Source: an uncultured bacterium (lineage in GTDB: Bacteria; Cyanobacteriota; Vampirovibrionia; Gastranaerophilales; Gastranaerophilaceae). From it: DNA of 64,000 bases. Where the stretch lies: NCBI GenBank assembly GCA_902774905.1, contig CACYKF010000010.1, positions 1-64,000 of the forward strand, given 5' to 3'. Each line of letters starts with the position of its first letter. Positions within the stretch are counted from its first letter, which is position 1. Positions 1 to 64,000 of this stretch are shown piece by piece. The notes under the pieces were generated by a model. The model had not been told where the DNA came from and did not search any database. It worked only from the letters and a program-made list of their open reading frames with translations. The position numbers were made by a program, and so were the translations under genes.

Positions 1-11
1 TTTTCAAAAAT

Positions 12-85
12 GCTCTGCTTTAGCGCGTCTACCGACCTCTCGAAAAACTTGACATTTAGTCAACTTTTTCTCGGCAGAGTGCCAC
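12..85 (-). repeat. tRNA-linked hairpin element, copy A
   Basis: Read on the minus strand, this stretch runs GTGGCACTCTGCCGA, then a 12-bp imperfect hairpin (arms near 42-53 and 59-70), then GAGAGGTCGGTAGACGC. The flanks match a second copy near 55.2 kb: the 15 bases at 71-85 are identical to 55256-55270. The bases just before it on the minus strand (CCACGCTCCAGTGGC, 81-95) look like a tRNA 5' acceptor strand plus positions 8-12, and GGTAGACGCGCTA afterwards resembles a leucine-type tRNA D-arm. No full tRNA can be folded from what is visible, because the sequence runs off the left edge. It may be an interrupted or decayed tRNA gene, or a repeat that targets tRNA genes. Confidence 0.5.
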
Positions 86-167
86 TGGAGCGTGGTTTAT
101 ATTCTATTAAGTTGTCAAACACGCTATATCTGCGCTAAGTCAATGTTATAATAAACATCTCTCATTG

Positions 168-1367
168 TCAAACGGTAAATTCCTTAAAATACTCATCAAA
201 TTCTTTGATTTTTGCACCCAATATATCGATAATAAGCAGTAATTGTGCTTTTACTGTCTGTATGTTGTCACATCTTTGACCAATAAGCCCTGATTTTACA
301 TTTGAAAATAACAGATTTTGGAACATCTTTATTTGCTTATATATATCTCTATCAATAATGTCTTTTGTATCCGCAAGCAATATAAATAATTCGCCCAAAA
401 TCGCTTTCGCTTTTAAATACTTTTTGCGAAGCATTTGCTCCTGTATATTCCTTGCATAATCAAGTATTTCTTCATAAACAGAATAAATTTTTTGTTTCTT
501 ATCAGGCAAAGTTTTTCTGAAATAGTGCATGGCACTGTTATATCCCGAATCTATTATTTCTCGCCTTTTTTCTGTCGGGCAGTTAAAATCAAATACCATT
601 GCATCACCGGTATTAATTACTATGTAATCATAGTTATCGCTATTCCCATATATTTCTTTTATAAATGAGGTTTCTGAATATGTCATGCAGGAATAAATAC
701 CGTTTACATAGTTTAGCGGATTTGTGTCATCTCCGCTAAAATCACCTTCAAGTCGAATTTCGCAAATTCTGTTTTTTGATTCACGGAGATTTTTTGATAA
801 ATACCACATTGGTTTACCTTTCATCAAATCTCCGTCAACAAGCAGTTTATCATCAAGATTTACCGCTCTCATTAGCCCCGGAGCACAACACGAAATCCTT
901 ACAGCCATTGCGACCTCAAACTCAGGGGTTTCTTTTGACGAACACTCGCAACACGAAAAATCTTTCATATCAGTAGAAATTATAAATAAATCTTTATTCA
1001 AATCCTTGAATCTGACAGGTGCATTTTCACCCTTTTGATATTTGTCACCGTAAAATTTCTTTTCAATAAGTTCCCTGAACCAGTCAAGAAAGACTTCGCC
1101 TTTGCTGAGTGCAAATTTTACATTGAATCCGAAAGAAATATCTCGGAAAAGTTCAAAATTTACCCCTAAAAAGACATCTTCGATTTCTTCTGTTGTATAT
1201 CCGACGGCAAGCAATGATGCCACCATTGAACCGACAGATGAACCGCCAAGACTCACAGGTGTTATCCCAAGTTCTTTAAACGCTTTCAAAACCCCGACAT
1301 GACCGGCTCCTCTTATCGCTCCTCCACCGAATAAACATGTGTATTTTAAACTCTCTAAATTTTTCAT
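168..1367 (-). CDS. patatin-like phospholipase
   Basis: This is a 399-residue lipid acyl hydrolase of the patatin family. The glycine-rich oxyanion loop GGGAIRG is at residues 14-20, the nucleophile elbow GSSVG at 42-46 (Ser44), and the catalytic Asp of the DG dyad at about 178 in VDGD. The C-terminal ~170 residues are helical and unassigned. A longer in-frame start at 1406 would lie inside the upstream terminator hairpin. The ATG at 1367 is preferred because it starts the patatin fold directly and has a TATTAT hexamer (1374-1379) exactly 6 nt upstream, suggesting a leaderless mRNA. There is no Shine-Dalgarno. No signal peptide is visible, so a cytoplasmic or peripheral membrane role is likely. 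The substrate is unknown. Confidence 0.85.
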   Translation of the reverse strand: MKNLESLKYTCLFGGGAIRGAGHVGVLKAFKELGITPVSLGGSSVGSMVASLLAVGYTTEEIEDVFLGVNFELFRDISFGFNVKFALSKGEVFLDWFRELIEKKFYGDKYQKGENAPVRFKDLNKDLFIISTDMKDFSCCECSSKETPEFEVAMAVRISCCAPGLMRAVNLDDKLLVDGDLMKGKPMWYLSKNLRESKNRICEIRLEGDFSGDDTNPLNYVNGIYSCMTYSETSFIKEIYGNSDNYDYIVINTGDAMVFDFNCPTEKRREIIDSGYNSAMHYFRKTLPDKKQKIYSVYEEILDYARNIQEQMLRKKYLKAKAILGELFILLADTKDIIDRDIYKQIKMFQNLLFSNVKSGLIGQRCDNIQTVKAQLLLIIDILGAKIKEFDEYFKEFTV

Positions 1368-1383
1368 AAGCAAATAATACCAT

Positions 1384-1410
1384 AAAAAAGATTGGCTAAA
1401 TGCCAATCTT
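1384..1410 (-). terminator. intrinsic terminator
   Basis: A 9-bp stem (1388-1396 with 1402-1410, arms AAGATTGGC and GCCAATCTT) with a 5-nt loop is followed on the minus strand by a run of six T. It lies after the stop of the 94-residue gene and ends only about 17 nt before the patatin start codon. Confidence 0.75.
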
Positions 1411-1431
1411 TCTTATTTTCATATTTTATAA

Positions 1432-1716
1432 CTACGCAACTTTTGAGCCTTTAATTTCTCTGATAAGGTATTGTGCTACCCATTCAAAATCTTTGTTATT
1501 CTTTGCTGCTTCTTTTAGATATTCAACAGATGCATCACCAATTCTAATTAAAGTCATTGCAACAACACCTCTTTTAATTCCTCTGACAACCTGCAATCTG
1601 TCAACAAGACTCGGTACTGCATCAGAACCTATGCTTACAAGTTCATTTTCAACTTTGTTCTTTGTTGTGTTATCTACATTTTCTAATTCAATTAATGCTT
1701 CTTTTAATGTGCACAT
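1432..1716 (-). CDS. small HEAT-repeat-like protein
   Basis: This 94-residue protein is predicted to be entirely alpha-helical. Phrases such as 'SIGSDAVPSLVDRL' and 'LIRIGDASVEYLKEAA' have the spacing of two HEAT-like helical hairpins, the kind used as protein-binding scaffolds. It has a clear ribosome-binding site (GGAGA seven nt before the ATG) and its own terminator, so it looks like a single-gene transcript. There is no catalytic motif, signal peptide or membrane segment. The HEAT assignment rests on helix pattern only, and the partner is unknown. Confidence 0.6.
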   Translation of the reverse strand: MCTLKEALIELENVDNTTKNKVENELVSIGSDAVPSLVDRLQVVRGIKRGVVAMTLIRIGDASVEYLKEAAKNNKDFEWVAQYLIREIKGSKVA

Positions 1717-1834
1717 ATTATCTTCTCCATATAAATCTTATTTACATTAACATTATAAATTAAATTTTAACGATATTAAGATTTCATTACATAATCTTTA
1801 TATCTTGGAGAAAATATTAATATCTTCTTTATAT

Positions 1835-3715
1835 CTATATTCTGTGTTTATCTAAAAGCACCATCAAAACGGAAATATCAGCGGGTTTTATACCGCCGAT
1901 GCGTGATGCCTGAGCCAAATCTTTCGGGCGGATTTTGGACAGTTTGTCTTTAGTCTCGGATGAGATATGATCAATTTTAGAATAATCAATATTATCAGGA
2001 ATCCTGAATTTTTCCAATTTCTCTGCGTTATTAACCTGATTTTCTTGTCTTTTTATATACCCGTCATATTTTATAATGACTTCAATCTGCTCATAAACAT
2101 CTCTTGGAATCTGTAAATCTGCCGTACCTTTATCGAGTTCCTGCAGGATTTTATAACTTATATTAGGGCGTTTCAAAAGTTCTGATGCTCTCATTCCTCT
2201 TTCAAGATGTTCTTCGTATTTTGCCAAAATATTATTTACTTCTTCATTTGCAGGAATTTTTAATCCCTCAAGCCGTTTGCTTTCCTCTTTTATTAGTCTT
2301 TGTTTTTCTTCAAAACGGAAAAATTGCGCATCATCAATCAACCCGAGTTTATGCCCGATAGGAGTCAGTCTTTCATCTGCATTATCCTGTCTTAACAAAA
2401 GTCTGTATTCCGAGCGGGAGGTCAACATTCTGTATGGATCCTGAATATCTTTTGTCACTAAATCGTCAATTAATGTTCCCGTATATGATGAACTTCTTGA
2501 AAGTTCAAGCATTTCAGAACCATTAATATAATTAAATGCGTTAATGCCGGCAATCAAACCTTGGGCTGCCGCTTCTTCATAACCGCTTGTGCCGTTTATC
2601 TGACCGCCGAAGAATAAACCTTTTATCTTTTTAGACATCAATGAATGTGTGGTCTGAATAGCAGGAACATAATCGTATTCAACTGCATAAGCGGGTTTTA
2701 TAATATGGGCATTTTCTAACCCCGGCAATGTTCTCAACATTCTGACCTGAACATCATAAGGCAAACTAGTTGAAAACCCTTGAATATATGTTTCGTAAGT
2801 TCCCAATCCTTCAGGTTCAATAAAAATATGATGTGACGGATTAGAGGCAAATCTTACAACTTTATCTTCAATAGATGGACAGTATCTTGGACCGACACCC
2901 TGAATCAACCCCTGATACATTGGGGATTTATCAAGATTTTCTTTTATAATTTTGTGAGTTTCTTCGTTAGTTTTTGTCAAATAACACGGATAAGTTTTTC
3001 TAATCGGGCGGTTTGGTTTGAATGAAAAGAAATTCAGTTCCTCATCTCCTGGTTGAATAATCATTTTTGAATAATCAATTGTTCGTTTATCTACTCTTGC
3101 AGGAGTGCCTGTTTTTAATTTTTTTGTTTCTATTCCCAATTTATGCAGACTATCAGATAATCCGATGGCGGCTTTTTCCCCTAATCTGCCTGCGCTGAAT
3201 GATTTCAAACCGACAAAAATTCGCCCTTCCAATGAAGTTCCTGTTGTCAGAACAACTGCTCTTGCGCTGTATTCAGTGCCAAACTCATCAATCGCACCCG
3301 TAATTTTACCGTTTTCAACTTTCAATTCTGTAATGCAGCATTGTTTTATAAAAACATTTTCATTACTTTCAAGCAAATTGCGCATATATCTTGAATATTC
3401 CGCTTTATCTGATTGTGCCCTCAATGCTCTGACTGCCGGTCCTTTAGAAGAATTGAGGGTTTTCATTTGCAGATATGTTGCATCTGTTACTTCTCCCATA
3501 ACTCCGCCTAATGCATCAATTTCTCGGACAAGTGTAGATTTGGCAGGACCTCCGACTGCAGGATTACAGGGTTGAAGCGCGATATTTTCAACATTAAGAG
3601 TTGCAAGTAATACTTTTAAACCTAATTTTGCACACGCTAAAACCGCCTCGCAACCTGCGTGACCGCCTCCGACAACTATTACATCATATTTATTGTTTAA
3701 ATAGCCCGTGAACAT
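1835..3715 (-). CDS. mnmG: tRNA uridine-5-carboxymethylaminomethyl synthase MnmG (GidA)
   Basis: This FAD enzyme works with MnmE to build the cmnm5 modification at the wobble uridine of certain tRNAs. The FAD-binding glycine motif VGGGHAG lies near residue 15, followed by the conserved block CNPAVGGPAKS, the EPEGLGTYETYIQG region and the C-terminal helical MnmE-binding domain ending in ISVLMVLLDKHRI. The 626-residue length is normal for the family. In-frame ATGs exist at 3742, 3721 and 3715. The ATG at 3715 is chosen because a perfect TATAAT (3722-3727) lies exactly 6 nt upstream and leaves no room for a leader, whereas the ATG at 3721 abuts the hexamer. There is no Shine-Dalgarno. Confidence 0.97.
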   Translation of the reverse strand: MFTGYLNNKYDVIVVGGGHAGCEAVLACAKLGLKVLLATLNVENIALQPCNPAVGGPAKSTLVREIDALGGVMGEVTDATYLQMKTLNSSKGPAVRALRAQSDKAEYSRYMRNLLESNENVFIKQCCITELKVENGKITGAIDEFGTEYSARAVVLTTGTSLEGRIFVGLKSFSAGRLGEKAAIGLSDSLHKLGIETKKLKTGTPARVDKRTIDYSKMIIQPGDEELNFFSFKPNRPIRKTYPCYLTKTNEETHKIIKENLDKSPMYQGLIQGVGPRYCPSIEDKVVRFASNPSHHIFIEPEGLGTYETYIQGFSTSLPYDVQVRMLRTLPGLENAHIIKPAYAVEYDYVPAIQTTHSLMSKKIKGLFFGGQINGTSGYEEAAAQGLIAGINAFNYINGSEMLELSRSSSYTGTLIDDLVTKDIQDPYRMLTSRSEYRLLLRQDNADERLTPIGHKLGLIDDAQFFRFEEKQRLIKEESKRLEGLKIPANEEVNNILAKYEEHLERGMRASELLKRPNISYKILQELDKGTADLQIPRDVYEQIEVIIKYDGYIKRQENQVNNAEKLEKFRIPDNIDYSKIDHISSETKDKLSKIRPKDLAQASRIGGIKPADISVLMVLLDKHRI

Positions 3716-3751
3716 AAGCATATTATAAAATAAACATGACAAATGTGCTTA

Positions 3752-4090
3752 TTAGAATAGTTTACCGCCGTCTAAAAATCCGATAAGTAAAATCATTGCA
3801 TAAATAACATCAATCAATATTACTGTTGTATTTGCAATATGACTTGTATGATTTTCTCTTTCAGTATCTTTTATCCCGATTATTGAAATTGCAAGCGGGA
3901 ATATTGAAAGTAAAATCGCTTTGCACGCTGTCTGGACTATGTTTGTTGCATTATGAAAATCTATTGTAAATAACAATGCAAGTACAGGACATATACAAAA
4001 AATTATTGCAAGAATGTCATAAGGTTTTGTTGAGTGTTTCTTCTCGCAGTTACATTCCTGGCAGTTGCATTGGATTTCTTCTTCGCTCAT
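3752..4090 (-). CDS. small Cys-rich membrane protein
   Basis: This 112-residue protein begins with an acidic, cysteine-rich cytoplasmic tail (CNCQECNC at residues 8-15). About three hydrophobic segments follow (roughly 28-45, 55-72 and 90-106). The cysteine cluster could bind a metal such as zinc or an iron-sulfur centre. It has an AGGAG ribosome-binding site 6 nt before the ATG and precedes mnmG on the same strand by 36 nt. I do not recognise the family, and no function can be given. Confidence 0.7.
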   Translation of the reverse strand: MSEEEIQCNCQECNCEKKHSTKPYDILAIIFCICPVLALLFTIDFHNATNIVQTACKAILLSIFPLAISIIGIKDTERENHTSHIANTTVILIDVIYAMILLIGFLDGGKLF

Positions 4091-4161
4091 ATTAAACTCC
4101 TATATACTGTAACTTTACAAGGTTTAATATAACAAAAATTTTGAATGTTGTAAAGGCAAAT

Positions 4162-4186
4162 AAAAAGCCGGCTCTCTGTTGCCGGC
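4162..4186 (-). terminator. intrinsic terminator
   Basis: A 6-bp GCCGGC stem (4167-4172 with 4181-4186) with an 8-nt loop is followed on the minus strand by TTTTTA. It closes the transcript of the 50-residue small gene just upstream. Confidence 0.8.
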
Positions 4187-4236
4187 ACTATATAAACTCT
4201 CTTCTTATTTTTGTGTTATTACTCTCGTTGCAAAAA

Positions 4237-4389
4237 TTACTTCACTGCACGCAGATTTGCTTTCACTCCCGCATTTGAATTTACTTCGGAAGCAAGAGAA
4301 TAAGCCATTGCTCTGCGTTTTTTTGCTCCTCTTAATATTAGTTCAACACTTTGACATCTGTTATATGACGGTGTTGTTATCTTCTTCAT
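4237..4389 (-). CDS. small basic protein, 50 residues
   Basis: This is an open frame of 50 codons beginning MKKITTPSYNRCQ and ending NLRAVK. It contains the basic stretch GAKKRRA and a possible helix (MAYSLASEV). GGAGATAAAAAT places a good ribosome-binding site just before the ATG, and an intrinsic terminator follows about 50 nt after the stop, so the gene has its own complete transcript. There is no membrane segment or signal peptide. I do not recognise it. It could be a nucleic-acid-binding protein or a peptide precursor. Coding status is supported by signals, not homology. Confidence 0.6.
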   Translation of the reverse strand: MKKITTPSYNRCQSVELILRGAKKRRAMAYSLASEVNSNAGVKANLRAVK

Positions 4390-4495
4390 ATTTTTATCTC
4401 CATAGAAACTGATTACAAATTAGATATCGGCATCCATTGAGAAAAACTTTAAAAAAGTATATACGATTTTTACAAATATTAATATAATAATTAAT

Positions 4496-4524
4496 TTGCA
4501 ACAACTCAAAAATAATTCTATAAT
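4496..4524 (+). promoter_or_regulatory. sigma70-type promoter with leaderless start
   Basis: TTGCAA (4496-4501) and TATAAT (4519-4524) are separated by exactly 17 nt. The ATG of the acetyltransferase gene begins 7 nt after the -10, where transcription itself should start, so the mRNA is probably leaderless. Confidence 0.75.
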
Positions 4525-4530
4525 CTATAT

Positions 4531-5505
4531 ATGGTTGTTATAAGAAGATTAAACTGTTTTGATTCTCCAAAACTAAAGAGGCTGATATCCTATCTTTGTG
4601 AAGATGACAGTGACAGACTCGCAAAAAACCTTATGCAGGAGCCTTTGGATATTGTTAATGCAATGATGCCTTTGTCTGCAAAGTTTCGCTCGGAATCTTT
4701 CATTTTGATAGAAAATAATGAAATTTTAGGTTTGATTACTGCGGTTTGTACTCCCGGAAATCCCTATAAAATAAATGTCACAAGGCTTATATTTAAAGAA
4801 AATCGTTATGAAATCGGTAAACAACTTGTTGAATTTTTAATTCAAAAAATGGGTGGAAAAGGTGCAAATACTTTTACCGTAGTAATTGATGAATGTCACA
4901 ATGAACTTTTAGACCTGTTTATTAACGGTTGCGGTTTTAGACAATGTTCAAGTGAAACTTTGTGGAAAACTGAAAAACCTGTTCCCCAAAAAACGGATTT
5001 ACCGTGGCGCTATGCACAAAGTTCCGATGCAGGTAAAATTGCACAACTGTATAATGACGAAGTGATAAATATATTTAAACCCTCACTTTTAAGACACCCG
5101 AAAGAGTTTAAAAGCGCATTTTTTCAAGGCTTTACAAAATTTTATAAAACAAGATATGTATATGAAGAAACAGACAAAATTTTAGGCTATTTTTCAGTTA
5201 CAACAGAAGATAATCTTAACTATATTCTTGATATAACTACAAACAGCGGATATGATATTGATTACGATAAAGTTATAAATGTAATGCTTTGCGAAATAGC
5301 ACGCAAAAAGCATGCATTTTATCCGCTTATAAAACAAAAAAAATATACAAAAAATTCTCAAAAACTTGAGGATTATCTGAAATTTAAAGGTTATGCACCT
5401 ATTCAGACAAAACATATCCTCGTAAAAGATTTTTACCGCCCTGTAAAAGAGGAATCAAAAAATTGGAATGTTTTTGTATTAGGCGAAAGTCAAATTTCAG
5501 GATAA
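4531..5505 (+). CDS. tandem GNAT-like acetyltransferase
   Basis: This 324-residue protein looks like two GNAT-type acyltransferase modules in tandem. The first (about 1-150) shows the expected strand-helix pattern, with 'ENNEILGLITAVC' and a C-terminal 'INGCGFRQC'. The second (about 160-310) contains 'RYVYEETDKILGYFSV' and 'KFKGYAPIQTKHILVKDF'. The classical acetyl-CoA loop Q/RxxGxG/A is not obvious in either half, so the catalytic state is uncertain. The start is set by a consensus promoter ending 6 nt before the ATG. The likely role is acyl transfer to a small molecule or protein, and the substrate is unknown. Confidence 0.7.
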   Translation: MVVIRRLNCFDSPKLKRLISYLCEDDSDRLAKNLMQEPLDIVNAMMPLSAKFRSESFILIENNEILGLITAVCTPGNPYKINVTRLIFKENRYEIGKQLVEFLIQKMGGKGANTFTVVIDECHNELLDLFINGCGFRQCSSETLWKTEKPVPQKTDLPWRYAQSSDAGKIAQLYNDEVINIFKPSLLRHPKEFKSAFFQGFTKFYKTRYVYEETDKILGYFSVTTEDNLNYILDITTNSGYDIDYDKVINVMLCEIARKKHAFYPLIKQKKYTKNSQKLEDYLKFKGYAPIQTKHILVKDFYRPVKEESKNWNVFVLGESQISG

Positions 5506-5610
5506 TTTTTCCAAATAAATATTTTTGCGCTCAATTAAATAAGCGTAAATTTAACACTAAAAACTTCTCAAACTACCATTATTTGTCAAGGGAAAACTAA
5601 AAAAAATATT

Positions 5611-5703
5611 TTATCCTTCTGCGGTTAATTCGTCCCAAATGCTTGGTACTACAATAAATGCAGTGTAAACGATAAAACCGAATAGGATTAAATTGATAGC
5701 CAT
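5611..5703 (-). CDS. 30-residue single-helix membrane peptide
   Basis: A 30-codon frame begins MAINLILFGFIVYTAF and ends WDELTAEG. It encodes one hydrophobic helix (residues 2-20) with a short acidic tail. The ribosome-binding site AAAGGAGG is the strongest in the window and sits 5 nt from the ATG. The region lacks any other gene. It is too short for normal gene finders. The form resembles accessory subunits of membrane complexes or small regulatory membrane peptides, but I recognise no named family. Confidence 0.6.
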   Translation of the reverse strand: MAINLILFGFIVYTAFIVVPSIWDELTAEG

Positions 5704-5748
5704 GATAACCTCCTTTGGTTACTTGACTTTTGGAAATTCTTCGTATTA

Positions 5749-5806
5749 TGTCATTCTGAGGGCTTCGCCCGAAGAATCTCCTATCTTGCTCAGAATGAAA
5801 TGACCT
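5749..5806. repeat. palindromic intergenic repeat (TCATTCTGA family)
   Basis: The segment opens with GTCATTCTGAGGGCTTCG and closes with CTCAGAATGAAATGAC, so its ends are inverted copies of each other, and it has an inner GGGCTTCGCCC hairpin. Related palindromes occur at about 34.3, 40.6, 55.3, 60.9 and 63.3 kb. Confidence 0.7.
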
Positions 5807-5877
5807 AAATCATCCATGTATATTAATCCCAAAACTTTAAGAAAAATAACAATTAATTTTTGATATACAATAAATAT

Positions 5878-6165
5878 ATGAGCAGTTTAGCCGATAAAAC
5901 AGTTAAAAAATTATTTAAAAATCTTTGTTGTTCAAGATGCAGAAACGATTTTACAAAAGACTCTCTGACAATAAAAGAGCAAGAAGGCGATATTTTGATA
6001 TGCAATCTCAAATGTTTAATCTGTGAAAAAGATTTTGGAGATGTTGTTCTAAATTTTAACCGAAAATCTGACAGGCATGAACCGTTAGAAATTATTGACG
6101 GTCCCCCACCGATAAATAGTGATGATGTAATAAATGCACATGAATTTATAAAAAGAATGAAATAA
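5878..6165 (+). CDS. small zinc-ribbon protein
   Basis: This 95-residue protein has two cysteine pairs, CSRC at about 18-21 and CLIC at about 47-50, spaced as a zinc ribbon. A charged tail containing GPPPIN follows. The start at 5878 is preferred over an in-frame ATG at 5860. A TACAAT hexamer (5866-5871) stands exactly 6 nt before the 5878 ATG, and no Shine-Dalgarno is present, so this may be another leaderless message. It probably binds zinc and acts in protein or nucleic-acid contacts. No enzyme motif is seen. Confidence 0.7.
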   Translation: MSSLADKTVKKLFKNLCCSRCRNDFTKDSLTIKEQEGDILICNLKCLICEKDFGDVVLNFNRKSDRHEPLEIIDGPPPINSDDVINAHEFIKRMK

Positions 6166-6234
6166 TTCTTAATATTTGTAGAAAATCAGACAAATTTAAA
6201 TATTGAGTGACTTTAGAAACAAAAAGGAGTTTAT

Positions 6235-6522
6235 ATGCAAGTAGTCGTACCTAAAATTTTGGCTCCAAGAACATTAACAAGTGACATAAAACCAAAAACA
6301 TATCTTATTCAGGATAAAGTGTTTGAAAAAAGACCTAAAAAATTGCTTGTTGCAGCAGGTGCAGGCAAAGTTCCTCCTTCAGGTGATGATTTCCCTTCTT
6401 CATTTAAAAAACCGTTTACTAAAGAAACATTAAATAAAATCAAAATGTTTACTAAAGACATGAATAAATTAACACGAAAAGGTTTTGATATTTTTAATAA
6501 ATATTCAAAAATTATAAAATAA
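6235..6522 (+). CDS. hypothetical protein, 95 residues
   Basis: This protein begins MQVVVPKILAPRTL. It has a lysine-rich, low-complexity middle (KKLLVAAGAGKVPPSGDD) and an amphipathic C-terminal helix rich in K and F. It follows the zinc-ribbon gene by 69 nt and has its own AAAAGGAG ribosome-binding site. There is no signal peptide or membrane helix. I do not recognise the family. A small basic protein that contacts nucleic acid or membrane is possible but unproven. Confidence 0.55.
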   Translation: MQVVVPKILAPRTLTSDIKPKTYLIQDKVFEKRPKKLLVAAGAGKVPPSGDDFPSSFKKPFTKETLNKIKMFTKDMNKLTRKGFDIFNKYSKIIK

Positions 6523-6545
6523 TTTTTGTTTTGAGTATGATATTT

Positions 6546-6582
6546 TTTCAAAACAAAAGGCGGTATAAGGAAGTTACCGCCT
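6546..6582 (-). terminator. intrinsic terminator after the GGDEF-like gene
   Basis: The 8-bp stem AGGCGGTA/TACCGCCT (6558-6565 with 6575-6582) is followed on the minus strand by TTTTGTTTTG. It lies 45 nt after the stop of the 290-residue gene. Confidence 0.75.
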
Positions 6583-6627
6583 ATTAACCAGATTTACACT
6601 ATGTAAGTGTTCAGAAAGGAACTTTTA

Positions 6628-7500
6628 TTATTCTCCCAAATTGATTTGAGAGAATTGAACGATTTTGTTTTTACCGCGTTTTTTTGCATTGTATAATGCA
6701 TGTTCTGCGTATCTTATAATCGTATTTGCATCTTCTTCCGTATCAGGAATACAAGGAAATGTTGCAATCCCGCCTGATATTGTAATCGGGTGTCTTTCTT
6801 CTTCTCCTGCCGGAATAAATTCCATACGCTCAACTTCTTTTCTGAATCTTTCCGCAAACAAGAACGCATTATCTTCAGGAGTATTCGGAAGGACAACAAC
6901 ATATTCTTCATCTCCATATCTTGTAAGAATATCTTCTTTTCTTATGACTTGTCTTAATTTATCTGCGATAGATTTTAAAAGAACATCCCCCCATTCATAA
7001 CCGTAAATATCGTTTACGGATTTAAAGAAGTCTAAATCAAAAAGCAATAAAGAAAGCGGTGTAGCATATCTCTTTGCTCTTGAAATTTCCTGTTCCATTC
7101 GCTCTAACAGATATTTTCTGTTGTGAAGTCCTGTCAACTCATCAGTAGTTGACAGAGTTTTCATTTTTTCACGAAGTTCTTTAATCTTGAGCATATTTTT
7201 TGTTCTGATAAGAACTTCTTGTTTGTCTAACGGGTTTCTTACATAATCAAACGCAACAGCACGAACGGTTGCGCCTTTAAAAGTTTCTCCGACAAATAAA
7301 ATCGGGGCCTTGAATTTTGTAACCATTAAAACATCTTTTATATTTGGCACATCTTCAATAACAACGACACCGGGATTTAGCGATTCATAATCAGTAAGTT
7401 TTCCGGCATCTTCAATTCTTACATCAGCATCTTCAATACCTGCAACGATGTCAGCAAATTCTGAAGATTTTTTTGTTGAATATATCACAATATTTTTCAT
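6628..7500 (-). CDS. receiver-like plus degenerate GGDEF protein
   Basis: The protein has 290 residues. The first ~105 fold like a response-regulator receiver but lack a convincing phosphorylation Asp motif. After a short helical linker comes a GGDEF-family domain starting at STTDELTGLHNRKYL. The metal-binding Asp is in LLFDLDFFKSVND. The signature is RYGDEEY instead of RYGGDEF or RYGGEEF, so the second glycine is replaced by Asp and the Phe by Tyr. The allosteric c-di-GMP I-site RxxD (RKED) is kept five residues before the signature. The gene has a GGGAG ribosome-binding site and its own terminator. It may be an inactive synthase used as a c-di-GMP receptor, or a weakly active cyclase. Confidence 0.85.
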   Translation of the reverse strand: MKNIVIYSTKKSSEFADIVAGIEDADVRIEDAGKLTDYESLNPGVVVIEDVPNIKDVLMVTKFKAPILFVGETFKGATVRAVAFDYVRNPLDKQEVLIRTKNMLKIKELREKMKTLSTTDELTGLHNRKYLLERMEQEISRAKRYATPLSLLLFDLDFFKSVNDIYGYEWGDVLLKSIADKLRQVIRKEDILTRYGDEEYVVVLPNTPEDNAFLFAERFRKEVERMEFIPAGEEERHPITISGGIATFPCIPDTEEDANTIIRYAEHALYNAKKRGKNKIVQFSQINLGE

Positions 7501-7569
7501 AAATACTCTCTCCCTCTAATAAATTAGCATATAGGAAGAAAGCAGGCAAAATTGTTACAAATGTTAAAA

Positions 7570-8619
7570 CTATTCAACGGTCGGTAAAGACATACTCTTT
7601 TCAAGATGTAATACATCAATTATAGAATTTAGTTTTGTAAATACTTCTTTAAATTGAGGAATAGAAAGACTTTGTTTCCCATCACTTAACGCTTGTGCAG
7701 GATTATGATGAACTTCAACCATCACACCGTCCGCTCCTGCGACCAAACCTGCTTTTGCCATAGGTTCAATCAGATATCTTTGACCTGTACCATGACTCGG
7801 GTCTACAATAACAGGCAAATGTGAATATTTTTTGATAACAGGAATGGCAGATATATCAAGAACATTTCTTGTATAAGAACTGTCAAAACCTTTTATTCCT
7901 CTTTCACAAAGAATAACTTTTTCATTTCCGTTATACATAATATGCTCTGCCGCAAGCAAAAATTCTTTTATTGTACTTGCTGGACCTCTTTTGAGAACAA
8001 CAGGCTTTGAACATTTTCCGACAGATTTTAAAAGTCTGAAATTTTGCATATTTCTTGCGCCGATTTGAATAACATCAGCATACTCACAAACCAAATCCAA
8101 ATCGCTTGAATCCATAAGTTCTGTTACAACCAAAAGTCCTGTTTCTTCTTTTGCTTTTGCAAGATATTTTAGTGCTTTTTCTCCCAAACCGTCAAAATCG
8201 TAAGGTGAAGTGCGGGGTTTGAAGGCTCCCCCTCTTAAAAACTGACAACCCATTTCTTTTGCTGCAAGTGCAACCTGCAAAAGTCCTTCATAATCATCTT
8301 CTACAGAACAAGGCCCAACCATGAAAACAGGTCTGTTTGCTCCGCCGATTTTTACCCCGTTATCAAATTCAATTACTGTATCTTCGGGCTTTCTGTCACG
8401 AGATGCCATTCTGTAAGGTTCTCTGATAAGTTTTACATGGCTTACCCCTTCCATAGCATCAAGTCTGTCAGGAGAAAGGCTTGTCTTATCCCCCAATGCG
8501 TCAATTACTGTATGAACTGCACCCTCATGCAAAATCGCACGAAAACCATGTTCTTTTAATATATTCATTACGGCTTGAATATTATCCTGTGTAGCCGTTT
8601 TTTCCATTATTATAATCAT
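7570..8619 (-). CDS. aroF: 3-deoxy-7-phosphoheptulonate synthase (DAHP synthase)
   Basis: This enzyme joins phosphoenolpyruvate and erythrose 4-phosphate in the first step of aromatic amino acid synthesis. The 349-residue form has an N-terminal ferredoxin-like regulatory domain (about 1-70), followed by the TIM barrel. Visible motifs are GPCSVE, GGAFKPRTSPYDFDGLG, ELMD, IQIGARNMQNF, LKRG and the metal-binding DPSHGTG near the end. This is the class I-beta arrangement known from Thermotoga-type enzymes, where the extra domain gives feedback control. AAGGA lies before the ATG at 8619. tyrA nearby belongs to the same pathway. Confidence 0.95.
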   Translation of the reverse strand: MIIIMEKTATQDNIQAVMNILKEHGFRAILHEGAVHTVIDALGDKTSLSPDRLDAMEGVSHVKLIREPYRMASRDRKPEDTVIEFDNGVKIGGANRPVFMVGPCSVEDDYEGLLQVALAAKEMGCQFLRGGAFKPRTSPYDFDGLGEKALKYLAKAKEETGLLVVTELMDSSDLDLVCEYADVIQIGARNMQNFRLLKSVGKCSKPVVLKRGPASTIKEFLLAAEHIMYNGNEKVILCERGIKGFDSSYTRNVLDISAIPVIKKYSHLPVIVDPSHGTGQRYLIEPMAKAGLVAGADGVMVEVHHNPAQALSDGKQSLSIPQFKEVFTKLNSIIDVLHLEKSMSLPTVE

Positions 8620-8658
8620 ATTTTATGCTTCCTTGTTTCTATTCCTTTGCTAATTATA

Positions 8659-9309
8659 TTACAAGTATCCGAAAATTTCATCAGGTTTTGATATTAGGAT
8701 TTTTGCTCCGTTATTGAGCAAAAATTCTTTATCTTTAAATCCCCACAAGACGCTTATACAATCCATATCCGCATTTTTTGCGGTTTGAATATCCACTTCT
8801 GAATCTCCAACATAAATTGCTTCATCAGAAGATAAGTTAAATTTTTCTAAAACCTTTAATACAGTATCGGGAGCAGGCTTTTTTCTTATCCCGAATTGTT
8901 CATTTTCACCTGCGCAAAAATCAATTAAACCGTCAAAATACTTATTACATAAGACTTTTACTGCATCATTAAATTTATTTGATACTACAGCAGTTTTAAT
9001 CCCCATTGACTTCAATTTGTCAAGCATTTGAGATATTCCATCATAACCCGTCGTTTTATTAAACATATTTTTCTTATAATGCTTTTTAAAAAGAGCAAGG
9101 CAATTTTCAAAATATGGATTATTTAAACCTTCAGGAATCGCCCGTTCAATAAGTTTTGCGACCCCATTGCCGACAAATTGTCTGATTTCGTCAATTGTTT
9201 TTGGAGGGAATTTATAATATTCAAGAGCAAAATTTGTACTGTCAGTCAAATCATCGAGTGTGTTTAATAAAGTCCCGTCCAAATCAAAAATAACCGCTTT
9301 TTTATTCAT
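8659..9309 (-). CDS. HAD-family phosphatase, phosphoglycolate phosphatase type
   Basis: This 216-residue HAD hydrolase has motif I DLDGTLLNT (nucleophile Asp and acid/base Asp) at residues 8-16, motif II VVSNKF, the motif III lysine in the KKPAPDTV region and motif IV YVGDSEVDIQTA. The helical cap lies between motifs I and II, as in Gph and PpaX. The start at 9309 is favoured over 9327 because TATAAT (9316-9321) lies exactly 6 nt upstream and gives a leaderless start. It likely dephosphorylates a small sugar phosphate such as 2-phosphoglycolate. Substrate is not determined by sequence alone. Confidence 0.88.
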   Translation of the reverse strand: MNKKAVIFDLDGTLLNTLDDLTDSTNFALEYYKFPPKTIDEIRQFVGNGVAKLIERAIPEGLNNPYFENCLALFKKHYKKNMFNKTTGYDGISQMLDKLKSMGIKTAVVSNKFNDAVKVLCNKYFDGLIDFCAGENEQFGIRKKPAPDTVLKVLEKFNLSSDEAIYVGDSEVDIQTAKNADMDCISVLWGFKDKEFLLNNGAKILISKPDEIFGYL

Positions 9310-9370
9310 AAAAATATTATACAACAACTTATTTTTATGATAAATTGTATATTAATACGGAGAGAAAATT

Positions 9371-9808
9371 ATGGATAGAACACCTGTTGAAACGATAAAC
9401 AAAGGCAAAAGAAATTTTATAATAATAGTTATTTCTGTTTTTCTTTTTATCGGGATAACAGTCGGTTTGTTTACCAATTACAAAGAAGAAACGCTCGTTT
9501 GTAATAAAAGTGAAGATAATTGTTATGTTGAAAAAACAAACATGTTAAATTCCAAAAAGCGAGAGGATTTAATTGCAATTTCAAATATTCAGTATGTGAC
9601 ATTTATTCCTAATACTGTTTCAGGGAATATGTATGCAAAAGGTTACACTTCATATTATCTTTCTTTTTACAGCAAGCAAAAAGAAAATATAAAAATCTTT
9701 TCGACTGAATATTATGAAAAAGAGCAGGTAAAAGAAGTTATAAGCGACCTGCAAAGTCAGTTAAAAGACCCTAAAGCAAAAATTATTAAGATTACTCAAA
9801 GATTATAA
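9371..9808 (+). CDS. membrane-anchored hypothetical protein
   Basis: This 145-residue protein has a short positively charged N-terminus, one transmembrane helix (about 14-34) and a ~105-residue globular domain outside. A GGAGAG ribosome-binding site precedes the ATG. The two cysteines at about 44 and 51 could form a disulfide. The 3' end overlaps the convergent tyrA gene by 6 nt. No catalytic motif is seen and I do not recognise the family. Confidence 0.65.
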   Translation: MDRTPVETINKGKRNFIIIVISVFLFIGITVGLFTNYKEETLVCNKSEDNCYVEKTNMLNSKKREDLIAISNIQYVTFIPNTVSGNMYAKGYTSYYLSFYSKQKENIKIFSTEYYEKEQVKEVISDLQSQLKDPKAKIIKITQRL

Positions 9809-10555
9809 AAACATTTGCTTTCTTTTGTTTTTAATTTGTTCGATTTGATTTAAATAATCATTTTGAGTAAGTTCGCCTATTGATTTATACAAATTCAGTA
9901 TTGCTTGTTCAATGTTGTCAGAGTTCATAGTAATCATATCGTTTGCCATTTCGGTATTTGAAAGAGCAAGGCGTGTCATATCTCTAAACCCTGATGAAGC
10001 CATTTCAAGCGCAAGTTTATTATTCTGCGCAGTTTTAAAAATTGCCTGAGCAACAAGCATCGGCATATGAGAAATTAAAGCTGCCGCTTTATCATGTTCT
10101 TCCGGAGTTGCATAAACAGGTGTTGCCCCAAGTTGTTTAATTATTTTTATTAAAATATTATTATCATCTGTATTTTTTGTAATTACCCACTTTGCACCTT
10201 TAAATAACCCCTCAAAAGAGTTTTCAAACCCTTTATGCTCCGTTCCTGCCATTGGATGAGAAGGAATAAAATTGTATGAATACTGTTTTTGACTGACAAA
10301 TCGTTTGAGTGAGCAGACATCAGTTACAACTGTAGTATTTGGCAGAAAATTTTCAAGTTCATCAAGTACCACAAGAGTTTTATTCATAGGAGAACATACA
10401 AAAATCAAATCTCTGTCCTTTAATACATCATAAGTTTTATAGATATTTTTACCATTCTGCGATTTTGAAACCGCAACTACATCATAATTAAGACGAATTA
10501 AGTCTTTAAATATCGAACCGCCGATTAAACCCAAACCTATAACACCGATTTTCAT
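9803..10555 (-). CDS. tyrA: prephenate/arogenate dehydrogenase
   Basis: This enzyme oxidises prephenate (or arogenate) with NAD(P) on the way to tyrosine. The Rossmann motif GLGLIGGS is at residues 6-13. The conserved SHPMAGTEHKGF (substrate and catalytic region) is present, as is the helical C-terminal dimer domain with HMPMLVAQA. The length of 250 residues is short because no regulatory ACT domain is attached. The start at 10555 is chosen because AAAGGAG sits directly upstream, whereas the longer ATG at 10585 has none. It is divergent from proB across a 59-nt intergenic region. Confidence 0.93.
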   Translation of the reverse strand: MKIGVIGLGLIGGSIFKDLIRLNYDVVAVSKSQNGKNIYKTYDVLKDRDLIFVCSPMNKTLVVLDELENFLPNTTVVTDVCSLKRFVSQKQYSYNFIPSHPMAGTEHKGFENSFEGLFKGAKWVITKNTDDNNILIKIIKQLGATPVYATPEEHDKAAALISHMPMLVAQAIFKTAQNNKLALEMASSGFRDMTRLALSNTEMANDMITMNSDNIEQAILNLYKSIGELTQNDYLNQIEQIKNKRKQMFL

Positions 10556-10614
10556 ATTTTCTCCTTTATTTTGTAATATTAACATATTTTTGAAAATTAT
10601 GTTAATATTAATCT

Positions 10615-11763
10615 ATGGACAGAAAAGAATTTATAAACGCAAAAAGAATAGTAATTAAACTTGGTACAAATATTTTGAGAAATGATGAAGGTTTTATTTC
10701 TCTGCCGAGAGTTTATACATTTATTGAAGATATTGCAAATCTTGTCAAATCAGGGAAAGAAGTCATTATTGTAACCTCAGGTGCAGTCGGAATGGGCAAA
10801 AAACGATTAAATTTGTCCGATACAAAAGGTATTGCACTAAAACAGGCTTGCGCCGCTATCGGTCAATGCAAGTTGATGTCAGTGTATGAAAACGGTTTTG
10901 ATACTTACGGTTTAACTGCCGCTCAAATTCTTTTAACAGAAGACGATTTTTCGATAAGGGAAAGATATTTGAGTCTGAGAACAACATTTAATAAACTTCT
11001 TGAACTTGGCGCAATACCGATTGTCAATCAAAACGATACCGTTTCAACAATTGAACTCATCGCAAGAGCGCCAGAGGTTGAAATGCAGGTAAATTTCTCC
11101 GATAACGATAAACTTTCCGCCCTTGTTGCAAGCGAACTTGATGCGGATTTGCTCATAATTTTGTCTGATGTAAACGGTCTTTATGATTCAAACCCAAAAA
11201 ATAGCCCTGATGCAAAGTTGATTAAAGAGGTTGAAGAAGTTAATGACGAAATAATTGCGTTGGCTTCAGGTGTTTCCGATGGCGGGCGTGGAGGTATGGA
11301 ATCAAAACTGTTGTCAGCCCGAATGGTAACAAGGTTTGGCGGAAAAGTATTGATTGCAAACGGTAAAGAGCCGTTTATAATCAAGAAAATTTTTGAAGGT
11401 CAGGATTTTGGTACAATGTTTTTACCGTCTGATGAAAATCTGTCTGACAAAAAACGCTGGATAGGTTATGCAACAAACATTATCGGCAAAATTACCGTTA
11501 ATAACGGGGCAAAAAATGCGCTTATTCAGGATGAAAAAAGCCTTTTGCCTATCGGTGTTGTTGATGTAAAAAACGATTTTAGAAAAGGCGATGTAATATC
11601 CATTCTTGATGAACAGGAAAATGAATTTGCAAGAGGAATTGTTAATTACGATTCGGATGCTTGCAGAAAAGTTATCGGTTGTCATTCCGACAGTATTGTT
11701 GAAATTCTTGGTTTCAAAAACTATGACGCAATCATAACAAGAGATAATATAACAATTTTATGA
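10615..11763 (+). CDS. proB: glutamate 5-kinase
   Basis: This kinase phosphorylates glutamate for proline synthesis. The amino acid kinase domain (about 1-255) shows VIKLGTNIL, VTSGAVGMG, NQNDTVS and GRGGMESKLLSAR. A C-terminal PUA domain (about 280-370) is present, as in long bacterial ProB. The 382-residue length is normal. There is no Shine-Dalgarno; a TAATAT hexamer (10603-10608) lies 6 nt before the ATG. proA follows 80 nt downstream, separated by a small GC hairpin. Confidence 0.96.
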   Translation: MDRKEFINAKRIVIKLGTNILRNDEGFISLPRVYTFIEDIANLVKSGKEVIIVTSGAVGMGKKRLNLSDTKGIALKQACAAIGQCKLMSVYENGFDTYGLTAAQILLTEDDFSIRERYLSLRTTFNKLLELGAIPIVNQNDTVSTIELIARAPEVEMQVNFSDNDKLSALVASELDADLLIILSDVNGLYDSNPKNSPDAKLIKEVEEVNDEIIALASGVSDGGRGGMESKLLSARMVTRFGGKVLIANGKEPFIIKKIFEGQDFGTMFLPSDENLSDKKRWIGYATNIIGKITVNNGAKNALIQDEKSLLPIGVVDVKNDFRKGDVISILDEQENEFARGIVNYDSDACRKVIGCHSDSIVEILGFKNYDAIITRDNITIL

Positions 11764-11766
11764 CAA

Positions 11767-11793
11767 TCTCCCCTACGGGGAGAAAAATTTTTC
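11767..11793 (+). terminator. possible weak terminator or stem between proB and proA
   Basis: TCTCCCC (11767-11773) pairs with GGGGAGA (11777-11783) around a 3-nt TAC loop, and AAAAATTTTTC follows. The U-run is only five long, so it may act as partial attenuation or as an mRNA-protecting stem in a proB-proA transcript. Confidence 0.45.
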
Positions 11794-11843
11794 TTAATGA
11801 ACGATTGTGAATTTAGAAAAATAAGAGAGGGTAATATAAATTT

Positions 11844-13094
11844 ATGGATTTTATTCAAATCGCAAAAAACGCAAAAGAAGCATCATTAAAAATTGCAGGT
11901 GCAGATGTTGAAATAAAAAACAATGCTTTGAATATGATTGCTGTAGCCTTAGAAACTCATAAAGAAGAAATTTTTGCTGCTAATAAACAGGATTTAGAAA
12001 ATGCGCAAAGTCTTGTAAATGAAGGCAAACTTTCAAAATCAACCTTCAATCGTCTAAAACTTGACGAAAACAAAATGAGGGATATGATTCAGGGGGTTCG
12101 TGATATTTCACTTCTTGATAATCCTGTCGGTAAAATTTTACTAAAACGCGAACTTGATAAAGATTTGATTTTAGAAAAAGTATCTTGCCCTATCGGTGTT
12201 TTGGGAATAATTTTTGAAGCAAGACCTGATGTCATCACGCAGATTTCCGCTCTTGCGATAAAATCTTCAAATGCCGTCATTTTAAAAGGCGGAAAAGAAT
12301 CGATTAATACAAACAAAAAAATTATGGAAATAATGAACAACGCATTAGCACAGGTTTCAGGATTTCCTGATAATGTAATTCAGCAGGTTTTTACGCATGA
12401 AGATATTTCGCAGATGCTAAAATGTGATGAATATATAAATCTGATTATCCCAAGAGGGGGTAATAAACTTGTTCAATACATAAAAGAAAATACAAAAATT
12501 CCTGTTTTGGGACACGCAAGCGGAATTTGTCATATTTTTGTTGACGAAAATGCTAATATTGACGATGCAATAAGGGTAGTTGTTGATGCTAAAACGCAAT
12601 ATCCAAGCGCATGCAACGCGGTAGAAACGCTTTTGATACACAAAGATTTTGCCCAAAAAGACGAACTGTTAGCCGCACTTCAACTTGAAGAAATAAAACT
12701 TGAAATGAATCCGGAAAGTTGGGATATTGAATACGGGGATAAGATTTTATCCGTTAAATTTGTCGATAATATTGAACAAGCGATAGCGCACATCAACAAA
12801 TACGGTTCAGGGCATACAGATAGTATAATTACAAATAATTTGAATAATGCTGAAAAATTTATGAATGAGGTTGACAGTGCAGGAGTATATCATAATGCTT
12901 CCACCCGTTTTGCTGATGGCTTTCGCTATGGTTTTGGGGCAGAGGTCGGAATTTCCACAAACAAAACACACGCAAGAGGCCCTGTAGGATTAGAGGGTTT
13001 AACAATATACAAATACAAACTACACGGCAATGGGCAAATCGTTGACGATTACGCAAAAGGTTTAAAACAATTCCATCACAGGGATATTTTATAA
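11844..13094 (+). CDS. proA: glutamate-5-semialdehyde dehydrogenase (gamma-glutamyl phosphate reductase)
   Basis: This enzyme reduces gamma-glutamyl phosphate with NADPH in the second step of proline synthesis. It has the normal length of 416 residues. The aldehyde dehydrogenase fold shows CPIGVLGIIFEARPD, LKGGKES, IPRGG and the catalytic cysteine in YPSACNAVETLL, and it ends with ASTRFADGFRYGFGAEVGIST and GPVGLEGLTIYKY. GAGGG lies 12 nt before the ATG, which is far; a TAATAT lies 6 nt before it. Next to proB, it completes the pathway up to spontaneous cyclisation. Confidence 0.96.
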   Translation: MDFIQIAKNAKEASLKIAGADVEIKNNALNMIAVALETHKEEIFAANKQDLENAQSLVNEGKLSKSTFNRLKLDENKMRDMIQGVRDISLLDNPVGKILLKRELDKDLILEKVSCPIGVLGIIFEARPDVITQISALAIKSSNAVILKGGKESINTNKKIMEIMNNALAQVSGFPDNVIQQVFTHEDISQMLKCDEYINLIIPRGGNKLVQYIKENTKIPVLGHASGICHIFVDENANIDDAIRVVVDAKTQYPSACNAVETLLIHKDFAQKDELLAALQLEEIKLEMNPESWDIEYGDKILSVKFVDNIEQAIAHINKYGSGHTDSIITNNLNNAEKFMNEVDSAGVYHNASTRFADGFRYGFGAEVGISTNKTHARGPVGLEGLTIYKYKLHGNGQIVDDYAKGLKQFHHRDIL

Positions 13095-13120
13095 TCGAAT
13101 GCATTTCGGCTAATGCTTTT

Positions 13121-13781
13121 GAGTGAATGGTAAATAGTGAATTGTGAATAGTCCTTTACGGATTTATGAGTAGTAATCATTAATGCAGGGCTTTCAGCCA
13201 AACATTAAGATTGTTGGGGTAGAAACCCCAACTTACAAATTGGGGTAGAAACCCCAACTTACAAATTTGAGTGAATGGTAAATGGTGAATTGTGAATAGT
13301 TCTTTACGGATTTATGAATAGTAATCAGTAAGTTGGGCTTTCAGCCCAACATTATAATTGTTGGAGTAAAAAACCCAACTTACAAATTTGAGTGAATGGT
13401 GAGTGGTGAATTGTGAATAGTCCTTTACGGATTTATGAATAGTAATCAGTAAGTTTGGCTTTCAGCCCAACATTAAATTTGAGTGAATGGTGAGTGGTGA
13501 ATTGTGAATAGTCCTTTACGGATTTATGAGTAGTAATCAGTAAGTTGGGCTTTCAGCCCAACATTATAATTGTTGGGGTAGAAACCCCAACTTACAAATT
13601 GGGGTAGAAACCCCAACTTACAAATTTGAGTGAATAGTAAATAGTGAATTGTGAATAGTCCTTTGCAGATTTATGAGTAGTAATCAGTAAGTTGGGCTTT
13701 CAGCCCAACCTTCCTTATTGTTGGGGTAGAAACCCCAACTTACAAATTGGGGTAGAAACCCCAACTTACAAATTCCTATGC
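13121..13781. repeat. array of five hairpin-bearing direct repeats
   Basis: This gene-free stretch holds five copies of a unit that starts GAGTGAATGGT (at 13121, 13269, 13390, 13481 and 13628, the last as GAGTGAATAGT). Each unit continues through ATTGTGAATAGT and CCTTTACGGATTTATGA-like text to a hairpin TTGGGCTTTCAGCCCAA. Most units then carry zero to two copies of a second hairpin, TTGGGGTAGAAACCCCAA, spaced 26 nt apart. Unit length varies between 91 and about 150 nt according to the number of second hairpins. There are no unique spacers, so it is not a CRISPR array. A relic of the same motif is seen at 26925-26955. Confidence 0.85.
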
Positions 13782-13800
13782 CACAAACATTCTGATGCAG

Positions 13801-14037
13801 TTAGTCTGGCGATTTGAATAATTTATAAACTTCAATATTTAATATGTCCGCAATATCTATTAAAAACGGTAAACTTGGTTGCTTTTCACCTCTTTCAATG
13901 CAACCAATATAATTTCTTGCACTTTGTAATCTAAATGCAAGTTCTTCTTGAGATATACCTATAATTTTTCTTTGTTTTCTGATATTTAATCCAATAAGTT
14001 TATAAATATCTTGGTGTCTATTTTTATCTCTTGTCAT
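13801..14037 (-). CDS. XRE-family helix-turn-helix regulator
   Basis: This 78-residue protein is a compact lambda-repressor-type DNA-binding domain (residues 10-70). The second and third helices are seen in GISQEELAFRLQSARNYIG, and the typical tail ERGEKQPSLPFLIDIADIL follows. There is no extra sensor domain. It is divergently transcribed from a small HAD gene, with an inverted repeat between them, so it may control itself and that neighbour. Confidence 0.85.
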   Translation of the reverse strand: MTRDKNRHQDIYKLIGLNIRKQRKIIGISQEELAFRLQSARNYIGCIERGEKQPSLPFLIDIADILNIEVYKLFKSPD

Positions 14038-14041
14038 ACAA

Positions 14042-14098
14042 CCTATTGTGTGGTATATTTTAATAAGTTTCTACCACCTGTACGGTTGCATAATAGGG
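14042..14098. promoter_or_regulatory. candidate operator between XRE regulator and HAD gene
   Basis: GTGGTA (14050-14055) and TACCAC (14072-14077) form an inverted repeat with 16 nt between. An outer pair, CCTATT (14042) and AATAGG (near 14093), extends the symmetry. The position between divergent genes fits a repressor site for the neighbouring HTH protein. Confidence 0.4.
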
Positions 14099-14106
14099 GG
14101 ATAACT

Positions 14107-14445
14107 ATGACTAAATTTAAAAAGACAATATTAATTGACTTAGACGGGGTGCTTAATACTTATAATGGGGAATATGATGAGAATTTTATTCCGCCGATAA
14201 AAGATGGTGCAAAAGATTTTTTACAAAATTTATCAGCAAATTATAAAGTAAATATTTTTACTACGCGAAATTTGTTATTAACTTCAAAATGGCTTGATGA
14301 AAATGATTTGATTCAATTTATTGACGATATTACAAATATTAAAAAACCGAGTTATTTAATAATTGATGACAGATGTATTAATTTTGGCGGAAATTATGAT
14401 GATTTAATTGATAAAATAAACCATTTTGAGGTTTGGTATAAATGA
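14107..14445 (+). CDS. small HAD-like hydrolase (5'-nucleotidase NT5C type)
   Basis: This 112-residue minimal HAD protein has motif I LIDLDGVLNTY at about residues 8-18, motif II IFTTRN, and a late YLIIDDRCINFGG where the acidic motif IV would sit. Cap domains are absent, as in phage-borne and bacterial NT5C-like deoxynucleotidases. The start at 14107 follows a GGGGGA ribosome-binding site; an upstream in-frame start at 14011 overlaps the divergent regulator and is rejected. The stop is one base short of the convergent ccdA stop. The natural substrate is unknown. Confidence 0.75.
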   Translation: MTKFKKTILIDLDGVLNTYNGEYDENFIPPIKDGAKDFLQNLSANYKVNIFTTRNLLLTSKWLDENDLIQFIDDITNIKKPSYLIIDDRCINFGGNYDDLIDKINHFEVWYK

Positions 14446-14446
14446 T

Positions 14447-15145
14447 TTAGCCAATTACAACAGAAAATATTTTATAATACATAAACAATGCAACAAGTAT
14501 CAACAAAACACCACAAACTTTCATTATGATTTCTGATATTTGGTAGAATTTGTCACCTGAAGATTTGAGTTTGGAAGTTATAACCCCTGCGAGTATAAAA
14601 ATGATACCCTGACCGAGGGAGAATAAAAACAGCATCAGTATAGACTGACCAATATTTGCACCAACGGAGGCAAATGCCATTATACTTGCCAAAATCGGTG
14701 TCGAACAGGGTGTTCCGATTAATGCAAAAACCGCACCGAGTAAAACCGGATACAAAAAATCGTTGTTAAATTCGTTTTGGGGCATTTCTTTAATCAAAAC
14801 AGGCAACTGAATATCAAGCAACCCTGTAATATTCAAGCCCATAATCAAAATAACCGAAGCGGCAAAAAGCGCAAAATAAGGATTCCCTACAAAAATTTTA
14901 CCCGTTAAGGCACAAATTAAGCCGATAACCGAAAAAACAATGCTTGCCCCAAGCACGAAAAAAATCATTTGAACAAAAGTTTTTGACGGCTTAGTTTCCC
15001 CATATCCGCCTACATACCCGACAATTAATGGTAACATAGAAAGGGAACACGGCGACACAGAAGCGATTAAACCGCCCAAAAATGATGCCAAAAACATCAC
15101 ATAAATACTTGACGGATTTTGAAATATTAAAATCAATTCTTCCAT
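14447..15145 (-). CDS. ccdA: CcdA/DsbD-type thiol-disulfide membrane transporter
   Basis: This 232-residue protein has six predicted membrane helices and carries electrons across the inner membrane. Conserved cysteines sit in SPCSLSMLP (near residue 33) and GTPCSTPIL (near residue 146), the redox pair of the family. Its ATG overlaps the stop of the upstream thioredoxin-like gene (TAATG), so the two are translationally coupled. Together they probably keep periplasmic thiols reduced, for instance for cytochrome c maturation or protein repair. Confidence 0.92.
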   Translation of the reverse strand: MEELILIFQNPSSIYVMFLASFLGGLIASVSPCSLSMLPLIVGYVGGYGETKPSKTFVQMIFFVLGASIVFSVIGLICALTGKIFVGNPYFALFAASVILIMGLNITGLLDIQLPVLIKEMPQNEFNNDFLYPVLLGAVFALIGTPCSTPILASIMAFASVGANIGQSILMLFLFSLGQGIIFILAGVITSKLKSSGDKFYQISEIIMKVCGVLLILVALFMYYKIFSVVIG

Positions 15146-15531
15146 TATTTCAAACTTTCAATAACTTCAATGTATTCTGATTTTTCTGCCGCACCTTCAA
15201 ATCTTTTACACTCTTTTCCGTTTGAATCAAGCATTACAACTGTCGGAACAAGAGTAATATTATATTTTTTGATTAGTTTATTATTCATATCTTTTCTTGA
15301 ATCAACGATAATTTCGGTATAAGAAACTCTGTCTTTGTATTTTGGCAAAATATCTTTGAAAATTTTTTCAACTTCTTTACATTCAAGACACATTGAAGAT
15401 GAAAATTTTATAATTTGAGGCAAATTTGTATCTGCTATTGCAGTTGAATCTTTATTCCATGTCAAAGCCCAAAAAGCAAGCAACGGCAGAATTATTATTG
15501 CCAAAATTGTTACAATTGATTTTCTTGTCAT
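15145..15531 (-). CDS. membrane-anchored thioredoxin-like protein
   Basis: This 128-residue protein has an N-terminal membrane anchor or signal (residues 6-25), then a thioredoxin fold with the active site CLEC (near 48-51) and the cis-proline loop LVPTVV. A GAGGA ribosome-binding site precedes the ATG. It is coupled to the CcdA gene, which is the expected electron donor. The fold is placed outside the cytoplasm, where it likely reduces client disulfides. Confidence 0.9.
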   Translation of the reverse strand: MTRKSIVTILAIIILPLLAFWALTWNKDSTAIADTNLPQIIKFSSSMCLECKEVEKIFKDILPKYKDRVSYTEIIVDSRKDMNNKLIKKYNITLVPTVVMLDSNGKECKRFEGAAEKSEYIEVIESLK

Positions 15532-15609
15532 AATATCCTCTTTTCTTTTTAATTACACCATATTATTTAATTTTGGCATAATTTTTGCAATAAGTCACTC
15601 AGGCGAAAA

Positions 15610-16467
15610 CTATTCACCGAGTAAAATATTGTCAATAAGTCTTACTCCTCCGACTTTGCAGGCTATAAATACTCTTGTATTGTTATCTGCTTTTTTTACT
15701 TCTTCCAAATCCTCTTGATTCATAAATTCAAGATATTCAAGGTCGTGGTGTTCGTTTAAGAAATCATAAGCCGTTTCTTTTAACGCTTCAACATCTGTCA
15801 CACCGCTTTTATAGCAGGAATTTATGTTATTTAGAATTTTTGATAAAACAAGTGCTTCTTTTTTATCATCTTCAGATAAATATTTATTTCTTGAACTCAA
15901 CGCAAGCCCTGATTCTTCTCTGACAATAGGACAAGGTATAATTTCAACAGGAATATTCAAGTCTTTGACCATTTTTTTGATAATAATAAGTTGCTGTGCA
16001 TCTTTTTGACCAAAAAACGCATAGTCAGGCTGAACAATATTAAATAATTTATTTACAACTGTGCAAACTCCGTCAAAATGCCCGACTCTTGACTTTCCGC
16101 ATAATTTATTGACATAAAAAAACGGAGGGATAACATAGGTCAGAAAATCATTTGTTCTCATTTGTCCCTGACCGTACATTTCGTTCGGACTTGGCGCAAA
16201 AACAATATTTACACCTGCATCATCGCACATTTTATTATCAGCCTCAAGAGTTCTGGGGTATTTGTCTAAATCTTCCCCCGGACAAAACTGAATAGGATTA
16301 ACAAAGACCGAAACTACAACTCTGTCACATTTTTCAACTGCTTTTTTAATTAGGCTCAAATGACCGTTATGCAAAGCACCCATTGTAGGAACCAAACCGA
16401 CTACAAGCCCCTGTTTTTTCCATTCTTTAACCTGTGTTCTGACTTCTTCTATTGTATGTAATAACAT
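15610..16467 (-). CDS. panC: pantothenate synthetase
   Basis: This enzyme joins pantoate and beta-alanine with ATP in the last step of pantothenate synthesis. At 285 residues it has the usual length. The nucleotidyl-transferase HIGH motif is in PTMGALHNGH, followed by SVFVNPIQF, FFGQKDAQQL, the KMSKS-like SSRNKYLS and the C-terminal dimer region. Its ATG overlaps the panB stop (TAATG), so the two genes are translationally coupled. Confidence 0.97.
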   Translation of the reverse strand: MLLHTIEEVRTQVKEWKKQGLVVGLVPTMGALHNGHLSLIKKAVEKCDRVVVSVFVNPIQFCPGEDLDKYPRTLEADNKMCDDAGVNIVFAPSPNEMYGQGQMRTNDFLTYVIPPFFYVNKLCGKSRVGHFDGVCTVVNKLFNIVQPDYAFFGQKDAQQLIIIKKMVKDLNIPVEIIPCPIVREESGLALSSRNKYLSEDDKKEALVLSKILNNINSCYKSGVTDVEALKETAYDFLNEHHDLEYLEFMNQEDLEEVKKADNNTRVFIACKVGGVRLIDNILLGE

Positions 16468-17264
16468 TAGTAAACCTCGTTTTCGTTAGGGTAATTCCCG
16501 TTTTTAATATCCTCAATATATTTTGTTGCACAATTTTTTATAAGTGTTTTCATATCGCCGTATTTGCGGGCAAATTTTGGTGTGAAAGCATCAAATTTGC
16601 CAAACAAATCATCACAAACCATTACAAATCCGTCACAATATCTCCCAGCGCCACACGAAATTGTAGGAACAGAAATATTTTCCGTTATATCTTTTGCTAC
16701 CTGTTCAGGTACCATTTCTAAAACTATAGAAAAAACTCCCGCTTTTTCAAGTTTTTTTGCCTGTTTTAAAAGTTCATCAGCTGCTTCTTCAGTTTTCCCC
16801 TGAATAATATGTCCGCCAATAACATTTTGACTTTGCGGAGTAAAGCCGATATGCCCCATAACAGGAACGCCCATATTTATGGTACATTCTATAAGTTTTT
16901 CGATATAATCGTTGCAGCCTTCAAGTTTAACCGCATTAGCACCGTTTTTAACCATATTCCCGATATTTGTAAGCGCAGAAGGAATATCTATCGTATAACT
17001 CATAAACGGCATATCTGTAACAACCATAGCCCTTTCAACTCCTTTTGCAACGGCTTTTGTAAAAATTGTCATTTCCTCAACACCGATACAATTTGTATTT
17101 TCATACCCCAATGCGGTCATCGCAAGGCTGTCGCCTATTAAAATTACATCAACACCGGCATTATCAAGATATTTTGCGGTAGAAAAATCGTAAGCAGTAA
17201 GCATAGAAAACTTTTCACTGTTATCTTTTATTTTTTTCAACGTTCTTACAGTAACCTTAGCCAT
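16467..17264 (-). CDS. panB: 3-methyl-2-oxobutanoate hydroxymethyltransferase
   Basis: This enzyme makes ketopantoate from 2-oxoisovalerate using methylene-tetrahydrofolate. It has 265 residues in a TIM barrel. Metal and substrate motifs include MLTAYDFSTA, ILIGDSLAM, KLEG, GHIGFTPQS, LEMVP and ISCGAGRYCDG. A longer in-frame start at 17318 lies well inside yvcK; the ATG at 17264 matches the family start and overlaps yvcK by 8 nt. Ketopantoate reductase (panE) is not in this window. Confidence 0.96.
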   Translation of the reverse strand: MAKVTVRTLKKIKDNSEKFSMLTAYDFSTAKYLDNAGVDVILIGDSLAMTALGYENTNCIGVEEMTIFTKAVAKGVERAMVVTDMPFMSYTIDIPSALTNIGNMVKNGANAVKLEGCNDYIEKLIECTINMGVPVMGHIGFTPQSQNVIGGHIIQGKTEEAADELLKQAKKLEKAGVFSIVLEMVPEQVAKDITENISVPTISCGAGRYCDGFVMVCDDLFGKFDAFTPKFARKYGDMKTLIKNCATKYIEDIKNGNYPNENEVY

Positions 17265-18555
17265 TTTTCTGCTCTTTTCTAAACCAATAATAAGCCGCCC
17301 TTGCGACTTTTTTTGCACTGTGTCTGATTAACCCGTCTTTTGAGGGTTCAACAAGGTTTTTAGCACAAATATCTATACCAAGTTTTTTTATTTCGGCAAT
17401 ATCAAGTCCGACAGGAAACTGTCCTTTTTCGCTATACTTTTCGTAAGGTAAATCAGGAAGGTTATCATTTACTAACACCGCATCAACAAGATGCTCAACA
17501 CCTGAATGTCTTAATAATGCCTTCAAATGATCACTGACATTATAACCGTCAGTTTCACCAGGTTGAGTCATAATATTGCAGACATAAATTTTCTTCGCTT
17601 TTGATTTTGAAATAGCCTGTGAAATTTCTTTTATTAATAAATTGGGGATTACACTTGTATAAAGACTCCCCGGACCTAAAATTATAAGTTCGGCATCTTC
17701 TATTGCTCTCAATGCTTCCGGTAATGCCTTACAATCTTCAGGTTCGCTGAATAGTCGTTTTATATGCCCATTTGCTTCAGGAATCATTGATTCTCCATGA
17801 ATTATCCTGCCGTCTTCCATTTCAGCAGCAAGTTTCATATCATCTAATGTTGCGGGTAAAACCTGACCTCTTAATGAAATTACATTGGCACTTGCTTTAA
17901 CCGCTGATGCCATATCACCTGTAATTTCGCACATCGCAGTTAAAAAGAGGTTGCCAAAACTGTGCCCTTCAAGACCTTCGCCGTTATCAAAACGATATTT
18001 AAAAAGTTTTGTAACCAAATCTTCATCATCAGCCAAAGCTGTCATACAGTGGCGAATATCCCCCGGAGGTAAAATTCCCAAAGATTCTCTCAAACGCCCT
18101 GAACTTCCTCCGTCATCACCTACACTAACAATTGCGGTAATATTATTAGTAATATTTTTTATTCCGCTTAAAAGCATGGATAAACCTGTTCCTCCGCCAA
18201 CAGCAACTATTCTTGGTCCTCTGCTTAACTTTCTCTTGCGGTATAAATTTTCTAACAAGACATCACTGTCTTTATTATCAGGCAAATCAAGAATAGACAA
18301 GTTTGTCATTCTCCAGCCTTTAAAGAAGAATGCCGCACCTATCATAACAACCCCAAATGCAAGCCACTCCGTTGAAATTATATTTGCAACTTTGCTTATA
18401 AATTGCATAGTATAAAAAACAGGTCTGATATCAAATAATATCAAAATCCCTAAGGTCATTAAAAGTGTGCCCACAAAAATTAGTGCAAACCATCTTTTAA
18501 CCTGTAATCCGGGCAACAACCAGCCTATTTGCTTTGGCATCTTAAATTTTTTCAT
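17257..18555 (-). CDS. yvcK: YvcK/CofD-family UDP-sugar-binding gluconeogenesis factor, membrane-anchored
   Basis: This 432-residue protein belongs to the YvcK family, known in Bacillus to bind UDP-GlcNAc and to affect carbon use and cell-wall synthesis. Two N-terminal hydrophobic helices (about 20-43 and 66-86) precede the core. The core shows VAVGGGTGLSMLL, SVGDDGGSSGRLR, PPGDIRHCM, GHSFGNLFLTA and LGPGSLYTSVIPNL. The membrane-anchored form is the one seen in cyanobacteria. An AGGAG ribosome-binding site lies before the ATG. It sits between pxpA and panB in one tight operon. Confidence 0.93.
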   Translation of the reverse strand: MKKFKMPKQIGWLLPGLQVKRWFALIFVGTLLMTLGILILFDIRPVFYTMQFISKVANIISTEWLAFGVVMIGAAFFFKGWRMTNLSILDLPDNKDSDVLLENLYRKRKLSRGPRIVAVGGGTGLSMLLSGIKNITNNITAIVSVGDDGGSSGRLRESLGILPPGDIRHCMTALADDEDLVTKLFKYRFDNGEGLEGHSFGNLFLTAMCEITGDMASAVKASANVISLRGQVLPATLDDMKLAAEMEDGRIIHGESMIPEANGHIKRLFSEPEDCKALPEALRAIEDAELIILGPGSLYTSVIPNLLIKEISQAISKSKAKKIYVCNIMTQPGETDGYNVSDHLKALLRHSGVEHLVDAVLVNDNLPDLPYEKYSEKGQFPVGLDIAEIKKLGIDICAKNLVEPSKDGLIRHSAKKVARAAYYWFRKEQKNG

Positions 18556-18565
18556 AATACTCCTG

Positions 18566-19360
18566 CTATTCTACCCAGCCTGATTTCATGGCATTTTTAT
18601 AATTAAACGGTAACGGTGTTACAACTTCGTTTGCCGCTATTATCAAATCTCTTGCGTTGGACAATTTATTTGAAAAATGAATTGTATCCGCCTCTATTAA
18701 AGTTTTACCGCCGATATTATTTGCTACTCTTGAATTATGCAGTAAATCTTTTAATCTAGAGATTGATATATCGGTATTTTCCAAATCTCTTGCACTAAAA
18801 ATTATATTTCCTTGTTCATCGTAAATTTTTTCAAGATGAACTTCATGTGCAACCTGAATATTTTCTTCGTCACTGATTTGTGCAAGATTTTGTCCGGCAG
18901 CACCATAATATATGAGCCATTTTGAACATTTTTTTATTGCTCTTGCAATTGTTCTTGAAACATCAATGTCTTCCATTGCTTTGCGATACATAGCGCCATG
19001 CGGTCTTACATGTTCAATTTCCATGTGATAAGCCTTTGCAAAAGTCATCAATGCACCGACCTGATACATAACAAGTGCCTCAAGTTCATCTTCTTCCAAA
19101 TCCATAGGACGATAACCGAAACCCTGAATATCATCATAGCCAATGTGTGCACCTACAACGACATTTTTTTCTTTCGCCTGCAACAAGGCTTCTTTAATCG
19201 CAGACGGATCACCAGCATGAAAACCGCAAGCAATATTAACAGAACTTACATAATCCAAAAGTTCATATTCGCTGTTATTTTTGTAAACACCGAAACTCTG
19301 CGCCAAATCGCAGTTAAAATCAATATTTTTTATCCCTCTTTTTTCAATAGTATTTTGCAT
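18566..19360 (-). CDS. pxpA: 5-oxoprolinase subunit A (LamB/YcsF family)
   Basis: This 264-residue TIM-barrel-like protein has the family signature DFNCDLAQSFG, NIACGFHAGDPS, VGAHIGYDD and HVRPHGAMYR. In PxpABC it hydrolyses 5-oxoproline together with PxpB and PxpC. No pxpB or pxpC is present nearby, so the partners are elsewhere or the role differs. The start at 19360 is chosen because GGAAGGG lies 8 nt upstream. A TATAAT just before that ribosome-binding site would give a very short leader. It is first in the pxpA-yvcK-panB-panC operon. Confidence 0.88.
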   Translation of the reverse strand: MQNTIEKRGIKNIDFNCDLAQSFGVYKNNSEYELLDYVSSVNIACGFHAGDPSAIKEALLQAKEKNVVVGAHIGYDDIQGFGYRPMDLEEDELEALVMYQVGALMTFAKAYHMEIEHVRPHGAMYRKAMEDIDVSRTIARAIKKCSKWLIYYGAAGQNLAQISDEENIQVAHEVHLEKIYDEQGNIIFSARDLENTDISISRLKDLLHNSRVANNIGGKTLIEADTIHFSNKLSNARDLIIAANEVVTPLPFNYKNAMKSGWVE

Positions 19361-19438
19361 AAAAATATCCCTTCCATACAATTATACTATTAAAAAAATA
19401 ATATAGGGATTTTTTACAAAATATTAATCAGACAAGAA

Positions 19439-19834
19439 TTAAGCGTTATAATACATTCCTTGGCTATGATACGCTTCCATTAGCGAACTTCTTAACAAAT
19501 CTTCGTTCATATCTGCCTTGCCGTATGCAATTTGTTTTGAAATTAAATCAGATTGCTGGTTTGAAGTAATTTTTATCATGCCTGAAAGTTTATTTCTGAA
19601 ACTTCTGTATGCACTGCGCAGTCTATTATTTAGTTTAACTGCATTATTAAGAGCCTGCTCAAGATAAGAAATTCTTTCCTGATTGGTTCGCTGCAAAGGA
19701 TTAGATGCTTTTTGATTTTTCTTTGCCTTGGCACCTTCTTCAATTATGCTGTTTATTCCGGACAAAACACGCTTCGGAGCAGACAAAACTCCCGAAACAG
19801 TATTTTTAGCAGATGTAACTTTTGAAACAGTCAT
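19439..19834 (-). CDS. hypothetical helical protein, 131 residues
   Basis: The protein starts with a Ser/Thr/Val-rich stretch, MTVSKVTSAKNTVSG. A long basic helical region with coiled-coil character follows (residues 45-95, 'RISYLEQALNNAVKLNNRL'), and the end is QGMYYNA. It has an AAGGG ribosome-binding site. No signal peptide is seen. It may be a structural or export-associated lineage protein, but I recognise no family. Confidence 0.6.
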   Translation of the reverse strand: MTVSKVTSAKNTVSGVLSAPKRVLSGINSIIEEGAKAKKNQKASNPLQRTNQERISYLEQALNNAVKLNNRLRSAYRSFRNKLSGMIKITSNQQSDLISKQIAYGKADMNEDLLRSSLMEAYHSQGMYYNA

Positions 19835-19911
19835 AATAATCCCTTATTCCTATATATAAATAAAGAATATTTTGACTTCTAAATTGCCTTAATTTAACAA
19901 AAATTTACATA

Positions 19912-20739
19912 TCAGCGGACAATCATAAACGACTTTAATACTCTGCCTGCCCCGTCACCTTTGAGAGAAATTACATTGTATTTCTTTTTATAGTTCATTG
20001 ATGTTGAACTTCCTCCATCAAATCCCATTGCTCTGTCTAACTGAAGCCTTTTACACAAATCTCTAACCTGATACATATCCATAGGATTTTCATCAGTGAT
20101 AATCAAAATATGACATTCATCCGTACCCTTTATACCGATAATGGTTCTTGATGTTTTGTGTAAAACTGATGCGGATTCTCTTATTACATTCCCTTCTTTA
20201 TCTTTAACAATAAAACCTTCTTCTTCAAGTTTCAGTTCGGGATAAATTAAAGGTCCGCCCTGAGCAGATGTCACAATTGCACATTCAAAGTCAACGCCTG
20301 CGTTATGAGGTGCAATTTCATATTTGAATTGGTTTCCGCATTGTAAAACTCTGAACTCACTGCGATTTAAAACCTTATTCATATTTTTCCTGAAAAACGG
20401 ATTTGAATACAATGATTTATTGAAAATCGGGTCAGCAGTAGTCATTCTGTCGGTAACGACATAAGAGATTGTTTTAGAATTATTCGGATCAAAGAAACCG
20501 GCATTTACAGTCAATATTGCTCTTGCTTTTTCGTGTGCTTCGGCATTTGTAATCAGTTCTTCGCTTGTTATAAATTTAATTTTTTTCTTTACTTTTTCAC
20601 CCTTCAAGACAATATGATAAATTCCACTATCATGAGAAATTGAAATTTCTTTTGAATACGATGGAAGACAAAAAATTAATATAAAAAAGACCAACAGATA
20701 TTTAAAATATTTTTTAATTAAATTTATATTATTAAGCAT
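19912..20739 (-). CDS. secreted phosphodiester glycosidase (NAGPA/DUF2233 family)
   Basis: This 275-residue protein has an N-terminal signal segment (residues 10-29, ending ...CLPSYS). The NAGPA-type domain is seen in LTVNAGFFDPN, GGPLIYP and the glycine-rich end GFDGGSSTSMNYK. In animals and phages this family cleaves sugar-phosphodiester bonds, and in bacteria it is linked to the envelope and to sporulation. GAGG precedes the ATG. It could act on phosphodiester-linked surface polymers of the kind suggested by the 34-45 kb cluster, which is an inference. Confidence 0.85.
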   Translation of the reverse strand: MLNNINLIKKYFKYLLVFFILIFCLPSYSKEISISHDSGIYHIVLKGEKVKKKIKFITSEELITNAEAHEKARAILTVNAGFFDPNNSKTISYVVTDRMTTADPIFNKSLYSNPFFRKNMNKVLNRSEFRVLQCGNQFKYEIAPHNAGVDFECAIVTSAQGGPLIYPELKLEEEGFIVKDKEGNVIRESASVLHKTSRTIIGIKGTDECHILIITDENPMDMYQVRDLCKRLQLDRAMGFDGGSSTSMNYKKKYNVISLKGDGAGRVLKSFMIVR

Positions 20740-20835
20740 ATTATTACCTCAACTAAAATATATAATACTATTTATATGCTAAAATATCAAATTCATTAAA
20801 AATACATATTTTAATTTTCATTTTAAAATAATTTT

Positions 20836-21615
20836 ATGGGAAAACATAAAAGAAATTTATTTAAAAAAAATGTACCTGAACACAAGACAGGCAATATTAA
20901 AGTTTTATATGTCGGTAAATTATGGCGCAGAAAATTTTAAAATTGCTCCGGAGTCCAAATGTTTGTGTTTGGCGCCTCACCAAGATGACGAAACAATCGG
21001 GATGGGCGGTACTCTTGCAAAATATCATGACAATTTCGATTGTATATGCTTAACGGATGGATCCAAAGGTCTTAAAGATGCACAAAGGATTTTAGGAATC
21101 AAAGCATCTGAAAGCGAAGCCGTAAGTATTCGCGCCAAAGAGTTTGAAAATGCAATGAATATTGCAGGAATCAAACAATATAAAATTTTAGATATTAAGG
21201 ATCGTTCTTTAGCGCATGGTTATAAACAATTTTCAGAAATTAATTTTCAAAATTATGATTATGTTTTTATTCCAAATATTATAGACCAGCATAAAGACCA
21301 TAAAGCGGTTAGTTTTCTTTTATATAAATATTTAACTGAAAACGATATAGATAAAGATTTTAAAATATGTTTTTACGAAGTATGGTCAACTTTAGGAATG
21401 GTTAATGCCTGTTAAAAGAATACATAAAAACAAAGGAAGAAATGCTTATTGCGTATAAATCACAGACAACCCACAGGTCATATACCCCGGCAGCAATCGG
21501 TTTGAGTGCATATAGGGGGCTTTCAAAAAATTTGGATTACGCTGAAGCATACTTAATATTAACTCAACAGGAATTTATACAACTTGTGGAAGATGTTTAT
21601 CCCATTATTAAATAA
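20836..21615 (+). pseudogene. PIG-L family deacetylase, frameshifted
   Basis: The main open frame (20870-21415) encodes the N-terminal part of a PIG-L/LmbE-type zinc deacetylase, with the metal motif APHQDDETIGMGG and the later QHKDHKAV. It stops at 21415. The C-terminal part continues in another frame (about 21406-21615) with KEYIKTKEEMLIAYKSQ and ends VEDVYPIIK, so one base is missing near 21403-21415. A short run of matching frame also starts at 20836 (ATG 6 nt after a TAAAAT) and would need one A fewer in the eight-A tract at 20863-20870. The family removes N-acetyl groups from amino sugars. The copy is probably inactive unless the sequence or slippage restores the frame. Confidence 0.75.
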
Positions 21616-21617
21616 AA

Positions 21618-22489
21618 TTATATATACGAACGAATTTCTAACACAAGGAATCGGCTGAATAAATAATATTTTTTCATAGTTTCATATTTAAAAACTTTCA
21701 TCAAAGTTAATCCTAAAAAATTATATTTTGTCATTTTGGTAATATATGAACCCGGACTATGTTTAAATTCTATATTGTGTTCTTTTGCAAAAGAGAGCAT
21801 ATCCCTTTTTGCATCAAGCATATCCTGATTTTTTTTGTCGGAAATTGTTTTTACTGTAGAATTATAATTCTTTCTATAGTTATAGTATGTATCCGGAACA
21901 ATCACTATATTTCTCAAAAAATATATTACTCTTATGTAAAACGAACATCCTTGTAATATACCCCTTCTTTGAAAAATAAATTATGCTCTAATAATAAATT
22001 TCTCTTATAGATTTTATTTACGGTATAACATTGACGGGGAATCCTGCATAATTGCATAATCTTGTTGATATTGGTTAAACGCAATTCTTCATTGAATTTC
22101 AGCATATATTTTTTGCGCACCCCTTTGAAGCGTATAATCCCAGCAACAGCCATGTCTGAATCGTTGTGTTTTGCTGCATTATACAATTTTTCATAAAAAT
22201 CATTATCTATATAATCATCAGAATCGACAAAACCTATATATTCTCCGGTTGCAATTTTTATTCCGTTGTTTCTTGCCGCAGACACTCCCAAGTTATCCTG
22301 ATTTATTAGTATTATTCTATTATCTTTTTGCTTATATTCTTCAATTATTTTTAAAGAATTATCTTCACTGCCATCATTTACACAAATAATTTCAATATCA
22401 GTAAGCGTCTGATTACAAATACTATCTAAACATTCTTTTAAATACTTTTCGTTATTATAAATTGGAACTATAACAGATACTTTAGCCAC
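21618..22489 (-). pseudogene. family 2 glycosyltransferase, frameshifted
   Basis: The N-terminal half (22489-21932) is a GT-A glycosyltransferase with VSVIVPIYNNEKYL, EIICVNDGSEDNS, AARNNGI and the metal-binding FVDSDD. It stops after YYKDVRFT. The C-terminal piece (21917-21618, NIVIVPDTYYNYRKN...) is in another frame. One extra base near 21931-21940, for example a fifth T in a four-T run, would join both. The gene lies tail to tail with the broken PIG-L gene. It probably made part of a surface glycan and is now off or phase-variable. Confidence 0.8.
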
Positions 22490-22500
22490 TTTACAACTCC

Positions 22501-23619
22501 TTACAAATCTTTTAATTTATAAAAACAGTATATTGCCACCATAAAGGCAATGACAGGAATTGTCGCAGTAAGATATGGAGATAAAATACTTTTTTCTGCC
22601 AATAAATCAAAAAACGGGATTGTAATGTAATACAAAAATACGCAACCGATTCCTATTGTAAAACCAACAACTCTTTGTTCTCTCGGTTTACTAATTCCTA
22701 AAAGACATCCGAATATCGCAAGTAATACACATATTATAGATGACATACTACGCTGAATATACTTGTTTAGATTATAGTTATATTCATCATCTAATTTTTC
22801 TTTTTTTAATAACTTAATATATTTTTTTAAATTTTTAGTATTTATACTTCTTTCTTTTATTGTTGAATAGGTCATCAATACATAAGCATTATGGGCGGCC
22901 TCGCCCTTTAAGATTTCAAGTTCATTTTGATGTTTTATATCGATGTATATTCCATCATTTGATATGATATATCTCATAATATCTTTAAGAATCCATTTGT
23001 CATCATAGGCATATCCGAGTTTAGCATTATAAACAGTAGATAACTGATGAACATCTTGATATATGGTGCTTGAAAAATCCAAAATCGTAACATTTTCCAA
23101 TTTTCGTCCTACCGCCTTTGAAACAATAACCGCTAACAAAGGATGACCGGCTTTATCCTTCTGAGTATAAATGTATTGGGCAGTTGAAACCTCTCCTCTT
23201 ATTGCACCTAATTTGTTTTCTGCAAAAGGAGTCCCATCACCTTTTAAAGCAAAACAAAATAATGATAAAAATAAACCTAAAAACACTACAGGAACAACCA
23301 TCCTCTGGAAAGAAACACCTATTGCTCTGAAAATGGTTACTTCGGAATTTTTACTTAAACTGTCAAATGTGAATAACGAACCGAGCAATAATCCTACAGG
23401 AATAGCCTTATCTACAATTTTGGGTAGTTCATAAAATAATAACAAAAACATTGTTTTAAAACTATATTTACCGTCAAGAGTATCCCTTACGGTGTTTAAA
23501 AGAATTTCCGGCGCTATCCATACTATAGTAAACAACAGTATAGCCGCAATAGTGGCGCCTGCAACCTGCTTAAAAATATATTTATCATAAATAGATATTT
23601 TAGGGATTTTTATGTTCAT
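22501..23619 (-). CDS. LptF/LptG-family LPS export permease
   Basis: This 372-residue inner-membrane permease has three N-terminal membrane helices (about 18-36, 55-80 and 100-125), a periplasmic domain of roughly 130 residues, and three C-terminal helices (285-305, 315-335 and 345-368). The family block LPKIVDKAIPVGLLLGSLFTFDSLSKNSE is interpretable as the LptG/LptF coupling region. With LptB it extracts lipopolysaccharide from the inner membrane. Its ATG overlaps the lptB stop (TAATG). Only one permease gene is present here; the partner must be elsewhere or the complex is a homodimer. Confidence 0.88.
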   Translation of the reverse strand: MNIKIPKISIYDKYIFKQVAGATIAAILLFTIVWIAPEILLNTVRDTLDGKYSFKTMFLLLFYELPKIVDKAIPVGLLLGSLFTFDSLSKNSEVTIFRAIGVSFQRMVVPVVFLGLFLSLFCFALKGDGTPFAENKLGAIRGEVSTAQYIYTQKDKAGHPLLAVIVSKAVGRKLENVTILDFSSTIYQDVHQLSTVYNAKLGYAYDDKWILKDIMRYIISNDGIYIDIKHQNELEILKGEAAHNAYVLMTYSTIKERSINTKNLKKYIKLLKKEKLDDEYNYNLNKYIQRSMSSIICVLLAIFGCLLGISKPREQRVVGFTIGIGCVFLYYITIPFFDLLAEKSILSPYLTATIPVIAFMVAIYCFYKLKDL

Positions 23620-24344
23620 TAAAGTTTAAAATCCTCACCTAAATAGTGTTTTTTGGCAACAGGGTCAACCGCAACATCTTTACTTCTTCCCTGAATTTTG
23701 ATTTTACCGTCAAAAATAACATAGGCTCTGTCTGTAATTGAAAGTGTTGCTTTAGGATTGTGGTCTGTAATTAGAACACCCAACCCCTTATCAATAGACA
23801 ATCGTCTTATATTTTCTTTAATTTCGCCAATTGCAATAGGGTCAATACCGGTAAATGGTTCATCCAATAAAATAAAATCAGGACTCGCCGCCAACGCTCT
23901 CGCAAGTTCTACCCTCCTGCGTTCTCCACCTGACAGGGAGATAGCGGCTTCTTTTCTCAATCTTGTCATCCCAAACTCATCAAGTAATTCCTCTAACTTT
24001 ACCTTTTTCTCATTAACAGAAAGTTTATCGTTCATCTCTAAAACAAGTTTCAAATTGTCTTCAACCGATAAACTTCTGAAACTCGATGCCTCTTGCGGCA
24101 AATATCCGATACCGCGTCTTGAACGGATATGCATAGGATAACTTGTAATTTCTTCGCCTTCTAACAATACATGTCCTTTGTTTGGTTTAACCAAACCTAC
24201 TATCATATAAAAAGTAGTTGTTTTACCTGCGCCGTTAGGACCTAAAAGACCGACAACTTCCCCTTTATTTACTTCAAAACTGACATCATTTACAACACAT
24301 CTGTCACCGTATATTTTTACAAGATTCTTTGCCTCAATTCTCAT
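23619..24344 (-). CDS. lptB: LPS export ATP-binding protein LptB
   Basis: This 241-residue ABC ATPase powers LPS extraction with LptF/LptG. Walker A is GPNGAGKTT (34-42), the signature is LSGGERRRVELARAL, Walker B is FILLDEPFTGID, and the H-loop is LITDHNPKATL, close to the LptB-typical DHN form. AAAGGGG precedes the ATG. A separate upstream promoter and hairpin (24407-24503) suggest leader control, and a second promoter-like pair TTTGCA-17-TAAAAT lies nearer the gene. Confidence 0.95.
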   Translation of the reverse strand: MRIEAKNLVKIYGDRCVVNDVSFEVNKGEVVGLLGPNGAGKTTTFYMIVGLVKPNKGHVLLEGEEITSYPMHIRSRRGIGYLPQEASSFRSLSVEDNLKLVLEMNDKLSVNEKKVKLEELLDEFGMTRLRKEAAISLSGGERRRVELARALAASPDFILLDEPFTGIDPIAIGEIKENIRRLSIDKGLGVLITDHNPKATLSITDRAYVIFDGKIKIQGRSKDVAVDPVAKKHYLGEDFKL

Positions 24345-24406
24345 TTTATCCCCTTTAGTTATTCTTATATTTTACTACCTAAATCGTATAATGCAAATTC
24401 AAAAGT

Positions 24407-24449
24407 AAAAAAAGACAAAAAGAAAGTCTCATCAATTTTGATAAGACTT
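24407..24449 (-). terminator. candidate leader terminator/attenuator upstream of lptB
   Basis: An imperfect 12-bp stem (24424-24449, arms AAGTCTTATCAA and TTGATGAGACTT on the minus strand) is followed by TCTTTTTG and then TCTTTTTTT. It lies 63-100 nt before the lptB start and about 20 nt after the predicted transcription start. It can end a short RNA or act as an attenuator of the lptB transcript. A nine-codon frame MYIYKSYQN (24461-24432) overlaps the stem and has GGGG before its ATG. Confidence 0.5.
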
Positions 24450-24474
24450 ATAAATATACATTTACCCCACACGC

Positions 24475-24503
24475 ATGTTAACATGAGTAAATTTTATTGT
24501 CAA
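24475..24503 (-). promoter_or_regulatory. promoter driving the lptB leader or a short RNA
   Basis: A perfect TTGACA (24498-24503) and TAACAT (24475-24480) are separated by exactly 17 nt on the minus strand. Transcription should start near 24468 and would reach the hairpin at 24449 almost at once, giving an RNA of about 55-60 nt if it terminates. Confidence 0.6.
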
Positions 24504-24593
24504 CCCATGTAAGAAAATTTGTTGACTTTTATTTTTTCTTCATTAAAACCATGTAAAACTCCTATAAACAGATGATTTTTCATGAATAACGAT

Positions 24594-24620
24594 TAATAAT
24601 CATGTAAAGTTGTCCGATAA
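24594..24620 (+). promoter_or_regulatory. candidate sigma28 (FliA)-type flagellar promoter
   Basis: TCCGATAA (24613-24620) matches seven of eight bases of the flagellar -10 GCCGATAA. TAAT stands 15 nt upstream (24594-24597), where TAAA is expected. It lies just before four flagellar rod genes. The -35 match is weak, so this is tentative. Confidence 0.4.
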
Positions 24621-24646
24621 TGGAAGTAGAAGAAGTAGAGGCAGAA

Positions 24647-25345
24647 ATGAGAATTAACGCAGGAATTTTTTACAACGACAACGGGTTAACAAATTCAATA
24701 CGCGCTATGCATTTACAAAGTGAGATTTTGGGTATCAGGAATGAAAATGTAGGCGGTTTTGACAAAGTAGGGTACCAGAGGAAAGAACCCGTTGTATCTT
24801 CATTTACGGAATTTATGGGAGTTAATGCACTGTCAACGACCCTTGATGATAAAGTAGGGCGTATATCAGTTTCTGATAATCCTTTGGATATTGCAATAAC
24901 AAATAAAGGATATTTTCAGGTTCAAAATGAAAACGGAATAAAATTAACCCGTGACGGAAGATTTAAAATTGGTACTGACGGTTCACTTTTAACTCTTGAA
25001 GATGCGCATGTTCTTTCTGACGCCGGTATTCCGATAAAACTTCCGTTTATTCCTCAGAATTTAAGACATGTAAAAGTGGATATTAACGGTAAAATAAGTA
25101 TCTTTAATGAAGAAACACACGAATTTAAAAAGGTCGCAAGACTTGGAGTTGTCGATGCTAACGGACTTGTTGTGATGGAACCGAACATTAAACAAGGTTA
25201 TAACGAATATTCAAATGTGTCCCTTCAGGAAGAATTTATAAAAATGATGCCTATAATGAAGAATTTTGACGCAAACAGACAGATGTATATGCTTCAAAAT
25301 TCTGTTTTAGGCAAGGCAATTTCTCAACTCGGTTCGGCTTCATAA
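24647..25345 (+). CDS. flagellar basal-body rod protein, FlgF/FlgG-like
   Basis: This 232-residue protein is a rod/hook family member. The family core 'NPLDIAITNKGYFQVQNENG' followed by LTRDGRFKI is the typical FlgF/FlgG region, and the C-terminus keeps the coiled-coil-forming EEFIKMMPIMKNFDANRQMYML. The N-terminal rod motif (ENVGGFDKVGYQRK) is diverged. The start at 24647 is chosen over 24620 because GAGG lies 6 nt upstream and the 24620 ATG overlaps the candidate promoter. It is first of a four-gene set ending in flgC. Confidence 0.85.
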   Translation: MRINAGIFYNDNGLTNSIRAMHLQSEILGIRNENVGGFDKVGYQRKEPVVSSFTEFMGVNALSTTLDDKVGRISVSDNPLDIAITNKGYFQVQNENGIKLTRDGRFKIGTDGSLLTLEDAHVLSDAGIPIKLPFIPQNLRHVKVDINGKISIFNEETHEFKKVARLGVVDANGLVVMEPNIKQGYNEYSNVSLQEEFIKMMPIMKNFDANRQMYMLQNSVLGKAISQLGSAS

Positions 25346-25363
25346 TAAATCAGAGAGGTAAAG

Positions 25364-26080
25364 ATGTATAACTTTCAGGCAATAATTTCAAAAGGTACAA
25401 ATAACGCACTTGTTCAGTTCGAGCGATTTGGTATGCTTGCACACAATTTGTCAAATGTAGATACAAACGGATATAAAAAACAATCATTTGAACAGATTTT
25501 AAAAGAGGACGGCTACCTGACAGGCGCAATCCGAAATGACTATAAACAAGGCTCAATAAGAGTAACAGAAAATCCTTATGATGTTGCAATAGACGGTCCG
25601 GGGTATATTCCGGTTACATCTCCGTCAGGCGAAGTTCAATATACCCGTGACGGTGCTTTCAGAACAGGAAAAGACGGATACTTGATTACAAGTGACGGTT
25701 GGCTTGTCGGTGACGGGATTAAAATTCCTGCAAACTGTCTAAAATTTGAAATTAAGAAAAACGGAGATGTAATATATTACAATTTCCATGGAGATGAAGC
25801 GAAGAAAATCGGGCATATTCCGCTTATCAGATTTGAAAATCCTGACGGTATGGAAAGAATGGATATGAACAGACTTAAACCGACCGAAGACTCAGGTCAG
25901 GCATATATGGTAAAAGACCATGACTGCTTTAAACAGGCTTGTCTTGAGAGAGCAAATGTCAGCGTCTATGATTCTGCCAACGAACTTTTAAGATTAAATG
26001 CCTCAATGCTTGCAAGTATGCAAATCTTAAAGGCGGCAGACCAAATGTATAACAAAGCAATCAATATAAGAGAATCGTAA
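25364..26080 (+). CDS. flagellar basal-body rod protein, FlgG/FlgF-like
   Basis: This 238-residue rod protein has the N-terminal flagellar rod signature NLSNVDTNGYKKQSFEQIL at about residues 27-45, then NPYDVAIDGPGYIPV and YTRDGAFRTGKDGYLIT. It ends in the helical C-terminal domain with MLASMQILKAADQMYNKAI. Two such genes side by side suggest an flgF-flgG pair; which is which cannot be fixed from sequence alone. GAGAGG precedes the ATG, and the next gene follows after 17 nt. Confidence 0.88.
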   Translation: MYNFQAIISKGTNNALVQFERFGMLAHNLSNVDTNGYKKQSFEQILKEDGYLTGAIRNDYKQGSIRVTENPYDVAIDGPGYIPVTSPSGEVQYTRDGAFRTGKDGYLITSDGWLVGDGIKIPANCLKFEIKKNGDVIYYNFHGDEAKKIGHIPLIRFENPDGMERMDMNRLKPTEDSGQAYMVKDHDCFKQACLERANVSVYDSANELLRLNASMLASMQILKAADQMYNKAINIRES

Positions 26081-26097
26081 TAAATAAGAGGTAATAA

Positions 26098-26445
26098 ATG
26101 TATACACCACTTGACAGTATGGGCAGAGTTTCACTGATGATGGACTTAATCGCACAAAAACAGCGCGCATTAGGTTCAAATATCGCAAATGTTGATACCC
26201 CGGGATACATAAGACAGGATATAGATTTTAGTCAGTATTTAAGCACTATGAACAGTCCGCTTGAAACAAAATTATCCGAAAAACTTGGTCCGTCGGCTAT
26301 TGCAACAGAGCGTGGAGAAGAAAAAGTCAATGCACCGGATGAATTACTGAGAATACAGGAAAATGCAATTCTATATTCAATGGCAACGCGCAGAATGTCA
26401 AATATTATTACAGAAATGAAAACCGTAATAAATGTCGGTAAGTAG
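26098..26445 (+). CDS. flgB: flagellar rod protein FlgB
   Basis: This 115-residue proximal rod protein has the family signature GSNIANVDTPGYIRQDIDF at about residues 27-45. A disordered middle and a C-terminal helix (ILYSMATRRMSNIITEMKTVIN) follow. Length is near the usual ~130. AAGAGG stands before the ATG. It is directly upstream of flgC, the normal order. Confidence 0.93.
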   Translation: MYTPLDSMGRVSLMMDLIAQKQRALGSNIANVDTPGYIRQDIDFSQYLSTMNSPLETKLSEKLGPSAIATERGEEKVNAPDELLRIQENAILYSMATRRMSNIITEMKTVINVGK

Positions 26446-26462
26446 CATAGAAAGGCACTAAA

Positions 26463-26906
26463 ATGGGTATATTTGAATCAATTGATATTGGCGGAAACGC
26501 ACTAAGAGTACACGGAAAAAGAATTGATATTCACGCAAAGAATATCGCAAACCTTGATACTCCGAATTATGTCCGTAAAATTCCTATACTGAATGCTACT
26601 GACGATTTATCTTTTCACGGTTTATTAAACACAATGAAAGAAGATGTATTCGGTATCGGGACTTTGCCGTATTTACAGGGGGGGGTAAACTTTTCAGGTG
26701 TTGTTGAAGACCCGACTCCCGGGCAAAAGATTTATCAGCCCGGACACCCGGATGCTGATGAAAACGGCTACATAAGAACTTCAAATGTTAATGCAATGGT
26801 TGATATTGCAGATGCTCTTATGGCGCAAAGAGCCTATGAGGCAAACCTTGCACTTGTAAATGTTACAAAATCAATGGCTCAAAAAGCGGTTGAAATAGGA
26901 AGATAG
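26463..26906 (+). CDS. flgC: flagellar rod protein FlgC
   Basis: This 147-residue proximal rod protein has the N-terminal signature NIANLDTPNYVRK and the FlgC-specific end NVNAMVDIADALMAQRAYEANLALV followed by TKSMAQKAVEIG. Length is normal. It ends the four-gene rod cluster. fliE, which often follows, is absent; the next gene is on the opposite strand. The rest of the flagellar machine must lie elsewhere. Confidence 0.95.
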   Translation: MGIFESIDIGGNALRVHGKRIDIHAKNIANLDTPNYVRKIPILNATDDLSFHGLLNTMKEDVFGIGTLPYLQGGVNFSGVVEDPTPGQKIYQPGHPDADENGYIRTSNVNAMVDIADALMAQRAYEANLALVNVTKSMAQKAVEIGR

Positions 26907-26967
26907 AATTAAAACAATATTTATGTGAATTGTGAGTCGTGAATAGTGAACAGTCGTTATCAGTGTT

Positions 26968-27435
26968 TTAATTTCTTATTGAGTTAATAATATTTGTCGT
27001 AGATTTGCCGTCAACAAATGTTATAAATTCGACTCTTGTATTATTTTTACGCATAATATCCGCTTCCGGCAGAGTTTCCATTGTATAATCCGCACCTTTT
27101 GTATAAACATCAGGCTTAATTTCGTCTAAAAGTTGAGCAGGAGACTCTTCATCAAACATAACAACATAATCAACACAGGATAAGGCACATAAAATTTCTG
27201 CTCGGTCGTTTTCATTATTTATCGGGCGTCCCTCACCTTTAATACTCCTTACTGATTTATCGGAATTTAAAAGCACAATGGAATAATCCGCAAAAGATTT
27301 TGTCTTTTGCAGATATCTTACATGACCGACATGCAAAATATCAAAACAACCGTTTGTTGTTACGACAGTTTTTCCGCTTTTGTGCAGTTTTTCGACAAAA
27401 TCTGCTATATGTTCTCTTTTTATAACCTGACCCAT
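26968..27435 (-). CDS. rfaE2: D-glycero-beta-D-manno-heptose 1-phosphate adenylyltransferase
   Basis: This 155-residue cytidylyltransferase-like enzyme activates heptose 1-phosphate with ATP for LPS core synthesis. It equals the C-terminal half of HldE. The nucleotide motif is TNGCFDILHVGHVRYL (HVGH is HIGH-like), with the conserved ALSCVDYVVMFDE, KGADYT and the end FVDGKSTTNIINSI. An extended -10 (TGCTATAAT) and CGAGGA ribosome-binding site precede the ATG. Its presence implies a heptose-containing LPS core. Confidence 0.92.
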   Translation of the reverse strand: MGQVIKREHIADFVEKLHKSGKTVVTTNGCFDILHVGHVRYLQKTKSFADYSIVLLNSDKSVRSIKGEGRPINNENDRAEILCALSCVDYVVMFDEESPAQLLDEIKPDVYTKGADYTMETLPEADIMRKNNTRVEFITFVDGKSTTNIINSIRN

Positions 27436-27468
27436 AATTTTATCCTCGTTAGAAATATTATAGCATAA

Positions 27469-28875
27469 TTATTCATATAGTTTACTTATGTCTAATTTAA
27501 TTCTATTTTCAGCGGGGGAAATTATATAAATTGTTTTTGCAAAATCTTCTATATAAGATTTGTCAATTTTTTTTGTTTTTCTGCTTACTTTTTCAAAAAC
27601 ACCCTGTTTATAGAGTTCAATAAGCCTGTCGACCTGTTTTTGGCAGTTTTTGCGGGTCTCAGGGTGCTTTCTGACCCATTCATCAAAATAAATATTTGTT
27701 TTTTGTCTGTTAATTTCAGAACCGGACAAACCGTAATTAGATAATTTGCTTACACCTCCGTTTTTCTTTGCTACCAAATGATCAATTGATGCCATTCCGC
27801 TTATCATAATATTGGTTCCGATTTTATTATTATTTTGGTCTGAAAATTTTACGATAAAAGCAGATACATTATCTTTAGATGTTGGCAGGCGCAAAGCCGC
27901 TTCGGTAAACTCTTGTGCAAAATCTTTGTTTTTAAGTTTACGGGTAATCTTTTTTAATTCGTGTATAAACGATTTTCTTTCAAAATTTGCATAAGACGGG
28001 AAACCATGTATTTTTGCACTTGTATTGTCAAGTAAGTGAATTATATCCGCATTGTTTCGCAACGGTGAAACTTCAAAAATCCTTTTAAATTCTGCAAGAT
28101 TTGTTGAATTACGCTTTAGAATTTCAGGCCGCATCTGTATTTCAAGTTTCTTTTTAATATTCCTGCCAAATGCCCTGTTCCCTTTGGGTTCGTTGCAAAA
28201 AATTTTGCCTGCAAATGAAATAAGTCTTCGCATAGCATATTCATGTTTTGGCTTCTTAAAAATCATCTCATCACCTATTCGGCGCAATTTATATAAGAAT
28301 TCGCGTTCGCTGAAAGGCAAAACAACAGGGTCATTTGATAACCTTTTGTTAGTGATATTCATAAGTACAGAAAATTCGTCATACAAATCTTTTGGCAAGT
28401 CGCAGGCAAGCCTGATTATTTCCTCAAAAACTTTTTGCTGGGCTCTTAGAAGATGCTTTTTATGTATAGGGTATAAATACTTAAATGCTTCTGACAAAGT
28501 TATATTAGGCTGTTTTTTCGATACCTTTTTTACATTTTCAAAAACTTCTTTGTTAATAGGCATCATTGTATCTTCATAATAAGATGCAATTTTGACGACT
28601 TTTTCTATCGGCTGATTAAAGATGCCGTTTGTCTGCATGTGTTCTAATACTTTCGGATCTAACAGCCTCAATCCTGTATACATATCGGGAACTCCGTAGG
28701 CACAGAGTTTTTTTAATATATCCCCGCCATTACTTACACTGGTAAAAGTAACCGTATCCACAGATAGCGCAGGGCTTATGATTAACGGATTTGAAACAGC
28801 ACTTCTGTTCTCACATCTTTTAATTCCCTGAGATTTGTAATTTAAAAAATTAAAATTTACACCCTGAACAATCAT
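27469..28875 (-). CDS. hypothetical protein with HNH-like motif
   Basis: The 468-residue protein has a variable N-terminus ending in a VTFTS tag (residues 42-46), similar to the NPNFTG tags of other proteins here. A long basic helical region follows. Near residue 365-395 the sequence ASIDHLVAKKNGG, then LSNYGL and EINRQKTN, has the spacing of an HNH nuclease fold (D-H, G-G, N, N, K). No signal peptide, catalytic partner or immunity gene is seen. It could be a nuclease, a secreted toxin-like effector, or a degenerate structural domain. The start at 28875 lacks a good ribosome-binding site. Confidence 0.6.
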   Translation of the reverse strand: MIVQGVNFNFLNYKSQGIKRCENRSAVSNPLIISPALSVDTVTFTSVSNGGDILKKLCAYGVPDMYTGLRLLDPKVLEHMQTNGIFNQPIEKVVKIASYYEDTMMPINKEVFENVKKVSKKQPNITLSEAFKYLYPIHKKHLLRAQQKVFEEIIRLACDLPKDLYDEFSVLMNITNKRLSNDPVVLPFSEREFLYKLRRIGDEMIFKKPKHEYAMRRLISFAGKIFCNEPKGNRAFGRNIKKKLEIQMRPEILKRNSTNLAEFKRIFEVSPLRNNADIIHLLDNTSAKIHGFPSYANFERKSFIHELKKITRKLKNKDFAQEFTEAALRLPTSKDNVSAFIVKFSDQNNNKIGTNIMISGMASIDHLVAKKNGGVSKLSNYGLSGSEINRQKTNIYFDEWVRKHPETRKNCQKQVDRLIELYKQGVFEKVSRKTKKIDKSYIEDFAKTIYIISPAENRIKLDISKLYE

Positions 28876-28919
28876 GTAATTTTTAAAAACCTAACATAAA
28901 TAATTTTGCGCAATTCATG

Positions 28920-30092
28920 TTAAATATTGTTTATTATTGAATTTGCACATACAAACCCTGTTGACCAGCAGTTTTGCAAATTAAATCCTCCGCAAAATCC
29001 GTCAATATCCAAAACCTCTCCGCAAAAATACAAATCTTTGTATTTCTTTGCTTCCATAGTTTTTGGATTAATTTCTTTTAAATCGACCCCTCCGCATGTT
29101 ACCACTTCTCCGTCAGGAACACCGCCCTTTACTGTTATTTCAAAATTTGTAAGTGCATTATATATAATATCTCTTGTTTTGCCATTTATTTTATGAGACG
29201 GTAATTCCGGATTTATATTTAATGAGTTCAAAAGATAAAACGCAAATGATTTTGGAACAAATTGTGACAAAAGATTTTTGATTTCCTTATGTGAAAATTC
29301 GTTTAAAATTTCTTGAAAATCAAAATCTTCAGTAAATCTCAAATTAACTTTGTATGGGAATTTTTCTCTTGCAAAAACAGAAGAAATTGTATAAATTAAA
29401 GGTCCTGAAATTCCTTTGTGAGTAAAGAGCAAATCTCCGTTAAAATTATTTTTTAAAACTTTTGCCTTAACATTTTTAACACTTACTCCTGCAACGGAAG
29501 AAAAATTTTCTTTTGTAATCAATCCGACAAGTGAAGGTACAGGGTCTATAATATTAATATTCAGTTTTTTAAGAACACCATAACCGCTATGTCCTCCAAG
29601 AGAAACAACAACCTTGTCAAAATAATATTTACTTTTTTCTGTTTCGATTTCATACCCGTTTGATAATGGGGTTATTGTTATAACATTTTCTTTTATTAAT
29701 TTGCTTTTTAAAGATTTTAAAAATTTTTCTCTTACATCCGCAGAAGAATTTGAGTTTGGGAATATTCTGTTATCCTCCTGAATATATGTTTCTATCCCGA
29801 GAGATTTAAAAAACTTTAAAGTTTCATTTGTTCCGAATTTTGAAAATACCGAATATAAAAATTTTTCACCACGGGGATAATTCCCTGCAAGAGTCTTAAA
29901 ATCAAAATCTGCATGTGCAAGATTGCAACGCCCTCCCCCCGTGGGTAAAAGAGTATGTAAAATTTTTCCTTTATCAAAAACTGTTACATCAATTCCCGCA
30001 TCAGATAAGAACTTCGCACAAATACAACCGGCAGGTCCGCCTCCTATTACAGCAACAGTTTTGTTAGAAATCGAAGTCAACTCTTGTACCAT
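28920..30092 (-). CDS. BaiN/HI0933-family flavoprotein
   Basis: This 390-residue FAD oxidoreductase has VAVIGGGPAGCICAKFLSDAG at residues 13-33, the LPTGGGRCNLAH block and RIFPNSNSSADV. Its typical ending is TCGGVDLKEINPKTMEAK, then GLYFCGEVLDIDGFCGGFNLQ-like text. It overlaps the upstream folK gene by 29 nt. Members are annotated as aminoacetone or bile-acid related oxidoreductases, but most have no known substrate. Confidence 0.88.
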   Translation of the reverse strand: MVQELTSISNKTVAVIGGGPAGCICAKFLSDAGIDVTVFDKGKILHTLLPTGGGRCNLAHADFDFKTLAGNYPRGEKFLYSVFSKFGTNETLKFFKSLGIETYIQEDNRIFPNSNSSADVREKFLKSLKSKLIKENVITITPLSNGYEIETEKSKYYFDKVVVSLGGHSGYGVLKKLNINIIDPVPSLVGLITKENFSSVAGVSVKNVKAKVLKNNFNGDLLFTHKGISGPLIYTISSVFAREKFPYKVNLRFTEDFDFQEILNEFSHKEIKNLLSQFVPKSFAFYLLNSLNINPELPSHKINGKTRDIIYNALTNFEITVKGGVPDGEVVTCGGVDLKEINPKTMEAKKYKDLYFCGEVLDIDGFCGGFNLQNCWSTGFVCANSIINNI

Positions 30093-30576
30093 ATAAAAAG
30101 ACCATTTCAGGATTATCTAAATCTTCATGCATCTGAACAATAGTTTTATGCAAAACAGGATGCTCGTAATCAGCATTTAATTCAAGCATAGGAACAAGAT
30201 TAAATGCCCTTAAATGAACATATTTGTGTGGAATTACAAGATTATCCTCGTTTATGACATCACTGTTATAAAACAATATATCAATGTCAATATTTCTGTC
30301 TTCGTAATCATTCCCCTGTTTGTGTTCTCTGCCGAGTTTACGTTCAATCTCCTGACACACATCAAGCAATTCTTGCGGAGTATATTTTGTTTTAATTTCA
30401 ACAACTGCATTGACAAACCAAGTTTCTGTTTTCATATTCCACGGTTCGGTTTCGTAAAATGCAGAACTGCGGACAATAGAAATTCCCTCGTCTAAGCCAA
30501 GCAAACTTGCAGCCTGCTGAACAAAGCCGATTCGGTCTCCCTTATTTGAACCTAAACTCAAATACACTATCGCCAT
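30064..30576 (-). CDS. folK: 6-hydroxymethyl-7,8-dihydropterin pyrophosphokinase
   Basis: This 170-residue enzyme transfers pyrophosphate to the pterin precursor of folate. Visible motifs are YLSLGSNKGDR (start), YETEPWN, FVNAVVEI, and the catalytic RNIDIDILFYN. TATAAT lies 8 nt before the ATG and AGG is close by, so initiation is either leaderless or from a one-to-two nt leader. It is divergent from waaA. Confidence 0.94.
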   Translation of the reverse strand: MAIVYLSLGSNKGDRIGFVQQAASLLGLDEGISIVRSSAFYETEPWNMKTETWFVNAVVEIKTKYTPQELLDVCQEIERKLGREHKQGNDYEDRNIDIDILFYNSDVINEDNLVIPHKYVHLRAFNLVPMLELNADYEHPVLHKTIVQMHEDLDNPEMVFLYGTRVDFDF

Positions 30577-30647
30577 AACCTAATATTATAAATTTTTAAA
30601 TATCATGTCAACATGTTCACTTTATTTGATGTATAATTCTAAATGTT

Positions 30648-31949
30648 ATGGCGATTTATACAATTTTAATTATTTTATTAATACTTATACTTATATCAAT
30701 TATTGATATATTTTTCTTATACGGGCTTGTTTCAACAGTAGTATTTGTGCTGTTCCTGCCGTTTTATTTTATTGTTCGTGTACTTAATAAAAAATTCTTA
30801 TACGGATGGAAAGAAAAACTCGGATTTTTTAAAGCCCCTTTATTGGGCGATAAAGTCATTATGTATCATGGCGTTTCTGTCGGCGAAGTTATTGCACTTG
30901 AAAATGTCATAAAAAAGACAAAAGAAGTTTTTCCAGATTATAAAATTGTCGTAACAACAGGGACAAAAACAGGGCAGGAAATTGCAAGAAAAAAATATGC
31001 TCAAATAGCGGATTTTATCACATATTTTCCATTTGATATTACACTTTGTGTAAATGTATTTCTGAATAAAATTAAGCCGACTGTTGTTCTGATTGCAGAA
31101 ACAGAACTGTGGCCGATATTTTCATCTTCATGCAAACGCAGAGGTATTTACTTATATTGCATAAACGGAAGAATGTCTGATTCAACATTTTCGATATATA
31201 AAAAATTTGGTTTTTTCTTTAAGTTTGTTCTTCAAAAATATACAAAAATTCTTACTCAAAGCGAAATTGATATGAATAAACTCCTTGCTATCGGTGCGCC
31301 AAAAGAAAAAACATCTGTTATGAAAAACCTTAAATTTGATATTAAAGCGTCAGATGAAAAAGTTGAAATCGGTCAAGAAGGTTACAGAGTAATTATTGCT
31401 GGAAGTACTCATAAGGGCGAAGATGAAATAATTTTGCCTATATTCAAAGAAAAACATGAAAAATATTCTGATACAAAATTGCTTTTGGTTTCAAGGCACA
31501 CTCAAAGAATCCCTGATATTGTAGAACTCATTGAAAAAACAGGTCTAAAATACGGGTACCGCTCAAAAGGTGACACATTTAAAGATAATGATGTAATATT
31601 GCTTGATACAATGGGTGAATTGAGCAAGATGTATTCAATGTGTCATTTTGCATTTATCGGAGGAAGTTTCAACAAAACAGGCGGACACAATCCGCTTGAG
31701 GCTACCGTTTATTCAAAACCGACCATTACAGGCCCGAATATTCACAATTTCAGAGATATTTATTGGTTGTTATCCCGTTCAAATGCCGGTAAAATTGTAA
31801 AAAATCCGAAAGAACTTTCTGATTATATGGAAAAATTATTATCCGATAACGATTTTTATACTCAGGCATGCAAAGATTGCGAAACTATTTTCAAAGACCA
31901 GCAAGGCGCTTTAGATGTTGTAATCAATGAATTGAAAGAAATTTTATAA
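30648..31949 (+). CDS. waaA: 3-deoxy-D-manno-octulosonic acid (Kdo) transferase
   Basis: This 433-residue inner-membrane enzyme adds Kdo to lipid A precursors, the step that defines LPS. An N-terminal hydrophobic stretch (about 3-45) anchors it. The GT-B halves show YHGVSVGEVIALE, TTGTKTGQEIA, AETELWPI, AGSTHKGEDEI, FIGGSFNKTGGHNPLE and a late Kdo-binding region. TATAAT ends 10 nt before the ATG. It proves an outer membrane with Kdo-lipid. Confidence 0.95.
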   Translation: MAIYTILIILLILILISIIDIFFLYGLVSTVVFVLFLPFYFIVRVLNKKFLYGWKEKLGFFKAPLLGDKVIMYHGVSVGEVIALENVIKKTKEVFPDYKIVVTTGTKTGQEIARKKYAQIADFITYFPFDITLCVNVFLNKIKPTVVLIAETELWPIFSSSCKRRGIYLYCINGRMSDSTFSIYKKFGFFFKFVLQKYTKILTQSEIDMNKLLAIGAPKEKTSVMKNLKFDIKASDEKVEIGQEGYRVIIAGSTHKGEDEIILPIFKEKHEKYSDTKLLLVSRHTQRIPDIVELIEKTGLKYGYRSKGDTFKDNDVILLDTMGELSKMYSMCHFAFIGGSFNKTGGHNPLEATVYSKPTITGPNIHNFRDIYWLLSRSNAGKIVKNPKELSDYMEKLLSDNDFYTQACKDCETIFKDQQGALDVVINELKEIL

Positions 31950-32039
31950 ATTTTGATAATTTTTGTAACAACCTGACATACCAACTTTTCTGACTATATT
32001 GATATGATATAATTTTTATATGTTTATAGGGAGAAATTT

Positions 32040-34328
32040 ATGTTAGATTTTTTATTCGCAAAGAAAGAAAAAGAAAGTGCTTCAGACAAAGAATTGAACA
32101 AAATTTATGAGGTTTTGAAACAGGCTTATCCGTTTGATTCAATTCCTGAAATTCGTAAAAAATATCTTGAAATGCATATCCAAAAATACGGATATTTGAC
32201 TTATTCATTTAAAAAAGCACAGGAAGAACTTACAAACGAAGAAGTATTGTTCGCATTGGAACAAAAATGGATTCAGAATAAAGTTTTTAAAGACGGAAAA
32301 TTTTCTTACAAAAATAATCAAATCAGCGTCCTTGCGAGAAATAAGGAAAAGAATTCCGATTGGTTTAAAAAAGAAGGTCATGACATAAAATTAATAAACC
32401 TTGCTGCTTTAGGAAACGGTAATCAGTCAAAAGAGACAGGAAAATTTTTTGATTGGTTAAAGCAGTTGTTAATATTGCCAAGCGGAAATTTGGATAACAA
32501 TATTTACGGAACAACTATTTATTTAATTCCGTTCCACCCGAGAGAATTTGGGTGTGCGTACCTGCCAAAAAGCAGCGAAGTCAGTTCAAAACTGAATGAC
32601 GAATATATAGAAGAAATTACGGGAATGAATGTAAAAGAACAGTTGCAGACCTTTATTACAATGGCGCAACTTGCAGGTCATCCTGTGATTTATGATATTC
32701 TCCCTCAGACAGGCAGGTTTTCAAAATTTGTACTTGCAAATCCTCAGGTTGCTCGCTGGTATGATGTAACAGAAATTCAAAAACAACTTGAAGGCAAAGT
32801 TAATGAAGTTGCCGAATTTTTGTCAAAAGACCATGATGAAGACGATATAAAAATTACAAAAGATGTGTATTTGCAAAGATTAAAAGGTAATAGCGGGGAT
32901 TTAAGTCCTGCATATCAGGAACTTTATGACAACTTTGAATCAATAATGATTGAACATAAGAAAAATCTTTCAAATTCAATGCTTGAGAGAAGTTATCAAA
33001 ATAAAATTCACAAACGTGTTAAAGATTTGGTTGCAAAAGTTCATGAATTTAAAGATAACAAAAATCCGCAAGAAAAGGACATAACAAAACAAATTGAGGT
33101 TATCCAATTGCTTATCAGTGAAGGCTTGTGGCCTGCGCCGGGTGGGGCTTGGTGTTCTGCCGGAGTTCCGGTTTTTGACGGAATGAGTGAATGTGGCGGT
33201 TATCCTGTATTTAAACACTTTGATTTTAAAGGGGATGATGTGACTCCGTTAGCAAACCTTGATTGCCAGACACCTTATTACTTTGTTAATCTTGAAAACG
33301 GTAAATATAACGAAAATGTTATTGATTTATTCATAAAAAGTCTTGAAGATTTGCAAAAAGATTACAACTTTGACGGTTTTAGGGTTGATCATATAGATCA
33401 TATTGTTGATGAGGTATCGGAGCAAAACGGTCGTCCGATAAGTTATCGTGCGCCGAAATATGTTTTAAACAAACTTAATACAACAATGAAGAAAAAACTT
33501 CCGTATTTTGCAACACTTGCAGAATACATGCTTTGGGATAATTACTATAAGGAATATCACGAAGATATGAATTTTGATGTTCTTTGGGGTAATGATATAA
33601 TTTCCCAATTTGATAAGACCCCTGAAAAAATTGTTGATGACAATCAAAATCTTGTTAATTATAATTCAAAATTCAAAAGCGGCAGTATGCTTTCAATTCT
33701 AAAAACATATAATAATCAGGACGGCGAATTTCATGCTATTGATCAATATCCGGCGCAGTTGGGTGAAAGAGGTGCATTATACAAATGGGCAAAATATAAA
33801 CTTTTACCGGGAGGAAAATTTGCTCAAAGACCTGTTATGTATGCAGACGGAGATGAAAGTTTTACTCAGGGCGGATTAGAATACACTATTGGCGAAGAAG
33901 TTGCAATGAGCAGAAATGATAATGAAGATTTTTATACAAAATTTGATGCAATAGACAGGCTTGTGAAAAATAATGCAATTATATCAGGCGGAGAAGCACA
34001 AATCATTGTTGAAGATGAAGACGGATATTGTGCGTGGATGATTACAAGAGAACCGCTAAATACAGCATATCTTGTTGTTTCAAATTACAAATATCCGACT
34101 GAAAAAGTTGTAAAAACTGCTCCGACAGGAGAAAATTACAGAGAAATAGTCGAGGGATACGCTATTTTTGACAAAAATATTGCAATTCCGTGCGATTATG
34201 ATTTGAAATACGAACTTGTTCTAAATGAAAAAGATTACGAAAAAGAAGAATATGAAAATTCAGATAACATTCACTTTGAAAAACTTGAACCGGGTGAATT
34301 CAGAATTTTTGAACTTGAAAGAAAATAA
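32040..34328 (+). CDS. atypical GH13 (alpha-amylase clan) protein
   Basis: This 762-residue protein has the catalytic core of a GH13 barrel. GFRVDHIDH contains the nucleophile Asp (near residue 449), LAEYMLWDN the acid/base Glu (near 495), and 'AQRPVMYADGDE' sits where the last barrel strand would be. The first ~240 residues are unassigned and charged. A GGGAG ribosome-binding site and TATAAT (32008-32013) precede the ATG. It may act on glycogen-like or surface glucans. The exact activity cannot be read from sequence. Confidence 0.7.
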   Translation: MLDFLFAKKEKESASDKELNKIYEVLKQAYPFDSIPEIRKKYLEMHIQKYGYLTYSFKKAQEELTNEEVLFALEQKWIQNKVFKDGKFSYKNNQISVLARNKEKNSDWFKKEGHDIKLINLAALGNGNQSKETGKFFDWLKQLLILPSGNLDNNIYGTTIYLIPFHPREFGCAYLPKSSEVSSKLNDEYIEEITGMNVKEQLQTFITMAQLAGHPVIYDILPQTGRFSKFVLANPQVARWYDVTEIQKQLEGKVNEVAEFLSKDHDEDDIKITKDVYLQRLKGNSGDLSPAYQELYDNFESIMIEHKKNLSNSMLERSYQNKIHKRVKDLVAKVHEFKDNKNPQEKDITKQIEVIQLLISEGLWPAPGGAWCSAGVPVFDGMSECGGYPVFKHFDFKGDDVTPLANLDCQTPYYFVNLENGKYNENVIDLFIKSLEDLQKDYNFDGFRVDHIDHIVDEVSEQNGRPISYRAPKYVLNKLNTTMKKKLPYFATLAEYMLWDNYYKEYHEDMNFDVLWGNDIISQFDKTPEKIVDDNQNLVNYNSKFKSGSMLSILKTYNNQDGEFHAIDQYPAQLGERGALYKWAKYKLLPGGKFAQRPVMYADGDESFTQGGLEYTIGEEVAMSRNDNEDFYTKFDAIDRLVKNNAIISGGEAQIIVEDEDGYCAWMITREPLNTAYLVVSNYKYPTEKVVKTAPTGENYREIVEGYAIFDKNIAIPCDYDLKYELVLNEKDYEKEEYENSDNIHFEKLEPGEFRIFELERK

Positions 34329-34332
34329 CATA

Positions 34333-34424
34333 TTGTTATCCTGAACTTGATTCAGGTTATATCAATTGTGTTAATTTCAAAAATTTTAAGATTCTGAAAT
34401 AAATTCAGAATGACAAAATTTTTG
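34333..34424. repeat. paired palindrome repeat, intergenic
   Basis: This element has a left palindrome ATCCTGAACTTGATTCAGGT and a right palindrome ATTCTGAAATAAATTCAGAA, about 30 nt apart, with outer ends TTATCCTGAA and TTCAGAATGAC. It lies just before the first LicD gene. It matches the elements at 40543-40622 and 63309-63388. Confidence 0.75.
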
Positions 34425-34432
34425 AGGAATAT

Positions 34433-35386
34433 ATGGAAGATAAAAAAGAAAATATAATAATAAAAATATTGAAAAATATATTTTCAGTAACAGAAGCCGA
34501 TTATACTCACAAATTGATTAGAATTTGCGGTATAAGAGTGCGGATTTTAAAATCAGACAATAAAAAAAGAATTAAAATAAATTATAAAAAATATAAAGAT
34601 ATTACTCAAATTCCAAAAGCAACAGGTTTTTTGAGAGATTATCAAATGGCTTTGCTTTCTATTTTAAAAGAGTTTGACAGAATTTGTACTTCTCATAACT
34701 TGCGATATTGGCTAAGCGGAGGAACTCTTTTGGGAGCGCAAAGGCATAAAGGTTTTATTCCATGGGATGATGATGTTGATGTTGATATGATACGCGATGA
34801 TTACGAAAAATTCCCCTCAATATTTAATGCCTGCACAACAAATCCTGATTTGTACTGTGAACTTTGGAGAGATAAAAATGCTCCTGCAACATGTATTTTA
34901 AAAATCAAACACCGCAAAATTAAACAGGCTTTTGTAGATATTTTCCCTCACGATTTTTACTACACAAGAGCAAGAGGAAAAGATAAAATAAAACTCAATA
35001 AAAAAGTCCGCCGCCTGAGAAAATCGCTCAGTCTGAGCCTGTTCAGAATAAAAGACAATGATGAACTTATTTCAAAAATAAAACATCTGACAAATGATGT
35101 CATAAATGAAAAAATCGAAGTTGACGAGAGATTAAAACCGTCTATACATTGGGGGCTTGATTTCCCGCACCGTTGGAATAATTGGATTTATGATTATGAC
35201 CAAATTTTTCCGCTTCGCAAAATTGAATTTGAAGGATATATGTTTAATTGCCCTGCCGATACCGATTTTATGCTGCGTAATATTTATGGGGATTATATGA
35301 AATTTCCTAAAAGTATTTGCCCTCATCACACTGACGAAAATCTATTTACACAGGACGAAATTAACGAGATTATAAAACTTATATAA
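34433..35386 (+). CDS. LicD-family phosphotransferase
   Basis: This 317-residue protein belongs to the LicD family, which transfers phosphocholine or similar groups to surface glycans. The motif is YWLSGGTLLGAQRHKGF then IPWDDDVDVDM (metal-binding Asp cluster). The first 40 residues carry the module NIFSV...KLIRICGIRVRI, shared with three other proteins of this cluster. TGAGGA precedes the ATG. It opens the polymer cluster. Confidence 0.88.
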   Translation: MEDKKENIIIKILKNIFSVTEADYTHKLIRICGIRVRILKSDNKKRIKINYKKYKDITQIPKATGFLRDYQMALLSILKEFDRICTSHNLRYWLSGGTLLGAQRHKGFIPWDDDVDVDMIRDDYEKFPSIFNACTTNPDLYCELWRDKNAPATCILKIKHRKIKQAFVDIFPHDFYYTRARGKDKIKLNKKVRRLRKSLSLSLFRIKDNDELISKIKHLTNDVINEKIEVDERLKPSIHWGLDFPHRWNNWIYDYDQIFPLRKIEFEGYMFNCPADTDFMLRNIYGDYMKFPKSICPHHTDENLFTQDEINEIIKLI

Positions 35387-35388
35387 AA

Positions 35389-35700
35389 CTATTTAATAGA
35401 TTTATAAAATTTATAAATCATTTTTAGAAGTTCATCATCACTATTAAGTTTTTTAATAATTTCTTCACGCATTTCACTTGTTGTTTTTGAAGAAAATTCA
35501 TATAATTCGTAAGGTTCTACATCAAGAGCCTTAACAACCTTTTCAAAATTTTCAATGCTTGGTGCGAATTTTCCGGTTTCAATGTAACTTATATTTGAAA
35601 TTCCAATTCCAACTATTTCAGCAAGTTGTTCTTGTGTCATTCCCCTCAATTTTCGTATTTCTTTTATCTTTTGTCCTAATTGTTTTTTTATTGTGCTCAT
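35389..35700 (-). CDS. XRE-family helix-turn-helix regulator
   Basis: This 103-residue protein has a lambda-repressor HTH at residues 8-62 (RGMTQEQLAEIVGIGISNISYIE) and a short helical tail. It is opposite in strand to the polymer genes around it and may regulate them. The start at 35700 follows AAAGGGA; the longer start at 35736 lies inside its own promoter. An inverted repeat surrounds the -10. Confidence 0.85.
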   Translation of the reverse strand: MSTIKKQLGQKIKEIRKLRGMTQEQLAEIVGIGISNISYIETGKFAPSIENFEKVVKALDVEPYELYEFSSKTTSEMREEIIKKLNSDDELLKMIYKFYKSIK

Positions 35701-35701
35701 A

Positions 35702-35811
35702 ACTAATTCCCTTTTTATTATCCGAGAATTAGTCATAATTTTTAATACTATTCTATACTAAATTTTGTATTGATTTTTATTATTGTATAGTATATCATTA
35801 TTGAATGATAT
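35702..35811. promoter_or_regulatory. candidate operators of the XRE regulator and LicD promoter
   Basis: ACTAATTC (35702-35709) and GAATTAGT (35726-35733) form an 8-bp inverted repeat flanking GATAAT, the probable -10 of the regulator. Further out, TATACTA (35754-35760) and TAGTATA (35788-35794) are inverted, and ATATCATT-4-AATGATAT (35792-35811) is a palindrome upstream of the second licD gene. Confidence 0.4.
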
Positions 35812-35856
35812 TTAATGTATTAATTTAATACTCTATGAGCATTAAAACGAGGATAA

Positions 35857-36831
35857 ATGATTAATATTATCAAAAAATTGTTTAATAATATATTTTCAAT
35901 ACAAGATTATAATAAAACTCATATACTTATTAAATTTATAGGCATAAAATTTAAATTTTTAAAATATAAGTTCAATTTAGCCAAAAAGCAAAGTCCGTAT
36001 TATACATATAAAAAATTGTATAATGATATAACTAAAGTTCCGCCTGCAGACGGGGAATTAAGACAAATACAACTTGCAAATTTGGTGCTGCTTGATGAAC
36101 TTGATTATGTGTGTAGAACAAATAATATCCCATACTGGCTTGATGGTGGGACATTGTTAGGTGCTGTGAGGCATAAAGGGTTTATTCCATGGGATGACGA
36201 TATTGATGTTGGCATGCTTTCACAAGATTATGCAAATTTAGTAGATATATTTAATAAAAGTTCAAGAGATGATAATATTTATGCGGATTTATGTTACGGC
36301 GACGAAAAATCAGATATTTTACTCATAAAAATTAAACATAAATTATGTCCGCATTTGTTTGTTGATATATTTCCTTTTTATAATTACGGGAAGATTATTA
36401 ATAGTGAAGAACAAATAAAACAGACAAAAAATATAAAACGATATAGAAAAAAAATAAAAAAAGACATTTGCTCAACTAAAAATAAAAATGAATTATTTGT
36501 ATTTTTTCAAAATAAAATGAAAAACGATATTGTCTCAAATGTCGAGAATACAGAAAATAATGAATCAAATTTAGTATGGGGTATAGAATACAATCATAAA
36601 TGGAATAATTGGTTTACGAATCATGATGTGATTTTTCCTTTAAAGTCAATAGTTTTTGAAGGAAAAGAATATATGAGTATGAATAATCCTGATGCGTTTT
36701 TGTCAAGAGTTTATGGGAATTACATGGATTACCCTGATAAAATCACTTGTGGTCATAGCCTATATAAGTGCGATGATGAAGAATTTGAATGTATAAGAAA
36801 ATTGGCTTTAATTAACAATGCAGTTCGATAA
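35857..36831 (+). CDS. LicD-family phosphotransferase
   Basis: This 324-residue LicD protein has the motif YWLDGGTLLGAVRHKGF then IPWDDDIDVGM. It carries the N-terminal module NIFSI...LIKFIGIKFKF like its neighbours. Codons are strongly A/T-biased (many ATA and AAA), more than in the housekeeping genes, which suits recent acquisition. CGAGGA lies before the ATG. It resembles the first LicD but is not a near-identical copy. Confidence 0.88.
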   Translation: MINIIKKLFNNIFSIQDYNKTHILIKFIGIKFKFLKYKFNLAKKQSPYYTYKKLYNDITKVPPADGELRQIQLANLVLLDELDYVCRTNNIPYWLDGGTLLGAVRHKGFIPWDDDIDVGMLSQDYANLVDIFNKSSRDDNIYADLCYGDEKSDILLIKIKHKLCPHLFVDIFPFYNYGKIINSEEQIKQTKNIKRYRKKIKKDICSTKNKNELFVFFQNKMKNDIVSNVENTENNESNLVWGIEYNHKWNNWFTNHDVIFPLKSIVFEGKEYMSMNNPDAFLSRVYGNYMDYPDKITCGHSLYKCDDEEFECIRKLALINNAVR

Positions 36832-36840
36832 GGGATTAAT

Positions 36841-38097
36841 ATGAAACTTAAAAAGATAATCAGAAATATATTTTCAGTGAGAAATGACGGAACAGACAAA
36901 CTTATTATGTTATTCGGTATTCCAATCAGAATAGACCGCTCAAAATATTACAAAAAAATAGTTGACGATACACCTGTAGAAAATAATAAAATCGTATTTA
37001 ATAATTTTCAAGGTTCTTTGTATGGATGCAATCCCAAATATATAGCCCAAGAAATTATTAAAAGAGGACTGCCTTACAAATTATTTTGGATATGTAAGGG
37101 TAATAATGATGTAAATAAAGATATGTTTCCTAAAGAAATCAATTTGATATCTTTTAACGGGAAGGAAGTTATTAAAACACTGAGCAGCGCAAAGGCTATT
37201 ATAAGTAATGTCAGAATGAATTCATTTATTTTGCGAGGTTGGTATAAGAAAAACGAACAAACATACATTAACACCTGGCATGGTTCTTTAGGAATTAAAA
37301 AAATTGACGCTGCCGTAAAAGGTGTGTCTTACGCTGACAAAAAATGGTGTGCAACATCTAAAAATTACGATTCAAAGTACATAAATTATCTGCTGTCAAA
37401 CAGCACATTTGAAAATAAAGTGTTTGAGGATGGAATGTGGTATGAAGGCCAAATATTGCAAACAGGACATCCTCGAAATGATATATTCTTCAAATCTGAT
37501 AAAGAAATTGAGGATATAAGAAATAAAGTTTTCAATTTACTTGAAATTGATACTAATAAAAAAATGGTTCTTTATGTTCCATCATACCGTGATGATAAAA
37601 GACTTGACTGCTATGGTTTAGATGCTGACAATCTCTTAAACAATTTAAATGAAAAATTTGGACAGGATTGGGTCTTAGTCGTAAGAATGCATCCGCATCT
37701 GAAAAAGCATACTAAAAATTTATTTGATATAGGTGAAAAAGTGATAAATGCCTCGTACTATCCTGACATACAAGAACTTTTAGCGAGTTCGGATATAGCA
37801 ATTACTGATTATTCGAGTTGTATTTTTGATTTTATGTTAAGCCGAAAACCCGGATTCATTTTTGCCACAGATATTGAACAATTCAATACCGAAAGAGGAT
37901 TTTACTATCCGCTTGAATCAACCCCGTTTCCTATATCAAGAACTAACGAAGAATTAGCAAAAAATATAATCGATTTTGATTATGAAAAATATAAAAATGA
38001 TGTTGAACAATTTTTAAAAGACAAGGGTTGTATGGAAGATGGTCATGCATCAGAAAGAGTTGTTGATTTAATTGAAAAGATTATTAATCAAGGTTAA
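36841..38097 (+). CDS. CDP-glycerol:glycerophosphotransferase (TagB/TagF family), copy 1
   Basis: This 418-residue enzyme extends or primes polyol-phosphate polymers using CDP-activated donors. Motifs are TWHGSLGIKK, QTGHPRNDIFF, LYVPSYRDD, VVRMHPH and ITDYSSCIFDFM. The N-terminal 35 residues contain RNIFSV...KLIMLFGIPIRIDRSKYYKK. AAGGGA precedes the ATG; the previous gene ends 10 nt before. The second copy at 39289 is a close paralog. Confidence 0.9.
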   Translation: MKLKKIIRNIFSVRNDGTDKLIMLFGIPIRIDRSKYYKKIVDDTPVENNKIVFNNFQGSLYGCNPKYIAQEIIKRGLPYKLFWICKGNNDVNKDMFPKEINLISFNGKEVIKTLSSAKAIISNVRMNSFILRGWYKKNEQTYINTWHGSLGIKKIDAAVKGVSYADKKWCATSKNYDSKYINYLLSNSTFENKVFEDGMWYEGQILQTGHPRNDIFFKSDKEIEDIRNKVFNLLEIDTNKKMVLYVPSYRDDKRLDCYGLDADNLLNNLNEKFGQDWVLVVRMHPHLKKHTKNLFDIGEKVINASYYPDIQELLASSDIAITDYSSCIFDFMLSRKPGFIFATDIEQFNTERGFYYPLESTPFPISRTNEELAKNIIDFDYEKYKNDVEQFLKDKGCMEDGHASERVVDLIEKIINQG

Positions 38098-38111
38098 TTG
38101 GAGTGGTATGT

Positions 38112-39168
38112 ATGACTAAAATATCTGTTATCGTCCCAATATATAATGTTGAAAAATATTTGAAACAATGTTTGGATAGTATATTATCCCAATCTTTTCA
38201 GGATTTTGAAATTATTTGTATAAATGACAAATCGCCTGATAATTCTTTGGAAATATTAAAAGAATACGCAGCAAAAGATAATAGAATACAAATTATCAAT
38301 AACAAAAAAATGTCGGGTGCGGGGTATCAAGAAATAAAGGCATAAAACGCGCAAAAGGCAAATATGTAATGCTTATAGATTCTGATGATTGGTATGAACC
38401 TGATGCGCTTGAACTATTATATAATCAAATAGAAAAGAATAAAAATGATTTTGTCATATTTGGTTATCGTAAATATTTTGAAGAAGATTCTTCTTTCAAA
38501 TCTCCGACAAAATATATGTCAGGTTATATTGATGAATTGAATAATGATAATATTAAACTATGGCAACTTGACAAACCGTTTATTATTTCCGCTTATGTGT
38601 GGACACAGATATATAATACGGAATTTATAAAGAAAAATAATATAAAATTCGACTCTTGGTTTATGGGTGAAGATCCAAGATTTTATTTTGGTGCAATTAT
38701 TGCATCAAAATCGGTATCAATCATAGATAAACCTTTCATAAATTATAGAATTCATAGTGAATCAACATCAAATTCAAAACTTAACTTATTTATGTACCAC
38801 ATGCAAGGAAGAATAAATGCATATAAGATGTTTTTGAAATCAAAGCATAAAAAGAATATCTAAGAAGTTATATTCCATATTGCATCAGAAGTATTTTGTT
38901 CGGGTACAAAAAAATAAATAAATGTGATACAACTCTAAAAAAGAAATACTATAATAAAATGCGTAGTTTTTACGCGCACTTGAATAAGAAATATGATATA
39001 GAACAATATAAAGATGAAATAAATTATGACGCATTTCTGGATATTATAGAAAATTCTTTTTATAAAAAATATCATATTGATTATGTAATACCTAATATTT
39101 TAAGAATTCATTGGAATAAAAAAGGCAAAGTTGTTATCAAATTTCTATTTATAAAAATAACTTTTTAG
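38112..39168 (+). pseudogene. family 2 glycosyltransferase with two frameshifts
   Basis: The first frame (38112-38345) has the GT-A start KISVIVPIYNVEKYL and IICINDKSPDNS and then runs out of frame. One G missing from a G run at about 38318-38323 explains it: with it, the sequence continues GVSRNKGIKRAKGKYVMLIDSDDW. The second frame (to 38863) ends after FLKSKHKKN, and a missing A in the A-run near 38848-38852 would continue KEYLRSYIPYC into the third piece (to 39168), ending IKFLFIKITF. The gene was a sugar transferase of the cluster, now probably off. Confidence 0.8.
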
Positions 39169-39288
39169 ATATTAATAATGCTATGCTTTTGACGATAATA
39201 TTTTTTTTTGATAAATTTAATAAGTAAGATGTAGGGTTATGTATGAAAAAGTTTAATAAAATCTTTAATTTAAAAACGGAGTTATGTC

Positions 39289-40578
39289 ATGTCTAAACTC
39301 CGGCCGAGAGAATATATATTTTCATTAACAAATTCGGGAACTGATAAACTTATTATGTTTCTTGGTATACCTATCAGAATAGACCGTTCAAGGTACTACA
39401 AAAAATTTTGCCATGATATCCCTATAGATGAAAATAAAATAGTCATAGACAATTTTAACGGAGGAAGTTACGGTTGTAACCCGAAATACATAACCGAAGA
39501 ACTTTTAAAACGCAATAAAAATTATGATATAGTTTGGCTCGTAAAAAGTGTGAAAAAAGAAACAGAAAAAGGGAATTTCCCTGAGGGAATAAGACTTGTA
39601 GGATACGGAACTAAACAAGGTCTGAAAGAACTTGCAAGCGCAAAACTTTGGATAGATAACCAAAGAAAAAACTATTTTATTAAAAAAGGACTAACAAAAA
39701 AGGAAGGTCAATATTTTATCCAAACCTGGCACGGTTCTTTGGGTATAAAAAAACTTGATGCCGATGTTGAAGCATTTACTAATGAATATAAACAAGAATG
39801 GGTAGAACGTGCCAAATTTGATTCTGCAATGTGGGATTATCTTTTGACTAACAGCGAATTTGAAAACAAAATTTTCCGCCGTGCATTGTGGTTTAATAAT
39901 GAAATTAAACAATTTGGTCACCCGAGAAATGACATATTTTTTAAAGACTCAACACAGATTAAAAATAAAGTCTATGAGTTTTTTGATATACCTAAAGATA
40001 AAAAGATTTTATTATATGTTCCATCATTTAGAGATGACGGGGATATAGAGTGCTATAAACTTGACTATGACAGAATTCTGAAAGCATTAGAAAATAAATT
40101 CGGTTCACAATGGGTATGTATTTCAAGACTTCACCCAAGAGCAAAAAAATTTGACTCTCAAATTATCCCAGAAGATAACCCGCATGTTATTGACGGGACA
40201 TTTTATCCTGACATTCAGGAACTTTTAGTCAGTGCAGGTTGCGCAATTTCAGATTATTCAAGTTGTATATTTGATTTTATGATGAGCAGAAATCCGGCAT
40301 TTATTTTTGCAACTGATATAGAAAAATTTAATACCGACAGAGGTTTTTATTACCCGCTTGAATCAACACCATTCCCGATTGCATCGGATAATGAAACTCT
40401 GATTAAAAATATAGAAACTTTTGATTATGAAAATTATAAGGTCAAAACAGAAGAATTTATAAAAGGAAAAGGATGCACAGAAGACGGTCATGCATCTGAA
40501 AGAACAGCAGATTTGATAGAAGAAATTATGGCTAATCGTATTTGTCATTCTGAACTCGATTCAGAATCTATTAATTGA
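39289..40578 (+). CDS. CDP-glycerol:glycerophosphotransferase (TagB/TagF family), copy 2
   Basis: This 429-residue paralog of the gene at 36841 has the same motifs (TWHGSLGIKKLDA, GHPRNDIFF, LYVPSFRDD, SRLHPR, ISDYSSCIFDF) and the same N-terminal GTDKLIMFLGIPIRIDRS. CGGAG precedes the ATG by 8 nt. The last residues CHSELDSESIN are the translation of a palindromic repeat that has run into the gene end, so the natural C-terminus is probably about 12 residues shorter. Confidence 0.9.
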   Translation: MSKLRPREYIFSLTNSGTDKLIMFLGIPIRIDRSRYYKKFCHDIPIDENKIVIDNFNGGSYGCNPKYITEELLKRNKNYDIVWLVKSVKKETEKGNFPEGIRLVGYGTKQGLKELASAKLWIDNQRKNYFIKKGLTKKEGQYFIQTWHGSLGIKKLDADVEAFTNEYKQEWVERAKFDSAMWDYLLTNSEFENKIFRRALWFNNEIKQFGHPRNDIFFKDSTQIKNKVYEFFDIPKDKKILLYVPSFRDDGDIECYKLDYDRILKALENKFGSQWVCISRLHPRAKKFDSQIIPEDNPHVIDGTFYPDIQELLVSAGCAISDYSSCIFDFMMSRNPAFIFATDIEKFNTDRGFYYPLESTPFPIASDNETLIKNIETFDYENYKVKTEEFIKGKGCTEDGHASERTADLIEEIMANRICHSELDSESIN

Positions 40579-40622
40579 ATATTTTCAAAAAATTAAGATT
40601 ATGAAATAAATTCAGAATGTCA
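40543..40622. repeat. paired palindrome repeat overlapping a gene end
   Basis: The element opens with GTCATTCTGAACTCGATTCAG and closes with AAATTCAGAATGTC. Its left arm supplies the last codons and stop of the upstream transferase gene. It is of the same family as the elements at 34333 and 63309. Confidence 0.75.
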
Positions 40623-40666
40623 ATTTTTTGAAAACAATAGTAAAAATAAAAAATGAGGAAATAATA

Positions 40667-41410
40667 ATGAATATAGCGATAATATTTGCAGGCGGAACGG
40701 GACAAAGATTAAAAAGCGGGCAAGATTCCACCCCGAAACAGTTTTTAAAAATACATAACAAACCTATTATTATACATACTCTTGAACTTTTTCAGGAACA
40801 TCCGCAAATTGATAAAATTTATATTGCAATTCATCCTGATTATTACGATTATATGGGAGAACTTGTAAAACACTATTACATAACTAAAACCGCAGGGATT
40901 GTAAATGGAGGAGCAACAGGTCAGGGGTCTATTTATAATGCCCTGAAACTTGCTCAAAGTCAAAATCCTGACGATTCGATAGTGTTAATTCATGATGGAG
41001 TAAGACCAAACATTACACCTGAAGTTATAACACAAAATATAGAGTGTGCGACAAAAAACGGAAATGCGATTACTTCAACCTCATGTTTTGAAACAATTTT
41101 GATTAGCGAAAACGGGGTTAATCCAAAACATGTGCCTTACAGAAAACATACATACTCCGCTCAGGCACCGCAAAGTTTCAGGCTCGGTGAAATCGTACAA
41201 GCACACGAACAAACAAGAAAAATAAACCCGAATTACACTGATATTGTTGATTCTTGTACTTTATACAAAACTCTTGGTAAAGAAACATTTATGATAAAAG
41301 GTAACAGAGGAAATATCAAAATAACTACGATTGAAGATTTGTATATATTAAGAGCATTAATAAGATACAGAGAAGACCTTGAAGCACTCGGAATTGACGG
41401 GAAAGAGTAA
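40667..41410 (+). CDS. IspD/TarI-family cytidylyltransferase
   Basis: This 247-residue nucleotidyltransferase has IFAGGTGQRL, the CTP-binding Lys in STPKQFLKI, LIHDGVRPNI, SAQAPQSF and the D-containing end NIKITTIEDL. The family splits into MEP-pathway IspD and CDP-ribitol/polyol synthases (TarI). The start fits the TarI-like wording and the neighbours are polymerases using CDP-polyols, so a CDP-polyol role is more likely. IspD function is not excluded. GAGGA precedes the ATG; a longer start at 40628 is rejected. Confidence 0.82.
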   Translation: MNIAIIFAGGTGQRLKSGQDSTPKQFLKIHNKPIIIHTLELFQEHPQIDKIYIAIHPDYYDYMGELVKHYYITKTAGIVNGGATGQGSIYNALKLAQSQNPDDSIVLIHDGVRPNITPEVITQNIECATKNGNAITSTSCFETILISENGVNPKHVPYRKHTYSAQAPQSFRLGEIVQAHEQTRKINPNYTDIVDSCTLYKTLGKETFMIKGNRGNIKITTIEDLYILRALIRYREDLEALGIDGKE

Positions 41411-41411
41411 T

Positions 41412-42419
41412 ATGACAATATTTGAAGATGATGTAAAAAATATAATAAAAGATTTTGATATGTCTGTTTTTAACGGTAAAACAGTTTTAGTCACCGGAGC
41501 CACGGGTTTAATAGGAAAACTTTGCGTAAAAAGCCTTTTAAATTCAGATTTTGATTCAAAAGTTATTGCACTTATACGAAACGAACAAAAAGGGATAAAA
41601 GTTCTCGGTCAGGATAAGAATTTAGAGTTTCTTATACAGGATATAAATGATGATATTAAATTTGGGGAAAAAGTTGATTATATAATTCATTGTGCGAGTG
41701 TGACATCTTCTTCCGATTTTGTAAACAAACCTGTTGAAACGATTATGACGGCAATTAACGGAACCAAAAATGTGCTTGAATTTGCACGAACTCAAGAACA
41801 TTTAAAAGGTCTGATTTATCTTTCATCACTGGAAGTTTACGGGAAACCGCAACAAACGGATATAACGGAAACTGATTATGGTTATATAGACATATTAAGT
41901 CCGAGAAGCAGTTATTCTGAAGGCAAAAAATTGGCAGAAACTCTCTGCATATCTTACGGATGCGAATACAATGTTCCTGTAAAAATTGCAAGGTTATCCC
42001 AAACTTTTGGTGCGGGGGTTGAAAAAAATGACAACAGAGTATTTGCCCAATTTGCAAAAAGTGTAATCAATAAAGAAAATATTATTCTCCATACAAAAGG
42101 GGAAACGGCAAGAAATTACTGCTACACAACTGATGCCGTTTGTGCGATTTTTACAATTTTGACTAAAGGAGAAAATAATACTGCCTACAATGTAGCAAAT
42201 AAAAAGACTTATATTTCAATTTCTGATATGGCAAAAAGTCTTGAAAATGATAATACAAAAGTCATATTTGAAATTGATGATAAGAATAGAGGTTTTAATC
42301 CGACAATGCAGATTTGTCTAAATACCGAAAAACTTGAAAAATTGGGCTGGAGTGCAAAAGTTGATTTGCCCGAAATGTTTGAACGCACAATAAAATCAAT
42401 GACGGAAGAAAATGAATAA
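41412..42419 (+). CDS. NAD-dependent epimerase/reductase (extended SDR)
   Basis: This 335-residue SDR has the Rossmann motif VLVTGATGLIG (about 24-34), the active site SSLEVYG and SYSEGKKLAE (catalytic Tyr and Lys), and a C-terminal region for nucleotide-sugar substrates (FGAGVEKNDNRVF). It begins one nt after the cytidylyltransferase stop. Together they likely make or alter a CDP-linked polyol or sugar used by the polymerases. It overlaps the next gene by 8 nt. Confidence 0.85.
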   Translation: MTIFEDDVKNIIKDFDMSVFNGKTVLVTGATGLIGKLCVKSLLNSDFDSKVIALIRNEQKGIKVLGQDKNLEFLIQDINDDIKFGEKVDYIIHCASVTSSSDFVNKPVETIMTAINGTKNVLEFARTQEHLKGLIYLSSLEVYGKPQQTDITETDYGYIDILSPRSSYSEGKKLAETLCISYGCEYNVPVKIARLSQTFGAGVEKNDNRVFAQFAKSVINKENIILHTKGETARNYCYTTDAVCAIFTILTKGENNTAYNVANKKTYISISDMAKSLENDNTKVIFEIDDKNRGFNPTMQICLNTEKLEKLGWSAKVDLPEMFERTIKSMTEENE

Positions 42420-43497
42420 ACTAAAAAATATCGAATTTTTGAGAGTATTTTTAATTTCGGTTATTGTTTTATTACACACAACAGCCTACGGCAGTTGGTC
42501 TTTGCTTGTGAATTTTCCCCATATAAAAGAACTTGATTTTTTTCACAAGACTTTTATACAAGGGAACAATTCAGTAGAGGGATTTTTCATAATTGCAGGT
42601 TTTTTGTTGATTTTTACCCTAAAAGACCAAAGTGTTTTCAGTTTTATAAAGAAAAAATATATGCGTCTTTCGCCGACAATTTTGTTTGCGGTCATAGTTT
42701 GTATAATTGCATCACTTTGGCACGCTATAAAATTAAGATTTTGGGACGATATATTGGTTGTTTTATTGCTAAATAACTTTGGTATTTGTTTTGCCCACGG
42801 AACAACTCCGACATTGTGGTTTACTTCTGCATTATTTGCAGGGCTTTTAATTTATTTTTTATTGACAAAATTTTCATCAAAAACAATCAAAACTATTTTA
42901 TTTGTTGCTCTACCGATATTGGCTTACGGAATTTTAGAGTATTTTCAGCATGGCAGTTTTTCAACTCCGCACAAAAATTACTCATATATTTTTAATGTTG
43001 GTTTTTTAAGAGCCGTCGGTGGGGTAGGAATCGGAACATTTGTCGGGTTTATCTACAAAAAATATATTCAAAAAATCAGGGAAAAAGTTTTTAATTTTAT
43101 TGGTAATATAGCAATAAATCTTGCCGAATTTTCACTGCTTTGCTTTATGGTTTGGTGGCTTGCAGTACCACACAAACAACTAAACTGCATAATATTTGTT
43201 ATTGCATTTGCCTTGTTATTAGCCTTATTTGTGTTTGAAAAAGGAATTATTTCAAAACTCACAAACAAAGATATTTGGGTAAAATTAGGCAAATATCAGT
43301 ATTCAATTTATGTTATACATTCTGTCATTGGGAAAATATTAATTAACGCATTATGGAAAACTCACCCTGAGTTTGTAAAAATTCATCCTTATAGTACAAT
43401 AGTAATAATAATTTGTGTAATCCTGATTTCGGGATATATAACCTATAACTTGGTAGAAAAACCTTGTGTTAAATTTTTAAAAAATAAGTTTGGATAA
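42412..43497 (+). CDS. acyltransferase family 3 membrane protein
   Basis: This 361-residue protein has about ten membrane helices. The family motif lies at the start, IEFLRVFLISVIVLLHTT (catalytic His near residue 21), followed by NNSVEGFFIIAGFLL. Such proteins O-acetylate or otherwise acylate surface polymers. It begins inside the SDR gene and ends 2 nt before the exporter gene. Confidence 0.88.
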   Translation: MNKLKNIEFLRVFLISVIVLLHTTAYGSWSLLVNFPHIKELDFFHKTFIQGNNSVEGFFIIAGFLLIFTLKDQSVFSFIKKKYMRLSPTILFAVIVCIIASLWHAIKLRFWDDILVVLLLNNFGICFAHGTTPTLWFTSALFAGLLIYFLLTKFSSKTIKTILFVALPILAYGILEYFQHGSFSTPHKNYSYIFNVGFLRAVGGVGIGTFVGFIYKKYIQKIREKVFNFIGNIAINLAEFSLLCFMVWWLAVPHKQLNCIIFVIAFALLLALFVFEKGIISKLTNKDIWVKLGKYQYSIYVIHSVIGKILINALWKTHPEFVKIHPYSTIVIIICVILISGYITYNLVEKPCVKFLKNKFG

Positions 43498-43499
43498 AA

Positions 43500-45287
43500 A
43501 TGGTAATGTTATTTGACAAAATTAAGAATATAATAAATGAAAAATTTAAGCACAATGAAAACTATCATTCATTGTCGGTTATATTGCCTTATTTCAAACC
43601 GTATGTAAAAAGGGCTTTTCTTGCATTGGGACTTGCCATACCGATTGGTGCATTAGATGCAGTTATTGCTTTATCTTTAAAACCGTATATGGATATTGTA
43701 ATGATGGAAAAGCAGATGCAATCGACATGGTATCTGCCTATTTTGATAGTTTTGTTTACATCTTTTCAGGGCGGTTTGAATTATCTTGCAACATATATGA
43801 ACGATTGGGTCGGCGGAAAGGTTACCAATGATTTAAAAATTTCACTTTATACAAAACTTATGCGTCAGGCACCGGGATTTTTTGAAAAGCAAACATCAGG
43901 AAAGATTTTAAAAGCATATAATAATGATGCTGAAAAATCTTGTGCAGGTTTACTTTCAAACCTTAAAACAGTAATTTCAAGATTTTTCTCTTCAATATCA
44001 TTGGTCGGAGTTTTATTTTACAACTCGTGGCAACTTGCAATTATTGCTGTTATAGTTTTGACCTGCGCAATGGTTCCGCTTTTAAAAATAAAATCAACAA
44101 TAAAAGGTATTTACAATCGTTCCGAAGGCGAAAATGCCAAAGTATTAACGACCTATAACGAAGCATTTTCCGGCAATAAGGTCATATCCGGATATAATCT
44201 TTATGACTTAAAACAAAAACAATTTAAGAAATTAGTAAATACCGTATTCGGATTAAAAATGAAAATAACCCAGCATGTCAGTTGGCTTTCACCATTGATG
44301 CATATTATAGTATCAATCGGAATTGCACTTGTCATAGGTTTGGGCAGTTATTTTATAGTAAGAGGACAACTAAGTGCAGGTCAGTTTGTTTCGTTTATTA
44401 CTGCTTTAATAATGCTCTATACTCCTATTAAGGGATTAGGGAACAATGCTAAAAGTATGTCAACTTGTCTTTGTGCAATGGAAAGAGTAGTTTCAAAACT
44501 TGAAAAAATCCCTGCCATTAAAGATAAAGATGGAGCAATTGATTTTCCTGATTTTAAAGACAAAATTGAATTTAAAGATATAAAATTTTCCTATGTTAAA
44601 GGAAAGCGTGTGTTAAACGGGATATCATTAGAAGTCAAAAAAGGAGAAACTATTGCCTTTGTCGGGAACTCAGGCGGAGGTAAATCGACAATCGTAAACC
44701 TTTTGCCAAGATTTTATAATGTAAAAAACGGGGATTTAACTTTTGACGGCATTTCTGTAAATGATATAAAAGTTGATTCGTTAAGACAAAATATTGCAGT
44801 CGTTTTTCAGGACAATTTCTTATTTGAAGGAACCATAAGAGAAAACATTTTGTTAGGGAATCTTAAAGCAAGCGAAGAACAGGTATTAAAAGCGGTAAAA
44901 GAATCTTATTTAGAGGAATTTGTAAACTCACTTGAAAAAGGCTTAGACACCCAAATCGGTGAAAGGGGAATGTTACTTTCAGGCGGTCAAAAACAAAGAA
45001 TCGGTATAGCAAGAGCATTTTTGAAAAATGCACCGATTTTGGTTCTTGATGAAGCAACATCAGCCCTTGATAATCAATCTGAATATATTGTTCAGCAGGC
45101 AATAGAAAATCTTATGAAAGACAGAACGGTGTTTGTAATCGCCCACAGGCTATCTACCATCCAAAATGCAGACCGAATAGCAGTAATAAATCATGGAAAT
45201 TTGACCGAACTCGGCACGCACGAAGAATTAATGAATATCCCAAACGGTGAATACAAAAGACTTTATGAAATGCAATTTAACCATTAA
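43500..45287 (+). CDS. ABC exporter, MsbA-like (TMD-NBD fusion)
   Basis: This 595-residue half-transporter has six N-terminal membrane helices (about 38-300) and a C-terminal ATPase. Walker A is GNSGGGKST, the Q-loop is VVFQDNFLF, the signature is LLSGGQKQRIGIARAF, Walker B is ILVLDEATSALD, and the H-loop is IAHRLSTI. The family exports lipid-linked glycans, lipid A or peptides. Being last in the polymer cluster, it may flip the polymer or its lipid carrier. The stop abuts the convergent next gene directly. Confidence 0.92.
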   Translation: MVMLFDKIKNIINEKFKHNENYHSLSVILPYFKPYVKRAFLALGLAIPIGALDAVIALSLKPYMDIVMMEKQMQSTWYLPILIVLFTSFQGGLNYLATYMNDWVGGKVTNDLKISLYTKLMRQAPGFFEKQTSGKILKAYNNDAEKSCAGLLSNLKTVISRFFSSISLVGVLFYNSWQLAIIAVIVLTCAMVPLLKIKSTIKGIYNRSEGENAKVLTTYNEAFSGNKVISGYNLYDLKQKQFKKLVNTVFGLKMKITQHVSWLSPLMHIIVSIGIALVIGLGSYFIVRGQLSAGQFVSFITALIMLYTPIKGLGNNAKSMSTCLCAMERVVSKLEKIPAIKDKDGAIDFPDFKDKIEFKDIKFSYVKGKRVLNGISLEVKKGETIAFVGNSGGGKSTIVNLLPRFYNVKNGDLTFDGISVNDIKVDSLRQNIAVVFQDNFLFEGTIRENILLGNLKASEEQVLKAVKESYLEEFVNSLEKGLDTQIGERGMLLSGGQKQRIGIARAFLKNAPILVLDEATSALDNQSEYIVQQAIENLMKDRTVFVIAHRLSTIQNADRIAVINHGNLTELGTHEELMNIPNGEYKRLYEMQFNH

Positions 45288-46985
45288 TTAAGCAGCCTGT
45301 TTTTCGTCTTTTAATTCTTTAACCTTTGAAAACGCATCTTTGCCTGTAAAATTTTTTTGATTTAAAAATTCTCTGTTTTCCGGAGAAAGCATTTTATCAT
45401 CAATTTCTGCTGGATTGTTTTGTTGTGCGGAAGCATTTACTTGTGCTTCTTTTTCCATTCTGCGTTTTGTTAAATAGATGTTGAGTTTTGGAATACCGAC
45501 ACCCAAAACGACGCCTGAATAAATATATCCTGCAAGTTGAGCAAGTGTAAGAATACCAAGACGCTTTTTCGCAACTTTATTATCACCTAAAGCCTTAATC
45601 ATCTCACCAAATTTGAGTGCTTTGCCATCTTTAAAGGCTTTTTCGCCTAAGGCTTCGTGCAGAACTTCATCTCTTGTTTTGAGTGAAGAAGTTCTAATCC
45701 AATTCAAAATACCGCCTTTTTGTTCCTGTTTAATTAGCGACTTATCAAATCCCTGAGCAACAAGTTTCTGAACAAAATTACCCAAAATCAGCCAGTTTAC
45801 AAATCCCAAAACATCTTTGGTTGTTGATTCTTTTAATTCATTTTCATTACGGGCAGATAAGAACCTTGATGCTATAGTTGCACCGTAAATGAATTTCAAC
45901 TGATTTATAGTAGGTGTAAAACCTTTAAATTGCAGGTTCTTTAACAAGTTTTTCGGATTTCCGATTGTAGCGATTACACCGGCACTAAACAAGCCTGCAA
46001 CAAGTGCTTTTTGAACCTTAAATCCGAATGAATCGTCTTTTTTGCCCCCGCCGACAAATCCGTCACCACCGGTTTTGCGTTTTGTTAACCACATATTGAT
46101 AGGCTGAACAGAACATCCGACAAGAGTTGCAATAAGAACACCCAAAATAGAGCGTTTCATATTCATTTTCTTTAATGCTTTTAAGAATTTGTTAGAACCG
46201 ATATCAGATGCTTCTCTAAATGCTTCTGCAACCTTATCTTTAGAGAATATTTTTGATAATTTGAAGGTGTTTTCAGTGATGCCGTCAATTGAATAACGGG
46301 AAGAATGTATCTTTTCACCTTTTTGGGCTACAATTCTGAAATTATTTTCAAGATTATTTGATGATGTCAAAATTTTGTTGATATTATATCTTGCTTCTTT
46401 GCTTAATTTCTCACCCTTGCCAAGTTCTTCAACAAATATATTAGCGGCTTTTTCAATATCACTTTCTTTAAATTTTGACCACTTATTACCATCAAAGACT
46501 TCGTAATTACCTAACGCTTTTTTGATACGCTCAAATGTAGGATTATTAGTGTTTTGCGGTAATTCTTCATGCCAGATTTTGCCCATCATATCGATAGTTT
46601 CGGAATCAGCAAAAATTGATGCGGCTTTGAGATCATTTTTACTTAACCCAAATGCTTTATTAATACCCATAGCAAGGGCAAGACCTGCTAATGTTCCGTA
46701 AGCACCAACGGCCGAATCATTAATAGTCCCCATACTTTCTCTGCGCGCGGTTTCGATACCGGCTTCAGGTCCTCTGCTAAAGTCGGTCAGAGTTCTTGGC
46801 AATACCATACAGAAAAAGTCAACAGCATTAGCCCCCCATGCAGGACTTGTGTCTAAGAATTTTAAAAGTTCAACAGGAGAAAAACCTGTAAAATTAGGAT
46901 TTTGTGAATTCTTAAACTGACCGGCATTTTTTGCCTGTCTTTGTTGAGGAGTATTAAACTGTTTGTAACTGCTTTCTATTTTCAT
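45288..46985 (-). CDS. NPNFTG-tagged membrane protein, paralog 2
   Basis: This 565-residue protein starts with a 28-residue polar leader and the tag NPNFTG at residues 29-34. The body has about six hydrophobic segments (near 95-115, 280-302, 330-348, 395-412 and 515-540). It shares blocks QPINMWLTKRKTGG and RNENELKESTTKDVLG with the upstream gene, so the two are tandem paralogs. Its ATG directly follows the upstream stop. No enzyme motif is visible. It appears to be a lineage-specific envelope or compartment protein of unknown role. Confidence 0.75.
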   Translation of the reverse strand: MKIESSYKQFNTPQQRQAKNAGQFKNSQNPNFTGFSPVELLKFLDTSPAWGANAVDFFCMVLPRTLTDFSRGPEAGIETARRESMGTINDSAVGAYGTLAGLALAMGINKAFGLSKNDLKAASIFADSETIDMMGKIWHEELPQNTNNPTFERIKKALGNYEVFDGNKWSKFKESDIEKAANIFVEELGKGEKLSKEARYNINKILTSSNNLENNFRIVAQKGEKIHSSRYSIDGITENTFKLSKIFSKDKVAEAFREASDIGSNKFLKALKKMNMKRSILGVLIATLVGCSVQPINMWLTKRKTGGDGFVGGGKKDDSFGFKVQKALVAGLFSAGVIATIGNPKNLLKNLQFKGFTPTINQLKFIYGATIASRFLSARNENELKESTTKDVLGFVNWLILGNFVQKLVAQGFDKSLIKQEQKGGILNWIRTSSLKTRDEVLHEALGEKAFKDGKALKFGEMIKALGDNKVAKKRLGILTLAQLAGYIYSGVVLGVGIPKLNIYLTKRRMEKEAQVNASAQQNNPAEIDDKMLSPENREFLNQKNFTGKDAFSKVKELKDEKQAA

Positions 46986-48722
46986 TTACGCTGCCTTTGT
47001 TGTTTTTTCTAACGAAAAAGCCTTAAATGCCGGAGAATTTGACGGATTTTCCGTAAATTCTTTTGCCTCTGCAAGCATTTGAGCCTGTTTTTGTGCAAGT
47101 TCTTTTTGCTTTTTGTTAGTTTGGGTTCTTGTATATAACGGGATAAATAAACCAAGTGATAACAATGAGAATATCAAATTCCCTGCCTGACATGCGGCTC
47201 TTAAATTTTTACTTTTTGTTCTCAACGCTTCATTAGATATAGCACTGAGTTCATCAGTTGATTTCATTGTTGTATGTTTTGCCCAATGCCAGAATTTTTG
47301 GAATACATTTGCATTCGGATTTTCTTCTTTTAATTTGTTTATAAGCGTAATTCCTGTTTTCTTTTGAATTAATGTTGCTATCGCTTTAGCGGCATAATCA
47401 CCTAAGAAATAGAAACTTGAGAAAGTTGCTATATCTCGAATTGTATTTTCTTTTAATTCGTTTGAGTCTTCAGATGCCGCAATACGGCTTGAGAAAGTTG
47501 CGGCAGAAATAATTCTTGCCTGATCCATTGTCGGGAAGATGTTTTTAAACTGGAACATCTTTAAACTCGGTCTGTCTAATAACATTGATAAACCTGCAAC
47601 AGCCCACATTAAAGGTACCGCAAAGAATTTTTCGGCTGTAAGTTTTTTCTGTTCAGATGGAGTCAAATGTCTGTCTTTGTCGTCATTATAAATCGGCGCA
47701 CCTGATTTCCCTGACAGTTTATGGGTTATCCAGCGATTGATAGGCTGAGCGGAAATTGCAAGTGGTATAATTAAACCGACTAAACCGATTGCGCTCTTTG
47801 CATTGACAAGTTTTTTAGCCTTTGAAACATATTTTGAAAATTCTTTTGACCCTGATGTAATATTTTCTTTGACTGAACCTCTTAAAATATCACTTGAAGA
47901 ATCAAGTAAATGCTTCAGGCTGCTTGTAGAATAGCCTTTTTGTTCGGTAAATCGAATATTTTCTGATGCTCCTGTTTTTTGAACGATATAAGAATACAAA
48001 TCGTCTGTATAATTTTTGTAAGATTTGATTCCGAAGAATTTTTTGAACCCTCTTACAAATTTATTATCTGAAACATACTCTTGTTTATGACCTGTCAAAA
48101 TATCATTTGCAGTTTGTTTTAATAATTTTTCATATTCAGCATCATTTTCAAGAACAGTTTTGAAAGCTTTTTCCTTATCACCGTCAACACCATGCAAATC
48201 TTGAGTCATATTTTTGAGGGTATTATAAATTTTTTCTTCAGTATCTTTACCTGTTGCGGCGGTAAAATATTTACTGATTTTATCAATTGATTCACTGTTT
48301 GCCCATGATTTTGTCAAATCAGAGTTTTTAAACCCGCCCATTACAGGTCTGTTAAGTAATTTGGCAACACCTATAACAATAAAACTCGGAATTAAACAGT
48401 TGATAATCAAACCTGATGCTTCTCGTCTGAATGCTTCAAAGCCTCCGAAAATATTGAGTTTACGCTTTTGTTCTTCTCCGTTTTCACCTTTCTTTTTAGA
48501 ACCTATAAAAGTTTCAAGAAAAGTTCTTGGTAAAATGGCAGTAGATAAGTCCAAAACCGAAACATTTATCATCGGATTTGCTTCACAAGTCTGAATCCCA
48601 CGCAAAACCAAATCGCCTAAACCCGTAAAATTCGGATTTGACACATTTTTGCCCGCACAAATTTGGTCTTTTGGGGGTCTATTCTTACTATTTACACTAC
48701 CTAATTCAACTTTATTTATCAT
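46986..48722 (-). CDS. NPNFTG-tagged membrane protein, paralog 1
   Basis: This 578-residue protein has the tag NPNFTG at residues 29-34, the same position as in its paralog. About five hydrophobic segments follow, including LIIPLAISAQPINRWIT and FFAVPLMWAVAGLSML. Shared blocks with the 45288 gene are QPINRWITHKLSGKSG and DSNELKENTIRDIATF. The start codon lacks a Shine-Dalgarno. Operon with the paralog; function unknown. Confidence 0.75.
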   Translation of the reverse strand: MINKVELGSVNSKNRPPKDQICAGKNVSNPNFTGLGDLVLRGIQTCEANPMINVSVLDLSTAILPRTFLETFIGSKKKGENGEEQKRKLNIFGGFEAFRREASGLIINCLIPSFIVIGVAKLLNRPVMGGFKNSDLTKSWANSESIDKISKYFTAATGKDTEEKIYNTLKNMTQDLHGVDGDKEKAFKTVLENDAEYEKLLKQTANDILTGHKQEYVSDNKFVRGFKKFFGIKSYKNYTDDLYSYIVQKTGASENIRFTEQKGYSTSSLKHLLDSSSDILRGSVKENITSGSKEFSKYVSKAKKLVNAKSAIGLVGLIIPLAISAQPINRWITHKLSGKSGAPIYNDDKDRHLTPSEQKKLTAEKFFAVPLMWAVAGLSMLLDRPSLKMFQFKNIFPTMDQARIISAATFSSRIAASEDSNELKENTIRDIATFSSFYFLGDYAAKAIATLIQKKTGITLINKLKEENPNANVFQKFWHWAKHTTMKSTDELSAISNEALRTKSKNLRAACQAGNLIFSLLSLGLFIPLYTRTQTNKKQKELAQKQAQMLAEAKEFTENPSNSPAFKAFSLEKTTKAA

Positions 48723-48997
48723 ATATTGCTTGTTTTACTACCAAATTGCCTTTTCATTATAACCAAAGTACATATTAATTAAAAGTTCGGCAAAATAAAA
48801 ATTGCGCATATAAGACCAAATATAAAGTTTATGTAAAGATGAATTTTTGCATAATTTTATAAAAATACAACTTTTTAGAATGAATTTTTATCAAAAAAGT
48901 AAAAAATACACTCATTTTTTTCTAAAAAAGACATTAAATTGCAAAAAATTACCAAAAAAAATATTGTAAAATTTTGTTAAGAAATCAATATTAATAT

Positions 48998-49026
48998 AAA
49001 AAAGACGCAAAATTTTGCGTCTTTTT
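48998..49026 (-). terminator. bidirectional intrinsic terminator
   Basis: The perfect palindrome GACGCAAAATTTTGCGTC is flanked by A and T runs (AAAAAA before, TTTTT after). It lies 19 nt after the TonB-like gene stop and ends the ruvC operon. Confidence 0.85.
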
Positions 49027-49044
49027 ATCCAAAAACAATTTTTT

Positions 49045-49512
49045 TTAGTATTGATTTGCTCTAACCGTAAAATTAAAATTCACTGTTACCTGATCCCTTG
49101 GGAAGGATAACGGCAGAGGCGGAAGCGGTGAGGAACGGCGTAGTGCAGTGAGAGCAGATTCATCAACCTCTTTAATTCCGGAAGATTGAGAAACCTGTTC
49201 ATTAATAACATGCCCGTTTTTCAGAACCGTAAATTTCAAAACTACTTCAGAATCTTTATTTACCGCAGGCGGCTGCCATTTACCTGAAATTTGTTTGTGT
49301 ATTTCTTCAAGATATGGCTGAAATTCAGGGCTTCCTGAACCTGAAGTCCCTGCGTTTTGGCTTTGCTGAGGTTGACCTGTTTTGGCTAATCCTTTCAATT
49401 CATAAGAGCGATTTCCAAATACCGCAACAACAGACAATATAACAAAAGCCGCAGCCATAAATATTATAAAGCCTTTTGTCATCTTATCCATGCTTTTTTT
49501 CTGTTGAGTCAT
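49045..49512 (-). CDS. TonB C-terminal domain protein
   Basis: This 155-residue protein has one N-terminal membrane helix (about 14-33), a Ser/Gly/Gln-rich linker and a TonB/TolA-like C-terminal fold (residues 75-155, with 'GKWQPPAVNKDSEVVLKF' and RRSSPLPPLPLSFPRDQ). The linker is shorter than in classical TonB. It may couple inner-membrane energy to outer-membrane transport, or serve in envelope integrity as TolA does. AAAGGAG precedes the ATG. Confidence 0.88.
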   Translation of the reverse strand: MTQQKKSMDKMTKGFIIFMAAAFVILSVVAVFGNRSYELKGLAKTGQPQQSQNAGTSGSGSPEFQPYLEEIHKQISGKWQPPAVNKDSEVVLKFTVLKNGHVINEQVSQSSGIKEVDESALTALRRSSPLPPLPLSFPRDQVTVNFNFTVRANQY

Positions 49513-49523
49513 ATATATCTCCT

Positions 49524-50579
49524 TTATTCAAATACTTTTGCAATAGATTCTTTGTAATCGGGTTTTAAAATCCCTTTTTCAGTAATTATACCCGTAATCA
49601 ACTCGTGCGGAGTAACATCAAACCCCGGATTTATGATATTCACACCGTCAGCGCAAATCCTTTTGCCGTTTATCGTTGTAACTTCATCATGACTGCGTTC
49701 TTCTATAACAATTTCATCCCCCGTTTTAATGGAAGTATCAATTGTTGAAAGCGGTGCAGCGACATAAAACGGTATATTATGGTATTTTGCCGCAATAGCA
49801 ACCGTATAAGTTCCGATTTTATTCGCGGCATCTCCGTTTGCCGCAATTCTGTCCGCTCCGACACAAACCATATCTATCATACCTTTTTTCATAAAATATG
49901 AACACATACCGTCAGTAATAAGCGTTACAGGAATACCGTCCATGACAAGTTCAAGTGTCGTTATTCTTGCACCCTGCTGACGAGGTCTTGTTTCATCTGC
50001 AAAAACCTGAATTGTCGGGTCATTTGCATACGCACTGCGAACAACCCCTAAAGCCGTACCGTAGCCGACAGTAGCGAGTGCTCCTGCGTTACAATGGGTG
50101 AGAATAGTTGCACCTTTGGGAACAACCATTGCTCCATAGTCCCCGATTTTTTTATTTATTTCAATATCTTCAAGTTCAAGTTTTTTGCCATTAATTTTTA
50201 ATTCATCTATTAAAGTTTCAATATCTGATGTGCAATTTTTTATAATGTCTTTTTGCTTTTCTACTGCCCAGTATAAATTTACGGCAGTAGGACGCGAAGT
50301 TACGATATAATCTGACTTTTTTAGTAACTCTTTCTTAAATTCATCAAAAGACAAATTTTTCTTTTGAAGTTCTTGTGCATAAAGAACAACACCGTGCGCA
50401 CCTGCTATGCCTATAGCCGGCGCCCCTCTGACTATCATTGTCTTTATTGCATCAAACATATCATCGCCCGTTTTAATATCAATATAATTAAATTCATACG
50501 GAAATTTTGTCTGATCAACCATTCTGGAGCAGTCATCCATCCATTCTATTGTCCTGATTTTTGATTCAAATTGTGCCAT
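49524..50579 (-). CDS. mtnA: S-methyl-5-thioribose-1-phosphate isomerase
   Basis: This 351-residue enzyme of the methionine salvage pathway converts methylthioribose 1-phosphate to methylthioribulose 1-phosphate. Motifs include MIVRGAPAIGIAGA, the catalytic cysteine in THCNAGALATVGYG, ADETRPRQQGAR, the catalytic Asp in VGADRIAANGDAANKIGT and the C-terminal PGFDVTPHELITGIITEKG. Its ATG directly follows the upstream stop. Confidence 0.95.
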   Translation of the reverse strand: MAQFESKIRTIEWMDDCSRMVDQTKFPYEFNYIDIKTGDDMFDAIKTMIVRGAPAIGIAGAHGVVLYAQELQKKNLSFDEFKKELLKKSDYIVTSRPTAVNLYWAVEKQKDIIKNCTSDIETLIDELKINGKKLELEDIEINKKIGDYGAMVVPKGATILTHCNAGALATVGYGTALGVVRSAYANDPTIQVFADETRPRQQGARITTLELVMDGIPVTLITDGMCSYFMKKGMIDMVCVGADRIAANGDAANKIGTYTVAIAAKYHNIPFYVAAPLSTIDTSIKTGDEIVIEERSHDEVTTINGKRICADGVNIINPGFDVTPHELITGIITEKGILKPDYKESIAKVFE

Positions 50580-51047
50580 TTATCTATCCTCTCCTAAGTG
50601 TTTTTTTTCATAAATATCTCTTATTAAATTTATTATATAATAAGTCAAAAATCCGCTAAAAGCGTTTGTTGTAGCCGTTAAAACACCGACAAAAAGAATG
50701 ATTACTATTAAAAGCCATATCGGTGAATTGATAATCATTGCCGTAAGGAAATAATTTGTCGTAAATTTCAGCGTTATATAAACCAAAGCGACGATTATTG
50801 AATATGCAAAAGAAAAAGTTATATTGGCGAAAAATCCCGTCAACGCACCACTCACTATACTGTTTTTGGGAGTAGTCAAATCTGCCTTGCCTGACATAAT
50901 AAGCAAAAGAATTACAACAGGTGCAGTCAAAAACAACACCCCAAACAATGCAAAACCTGAAATATAAGGTATACATGCAATTACTCCGAAAACAATTCCG
51001 ATAAGCAAACTACACAATAACAAATCCTTTAAAATAACCTTATTCAT
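50580..51047 (-). CDS. hypothetical four-helix membrane protein
   Basis: This 155-residue protein has four predicted hydrophobic helices (near 8-27, 30-50, 70-92 and 105-128) and a charged C-terminus. The start at 51047 is selected because TAAAAT (51054-51059) stands exactly 6 nt upstream, whereas an ATG at 51053 abuts that hexamer. It sits between ruvC and mtnA. I do not recognise the family. Confidence 0.7.
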   Translation of the reverse strand: MNKVILKDLLLCSLLIGIVFGVIACIPYISGFALFGVLFLTAPVVILLLIMSGKADLTTPKNSIVSGALTGFFANITFSFAYSIIVALVYITLKFTTNYFLTAMIINSPIWLLIVIILFVGVLTATTNAFSGFLTYYIINLIRDIYEKKHLGEDR

Positions 51048-51078
51048 AAACATATTTTATCATTTATTACAAAAAAAC

Positions 51079-51570
51079 TCAATTTTTATATTTATCGAGA
51101 ACAGCATTACTTCTTGTATAGCAAATTGCAATAGCAATAGCATCAACAGTGTCATCAAGTTTTGGGAGATTATCTGTTCCGAGTGAAATTTTTACCATTT
51201 GTTCAACTTCTTTTTTTGTTGCACGACCATAGCCGGTCAAAATTTGTTTTACCTCTATCGGCGTGTATTCATAAACCGGAAGTTCAAAATCTTCAAGTGC
51301 AAGCAAAATTACCCCTCTTGCGTGTGCCACAGGCATTACTGTTGTAAGATTTCTGAAGAAAAATAATTTTTCTATAGCACAAACATCAGGCTTATATTTG
51401 CCAATGATTGTTTTTAAATCCTGATAAACCTCTTTTAATCTTGCTCCTTCTTTGTCGTCTTTTGAGGTTTGTATTGAGCCTGAGTGAAGGAGCGTTGAAG
51501 TCTTTTCGTCATATTCTAATATGCAGTACCCGACAATTGCCATTCCGGGATCTATTCCTAATATCTTCAT
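51079..51570 (-). CDS. ruvC: crossover junction endodeoxyribonuclease RuvC
   Basis: This 163-residue Holliday-junction resolvase has the acidic catalytic residues in GIDPGMAIVGY (Asp7), CAIEKLFFFRN (Glu), and KLDDTVDAIAIA (two Asp). TATAAT (51578-51583) lies 7 nt before the ATG and no ribosome-binding site is present, so the mRNA may be leaderless. It heads the small operon with a membrane protein, mtnA and the TonB-like gene. Confidence 0.95.
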   Translation of the reverse strand: MKILGIDPGMAIVGYCILEYDEKTSTLLHSGSIQTSKDDKEGARLKEVYQDLKTIIGKYKPDVCAIEKLFFFRNLTTVMPVAHARGVILLALEDFELPVYEYTPIEVKQILTGYGRATKKEVEQMVKISLGTDNLPKLDDTVDAIAIAICYTRSNAVLDKYKN

Positions 51571-51663
51571 AACTCATATTATACAAAATTTTGTCTGATT
51601 AAATAAATAATATACAATTCTATACAAAAATTTATGATAAAATATTGATAAATTGATTAATAA

Positions 51664-52941
<1,278 letters not shown>

Positions 52942-52942
52942 A

Positions 52943-53731
52943 TTATATTTTTTGAACAAAACATTCACCTTGTTTTGGTTCAAAAAATCCCAAATTAAGC
53001 AGCCTGTTTTTTAAATTCGGAACTAACAGATCGTATTTTCCATATACAAAAATGCTGCCAGATTTGAGTTTTTTTGCCATAGTTTCAAGCACTTCATTTA
53101 TATAATTTTCTTTTAGATAAGGAAAAACATTTTTTATACTCAAAACATAATATTCATCTGTGTTTATTTTTTTGACTTCAGTCAGAATATCAGATTTTTT
53201 AAATTTTATTAGCGAATGAACATCAGGGTTTATTTTATATGAATATCTTTCCTCATCAATATTATTCGTAATTTTAAGCGGTTTGCCGTAATCAGTAAAA
53301 TATCTGTGCGAATTTTTAATGTATACTTCAATATTTTCAAAATCCCCATTTGATAAATTTATTCTACCTGATTTTGCGACTTTGACCATTTCCGGATCTA
53401 TATCACTCGCAGTTATGCGGAATTTAGCGTAATAACTTTTCGGAGTCTTATCATACAGATACAATGCGTAAGACAAAGGTTCCGAACCGTCAGCACATGC
53501 AAGTGATGAAATATTTACTTTGCTTTCTCCCTCAAAATTCCAAAAAATATAACGCATAAAATTATTCCAATTTTGATCCGGTCTAAATGGGCAAGAAGAT
53601 GTCTGCACTTTATCTTTAGCAAAAATATCAAGATTCGTAACATTTTTGGGTTTATAGATTTTTATACAACTTTTAAAATTTGGTTGATATTTTTTGTTTT
53701 GTGAACACGCACTTACCGGTAAAATATTCAT
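52943..53731 (-). CDS. CheR-like SAM-dependent methyltransferase
   Basis: This 262-residue protein resembles the CheR fold. The SAM-binding stretch 'SLACADGSEPLSYALYL' corresponds to the G-x-G/S-x-GxEP motif, followed by the acidic strand end ASDIDPEMVKVAKSGRI. The rest is diverged, and the N-terminal receptor-binding domain is missing. The tag QPNFKS occurs at residues 16-21. The start at 53731 is favoured over a TTG start. There are no chemotaxis genes nearby. It may methylate a non-chemotaxis target. Confidence 0.7.
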   Translation of the reverse strand: MNILPVSACSQNKKYQPNFKSCIKIYKPKNVTNLDIFAKDKVQTSSCPFRPDQNWNNFMRYIFWNFEGESKVNISSLACADGSEPLSYALYLYDKTPKSYYAKFRITASDIDPEMVKVAKSGRINLSNGDFENIEVYIKNSHRYFTDYGKPLKITNNIDEERYSYKINPDVHSLIKFKKSDILTEVKKINTDEYYVLSIKNVFPYLKENYINEVLETMAKKLKSGSIFVYGKYDLLVPNLKNRLLNLGFFEPKQGECFVQKI

Positions 53732-53860
53732 ATAATATTCAAACAACAAACAAACAAAAATTTGCTATTTGCAAAAAATTTTAACCTGATTTATAAAAAA
53801 AGGCCATTATATATTATTTACCACAAAATTTTGGCAAAATGGATATCCCTGACGGGGAAT

Positions 53861-53941
53861 CACCCACCCAAATTTCTAAATTTCACATTCTGTTCAATTT
53901 GAAATTTCTCCCTCCCTCACGAGGAAGGGTTGGGGTGGGGC
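53861..53941. repeat. inverted-repeat element, C/G-rich ends
   Basis: CACCCACCCAAATTTC opens and GGTTGGGGTGGGG closes the element, so the ends are imperfect inverted copies. CTCCCTCCCTCACGAGGAAG lies inside. It fills part of a ~330-nt gene-free gap and has no coding potential. Confidence 0.5.
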
Positions 53942-54081
53942 TCATTTTAACTTATTTTTTTGGTAACTCCTATATTGTTCCCCCAAAAAAATATTATAAA
54001 ATGTAACAAATAAGTTAAATTTTGAAAAAATTAATAATAAAAAAGTTTTAATAAATATGAAGATGTGACAGAGAGGTGCAT

Positions 54082-55038
54082 ATGAGCGGAGAATATCAAA
54101 TCAGAAAAGGCGACACTTTAAGCAGTATCGCAAAACAATACAAGACAAGCATAAAAGAATTAATTGAACTTAACCCTAAACTAAAAGATAAACCTAATCT
54201 GATTTTTAAGGGTGACAAAATTAATGTGCCGTCAGGCGATAAAGATGAACCAATACAGGGGTATTCCATCGAAATAACTGTAACTTCAAACAAAAAAAAG
54301 CCGGCTGAAACAAGAGAGACCCAATCAACTCCTCAGCCACCAAAACCTGCAACTGCAAAAAGAACAGAAACTCCTGCTCAAAATGAACAAATGACAAGAC
54401 AACAAGGGCAAGAACTTGTTTCCATCATCATAAAAGATGATAAAAATGCTCATAAAATTGATGTTGCCCGAATGGCATCTAAAATTACAGATGCTGCATT
54501 CCAGGTTGGTATTAAGCCCGACTCACTTGCAGCGATTGTTCAAAATGAATCACATTTTTCGGAACAAATGATTATGTCAAGCAACGGCAAAGGACCTACA
54601 GGAATTACAAGTATTGTCCCTAAAGATATGTATAAAAGACCCGGATTATATGATTCAAAATTAGCATTACTTATAAAGCAACATGGAAGCCTTGCAAAAG
54701 TGTTTGCGGTAAAAAAAGCAAATCCGACACTAAATCTTGGTGATTTTGGCGAAATGCTGTATAAATATAAAACTCCGGATAATATGAACGCAGCACTGAA
54801 AAAAGATTTTGACCTGAATCTTAAAATCGGTGCCTATGTATATAAATACAATCTAAAACAAGCAAACGGAAATGAAAACATTGCATTCCAAAACTATAAT
54901 ACGGTAAACAGACCTGTTAAGAAGAAGGGCAAAATAGTATATAAAAAAGACGGAACTCCGCTTAAATTAAAAGAAGCCTATGCAAATACGGCAATGGCAA
55001 CTATGCGAAATGCAAGAAAAAAAGCCGGAACAACATAA
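54082..55038 (+). CDS. LysM and lytic-transglycosylase-like protein
   Basis: This 318-residue protein has an N-terminal LysM domain (residues 4-52, YQIRKGDTLSSIAKQYKTS...FKGDKINVP) that binds peptidoglycan. A Pro/Thr/Lys-rich linker (60-110) and a C-terminal domain follow. The C-terminal domain contains IVQNESHFSEQ, like the catalytic Glu of soluble transglycosylases. No signal peptide or TM helix is seen, so export must use another route or it acts inside. GAGAGG precedes the ATG. A bidirectional terminator follows. Confidence 0.8.
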   Translation: MSGEYQIRKGDTLSSIAKQYKTSIKELIELNPKLKDKPNLIFKGDKINVPSGDKDEPIQGYSIEITVTSNKKKPAETRETQSTPQPPKPATAKRTETPAQNEQMTRQQGQELVSIIIKDDKNAHKIDVARMASKITDAAFQVGIKPDSLAAIVQNESHFSEQMIMSSNGKGPTGITSIVPKDMYKRPGLYDSKLALLIKQHGSLAKVFAVKKANPTLNLGDFGEMLYKYKTPDNMNAALKKDFDLNLKIGAYVYKYNLKQANGNENIAFQNYNTVNRPVKKKGKIVYKKDGTPLKLKEAYANTAMATMRNARKKAGTT

Positions 55039-55044
55039 CAAATT

Positions 55045-55075
55045 AAAACAGGGTAGATATTATCTACCCTGTTTT
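55045..55075 (+). terminator. bidirectional intrinsic terminator
   Basis: AAAACAGGGTAGAT pairs with ATCTACCCTGTTTT (55045-55058 and 55062-55075), a 14-bp stem with a 3-nt loop. It serves the LysM gene on the plus strand and the tRNA on the minus strand. Confidence 0.9.
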
Positions 55076-55079
55076 AATT

Positions 55080-55151
55080 TGGGCCCGGAGGGATTCGAAC
55101 CCACGACCAAAGGATTATGAGTCCTCTGCGCTACCGCTGCGCCACAGGCCC
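55080..55151 (-). tRNA. tRNA with CAT anticodon (Met elongator or lysidine-type Ile2)
   Basis: The 72-nt gene folds as a cloverleaf: acceptor GGGCCTG with CGGGCCC, D-arm GCGC...GCGC, anticodon stem GAGGA/TCCTT around loop CTCATAA, and T-arm with TTCGAAT. The T-stem has one mismatch (GTGGG with CCCTC). CCA is not encoded. A CAT anticodon fits elongator Met or Ile2; which one cannot be decided here. It ends at the bidirectional terminator. Confidence 0.93.
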
Positions 55152-55180
55152 GTGACGACTTTTTATTCAATTTTCAACGG

Positions 55181-55288
55181 GCTCAGCGTTAGCGTGCGCT
55201 ACCTACCTCTCCTCGGAAGATTATTAATCTTCCTCGTCGTTATTAATCTTCCTCGTCGGCAGAGTGCCACAGGCCCGTGACGACTTTT
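55181..55288 (-). repeat. tRNA-linked hairpin element, copy B, with duplicated tRNA 5' end
   Basis: The tRNA's first ~11 bases and upstream flank (55141-55163) are repeated as 23 identical bases at 55266-55288, 125 nt away. Between them lies the hairpin element seen also at 12-85: ACTCTGCCGA, then GGAAGATTA/TAATCTTCC hairpin and a 19-bp tandem repeat (55221-55239, 55240-55258), then GAGAGGTAGGTAGCGC and GAGCCC. On the minus strand the ends GGGC and GCCC could pair. Confidence 0.7.
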
Positions 55289-55295
55289 GTTTAAT

Positions 55296-55320
55296 GTCAT
55301 CCTGAACTTGTTTCAGGATC
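55296..55320. repeat. single palindrome of the TCATTCTGA family
   Basis: GTCATCCTGAACTTG followed by TTTCAGGATC forms one palindrome of the same family as at 34.3, 40.6 and 63.3 kb. It occurs alone, without the second palindrome. Confidence 0.65.
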
Positions 55321-55409
55321 TCATTATTCCGCAAATTCACCCCCATTACAATGGCAGAAGGGTGAAATTGTTCTACACACATTTAGGTTAACATCAACAT
55401 ATCAAAAAA

Positions 55410-56060
55410 TCAAGATTTACTCAAAAGTTCAATTATATCTTCTTTTGTTATACTTGGGCTAATCTCTTTTATGCAGGTAATTTCATTAGTTGTTACTTCT
55501 TCTCTGAATATTTTTTCTAACAACTCTTTATCATAGTCATACAGTATAGAACCATGCTGAAGAATATAACCCTGTTTTCTGCACTGAGCCGAACCAATTA
55601 GTTTCTTACCTTTAAAACACAAATCTGCTCCTGTCGACACAAGCATGCAATAATCAAAACCTGTTCTTACCTGTTTTTGTGTCCCAAAATCAATATCAAT
55701 TCCGATAGTTTTAAATTTTTTAATAAATATTTGGCAAATTTCTTTGTATGAAGATACGATATGTTCGCCATGCTCTAAATACGAAACAGGACAAATATAA
55801 CTGTATGTGATTTCATTGTCATGCAAAAGTGCTCGACCGCCTGTCAAGCGTCTGACAACATCAATCCCGCTTTTTTTTAAATACTCTTTATCCAAAAAAT
55901 CATCATTCTGATTTCGACCTAAAGATACACATGCAGGCTTCCAACCATATAATCTGAAAATGGGTTCTTCTAATTTATTTTTAATAGCATACTCAAGCAA
56001 ATCAGAATCGATTTGCATATTTTCTTCGCCTGTTTTTGTTTCGTAATCTACAAATTGCAT
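55410..56060 (-). CDS. octanoyltransferase LipM-like (LplA/LipB family)
   Basis: This 216-residue biotin/lipoate ligase-type protein has RRLTGGRALLHDNEITYS, a conserved Cys in DYCMLVS and KKLIGSAQCRKQGYILQHGSI. The Cys and QHGSI pattern fit LipM, which moves octanoate from acyl carrier protein to a target for lipoate synthesis. No good ribosome-binding site is seen. It follows the secreted paralog pair by 16 nt. Confidence 0.85.
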   Translation of the reverse strand: MQFVDYETKTGEENMQIDSDLLEYAIKNKLEEPIFRLYGWKPACVSLGRNQNDDFLDKEYLKKSGIDVVRRLTGGRALLHDNEITYSYICPVSYLEHGEHIVSSYKEICQIFIKKFKTIGIDIDFGTQKQVRTGFDYCMLVSTGADLCFKGKKLIGSAQCRKQGYILQHGSILYDYDKELLEKIFREEVTTNEITCIKEISPSITKEDIIELLSKS

Positions 56061-56076
56061 AATAAATATTTTGTGT

Positions 56077-57624
56077 TTATTTATAAAAAATTGAATACCC
56101 GTTTGGTTTTAAATCCGGCGCTTTAATTTCGTCAAGCGGTAAAAGTTCTACTCCATGATACATTTTGCCTTTTTGGTTTTGCTTTTCGGGTGCAATAATT
56201 TCCTCATTGTCTATTTTTTCAAGTTTTTGCGAAACTTCTTTTACTTTTTTCTCTTTTTTTACTCTCTCTTTTTTTATTTTTTCGTTTGATACGGGCTGAT
56301 TTTGTGCGGAATTATCTGTATAATTGCTTTCATCCGGTTGTTTATCGTGCAAGAAAATCAATCCCTTTGTATCATAAGGGTCTCTTTTTATTTTCTTTGG
56401 CTTTTCTTCTTTAACCTTTTCTTTTTTAACTCTTTCTTTCTTAATTTTTTTAGACTTTTTGTCTTTTTTGTTATTAACTTCCTGTGCGGCTTCGTCGACT
56501 TCTTTTGCCAACTGTTCTGTTTGTTGCTCAATTTCCTGTTCAACTTTTTGTTCCTGAGCCAGAGGTGTCGGTTCAAGCGGAGGAAGTTTTGACAAATTCG
56601 GATCGTCATCGGTATAGCCGATGCCTGAAAGGCTGGCAGTTTTACTGTCACTTAAATTGTTTGTGTAATTTGTGACATTGGAAATTGTATTGTCATAGTC
56701 TTCTTTTGTCTGTGCGGCTTCACCATTTTGAGAACCTTCTCTTAATGCAAGTTCCTGCTCAAATTGACTAAATGCTTCATTACCGACGAACTGTTCTAAT
56801 GCGGCTCTTTTTGATAAAAATTCCGAACGGGCTGTTTTTTGTTTATCAACTGCCGTTCTGAAATAAGCATCAGTTATTACGATAAGTTCTTTTGAAACAT
56901 TATTTTTCTGTGCAAGTTCAAATCTTTGTTTGCGTTCTGTTGCAAGTTTTGTTACCATATCAAGTTGTTTTTTTGAATTCATATAATCATAATACAGATC
57001 AACCGTTTTTTGTTGCAGGTCTTCTACCTTACGGATAAGAATAATCATATCCGCATCATTAACTTTTGAATATTTGTAATTAAGCGCTTTTGTATCCTGA
57101 GTCATGATTCCCAAAACATTTGAACCGATTAAAGATGTTCCCGCAAGTAAAGGATTTGAAATTCCTGCACCAACCAAAGTTGACATACTTGCGATGGTTT
57201 TTAGCATATTTTTTACGGTACTTTTGTTTGGTTTATCGGCATCAGGGTTTGCGAGTTTATAGAGTGCAAAATTTATAGTATCACTTTGCATAGCCGCACC
57301 CTGCCATAACAAAGATAAATCTCCGACCATTTCCTGTTCTTCACATTCCAAATCATAGGCAATTTCTTTTGATAATCTTTTTATATTCAAATCTGCATAA
57401 TTTGCTTCATCATTATTTTGAGCGGTTTGCTTTTGAATAGTTTGCTCTAATGTTTCAGCCTTAGTTGCCGATTGGACATAAGGATTTTCGGGGACTTCTG
57501 AAATTCCGACTCTGTATGCCGGATTTTTTGGCGATGTAATATCTGTCAATGTAAGATTTGCATTTGCACAAGCAAAACCGCTTAAACAAATAACAGCCGA
57601 TAAAAGTAACAATTTATTCTTCAT
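56077..57624 (-). CDS. secreted coiled-coil protein with Lys-rich tail
   Basis: This 515-residue protein has a clear signal peptide (residues 1-21, ending GFACANA). A helical domain with LSLLWQGAAMQSDTINFALYKLA and DLQQKTVDLYYDYMNSKK corresponds to the upstream paralog. The last ~140 residues are low-complexity and rich in Lys/Glu, with IKKERVKKEKVKE and IKKERVKKEKKVK as an internal repeat. Its start overlaps the previous stop by 4 nt (ATGA). The helical half recalls TolC-like outer-membrane factors only weakly. Confidence 0.7.
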   Translation of the reverse strand: MKNKLLLLSAVICLSGFACANANLTLTDITSPKNPAYRVGISEVPENPYVQSATKAETLEQTIQKQTAQNNDEANYADLNIKRLSKEIAYDLECEEQEMVGDLSLLWQGAAMQSDTINFALYKLANPDADKPNKSTVKNMLKTIASMSTLVGAGISNPLLAGTSLIGSNVLGIMTQDTKALNYKYSKVNDADMIILIRKVEDLQQKTVDLYYDYMNSKKQLDMVTKLATERKQRFELAQKNNVSKELIVITDAYFRTAVDKQKTARSEFLSKRAALEQFVGNEAFSQFEQELALREGSQNGEAAQTKEDYDNTISNVTNYTNNLSDSKTASLSGIGYTDDDPNLSKLPPLEPTPLAQEQKVEQEIEQQTEQLAKEVDEAAQEVNNKKDKKSKKIKKERVKKEKVKEEKPKKIKRDPYDTKGLIFLHDKQPDESNYTDNSAQNQPVSNEKIKKERVKKEKKVKEVSQKLEKIDNEEIIAPEKQNQKGKMYHGVELLPLDEIKAPDLKPNGYSIFYK

Positions 57625-58448
57625 TTTTTTGTTCCCCCTCCTACTAAGGTTGAATCATAATTATATTGATATAAATTAAGATTATCTACGACTTTTTTAC
57701 CTGCAAGACGCTGTAATTCCAAATGATATTTTTTGCAAAGATGAATATATTTTTCCTCATCAAGTTGAATGTCCTGATAAAGAGATGATGAAACTGCAAT
57801 TTCCAAAAAATCTTCATCTTCCATCGCCTTTGCATAATTTTTATTATAAAGCATTTCTCTTGAGCGTATTTCTTTCAAAAGTTCAAGTGAATTTTTATAA
57901 TTATAGTACGCACTAATAATCTTATCCTGCAAATTTTCGACAAGTCCCGCAAGTTCAATTAGTTCGGTATCTGTTAGCGGAATTTCTTTAGGAATATTTT
58001 TTCTGTTCAGAAGATTTTGTGCAATTCTGCCTGCACCATAAGCACCTGACTGAATCATATAATTTTGTCCTAAAAGCATCGGAGCCATTGATGCACCTGA
58101 AATTATTGCAGATAAAGTTTTTGCCATAAGTGATGAGTGTATTCTGCGCTGGCTTTCAGGTGTTGCAAGTTTTTTAAGGGCAAAACCTATAACCTGATTA
58201 TTTGAAACGGTACCTTTCCAAAGATTATCAATATCTTCCATATCTTTTTCACGCTGAAGTTTAACAATTTGACCAAGCATCTCATCATCAGACATTAAAA
58301 GTGTATCTGTTTTTTTATAATCCTGTTTTGGCAGTTCAATTTTAGGTTTTTCAACCCCTCTTAATTGTACCGCATCTTCTGCCATTACAGGCAAAAAAGG
58401 TACAAACACAAAGCATGCTATCCCTAATAGAATTCCAAACTTTTTCAT
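57621..58448 (-). CDS. secreted paralog of the downstream coiled-coil protein
   Basis: This 275-residue protein starts with a signal peptide (1-23, ending LPVMA). It shares DNLWKGTVSNNQVIGFALKK and LVENLQDKIISAYYNYKNSL with the next gene, so both derive from one ancestor. It lacks the Lys-rich tail. TATAAA (58455-58460), an extended -10 with TGC, lies exactly 6 nt before the ATG; no ribosome-binding site is present. Likely periplasmic; function unknown. Confidence 0.72.
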   Translation of the reverse strand: MKKFGILLGIACFVFVPFLPVMAEDAVQLRGVEKPKIELPKQDYKKTDTLLMSDDEMLGQIVKLQREKDMEDIDNLWKGTVSNNQVIGFALKKLATPESQRRIHSSLMAKTLSAIISGASMAPMLLGQNYMIQSGAYGAGRIAQNLLNRKNIPKEIPLTDTELIELAGLVENLQDKIISAYYNYKNSLELLKEIRSREMLYNKNYAKAMEDEDFLEIAVSSSLYQDIQLDEEKYIHLCKKYHLELQRLAGKKVVDNLNLYQYNYDSTLVGGGTKK

Positions 58449-58622
58449 AACAAATTTATAGCATTAATATACGAATAAATCTAATGGTTGATTAATCTTT
58501 ACATCAAACGGTGGTTATTCTCAAGCAAAAAAAAAATTAGAATAAAGAATGTAATCTGTTCTAATGTTGAAAGAGAGCGAAACTTACAGATTGCTTCAAT
58601 GCATTTTGCAATCAGAGGAAAT

Positions 58623-59375
58623 ATGAGAAAGAGTAATTCAAAAACAGAATATATGAGCGTACCGTTCAAAGTTCAGGTCAAAAAAAATGATTTGCAAAAT
58701 AAAGCGGATAAATTAAAATCAAAAAATTCGTTTAAAGAAGCAATAGGCTTTTATCTGAATTCTATTTTGTTAGACAGAAACAACCCTGACACATATTTGA
58801 ACTTGGGGATTTGCTACAAACATTTAGGCAAACTTCAAAAAGCAATTTCGGCTTTGGAAAAATCTGCATTATTAGACAAAGATAATTTTGAAACTTTTTA
58901 TGAATTGGGCTTATGCCATTTAGAAGATGAAATTCCTTGCAAAGCAATAAAATGTTTTATTCATGCAATCGAACTTGAGCCTGACAACGCTGATGCGATA
59001 TATCATCTTGGGCTTGCTCATGAACAGTGCGACGAACAAGATATGGCTATGATGATTTACCAAAAACTTATAGATAATTCACCTACATATCTGAATGCTT
59101 ATTTGAGAAAATCAACTCTTTTAATGAGAATGGAACTTTATAATTCCGCATTGGATTTGTATAAGCAGGTTTTAAAAATCAACCCTAACTATGCTCAGGG
59201 GTATTATGATATTGCATATTGTCTTGACAAACTCGGGAAACAAAGAGAGGCAAAAAGATATTATCACAAGTTTTTGGAACACAAGCCGGAAGACAAAAAT
59301 GCAAATTTTGTCATGCGCAGAATGGAAAAACTAAGAAAACTAACCGCTTCCAATACAAAATTATCCTTGGTGTAA
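58623..59375 (+). CDS. tetratricopeptide-repeat protein
   Basis: This ~250-residue protein has about six TPR units (NPDTYLNLGICYKHLGKLQKA, then NFETFYELGLCHLEDE and others), which form a protein-binding solenoid. The start at 58623 follows GAGGAAAT and is tentative; a longer in-frame start at 58599 and a TTG at 58488 are possible. No signal peptide is seen from this start. Its end overlaps the convergent cca gene by 15 nt. Confidence 0.85.
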   Translation: MRKSNSKTEYMSVPFKVQVKKNDLQNKADKLKSKNSFKEAIGFYLNSILLDRNNPDTYLNLGICYKHLGKLQKAISALEKSALLDKDNFETFYELGLCHLEDEIPCKAIKCFIHAIELEPDNADAIYHLGLAHEQCDEQDMAMMIYQKLIDNSPTYLNAYLRKSTLLMRMELYNSALDLYKQVLKINPNYAQGYYDIAYCLDKLGKQREAKRYYHKFLEHKPEDKNANFVMRRMEKLRKLTASNTKLSLV

Positions 59376-60773
59376 TTTTTTCACAAATTCTACTGCCTGT
59401 TCTTTTGTTGTTATATCACCGTTTAATTGTGCTTCGTGCAGTTCGTTTAAAATTCTGCCTAACTGCGGTGAGGGTTTGATATTCAAAATTCCCATAATCT
59501 CGTTCCCGTCTAACAATTTTGGCAACGGTTTGAGCGTTTCAAGACTGTCAAGATAAAATTTTAAAAGTTTATCGAGCATAGTCAGGTTTTCATTGACCAT
59601 TTCTTCTGTAATTTCAGGGCCCAAAGCAGACAGTCTGTCTGCTTTTCCGATAATTATTGCATCTATTGCATCATCTTCCATCTTGCGTACATAACGCATC
59701 ATAATTTTGTCAGACAATTCCGGCGAACAAACCACCATTGTTGCATACATGTGGTTTTTAATCATTTTTTGTATGTACTTTATCTGCTTATTAGAAAAAG
59801 CAAGGGGACGGAGAATTTCAGGTGCCATTTTTGAACCGACATCATCATGTTTGTAAAATCTGTGACGACCTGTATCTTCCTCTATAAACCATGTTGAAAA
59901 TTTGCCTATATCGTGCATAAAAGCAGATAATTTTAAATGAGCAAGTCTTGAAAATCCGCCAAAATCAACTTTATCAAGATGCTCCTTAACTTCCGGCTGA
60001 CTTTGAGAGTATAAAAGTTCAATTTGCCTGACCGTTTCAATGCTATGGTGAAACAAATCCAAATGGTGATGGGTATTTGGCGGTACTTGTTTTAACTCTT
60101 TTACGAAAGGAAAAATCAGTTCCAAAATGTTGCATTCATCCATTTTCAAAAGCGCACTATCTGAATATTTACCGCCAAAAAGTTTCATAAGTTCATATTC
60201 AATACGCTCTTTTGCAGGCTTATTTATAAGTTGCGAATGTTTTTTTGCAATATCTATTAATTCATCTGAAATTTTAAACCCCAAAGTTGAATGAAATCTG
60301 AAAATTCGCAGTAATCTCAATGGGTCGTCAGTGAAGTTTTCTTCTCTTATCCCGTTTAAAACTTTGTTTTCAAAATCTTTTAAACCATCTGTCGGGTCAA
60401 AAATTTCGCCTGTTTTAATATTTACGGCGATTGCATTTACCTTCAAATCTCTGCGGTAAATGTCTTTTTCCAAAGAATTTTCTGTCGGGTTTGTTATATC
60501 AAGATAATTTTTTTTATCCTCTAAAACAATTCTGTAAATCTTGTTTTCTTCATCAAGCGGAATAAAAGTTCCGCCTAAAAAATCCGCAACTTTTAAAGAA
60601 AAATCTTTCGCATCACAATCTGTTACTATTAAATCCCTGTCCAATATTTCTTTATCAAGCAAAATATCTCGAACGGCACCGCCTACAAGCCAAATATCGT
60701 TATCAAAAAAACTTGCGAGATTATTCAGAATTTTATCGTTTTTTATTTGGTTTTTAATGATTTGAGTATTCAT
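59361..60773 (-). CDS. cca: tRNA nucleotidyltransferase / poly(A) polymerase family
   Basis: This 470-residue enzyme adds CCA (or a nucleotide tail) to tRNA 3' ends. The nucleotidyltransferase motif is WLVGGAVRDILLDKEILDRDLIV; the domain continues with RRDLKVNAIAVNI and DDPLRLLRIFRF. An HD domain (AFMHDIGKFSTW) follows. The tRNA in this window lacks an encoded CCA, so the organism needs this activity. The start at 60773 overlaps rsmE by 20 nt. Confidence 0.9.
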   Translation of the reverse strand: MNTQIIKNQIKNDKILNNLASFFDNDIWLVGGAVRDILLDKEILDRDLIVTDCDAKDFSLKVADFLGGTFIPLDEENKIYRIVLEDKKNYLDITNPTENSLEKDIYRRDLKVNAIAVNIKTGEIFDPTDGLKDFENKVLNGIREENFTDDPLRLLRIFRFHSTLGFKISDELIDIAKKHSQLINKPAKERIEYELMKLFGGKYSDSALLKMDECNILELIFPFVKELKQVPPNTHHHLDLFHHSIETVRQIELLYSQSQPEVKEHLDKVDFGGFSRLAHLKLSAFMHDIGKFSTWFIEEDTGRHRFYKHDDVGSKMAPEILRPLAFSNKQIKYIQKMIKNHMYATMVVCSPELSDKIMMRYVRKMEDDAIDAIIIGKADRLSALGPEITEEMVNENLTMLDKLLKFYLDSLETLKPLPKLLDGNEIMGILNIKPSPQLGRILNELHEAQLNGDITTKEQAVEFVKKLHQG

Positions 60774-61608
60774 AAATGATATTTCCAAGTGCAACTGTTG
60801 TAGCGGTTTCCGCCCTTAAAATCATATCTCCTAATGTGAGCATTTCAATTTGTATATTATTCTGGTCAGAAGATTCATCGGGGCAAAATTTTTCGTCATT
60901 CAGAGCGTAGCGTGGAATCTCAAAAATTTTGCCCCTCTGAATGACGGTGCGTGAAGAATCTCCACCTGCAATTTGTTCAAACCAATCAAATTCTCTTTGT
61001 GAAAACCCACCTTCAGGTCCGATTATCACAAGCACCTTATCACCTTTTTTAACAGGCTTCTGATTAAAGGATTCTTTTATCGTTTTTGTTGCAATTCTTT
61101 CACAAAATACAATTACTTTATCAAAATTATTTTCGCTTAAAACTTTTTCTATAGTTGTGCGAGGGTAACATGTCGGAATATCCGCTCTTTCACACTGTTT
61201 TGAACTCTCATACATAATTTTTTGCCACTTTTCAATTTTTTTATCAATCATTTCGTTATTGAGAGCGCAATTGTCAGTTTTTACGGGATAAACCCCTTTA
61301 ACCCCAAGTTCTGTAGCCTTTTCTATCAAAAGATTTTGTGCATCGCTTCTTAATGGACTTTGGGCAAGATACAGTTCAAAATCAAGAAATCTTTTGCTTG
61401 GGTATGAGTTGTCAATTTTTGCCGTAATTTCACTGTTTGTTATACTTTGAATAGTCGTTTCGTATTGAATTTTATTTTCGTCAATAAGCAAAAGTTTTTC
61501 ACCTGTTCTTGCACGCAAAGAACGGGCGATGTGAAAATAGTTTTCCTTATCGCTTATGCTTATTTTATCATTATTTACCTGTCCTGACTTAATAAAAAAA
61601 TGCGGCAT
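60754..61608 (-). CDS. rsmE: 16S rRNA m3U1498 methyltransferase RsmE with internal insertion
   Basis: This 284-residue SPOUT methyltransferase modifies U1498 of 16S rRNA. It begins PHFFI and ends with the SAM-binding knot IIGPEGGFSQREFDW...LTLGDMILRAETATTVALG. Between these two knot blocks are about 60 residues where roughly 22 are normal. The extra piece (about residues 216-243, IQRGKIFEIPRYALND...) is the translation of a palindromic repeat. AAGGA precedes the ATG. Confidence 0.9.
   Translation of the reverse strand: MPHFFIKSGQVNNDKISISDKENYFHIARSLRARTGEKLLLIDENKIQYETTIQSITNSEITAKIDNSYPSKRFLDFELYLAQSPLRSDAQNLLIEKATELGVKGVYPVKTDNCALNNEMIDKKIEKWQKIMYESSKQCERADIPTCYPRTTIEKVLSENNFDKVIVFCERIATKTIKESFNQKPVKKGDKVLVIIGPEGGFSQREFDWFEQIAGGDSSRTVIQRGKIFEIPRYALNDEKFCPDESSDQNNIQIEMLTLGDMILRAETATTVALGNIIYEYSNH
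60880..60945. repeat. palindromic repeat inserted in frame in rsmE
   Basis: GGGGCAAAATTTTT (60880-60893) has its exact inverse at 60922-60935, and TCATTCAGA (60896-60904) has its inverse TCTGAATGA at 60936-60944. The inverted repeats interleave. The reading frame of rsmE stays open through it. Confidence 0.8.
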
Positions 61609-61660
61609 AAAATAGTCCTTGTCTTAACGCAAGTATAATAACATAAATATACATTTACCC

Positions 61661-63244
61661 CTAATCAATTATAATTTCTTTTTCGTTTTTGTAGGTGACA
61701 TAACCTAAATTGGCTTTCGGAGGTTTGCGCAAATATTTGCGTTTTGTATAAATTACCCCGATTTTGGAAGAATTTTTCCCTTGCGAATTTTCTTTTGCAA
61801 GTTTTGCACATTCAAAAATTAGTTCGTCTGTCGGATTTTGAGTTTTTAATAATACATGTGAGCCGGGGCAGTCTTTTGTGTGAAACCATAAATCTTCATC
61901 GGATGCAAGTTTTGAGATTATATAATCATTTTGTTTATTGTTTTTGCCGATATAAATTCGGGTTTTGTCGTTTTTTTTGATACACATAATACCCTCACCC
62001 GCATTTGTATGGCTCATACTTCGCATTGAAATTCTACCCTCAACTTCACTTCGTTCCGTATACAGACTCACACAACTCGTTCCTCGTTGGTTCGCTTTGT
62101 ATCCCAAAGGTAGAGGGATGTGGCGGAATATTGATACTTCCTGCCCAATTTCATTCAATTCATCAATATTTTTTGTAATCTCGATTGAATATAAAACGCT
62201 TTCAAGGTACTCTTTATTTTGTTTATTTTCTTCTATAAGTTCGTTTAATTTTATTCCTGCGGTTTTACCTTTGTTATATTTTTTGTAATACCCGTTTGCA
62301 TTTTCTTTAATCGTTTTCGTATTGTTTAAAGGAATAGTTATTCCCTGTTCACTTTCATAATCAAAAACTTTGGCTTCGGAAGAAAAATCTTTCAGATTAT
62401 ACAAATTTGCCATAAGTAAATCTCCGTAAAGTCTGTATTTATCATAATTTTCACTGCGTTTTAACTGACTGTTCATTTCATTTAAAGATTTTTGGCATTT
62501 TTTTAGTTTTTGATTTGTAAGTGCTAAATATTCTGATTTTAAGGCTTTGAATTTTGCCATGTTTGTCAATGTTGCATAATAATTATCTATAAGAGAATTA
62601 ACCGTTTTATATAAAGAAAAAGGCTGAATTGCTTCGTTTAGCCCGCAATGACATGATAATTTTTGCCTTAAATAATTGAATAAAAAAGCATATCGTTCTT
62701 CAATAAAATATTTCGATGAATGTTCGGGAGGATAGGTATAAGGAATTTGACCGTAAACCTCTCGGACCTGACTTTTATCCGCACCGACATTATGTGCGCA
62801 CCCCAAAATTATGTTTGTGTCGGTGTTATAAAGAATTACATTTGAATATTTGCCCATAAGTTCAATGGCAAGGCACAGATAAATTTTATCCCCGATTTCG
62901 TTGTATGTTTCAAAAAACAGTTCTAAAATCCTTTCACCGTCCGGTTGATTAACTTTTGCAATCTTGGAATTTTGCAGATATTTTCGTAAAAGCATACAAA
63001 ACATTGGCGGTTTTTGGGGGATTTCAATGAGCCTTTTTTGAAAATTTTCTTCGCTCATAAAACAAATATGGTACATTTTAGGGTCAATATTTATGTAAAA
63101 TTGTTTTGTCTGACCGTTGTTTCGCAACGACAAAAGAAGTTCCCTTCTTGTCGGCTGTTGAATTTTGTTTATTCTTGCACCGGTTATAAACTCTTTATTC
63201 TCACCTGTGAAGGCTTTTAATATCAGACTGTCAAATGAAATCAT
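61661..63244 (-). CDS. rqcH: Rqc2/RqcH-family ribosome quality-control factor (NFACT) with in-frame insertions
   Basis: This 527-residue protein is an NFACT family member. The N-terminal domain starts at MISFDSLILKAFTGE. A helical coiled-coil lies in the middle (about 225-275), and the NFACT-R domain near the end has LWFHTKDCPGSHVLL. In other bacteria the family tags stalled nascent chains. Two stretches look foreign: CHCGLNEAIQPF near residue 195-206 and about 44 residues (375-418, RHIPLPLGYKANQRGTSCV...), both probably repeat-derived. TAAATT lies 6 nt before the ATG. Confidence 0.85.
   Translation of the reverse strand: MISFDSLILKAFTGENKEFITGARINKIQQPTRRELLLSLRNNGQTKQFYINIDPKMYHICFMSEENFQKRLIEIPQKPPMFCMLLRKYLQNSKIAKVNQPDGERILELFFETYNEIGDKIYLCLAIELMGKYSNVILYNTDTNIILGCAHNVGADKSQVREVYGQIPYTYPPEHSSKYFIEERYAFLFNYLRQKLSCHCGLNEAIQPFSLYKTVNSLIDNYYATLTNMAKFKALKSEYLALTNQKLKKCQKSLNEMNSQLKRSENYDKYRLYGDLLMANLYNLKDFSSEAKVFDYESEQGITIPLNNTKTIKENANGYYKKYNKGKTAGIKLNELIEENKQNKEYLESVLYSIEITKNIDELNEIGQEVSIFRHIPLPLGYKANQRGTSCVSLYTERSEVEGRISMRSMSHTNAGEGIMCIKKNDKTRIYIGKNNKQNDYIISKLASDEDLWFHTKDCPGSHVLLKTQNPTDELIFECAKLAKENSQGKNSSKIGVIYTKRKYLRKPPKANLGYVTYKNEKEIIID
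61989..62118. repeat. repeat-derived insertion in the rqcH-like gene
   Basis: This ~130-nt segment contains CTACCCTC and GAGGG blocks and ends CCAAAGGTAGAGGGATG, with inverted matches such as CTACC/GGTAG. It translates into a compositionally odd, Ser/Arg/Gly-rich peptide between the coiled-coil and NFACT-R regions. The frame is kept. Confidence 0.55.
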
Positions 63245-63308
63245 AAAGAAAATTTACCAAAAAGAGATAATGTTGTCCATTATTTTTTGTTTTTGTGATA
63301 TTATTATA

Positions 63309-63388
63309 CTGTCATTCTGAATTTATTTCAGAATCTGTTTATTGTAGTAATAAGAATATTAGATCCTGAAACGAGTTCAGGATGACAA
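63309..63388. repeat. paired palindrome repeat upstream of aspS
   Basis: GTCATTCTGAATTTATTTCAG opens and GAGTTCAGGATGACAAAA closes the element. Each end is a palindrome and the two are about 35 nt apart. It lies between the rqcH-like gene and aspS. Confidence 0.75.
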
Positions 63389-63408
63389 AAAAGAAGGAAT
63401 TTTAAGAG

Positions 63409-64000
63409 ATGATTGAAACAAACTACAAAGACCACGAATGTGGAAAATTAAGACTTGAAGATATTGACAAAACCGTCACTTTATCAGGATGGGTTGCTAC
63501 TGTTCGTGATTTGGGCGGAATTTTATTTATTGAACTTCGTGACAGAAGCGGGGTATTCCAACTTGTTGCTAATCCGCAAATCAATCCGCAGGTACATGAA
63601 GTATTTGGCAAAGTAAGAAGTGAATATGTAATAAAAGTAAGCGGTAAAATCACAAAAAGACCGCCGGAAACTTATAACGAAAAATACCCGACAGGTCAGG
63701 TTGAAATGTATCCTGAATCTGTTGAAATTCTTTCTGAATCAAAAGTTTTGCCTTTTGTTCTGGACGATGAAAATGTATCTGAAGATATTCGTCTGAAATA
63801 CAGATATCTTGATTTAAGACGCGAAACAATGCTTTCAAAATTAGTTTTGCGCCACGATATAGTTCAGGCTATCAGAGGATATTTGAATAAATTGGACTTT
63901 TTGGAAGTTGAAACTCCGATTTTGATTAAAACTACTCCGGAAGGCGCAAGAGATTATCTTGTACCGTCAAGAGTTCAGGAAGGTAAATTCTTCGCTTTAC
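63409..64000 (+). CDS. aspS: aspartyl-tRNA synthetase (5' part)
   Basis: The first 197 codons run off the right edge. They contain the OB-fold anticodon-binding domain (LSGWVATVRDLGGILFIELRDRSG) and the beginning of the class II core, YRYLDLRRETM, then FLEVETPIL and TPEGARDYLVPSR. It charges Asp onto tRNA-Asp. The bacterial-type GAD insert would lie outside the window. AAGGA is 11 nt before the ATG, further than usual. Confidence 0.95.
   Translation, partial: MIETNYKDHECGKLRLEDIDKTVTLSGWVATVRDLGGILFIELRDRSGVFQLVANPQINPQVHEVFGKVRSEYVIKVSGKITKRPPETYNEKYPTGQVEMYPESVEILSESKVLPFVLDDENVSEDIRLKYRYLDLRRETMLSKLVLRHDIVQAIRGYLNKLDFLEVETPILIKTTPEGARDYLVPSRVQEGKFFAL

Follow-up and report, generated by a model that had tools for sequence, protein, structure and literature searches.

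A dispersed hairpin repeat, probably mobile, is often found within duplicated ends of tRNA genes in Gastranaerophilaceae

The window, the whole stretch of 64,000 nucleotides analyzed from an uncultured member of the Gastranaerophilaceae, contains one tRNA(CAT) gene according to ARAGORN and Rfam. This intact tRNA-Met(cat) gene occupies positions 55080-55151 (ARAGORN; Rfam tRNA, 69.7 bits) on the minus strand, which also carries all of the features described below for this locus. A 23-base sequence, GCCACAGGCCCGTGACGACTTTT, composed of 12 leader bases and the first 11 tRNA bases, is present at 55141-55163 as part of the intact gene and is repeated exactly at 55266-55288. These two copies bear out an earlier note on this DNA, which had claimed that the 5' end and flank of the tRNA are duplicated around a hairpin element and that the repeat covers the first ~11 tRNA bases and the upstream flank. 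A further, diverged part of the leader seems by eye to be duplicated too. Read along the minus strand, the unit starts with the upstream copy of the leader and tRNA nt 1-11, followed by a core in which ACTCTGCCGA and GAGAGG flank a hairpin (55206-55265; covariance model R2, E = 9e-10), a copy of the 3' half of the tRNA D-arm (GGTAGCGCA, 55195-55203), a tail, the AT-rich motif TTGAAAATTGAATA (55164-55177) and the leader with the intact tRNA. The copied D-arm half contains the 5' arm of a second hairpin, GTAGCGCACGCTAAC (55188-55202). The tail segment GAGCCCG (55178-55184) is able to pair with the CGGGC that starts the upstream tRNA copy, a pairing that was tested at the group level. A probable promoter of the tRNA transcript, TTGATTTTTTGATATGTTGATGTTAACCT, lies at 55385-55413 and is common by eye to relatives at this and other tRNA-Met loci, which would place the window unit in the tRNA 5' leader. 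TTGAAAATTGAATA could be described as boxA-like, by resemblance only. It was considered as an end of the element and rejected, and it is treated as leader because it also precedes tRNAs without a unit, as at Leu loci; a loose pattern for the motif matched before 88 of 121 tRNAs with a unit and 25 of 69 counted as without one.

The core is longer here because its hairpin holds two tandem copies of the 19-bp sequence TTATTAATCTTCCTCGTCG (55221-55258, divided into 55221-55239 and 55240-55258). This duplication, which the earlier note included in the element, is exact in the window but is not a feature of the family. It is missing from the tRNA-Met locus of the two closest relatives (L167 and L178), and most likely represents a private slippage event of this genome. 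Upstream of the unit, the tRNA leader holds another palindrome, TCATCCTGAACTTGTTTCAGGATCT (55296-55320), and L178 has a similar one at this locus. The window has two occurrences of TCGGCAGAGTGCCAC (71-85 and 55256-55270) where 0.01 would be expected, and the genome has three. The copy at the contig start belongs to a second core (34-85, minus strand) that is part of a separate array, the one preceding tRNA-Leu(taa) on contig C24. The contig of the window (positions 1-94) and contig C24 (its start) both end within these tandem units. It is therefore probable that the tRNA-Leu array broke the assembly and joins the two contigs.

The core has a length of about 40-50 nt, within an overall range of 40-60 bases, with conserved ends and a variable hairpin, and was searched for with a covariance model built on a hand-set hairpin structure. 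The hairpin arms covary, with double changes in 10 of 12 pairs and a covariation score of 0.252 versus 0.097 after shuffling. The model detects 14-15 cores in the genome of the window (2.0 Mb, 51 contigs), located upstream of tRNA-Met, Leu(taa), Leu(gag), Val(gac) (three in tandem), Pro(ggg) and Ile(gat), with a few in a different dispersed repeat. When 84,980 species were scanned with one genome each, at least 114 stretches with the core pattern were returned, and among the matches listed nearly all records were Ca. Gastranaerophilales, Melainabacteria or unnamed bacterial bins. Exact pattern matches in Synergistaceae, Verrucomicrobia and Bacteroidetes records were judged to be chance since they are without the hairpin. 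Within a sample of the order, a core match was found in 98 of 117 genomes, consisting of 94 of the 95 from the family of the window and four from two sister families. All 51 matching genomes in a wider sample of the class, filtered more strictly, fell within the family. Typical units also stand beside tRNAs in records titled Muribaculaceae and Fusobacterium sp. CAG:439 (L052 and L106), which are probably mislabelled or mixed bins. Four loci of genome G118 (L314, L315, L321 and L322) have a second hairpin directly before the core in which ACTCC...GGAG replaces ACTCT...AGAG, perhaps a core variant that carries a compensatory change. Rfam returned only tRNA above threshold, and relaxing the threshold added chance matches alone. 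Literature searches found no description of this hairpin repeat.

Units copy the tRNA that they accompany. An 11/11 match to the 5' end of the unit's own tRNA was present in 77% of 131 dereplicated units and to other tRNAs in 1.5%, where related species are not independent and where the first scan required GGC before the core, which favors own-tRNA-copying units and affects the own-versus-other contrast less. The core follows tRNA position 11-12 in more than 80 units at many different tRNAs, the intact tRNA adjoins by direct duplication, and the D-arm of the same tRNA stands behind the core (GGTAGCGCA, GGTAGACGC and GGTATACGC). By inspection, few bases are replaced: GGAAT at Leu, GCAGC at Met, and GGATTC or GGAATC at 3' ends. 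Other positions are used as well. The core stands after nt 26 in tRNA-Ile, and in the tRNA-Val arrays L102 and L110 a core after nt 11 alternates with a different core after nt 18.

The unit occurs at both ends of tRNA genes. Among 306 non-redundant strict copies, 186 lie within 250 bp of a tRNA, with 160 at the 5' end in the sense orientation, 17 at the 3' end in the antisense orientation and nine in other arrangements (seven and two). The remaining 120 have no detected tRNA within this distance; thus, the element is not strictly tRNA-targeting. The suggestion that it enters a tRNA at the D-arm and rebuilds the gene is largely supported by the units that hold a core after nt 11-12 beside an intact tRNA, but confinement to tRNAs did not hold up in the search beyond the window. 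The earlier note had set two observations together against tRNA targeting, copies away from tRNAs and a unique 23-bp match. Such copies exist, and the match is not unique because units generally copy their own tRNA. Both main arrangements read identically along the core strand as flank, tRNA end, core, tail, flank and intact tRNA, and at tRNA-Gln, Met, Leu(caa) and others the terminator is duplicated along with the 3' end. The same geometry at both gene ends indicates that the duplicated end, and not transcription, determines the strand and, together with the duplicated terminators, argues for a DNA process over one RNA function. Duplication lengths for single 5' units have a median of 30 and quartiles of 20 and 41.5, and the longest values arise because upstream units went undetected. 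Leu loci such as L395, L405 and L407 have the leader motif itself duplicated, with duplications of ~34-45 bp by inspection.

The core is a short palindrome with many dispersed and also nested copies. Numbers range from 0 to 71 cores per genome; in the order sample of 117 genomes, where at most 50 candidates were scored per genome, relatives vary from 0 to 50 or more. These are not counts of independent events because copies in relatives are partly inherited. Some genomes carry dozens of cores in dispersed repeats; in G077 many belong to the composite repeat CCCTCCC..ATGG|core|GAAATTTC, and in G087 they lie in other repeats, some with two cores consecutively. The comparison with relatives lacking the element that the earlier note proposed could be made within the genus of the window, where tRNA-Met and tRNA-Leu(taa) loci have between one and three units, a single decayed one or no unit, at a flank identity of ~80%. 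No two near-identical genomes were found of which one had a clean empty site and the other a filled one. Adjacent units share their hairpin in 62 of 74 pairs and differ in 12, indicating that much of the spread is local tandem duplication. Larger, gene-bearing (autonomous) versions were sought and none was found. Near position 2000 of L332 (G124:C13), a RAYT gene has on either side what by eye looks like a duplicated tmRNA end, and a core is close by, an arrangement which suggests that tmRNA genes may be further targets.

The core resembles REP and REPIN elements, which are mobilized by RAYTs (PMC3116915, PMC2817692, PMC3733652), in being a short, non-coding, intergenic palindrome with many copies whose number varies between relatives. 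The GTAG and CGTC superfamilies of REPs have an unpaired GTAG or CGTC tetranucleotide at one hairpin end (PMC3733652). The core lacks either tag at the hairpin foot and has ACTCTGCCGA and GAGAGG as its ends; unlike REPs, its units copy a tRNA end. The REP of a RAYT would flank the RAYT gene, and the core is not the usual palindrome next to these genes here. The small dispersed repeats of cyanobacteria, a sister lineage, are similar in being very small, a likeness drawn from their description. Elhai et al. in 2008 reportedly described these repeats as very small, thought to be mobile, hairpin-forming and entering other repeats, and they are not known to duplicate tRNA ends. Rickettsia palindromic elements are small palindromes that enter protein genes in frame. 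The target of the core, in contrast, is duplicated and stays intact outside the insert. One of these Rickettsia elements, RPE-1, is mentioned as lying in a gene (PMC3733652).

We consider it somewhat probable that the core is a non-autonomous mobile hairpin of the REP or small-dispersed-repeat kind that duplicates its target and is multiplied in tandem. The core would enter an end of a tRNA gene and replace ~5-7 bases, a stretch of commonly 20-40 bp from the outer target, made up of the leader or terminator together with the first bases of the tRNA end, would be duplicated on the far side of the core, and an intact tRNA gene would remain. Part of the target would often also be left as an inverted copy behind the core, perhaps made by template switching, an enzyme would presumably act in trans, and the units would then multiply by tandem duplication. 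The anatomy of the units, their match to their own tRNA, the geometry at two gene ends, the several positions per tRNA, the dispersed copies, the variation in copy number, the hairpin covariation and the loci with and without a unit support this reading, from which we infer a true insertion of the core. The failed searches for an empty and filled site pair and for an autonomous copy, the shared hairpins of adjacent units and the partial inheritance of copies count against it, as do two further results: duplications vary in length, as the footprint of a normal transposase would not, and an exact inverted copy reaching the replaced bases is found in only 12 of 127 5' units.

The tail bears on an alternative in which the unit is a cis-acting leader RNA. 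Pairing between tRNA copy and tail, the core hairpin and the D-arm hairpin would form a three-way junction controlling transcription, folding or processing of the downstream tRNA, and the copied tRNA end would serve as a decoy for the antisense tail. The units located between promoter and tRNA fit this arrangement, as does the covariation in the core hairpin. In reverse complement, the 5' half of the unit's own tRNA is similar to the tail (local score 7.3, versus 5.4 for other tRNAs and 4.7 for shuffled sequence), and its duplex with the unit's own upstream copy is predicted at -11.4 kcal/mol compared to -9.2 for the copies of other tRNAs (p = 4e-10) and -8.6 for shuffled sequence. The first units of L183 and L188 carry a copy that no longer matches the tRNA, yet by eye the pairing looks kept. 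An inverted copy of the target yields the same pairing without function, however, and 3'-end units lie beyond the terminator on the opposite strand. Many copies are unrelated to tRNAs, and some genomes and orthologous loci have no unit. The tail of the 12 5' units noted above contains the antisense of GGTA plus at least three preceding tRNA bases, and 3'-end units of Gln, Met, His and Phe have the replaced bases in antisense by inspection. These bases have no possible pairing partner within the unit, suggesting an intact target as the template of the tail. A regulatory leader is regarded as unlikely.

The mobile-hairpin reading was also weighed against three DNA-based alternatives. In the first, hairpins stall replication at tRNA ends, which then undergo tandem duplication and template switching, and gene conversion spreads the core. 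This would explain the variable duplication lengths, the inverted target copies and the identical hairpin in most neighbors; the process is improbable since a conserved core that is found in unrelated tRNAs and in dozens of dispersed repeats must have some means of moving between sites. A second alternative takes the core as the REP of RAYT (Y1) transposases. Y1 genes occur in 35 of 117 genomes, and genomes with a Y1 match are richer in cores (median 13 versus 6, p = 5e-5; within genera, p = 0.0004). A core lies within ~260 bp of five of ~50 Y1 genes, four of them upstream and divergent, and at ~1850-2700 of L333 (G118:C7) the hairpin loop of a core beside tRNA-Phe holds a RAYT element with GTAGGTTGGGG palindromes, which splits the core. 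The palindromes around most RAYT genes are of a GTAG type of their own and differ from the core, and G077, G096 and G128, with 42-48 cores, are not among the genomes with a Y1 match. General repeat load may account for the correlation and RAYTs entering core arrays for the proximity. RAYT was not accepted as the cognate enzyme because of its own GTAG palindromes and the core-rich genomes without a Y1 match, and it is quite improbable that the core is the REP of these transposases. Direct repeats restoring the tRNA are typical of tRNA-integrating islands, and the units share this property, which would make their repeats the attL and attR of a tyrosine integrase. The distances from copy to copy are mostly 78-165 bp, inserts too short for an integrase gene, and no gene-sized insert was found between direct repeats. 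In contrast to integrative elements, one core serves many tRNAs at both ends and several positions; an origin as island remnants is very improbable indeed.

The main idea of the earlier note thus holds in a widened form: the hairpin is a dispersed and probably mobile module that is often found where a tRNA gene has a duplicated end, 5' or 3'. A more specific proposal, put forward tentatively, is a miniature DNA element with a dedicated way of moving that would enter structured RNA genes, preserve the host gene by duplicating its end, and leave the original target copied in inverted form behind the hairpin. tRNA genes are favorite docking sites of mobile DNA, and the elements that use them are large and integrase-bearing. 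A unit of ~100 bp docking at either end of many tRNAs would, if true, be a new strategy. Unit arrays probably also break the assemblies of these mostly uncultured gut bacteria. The core provides a defined target for finding the mobilizing enzyme or, if the leader-RNA alternative were true, would represent a new tRNA leader RNA.
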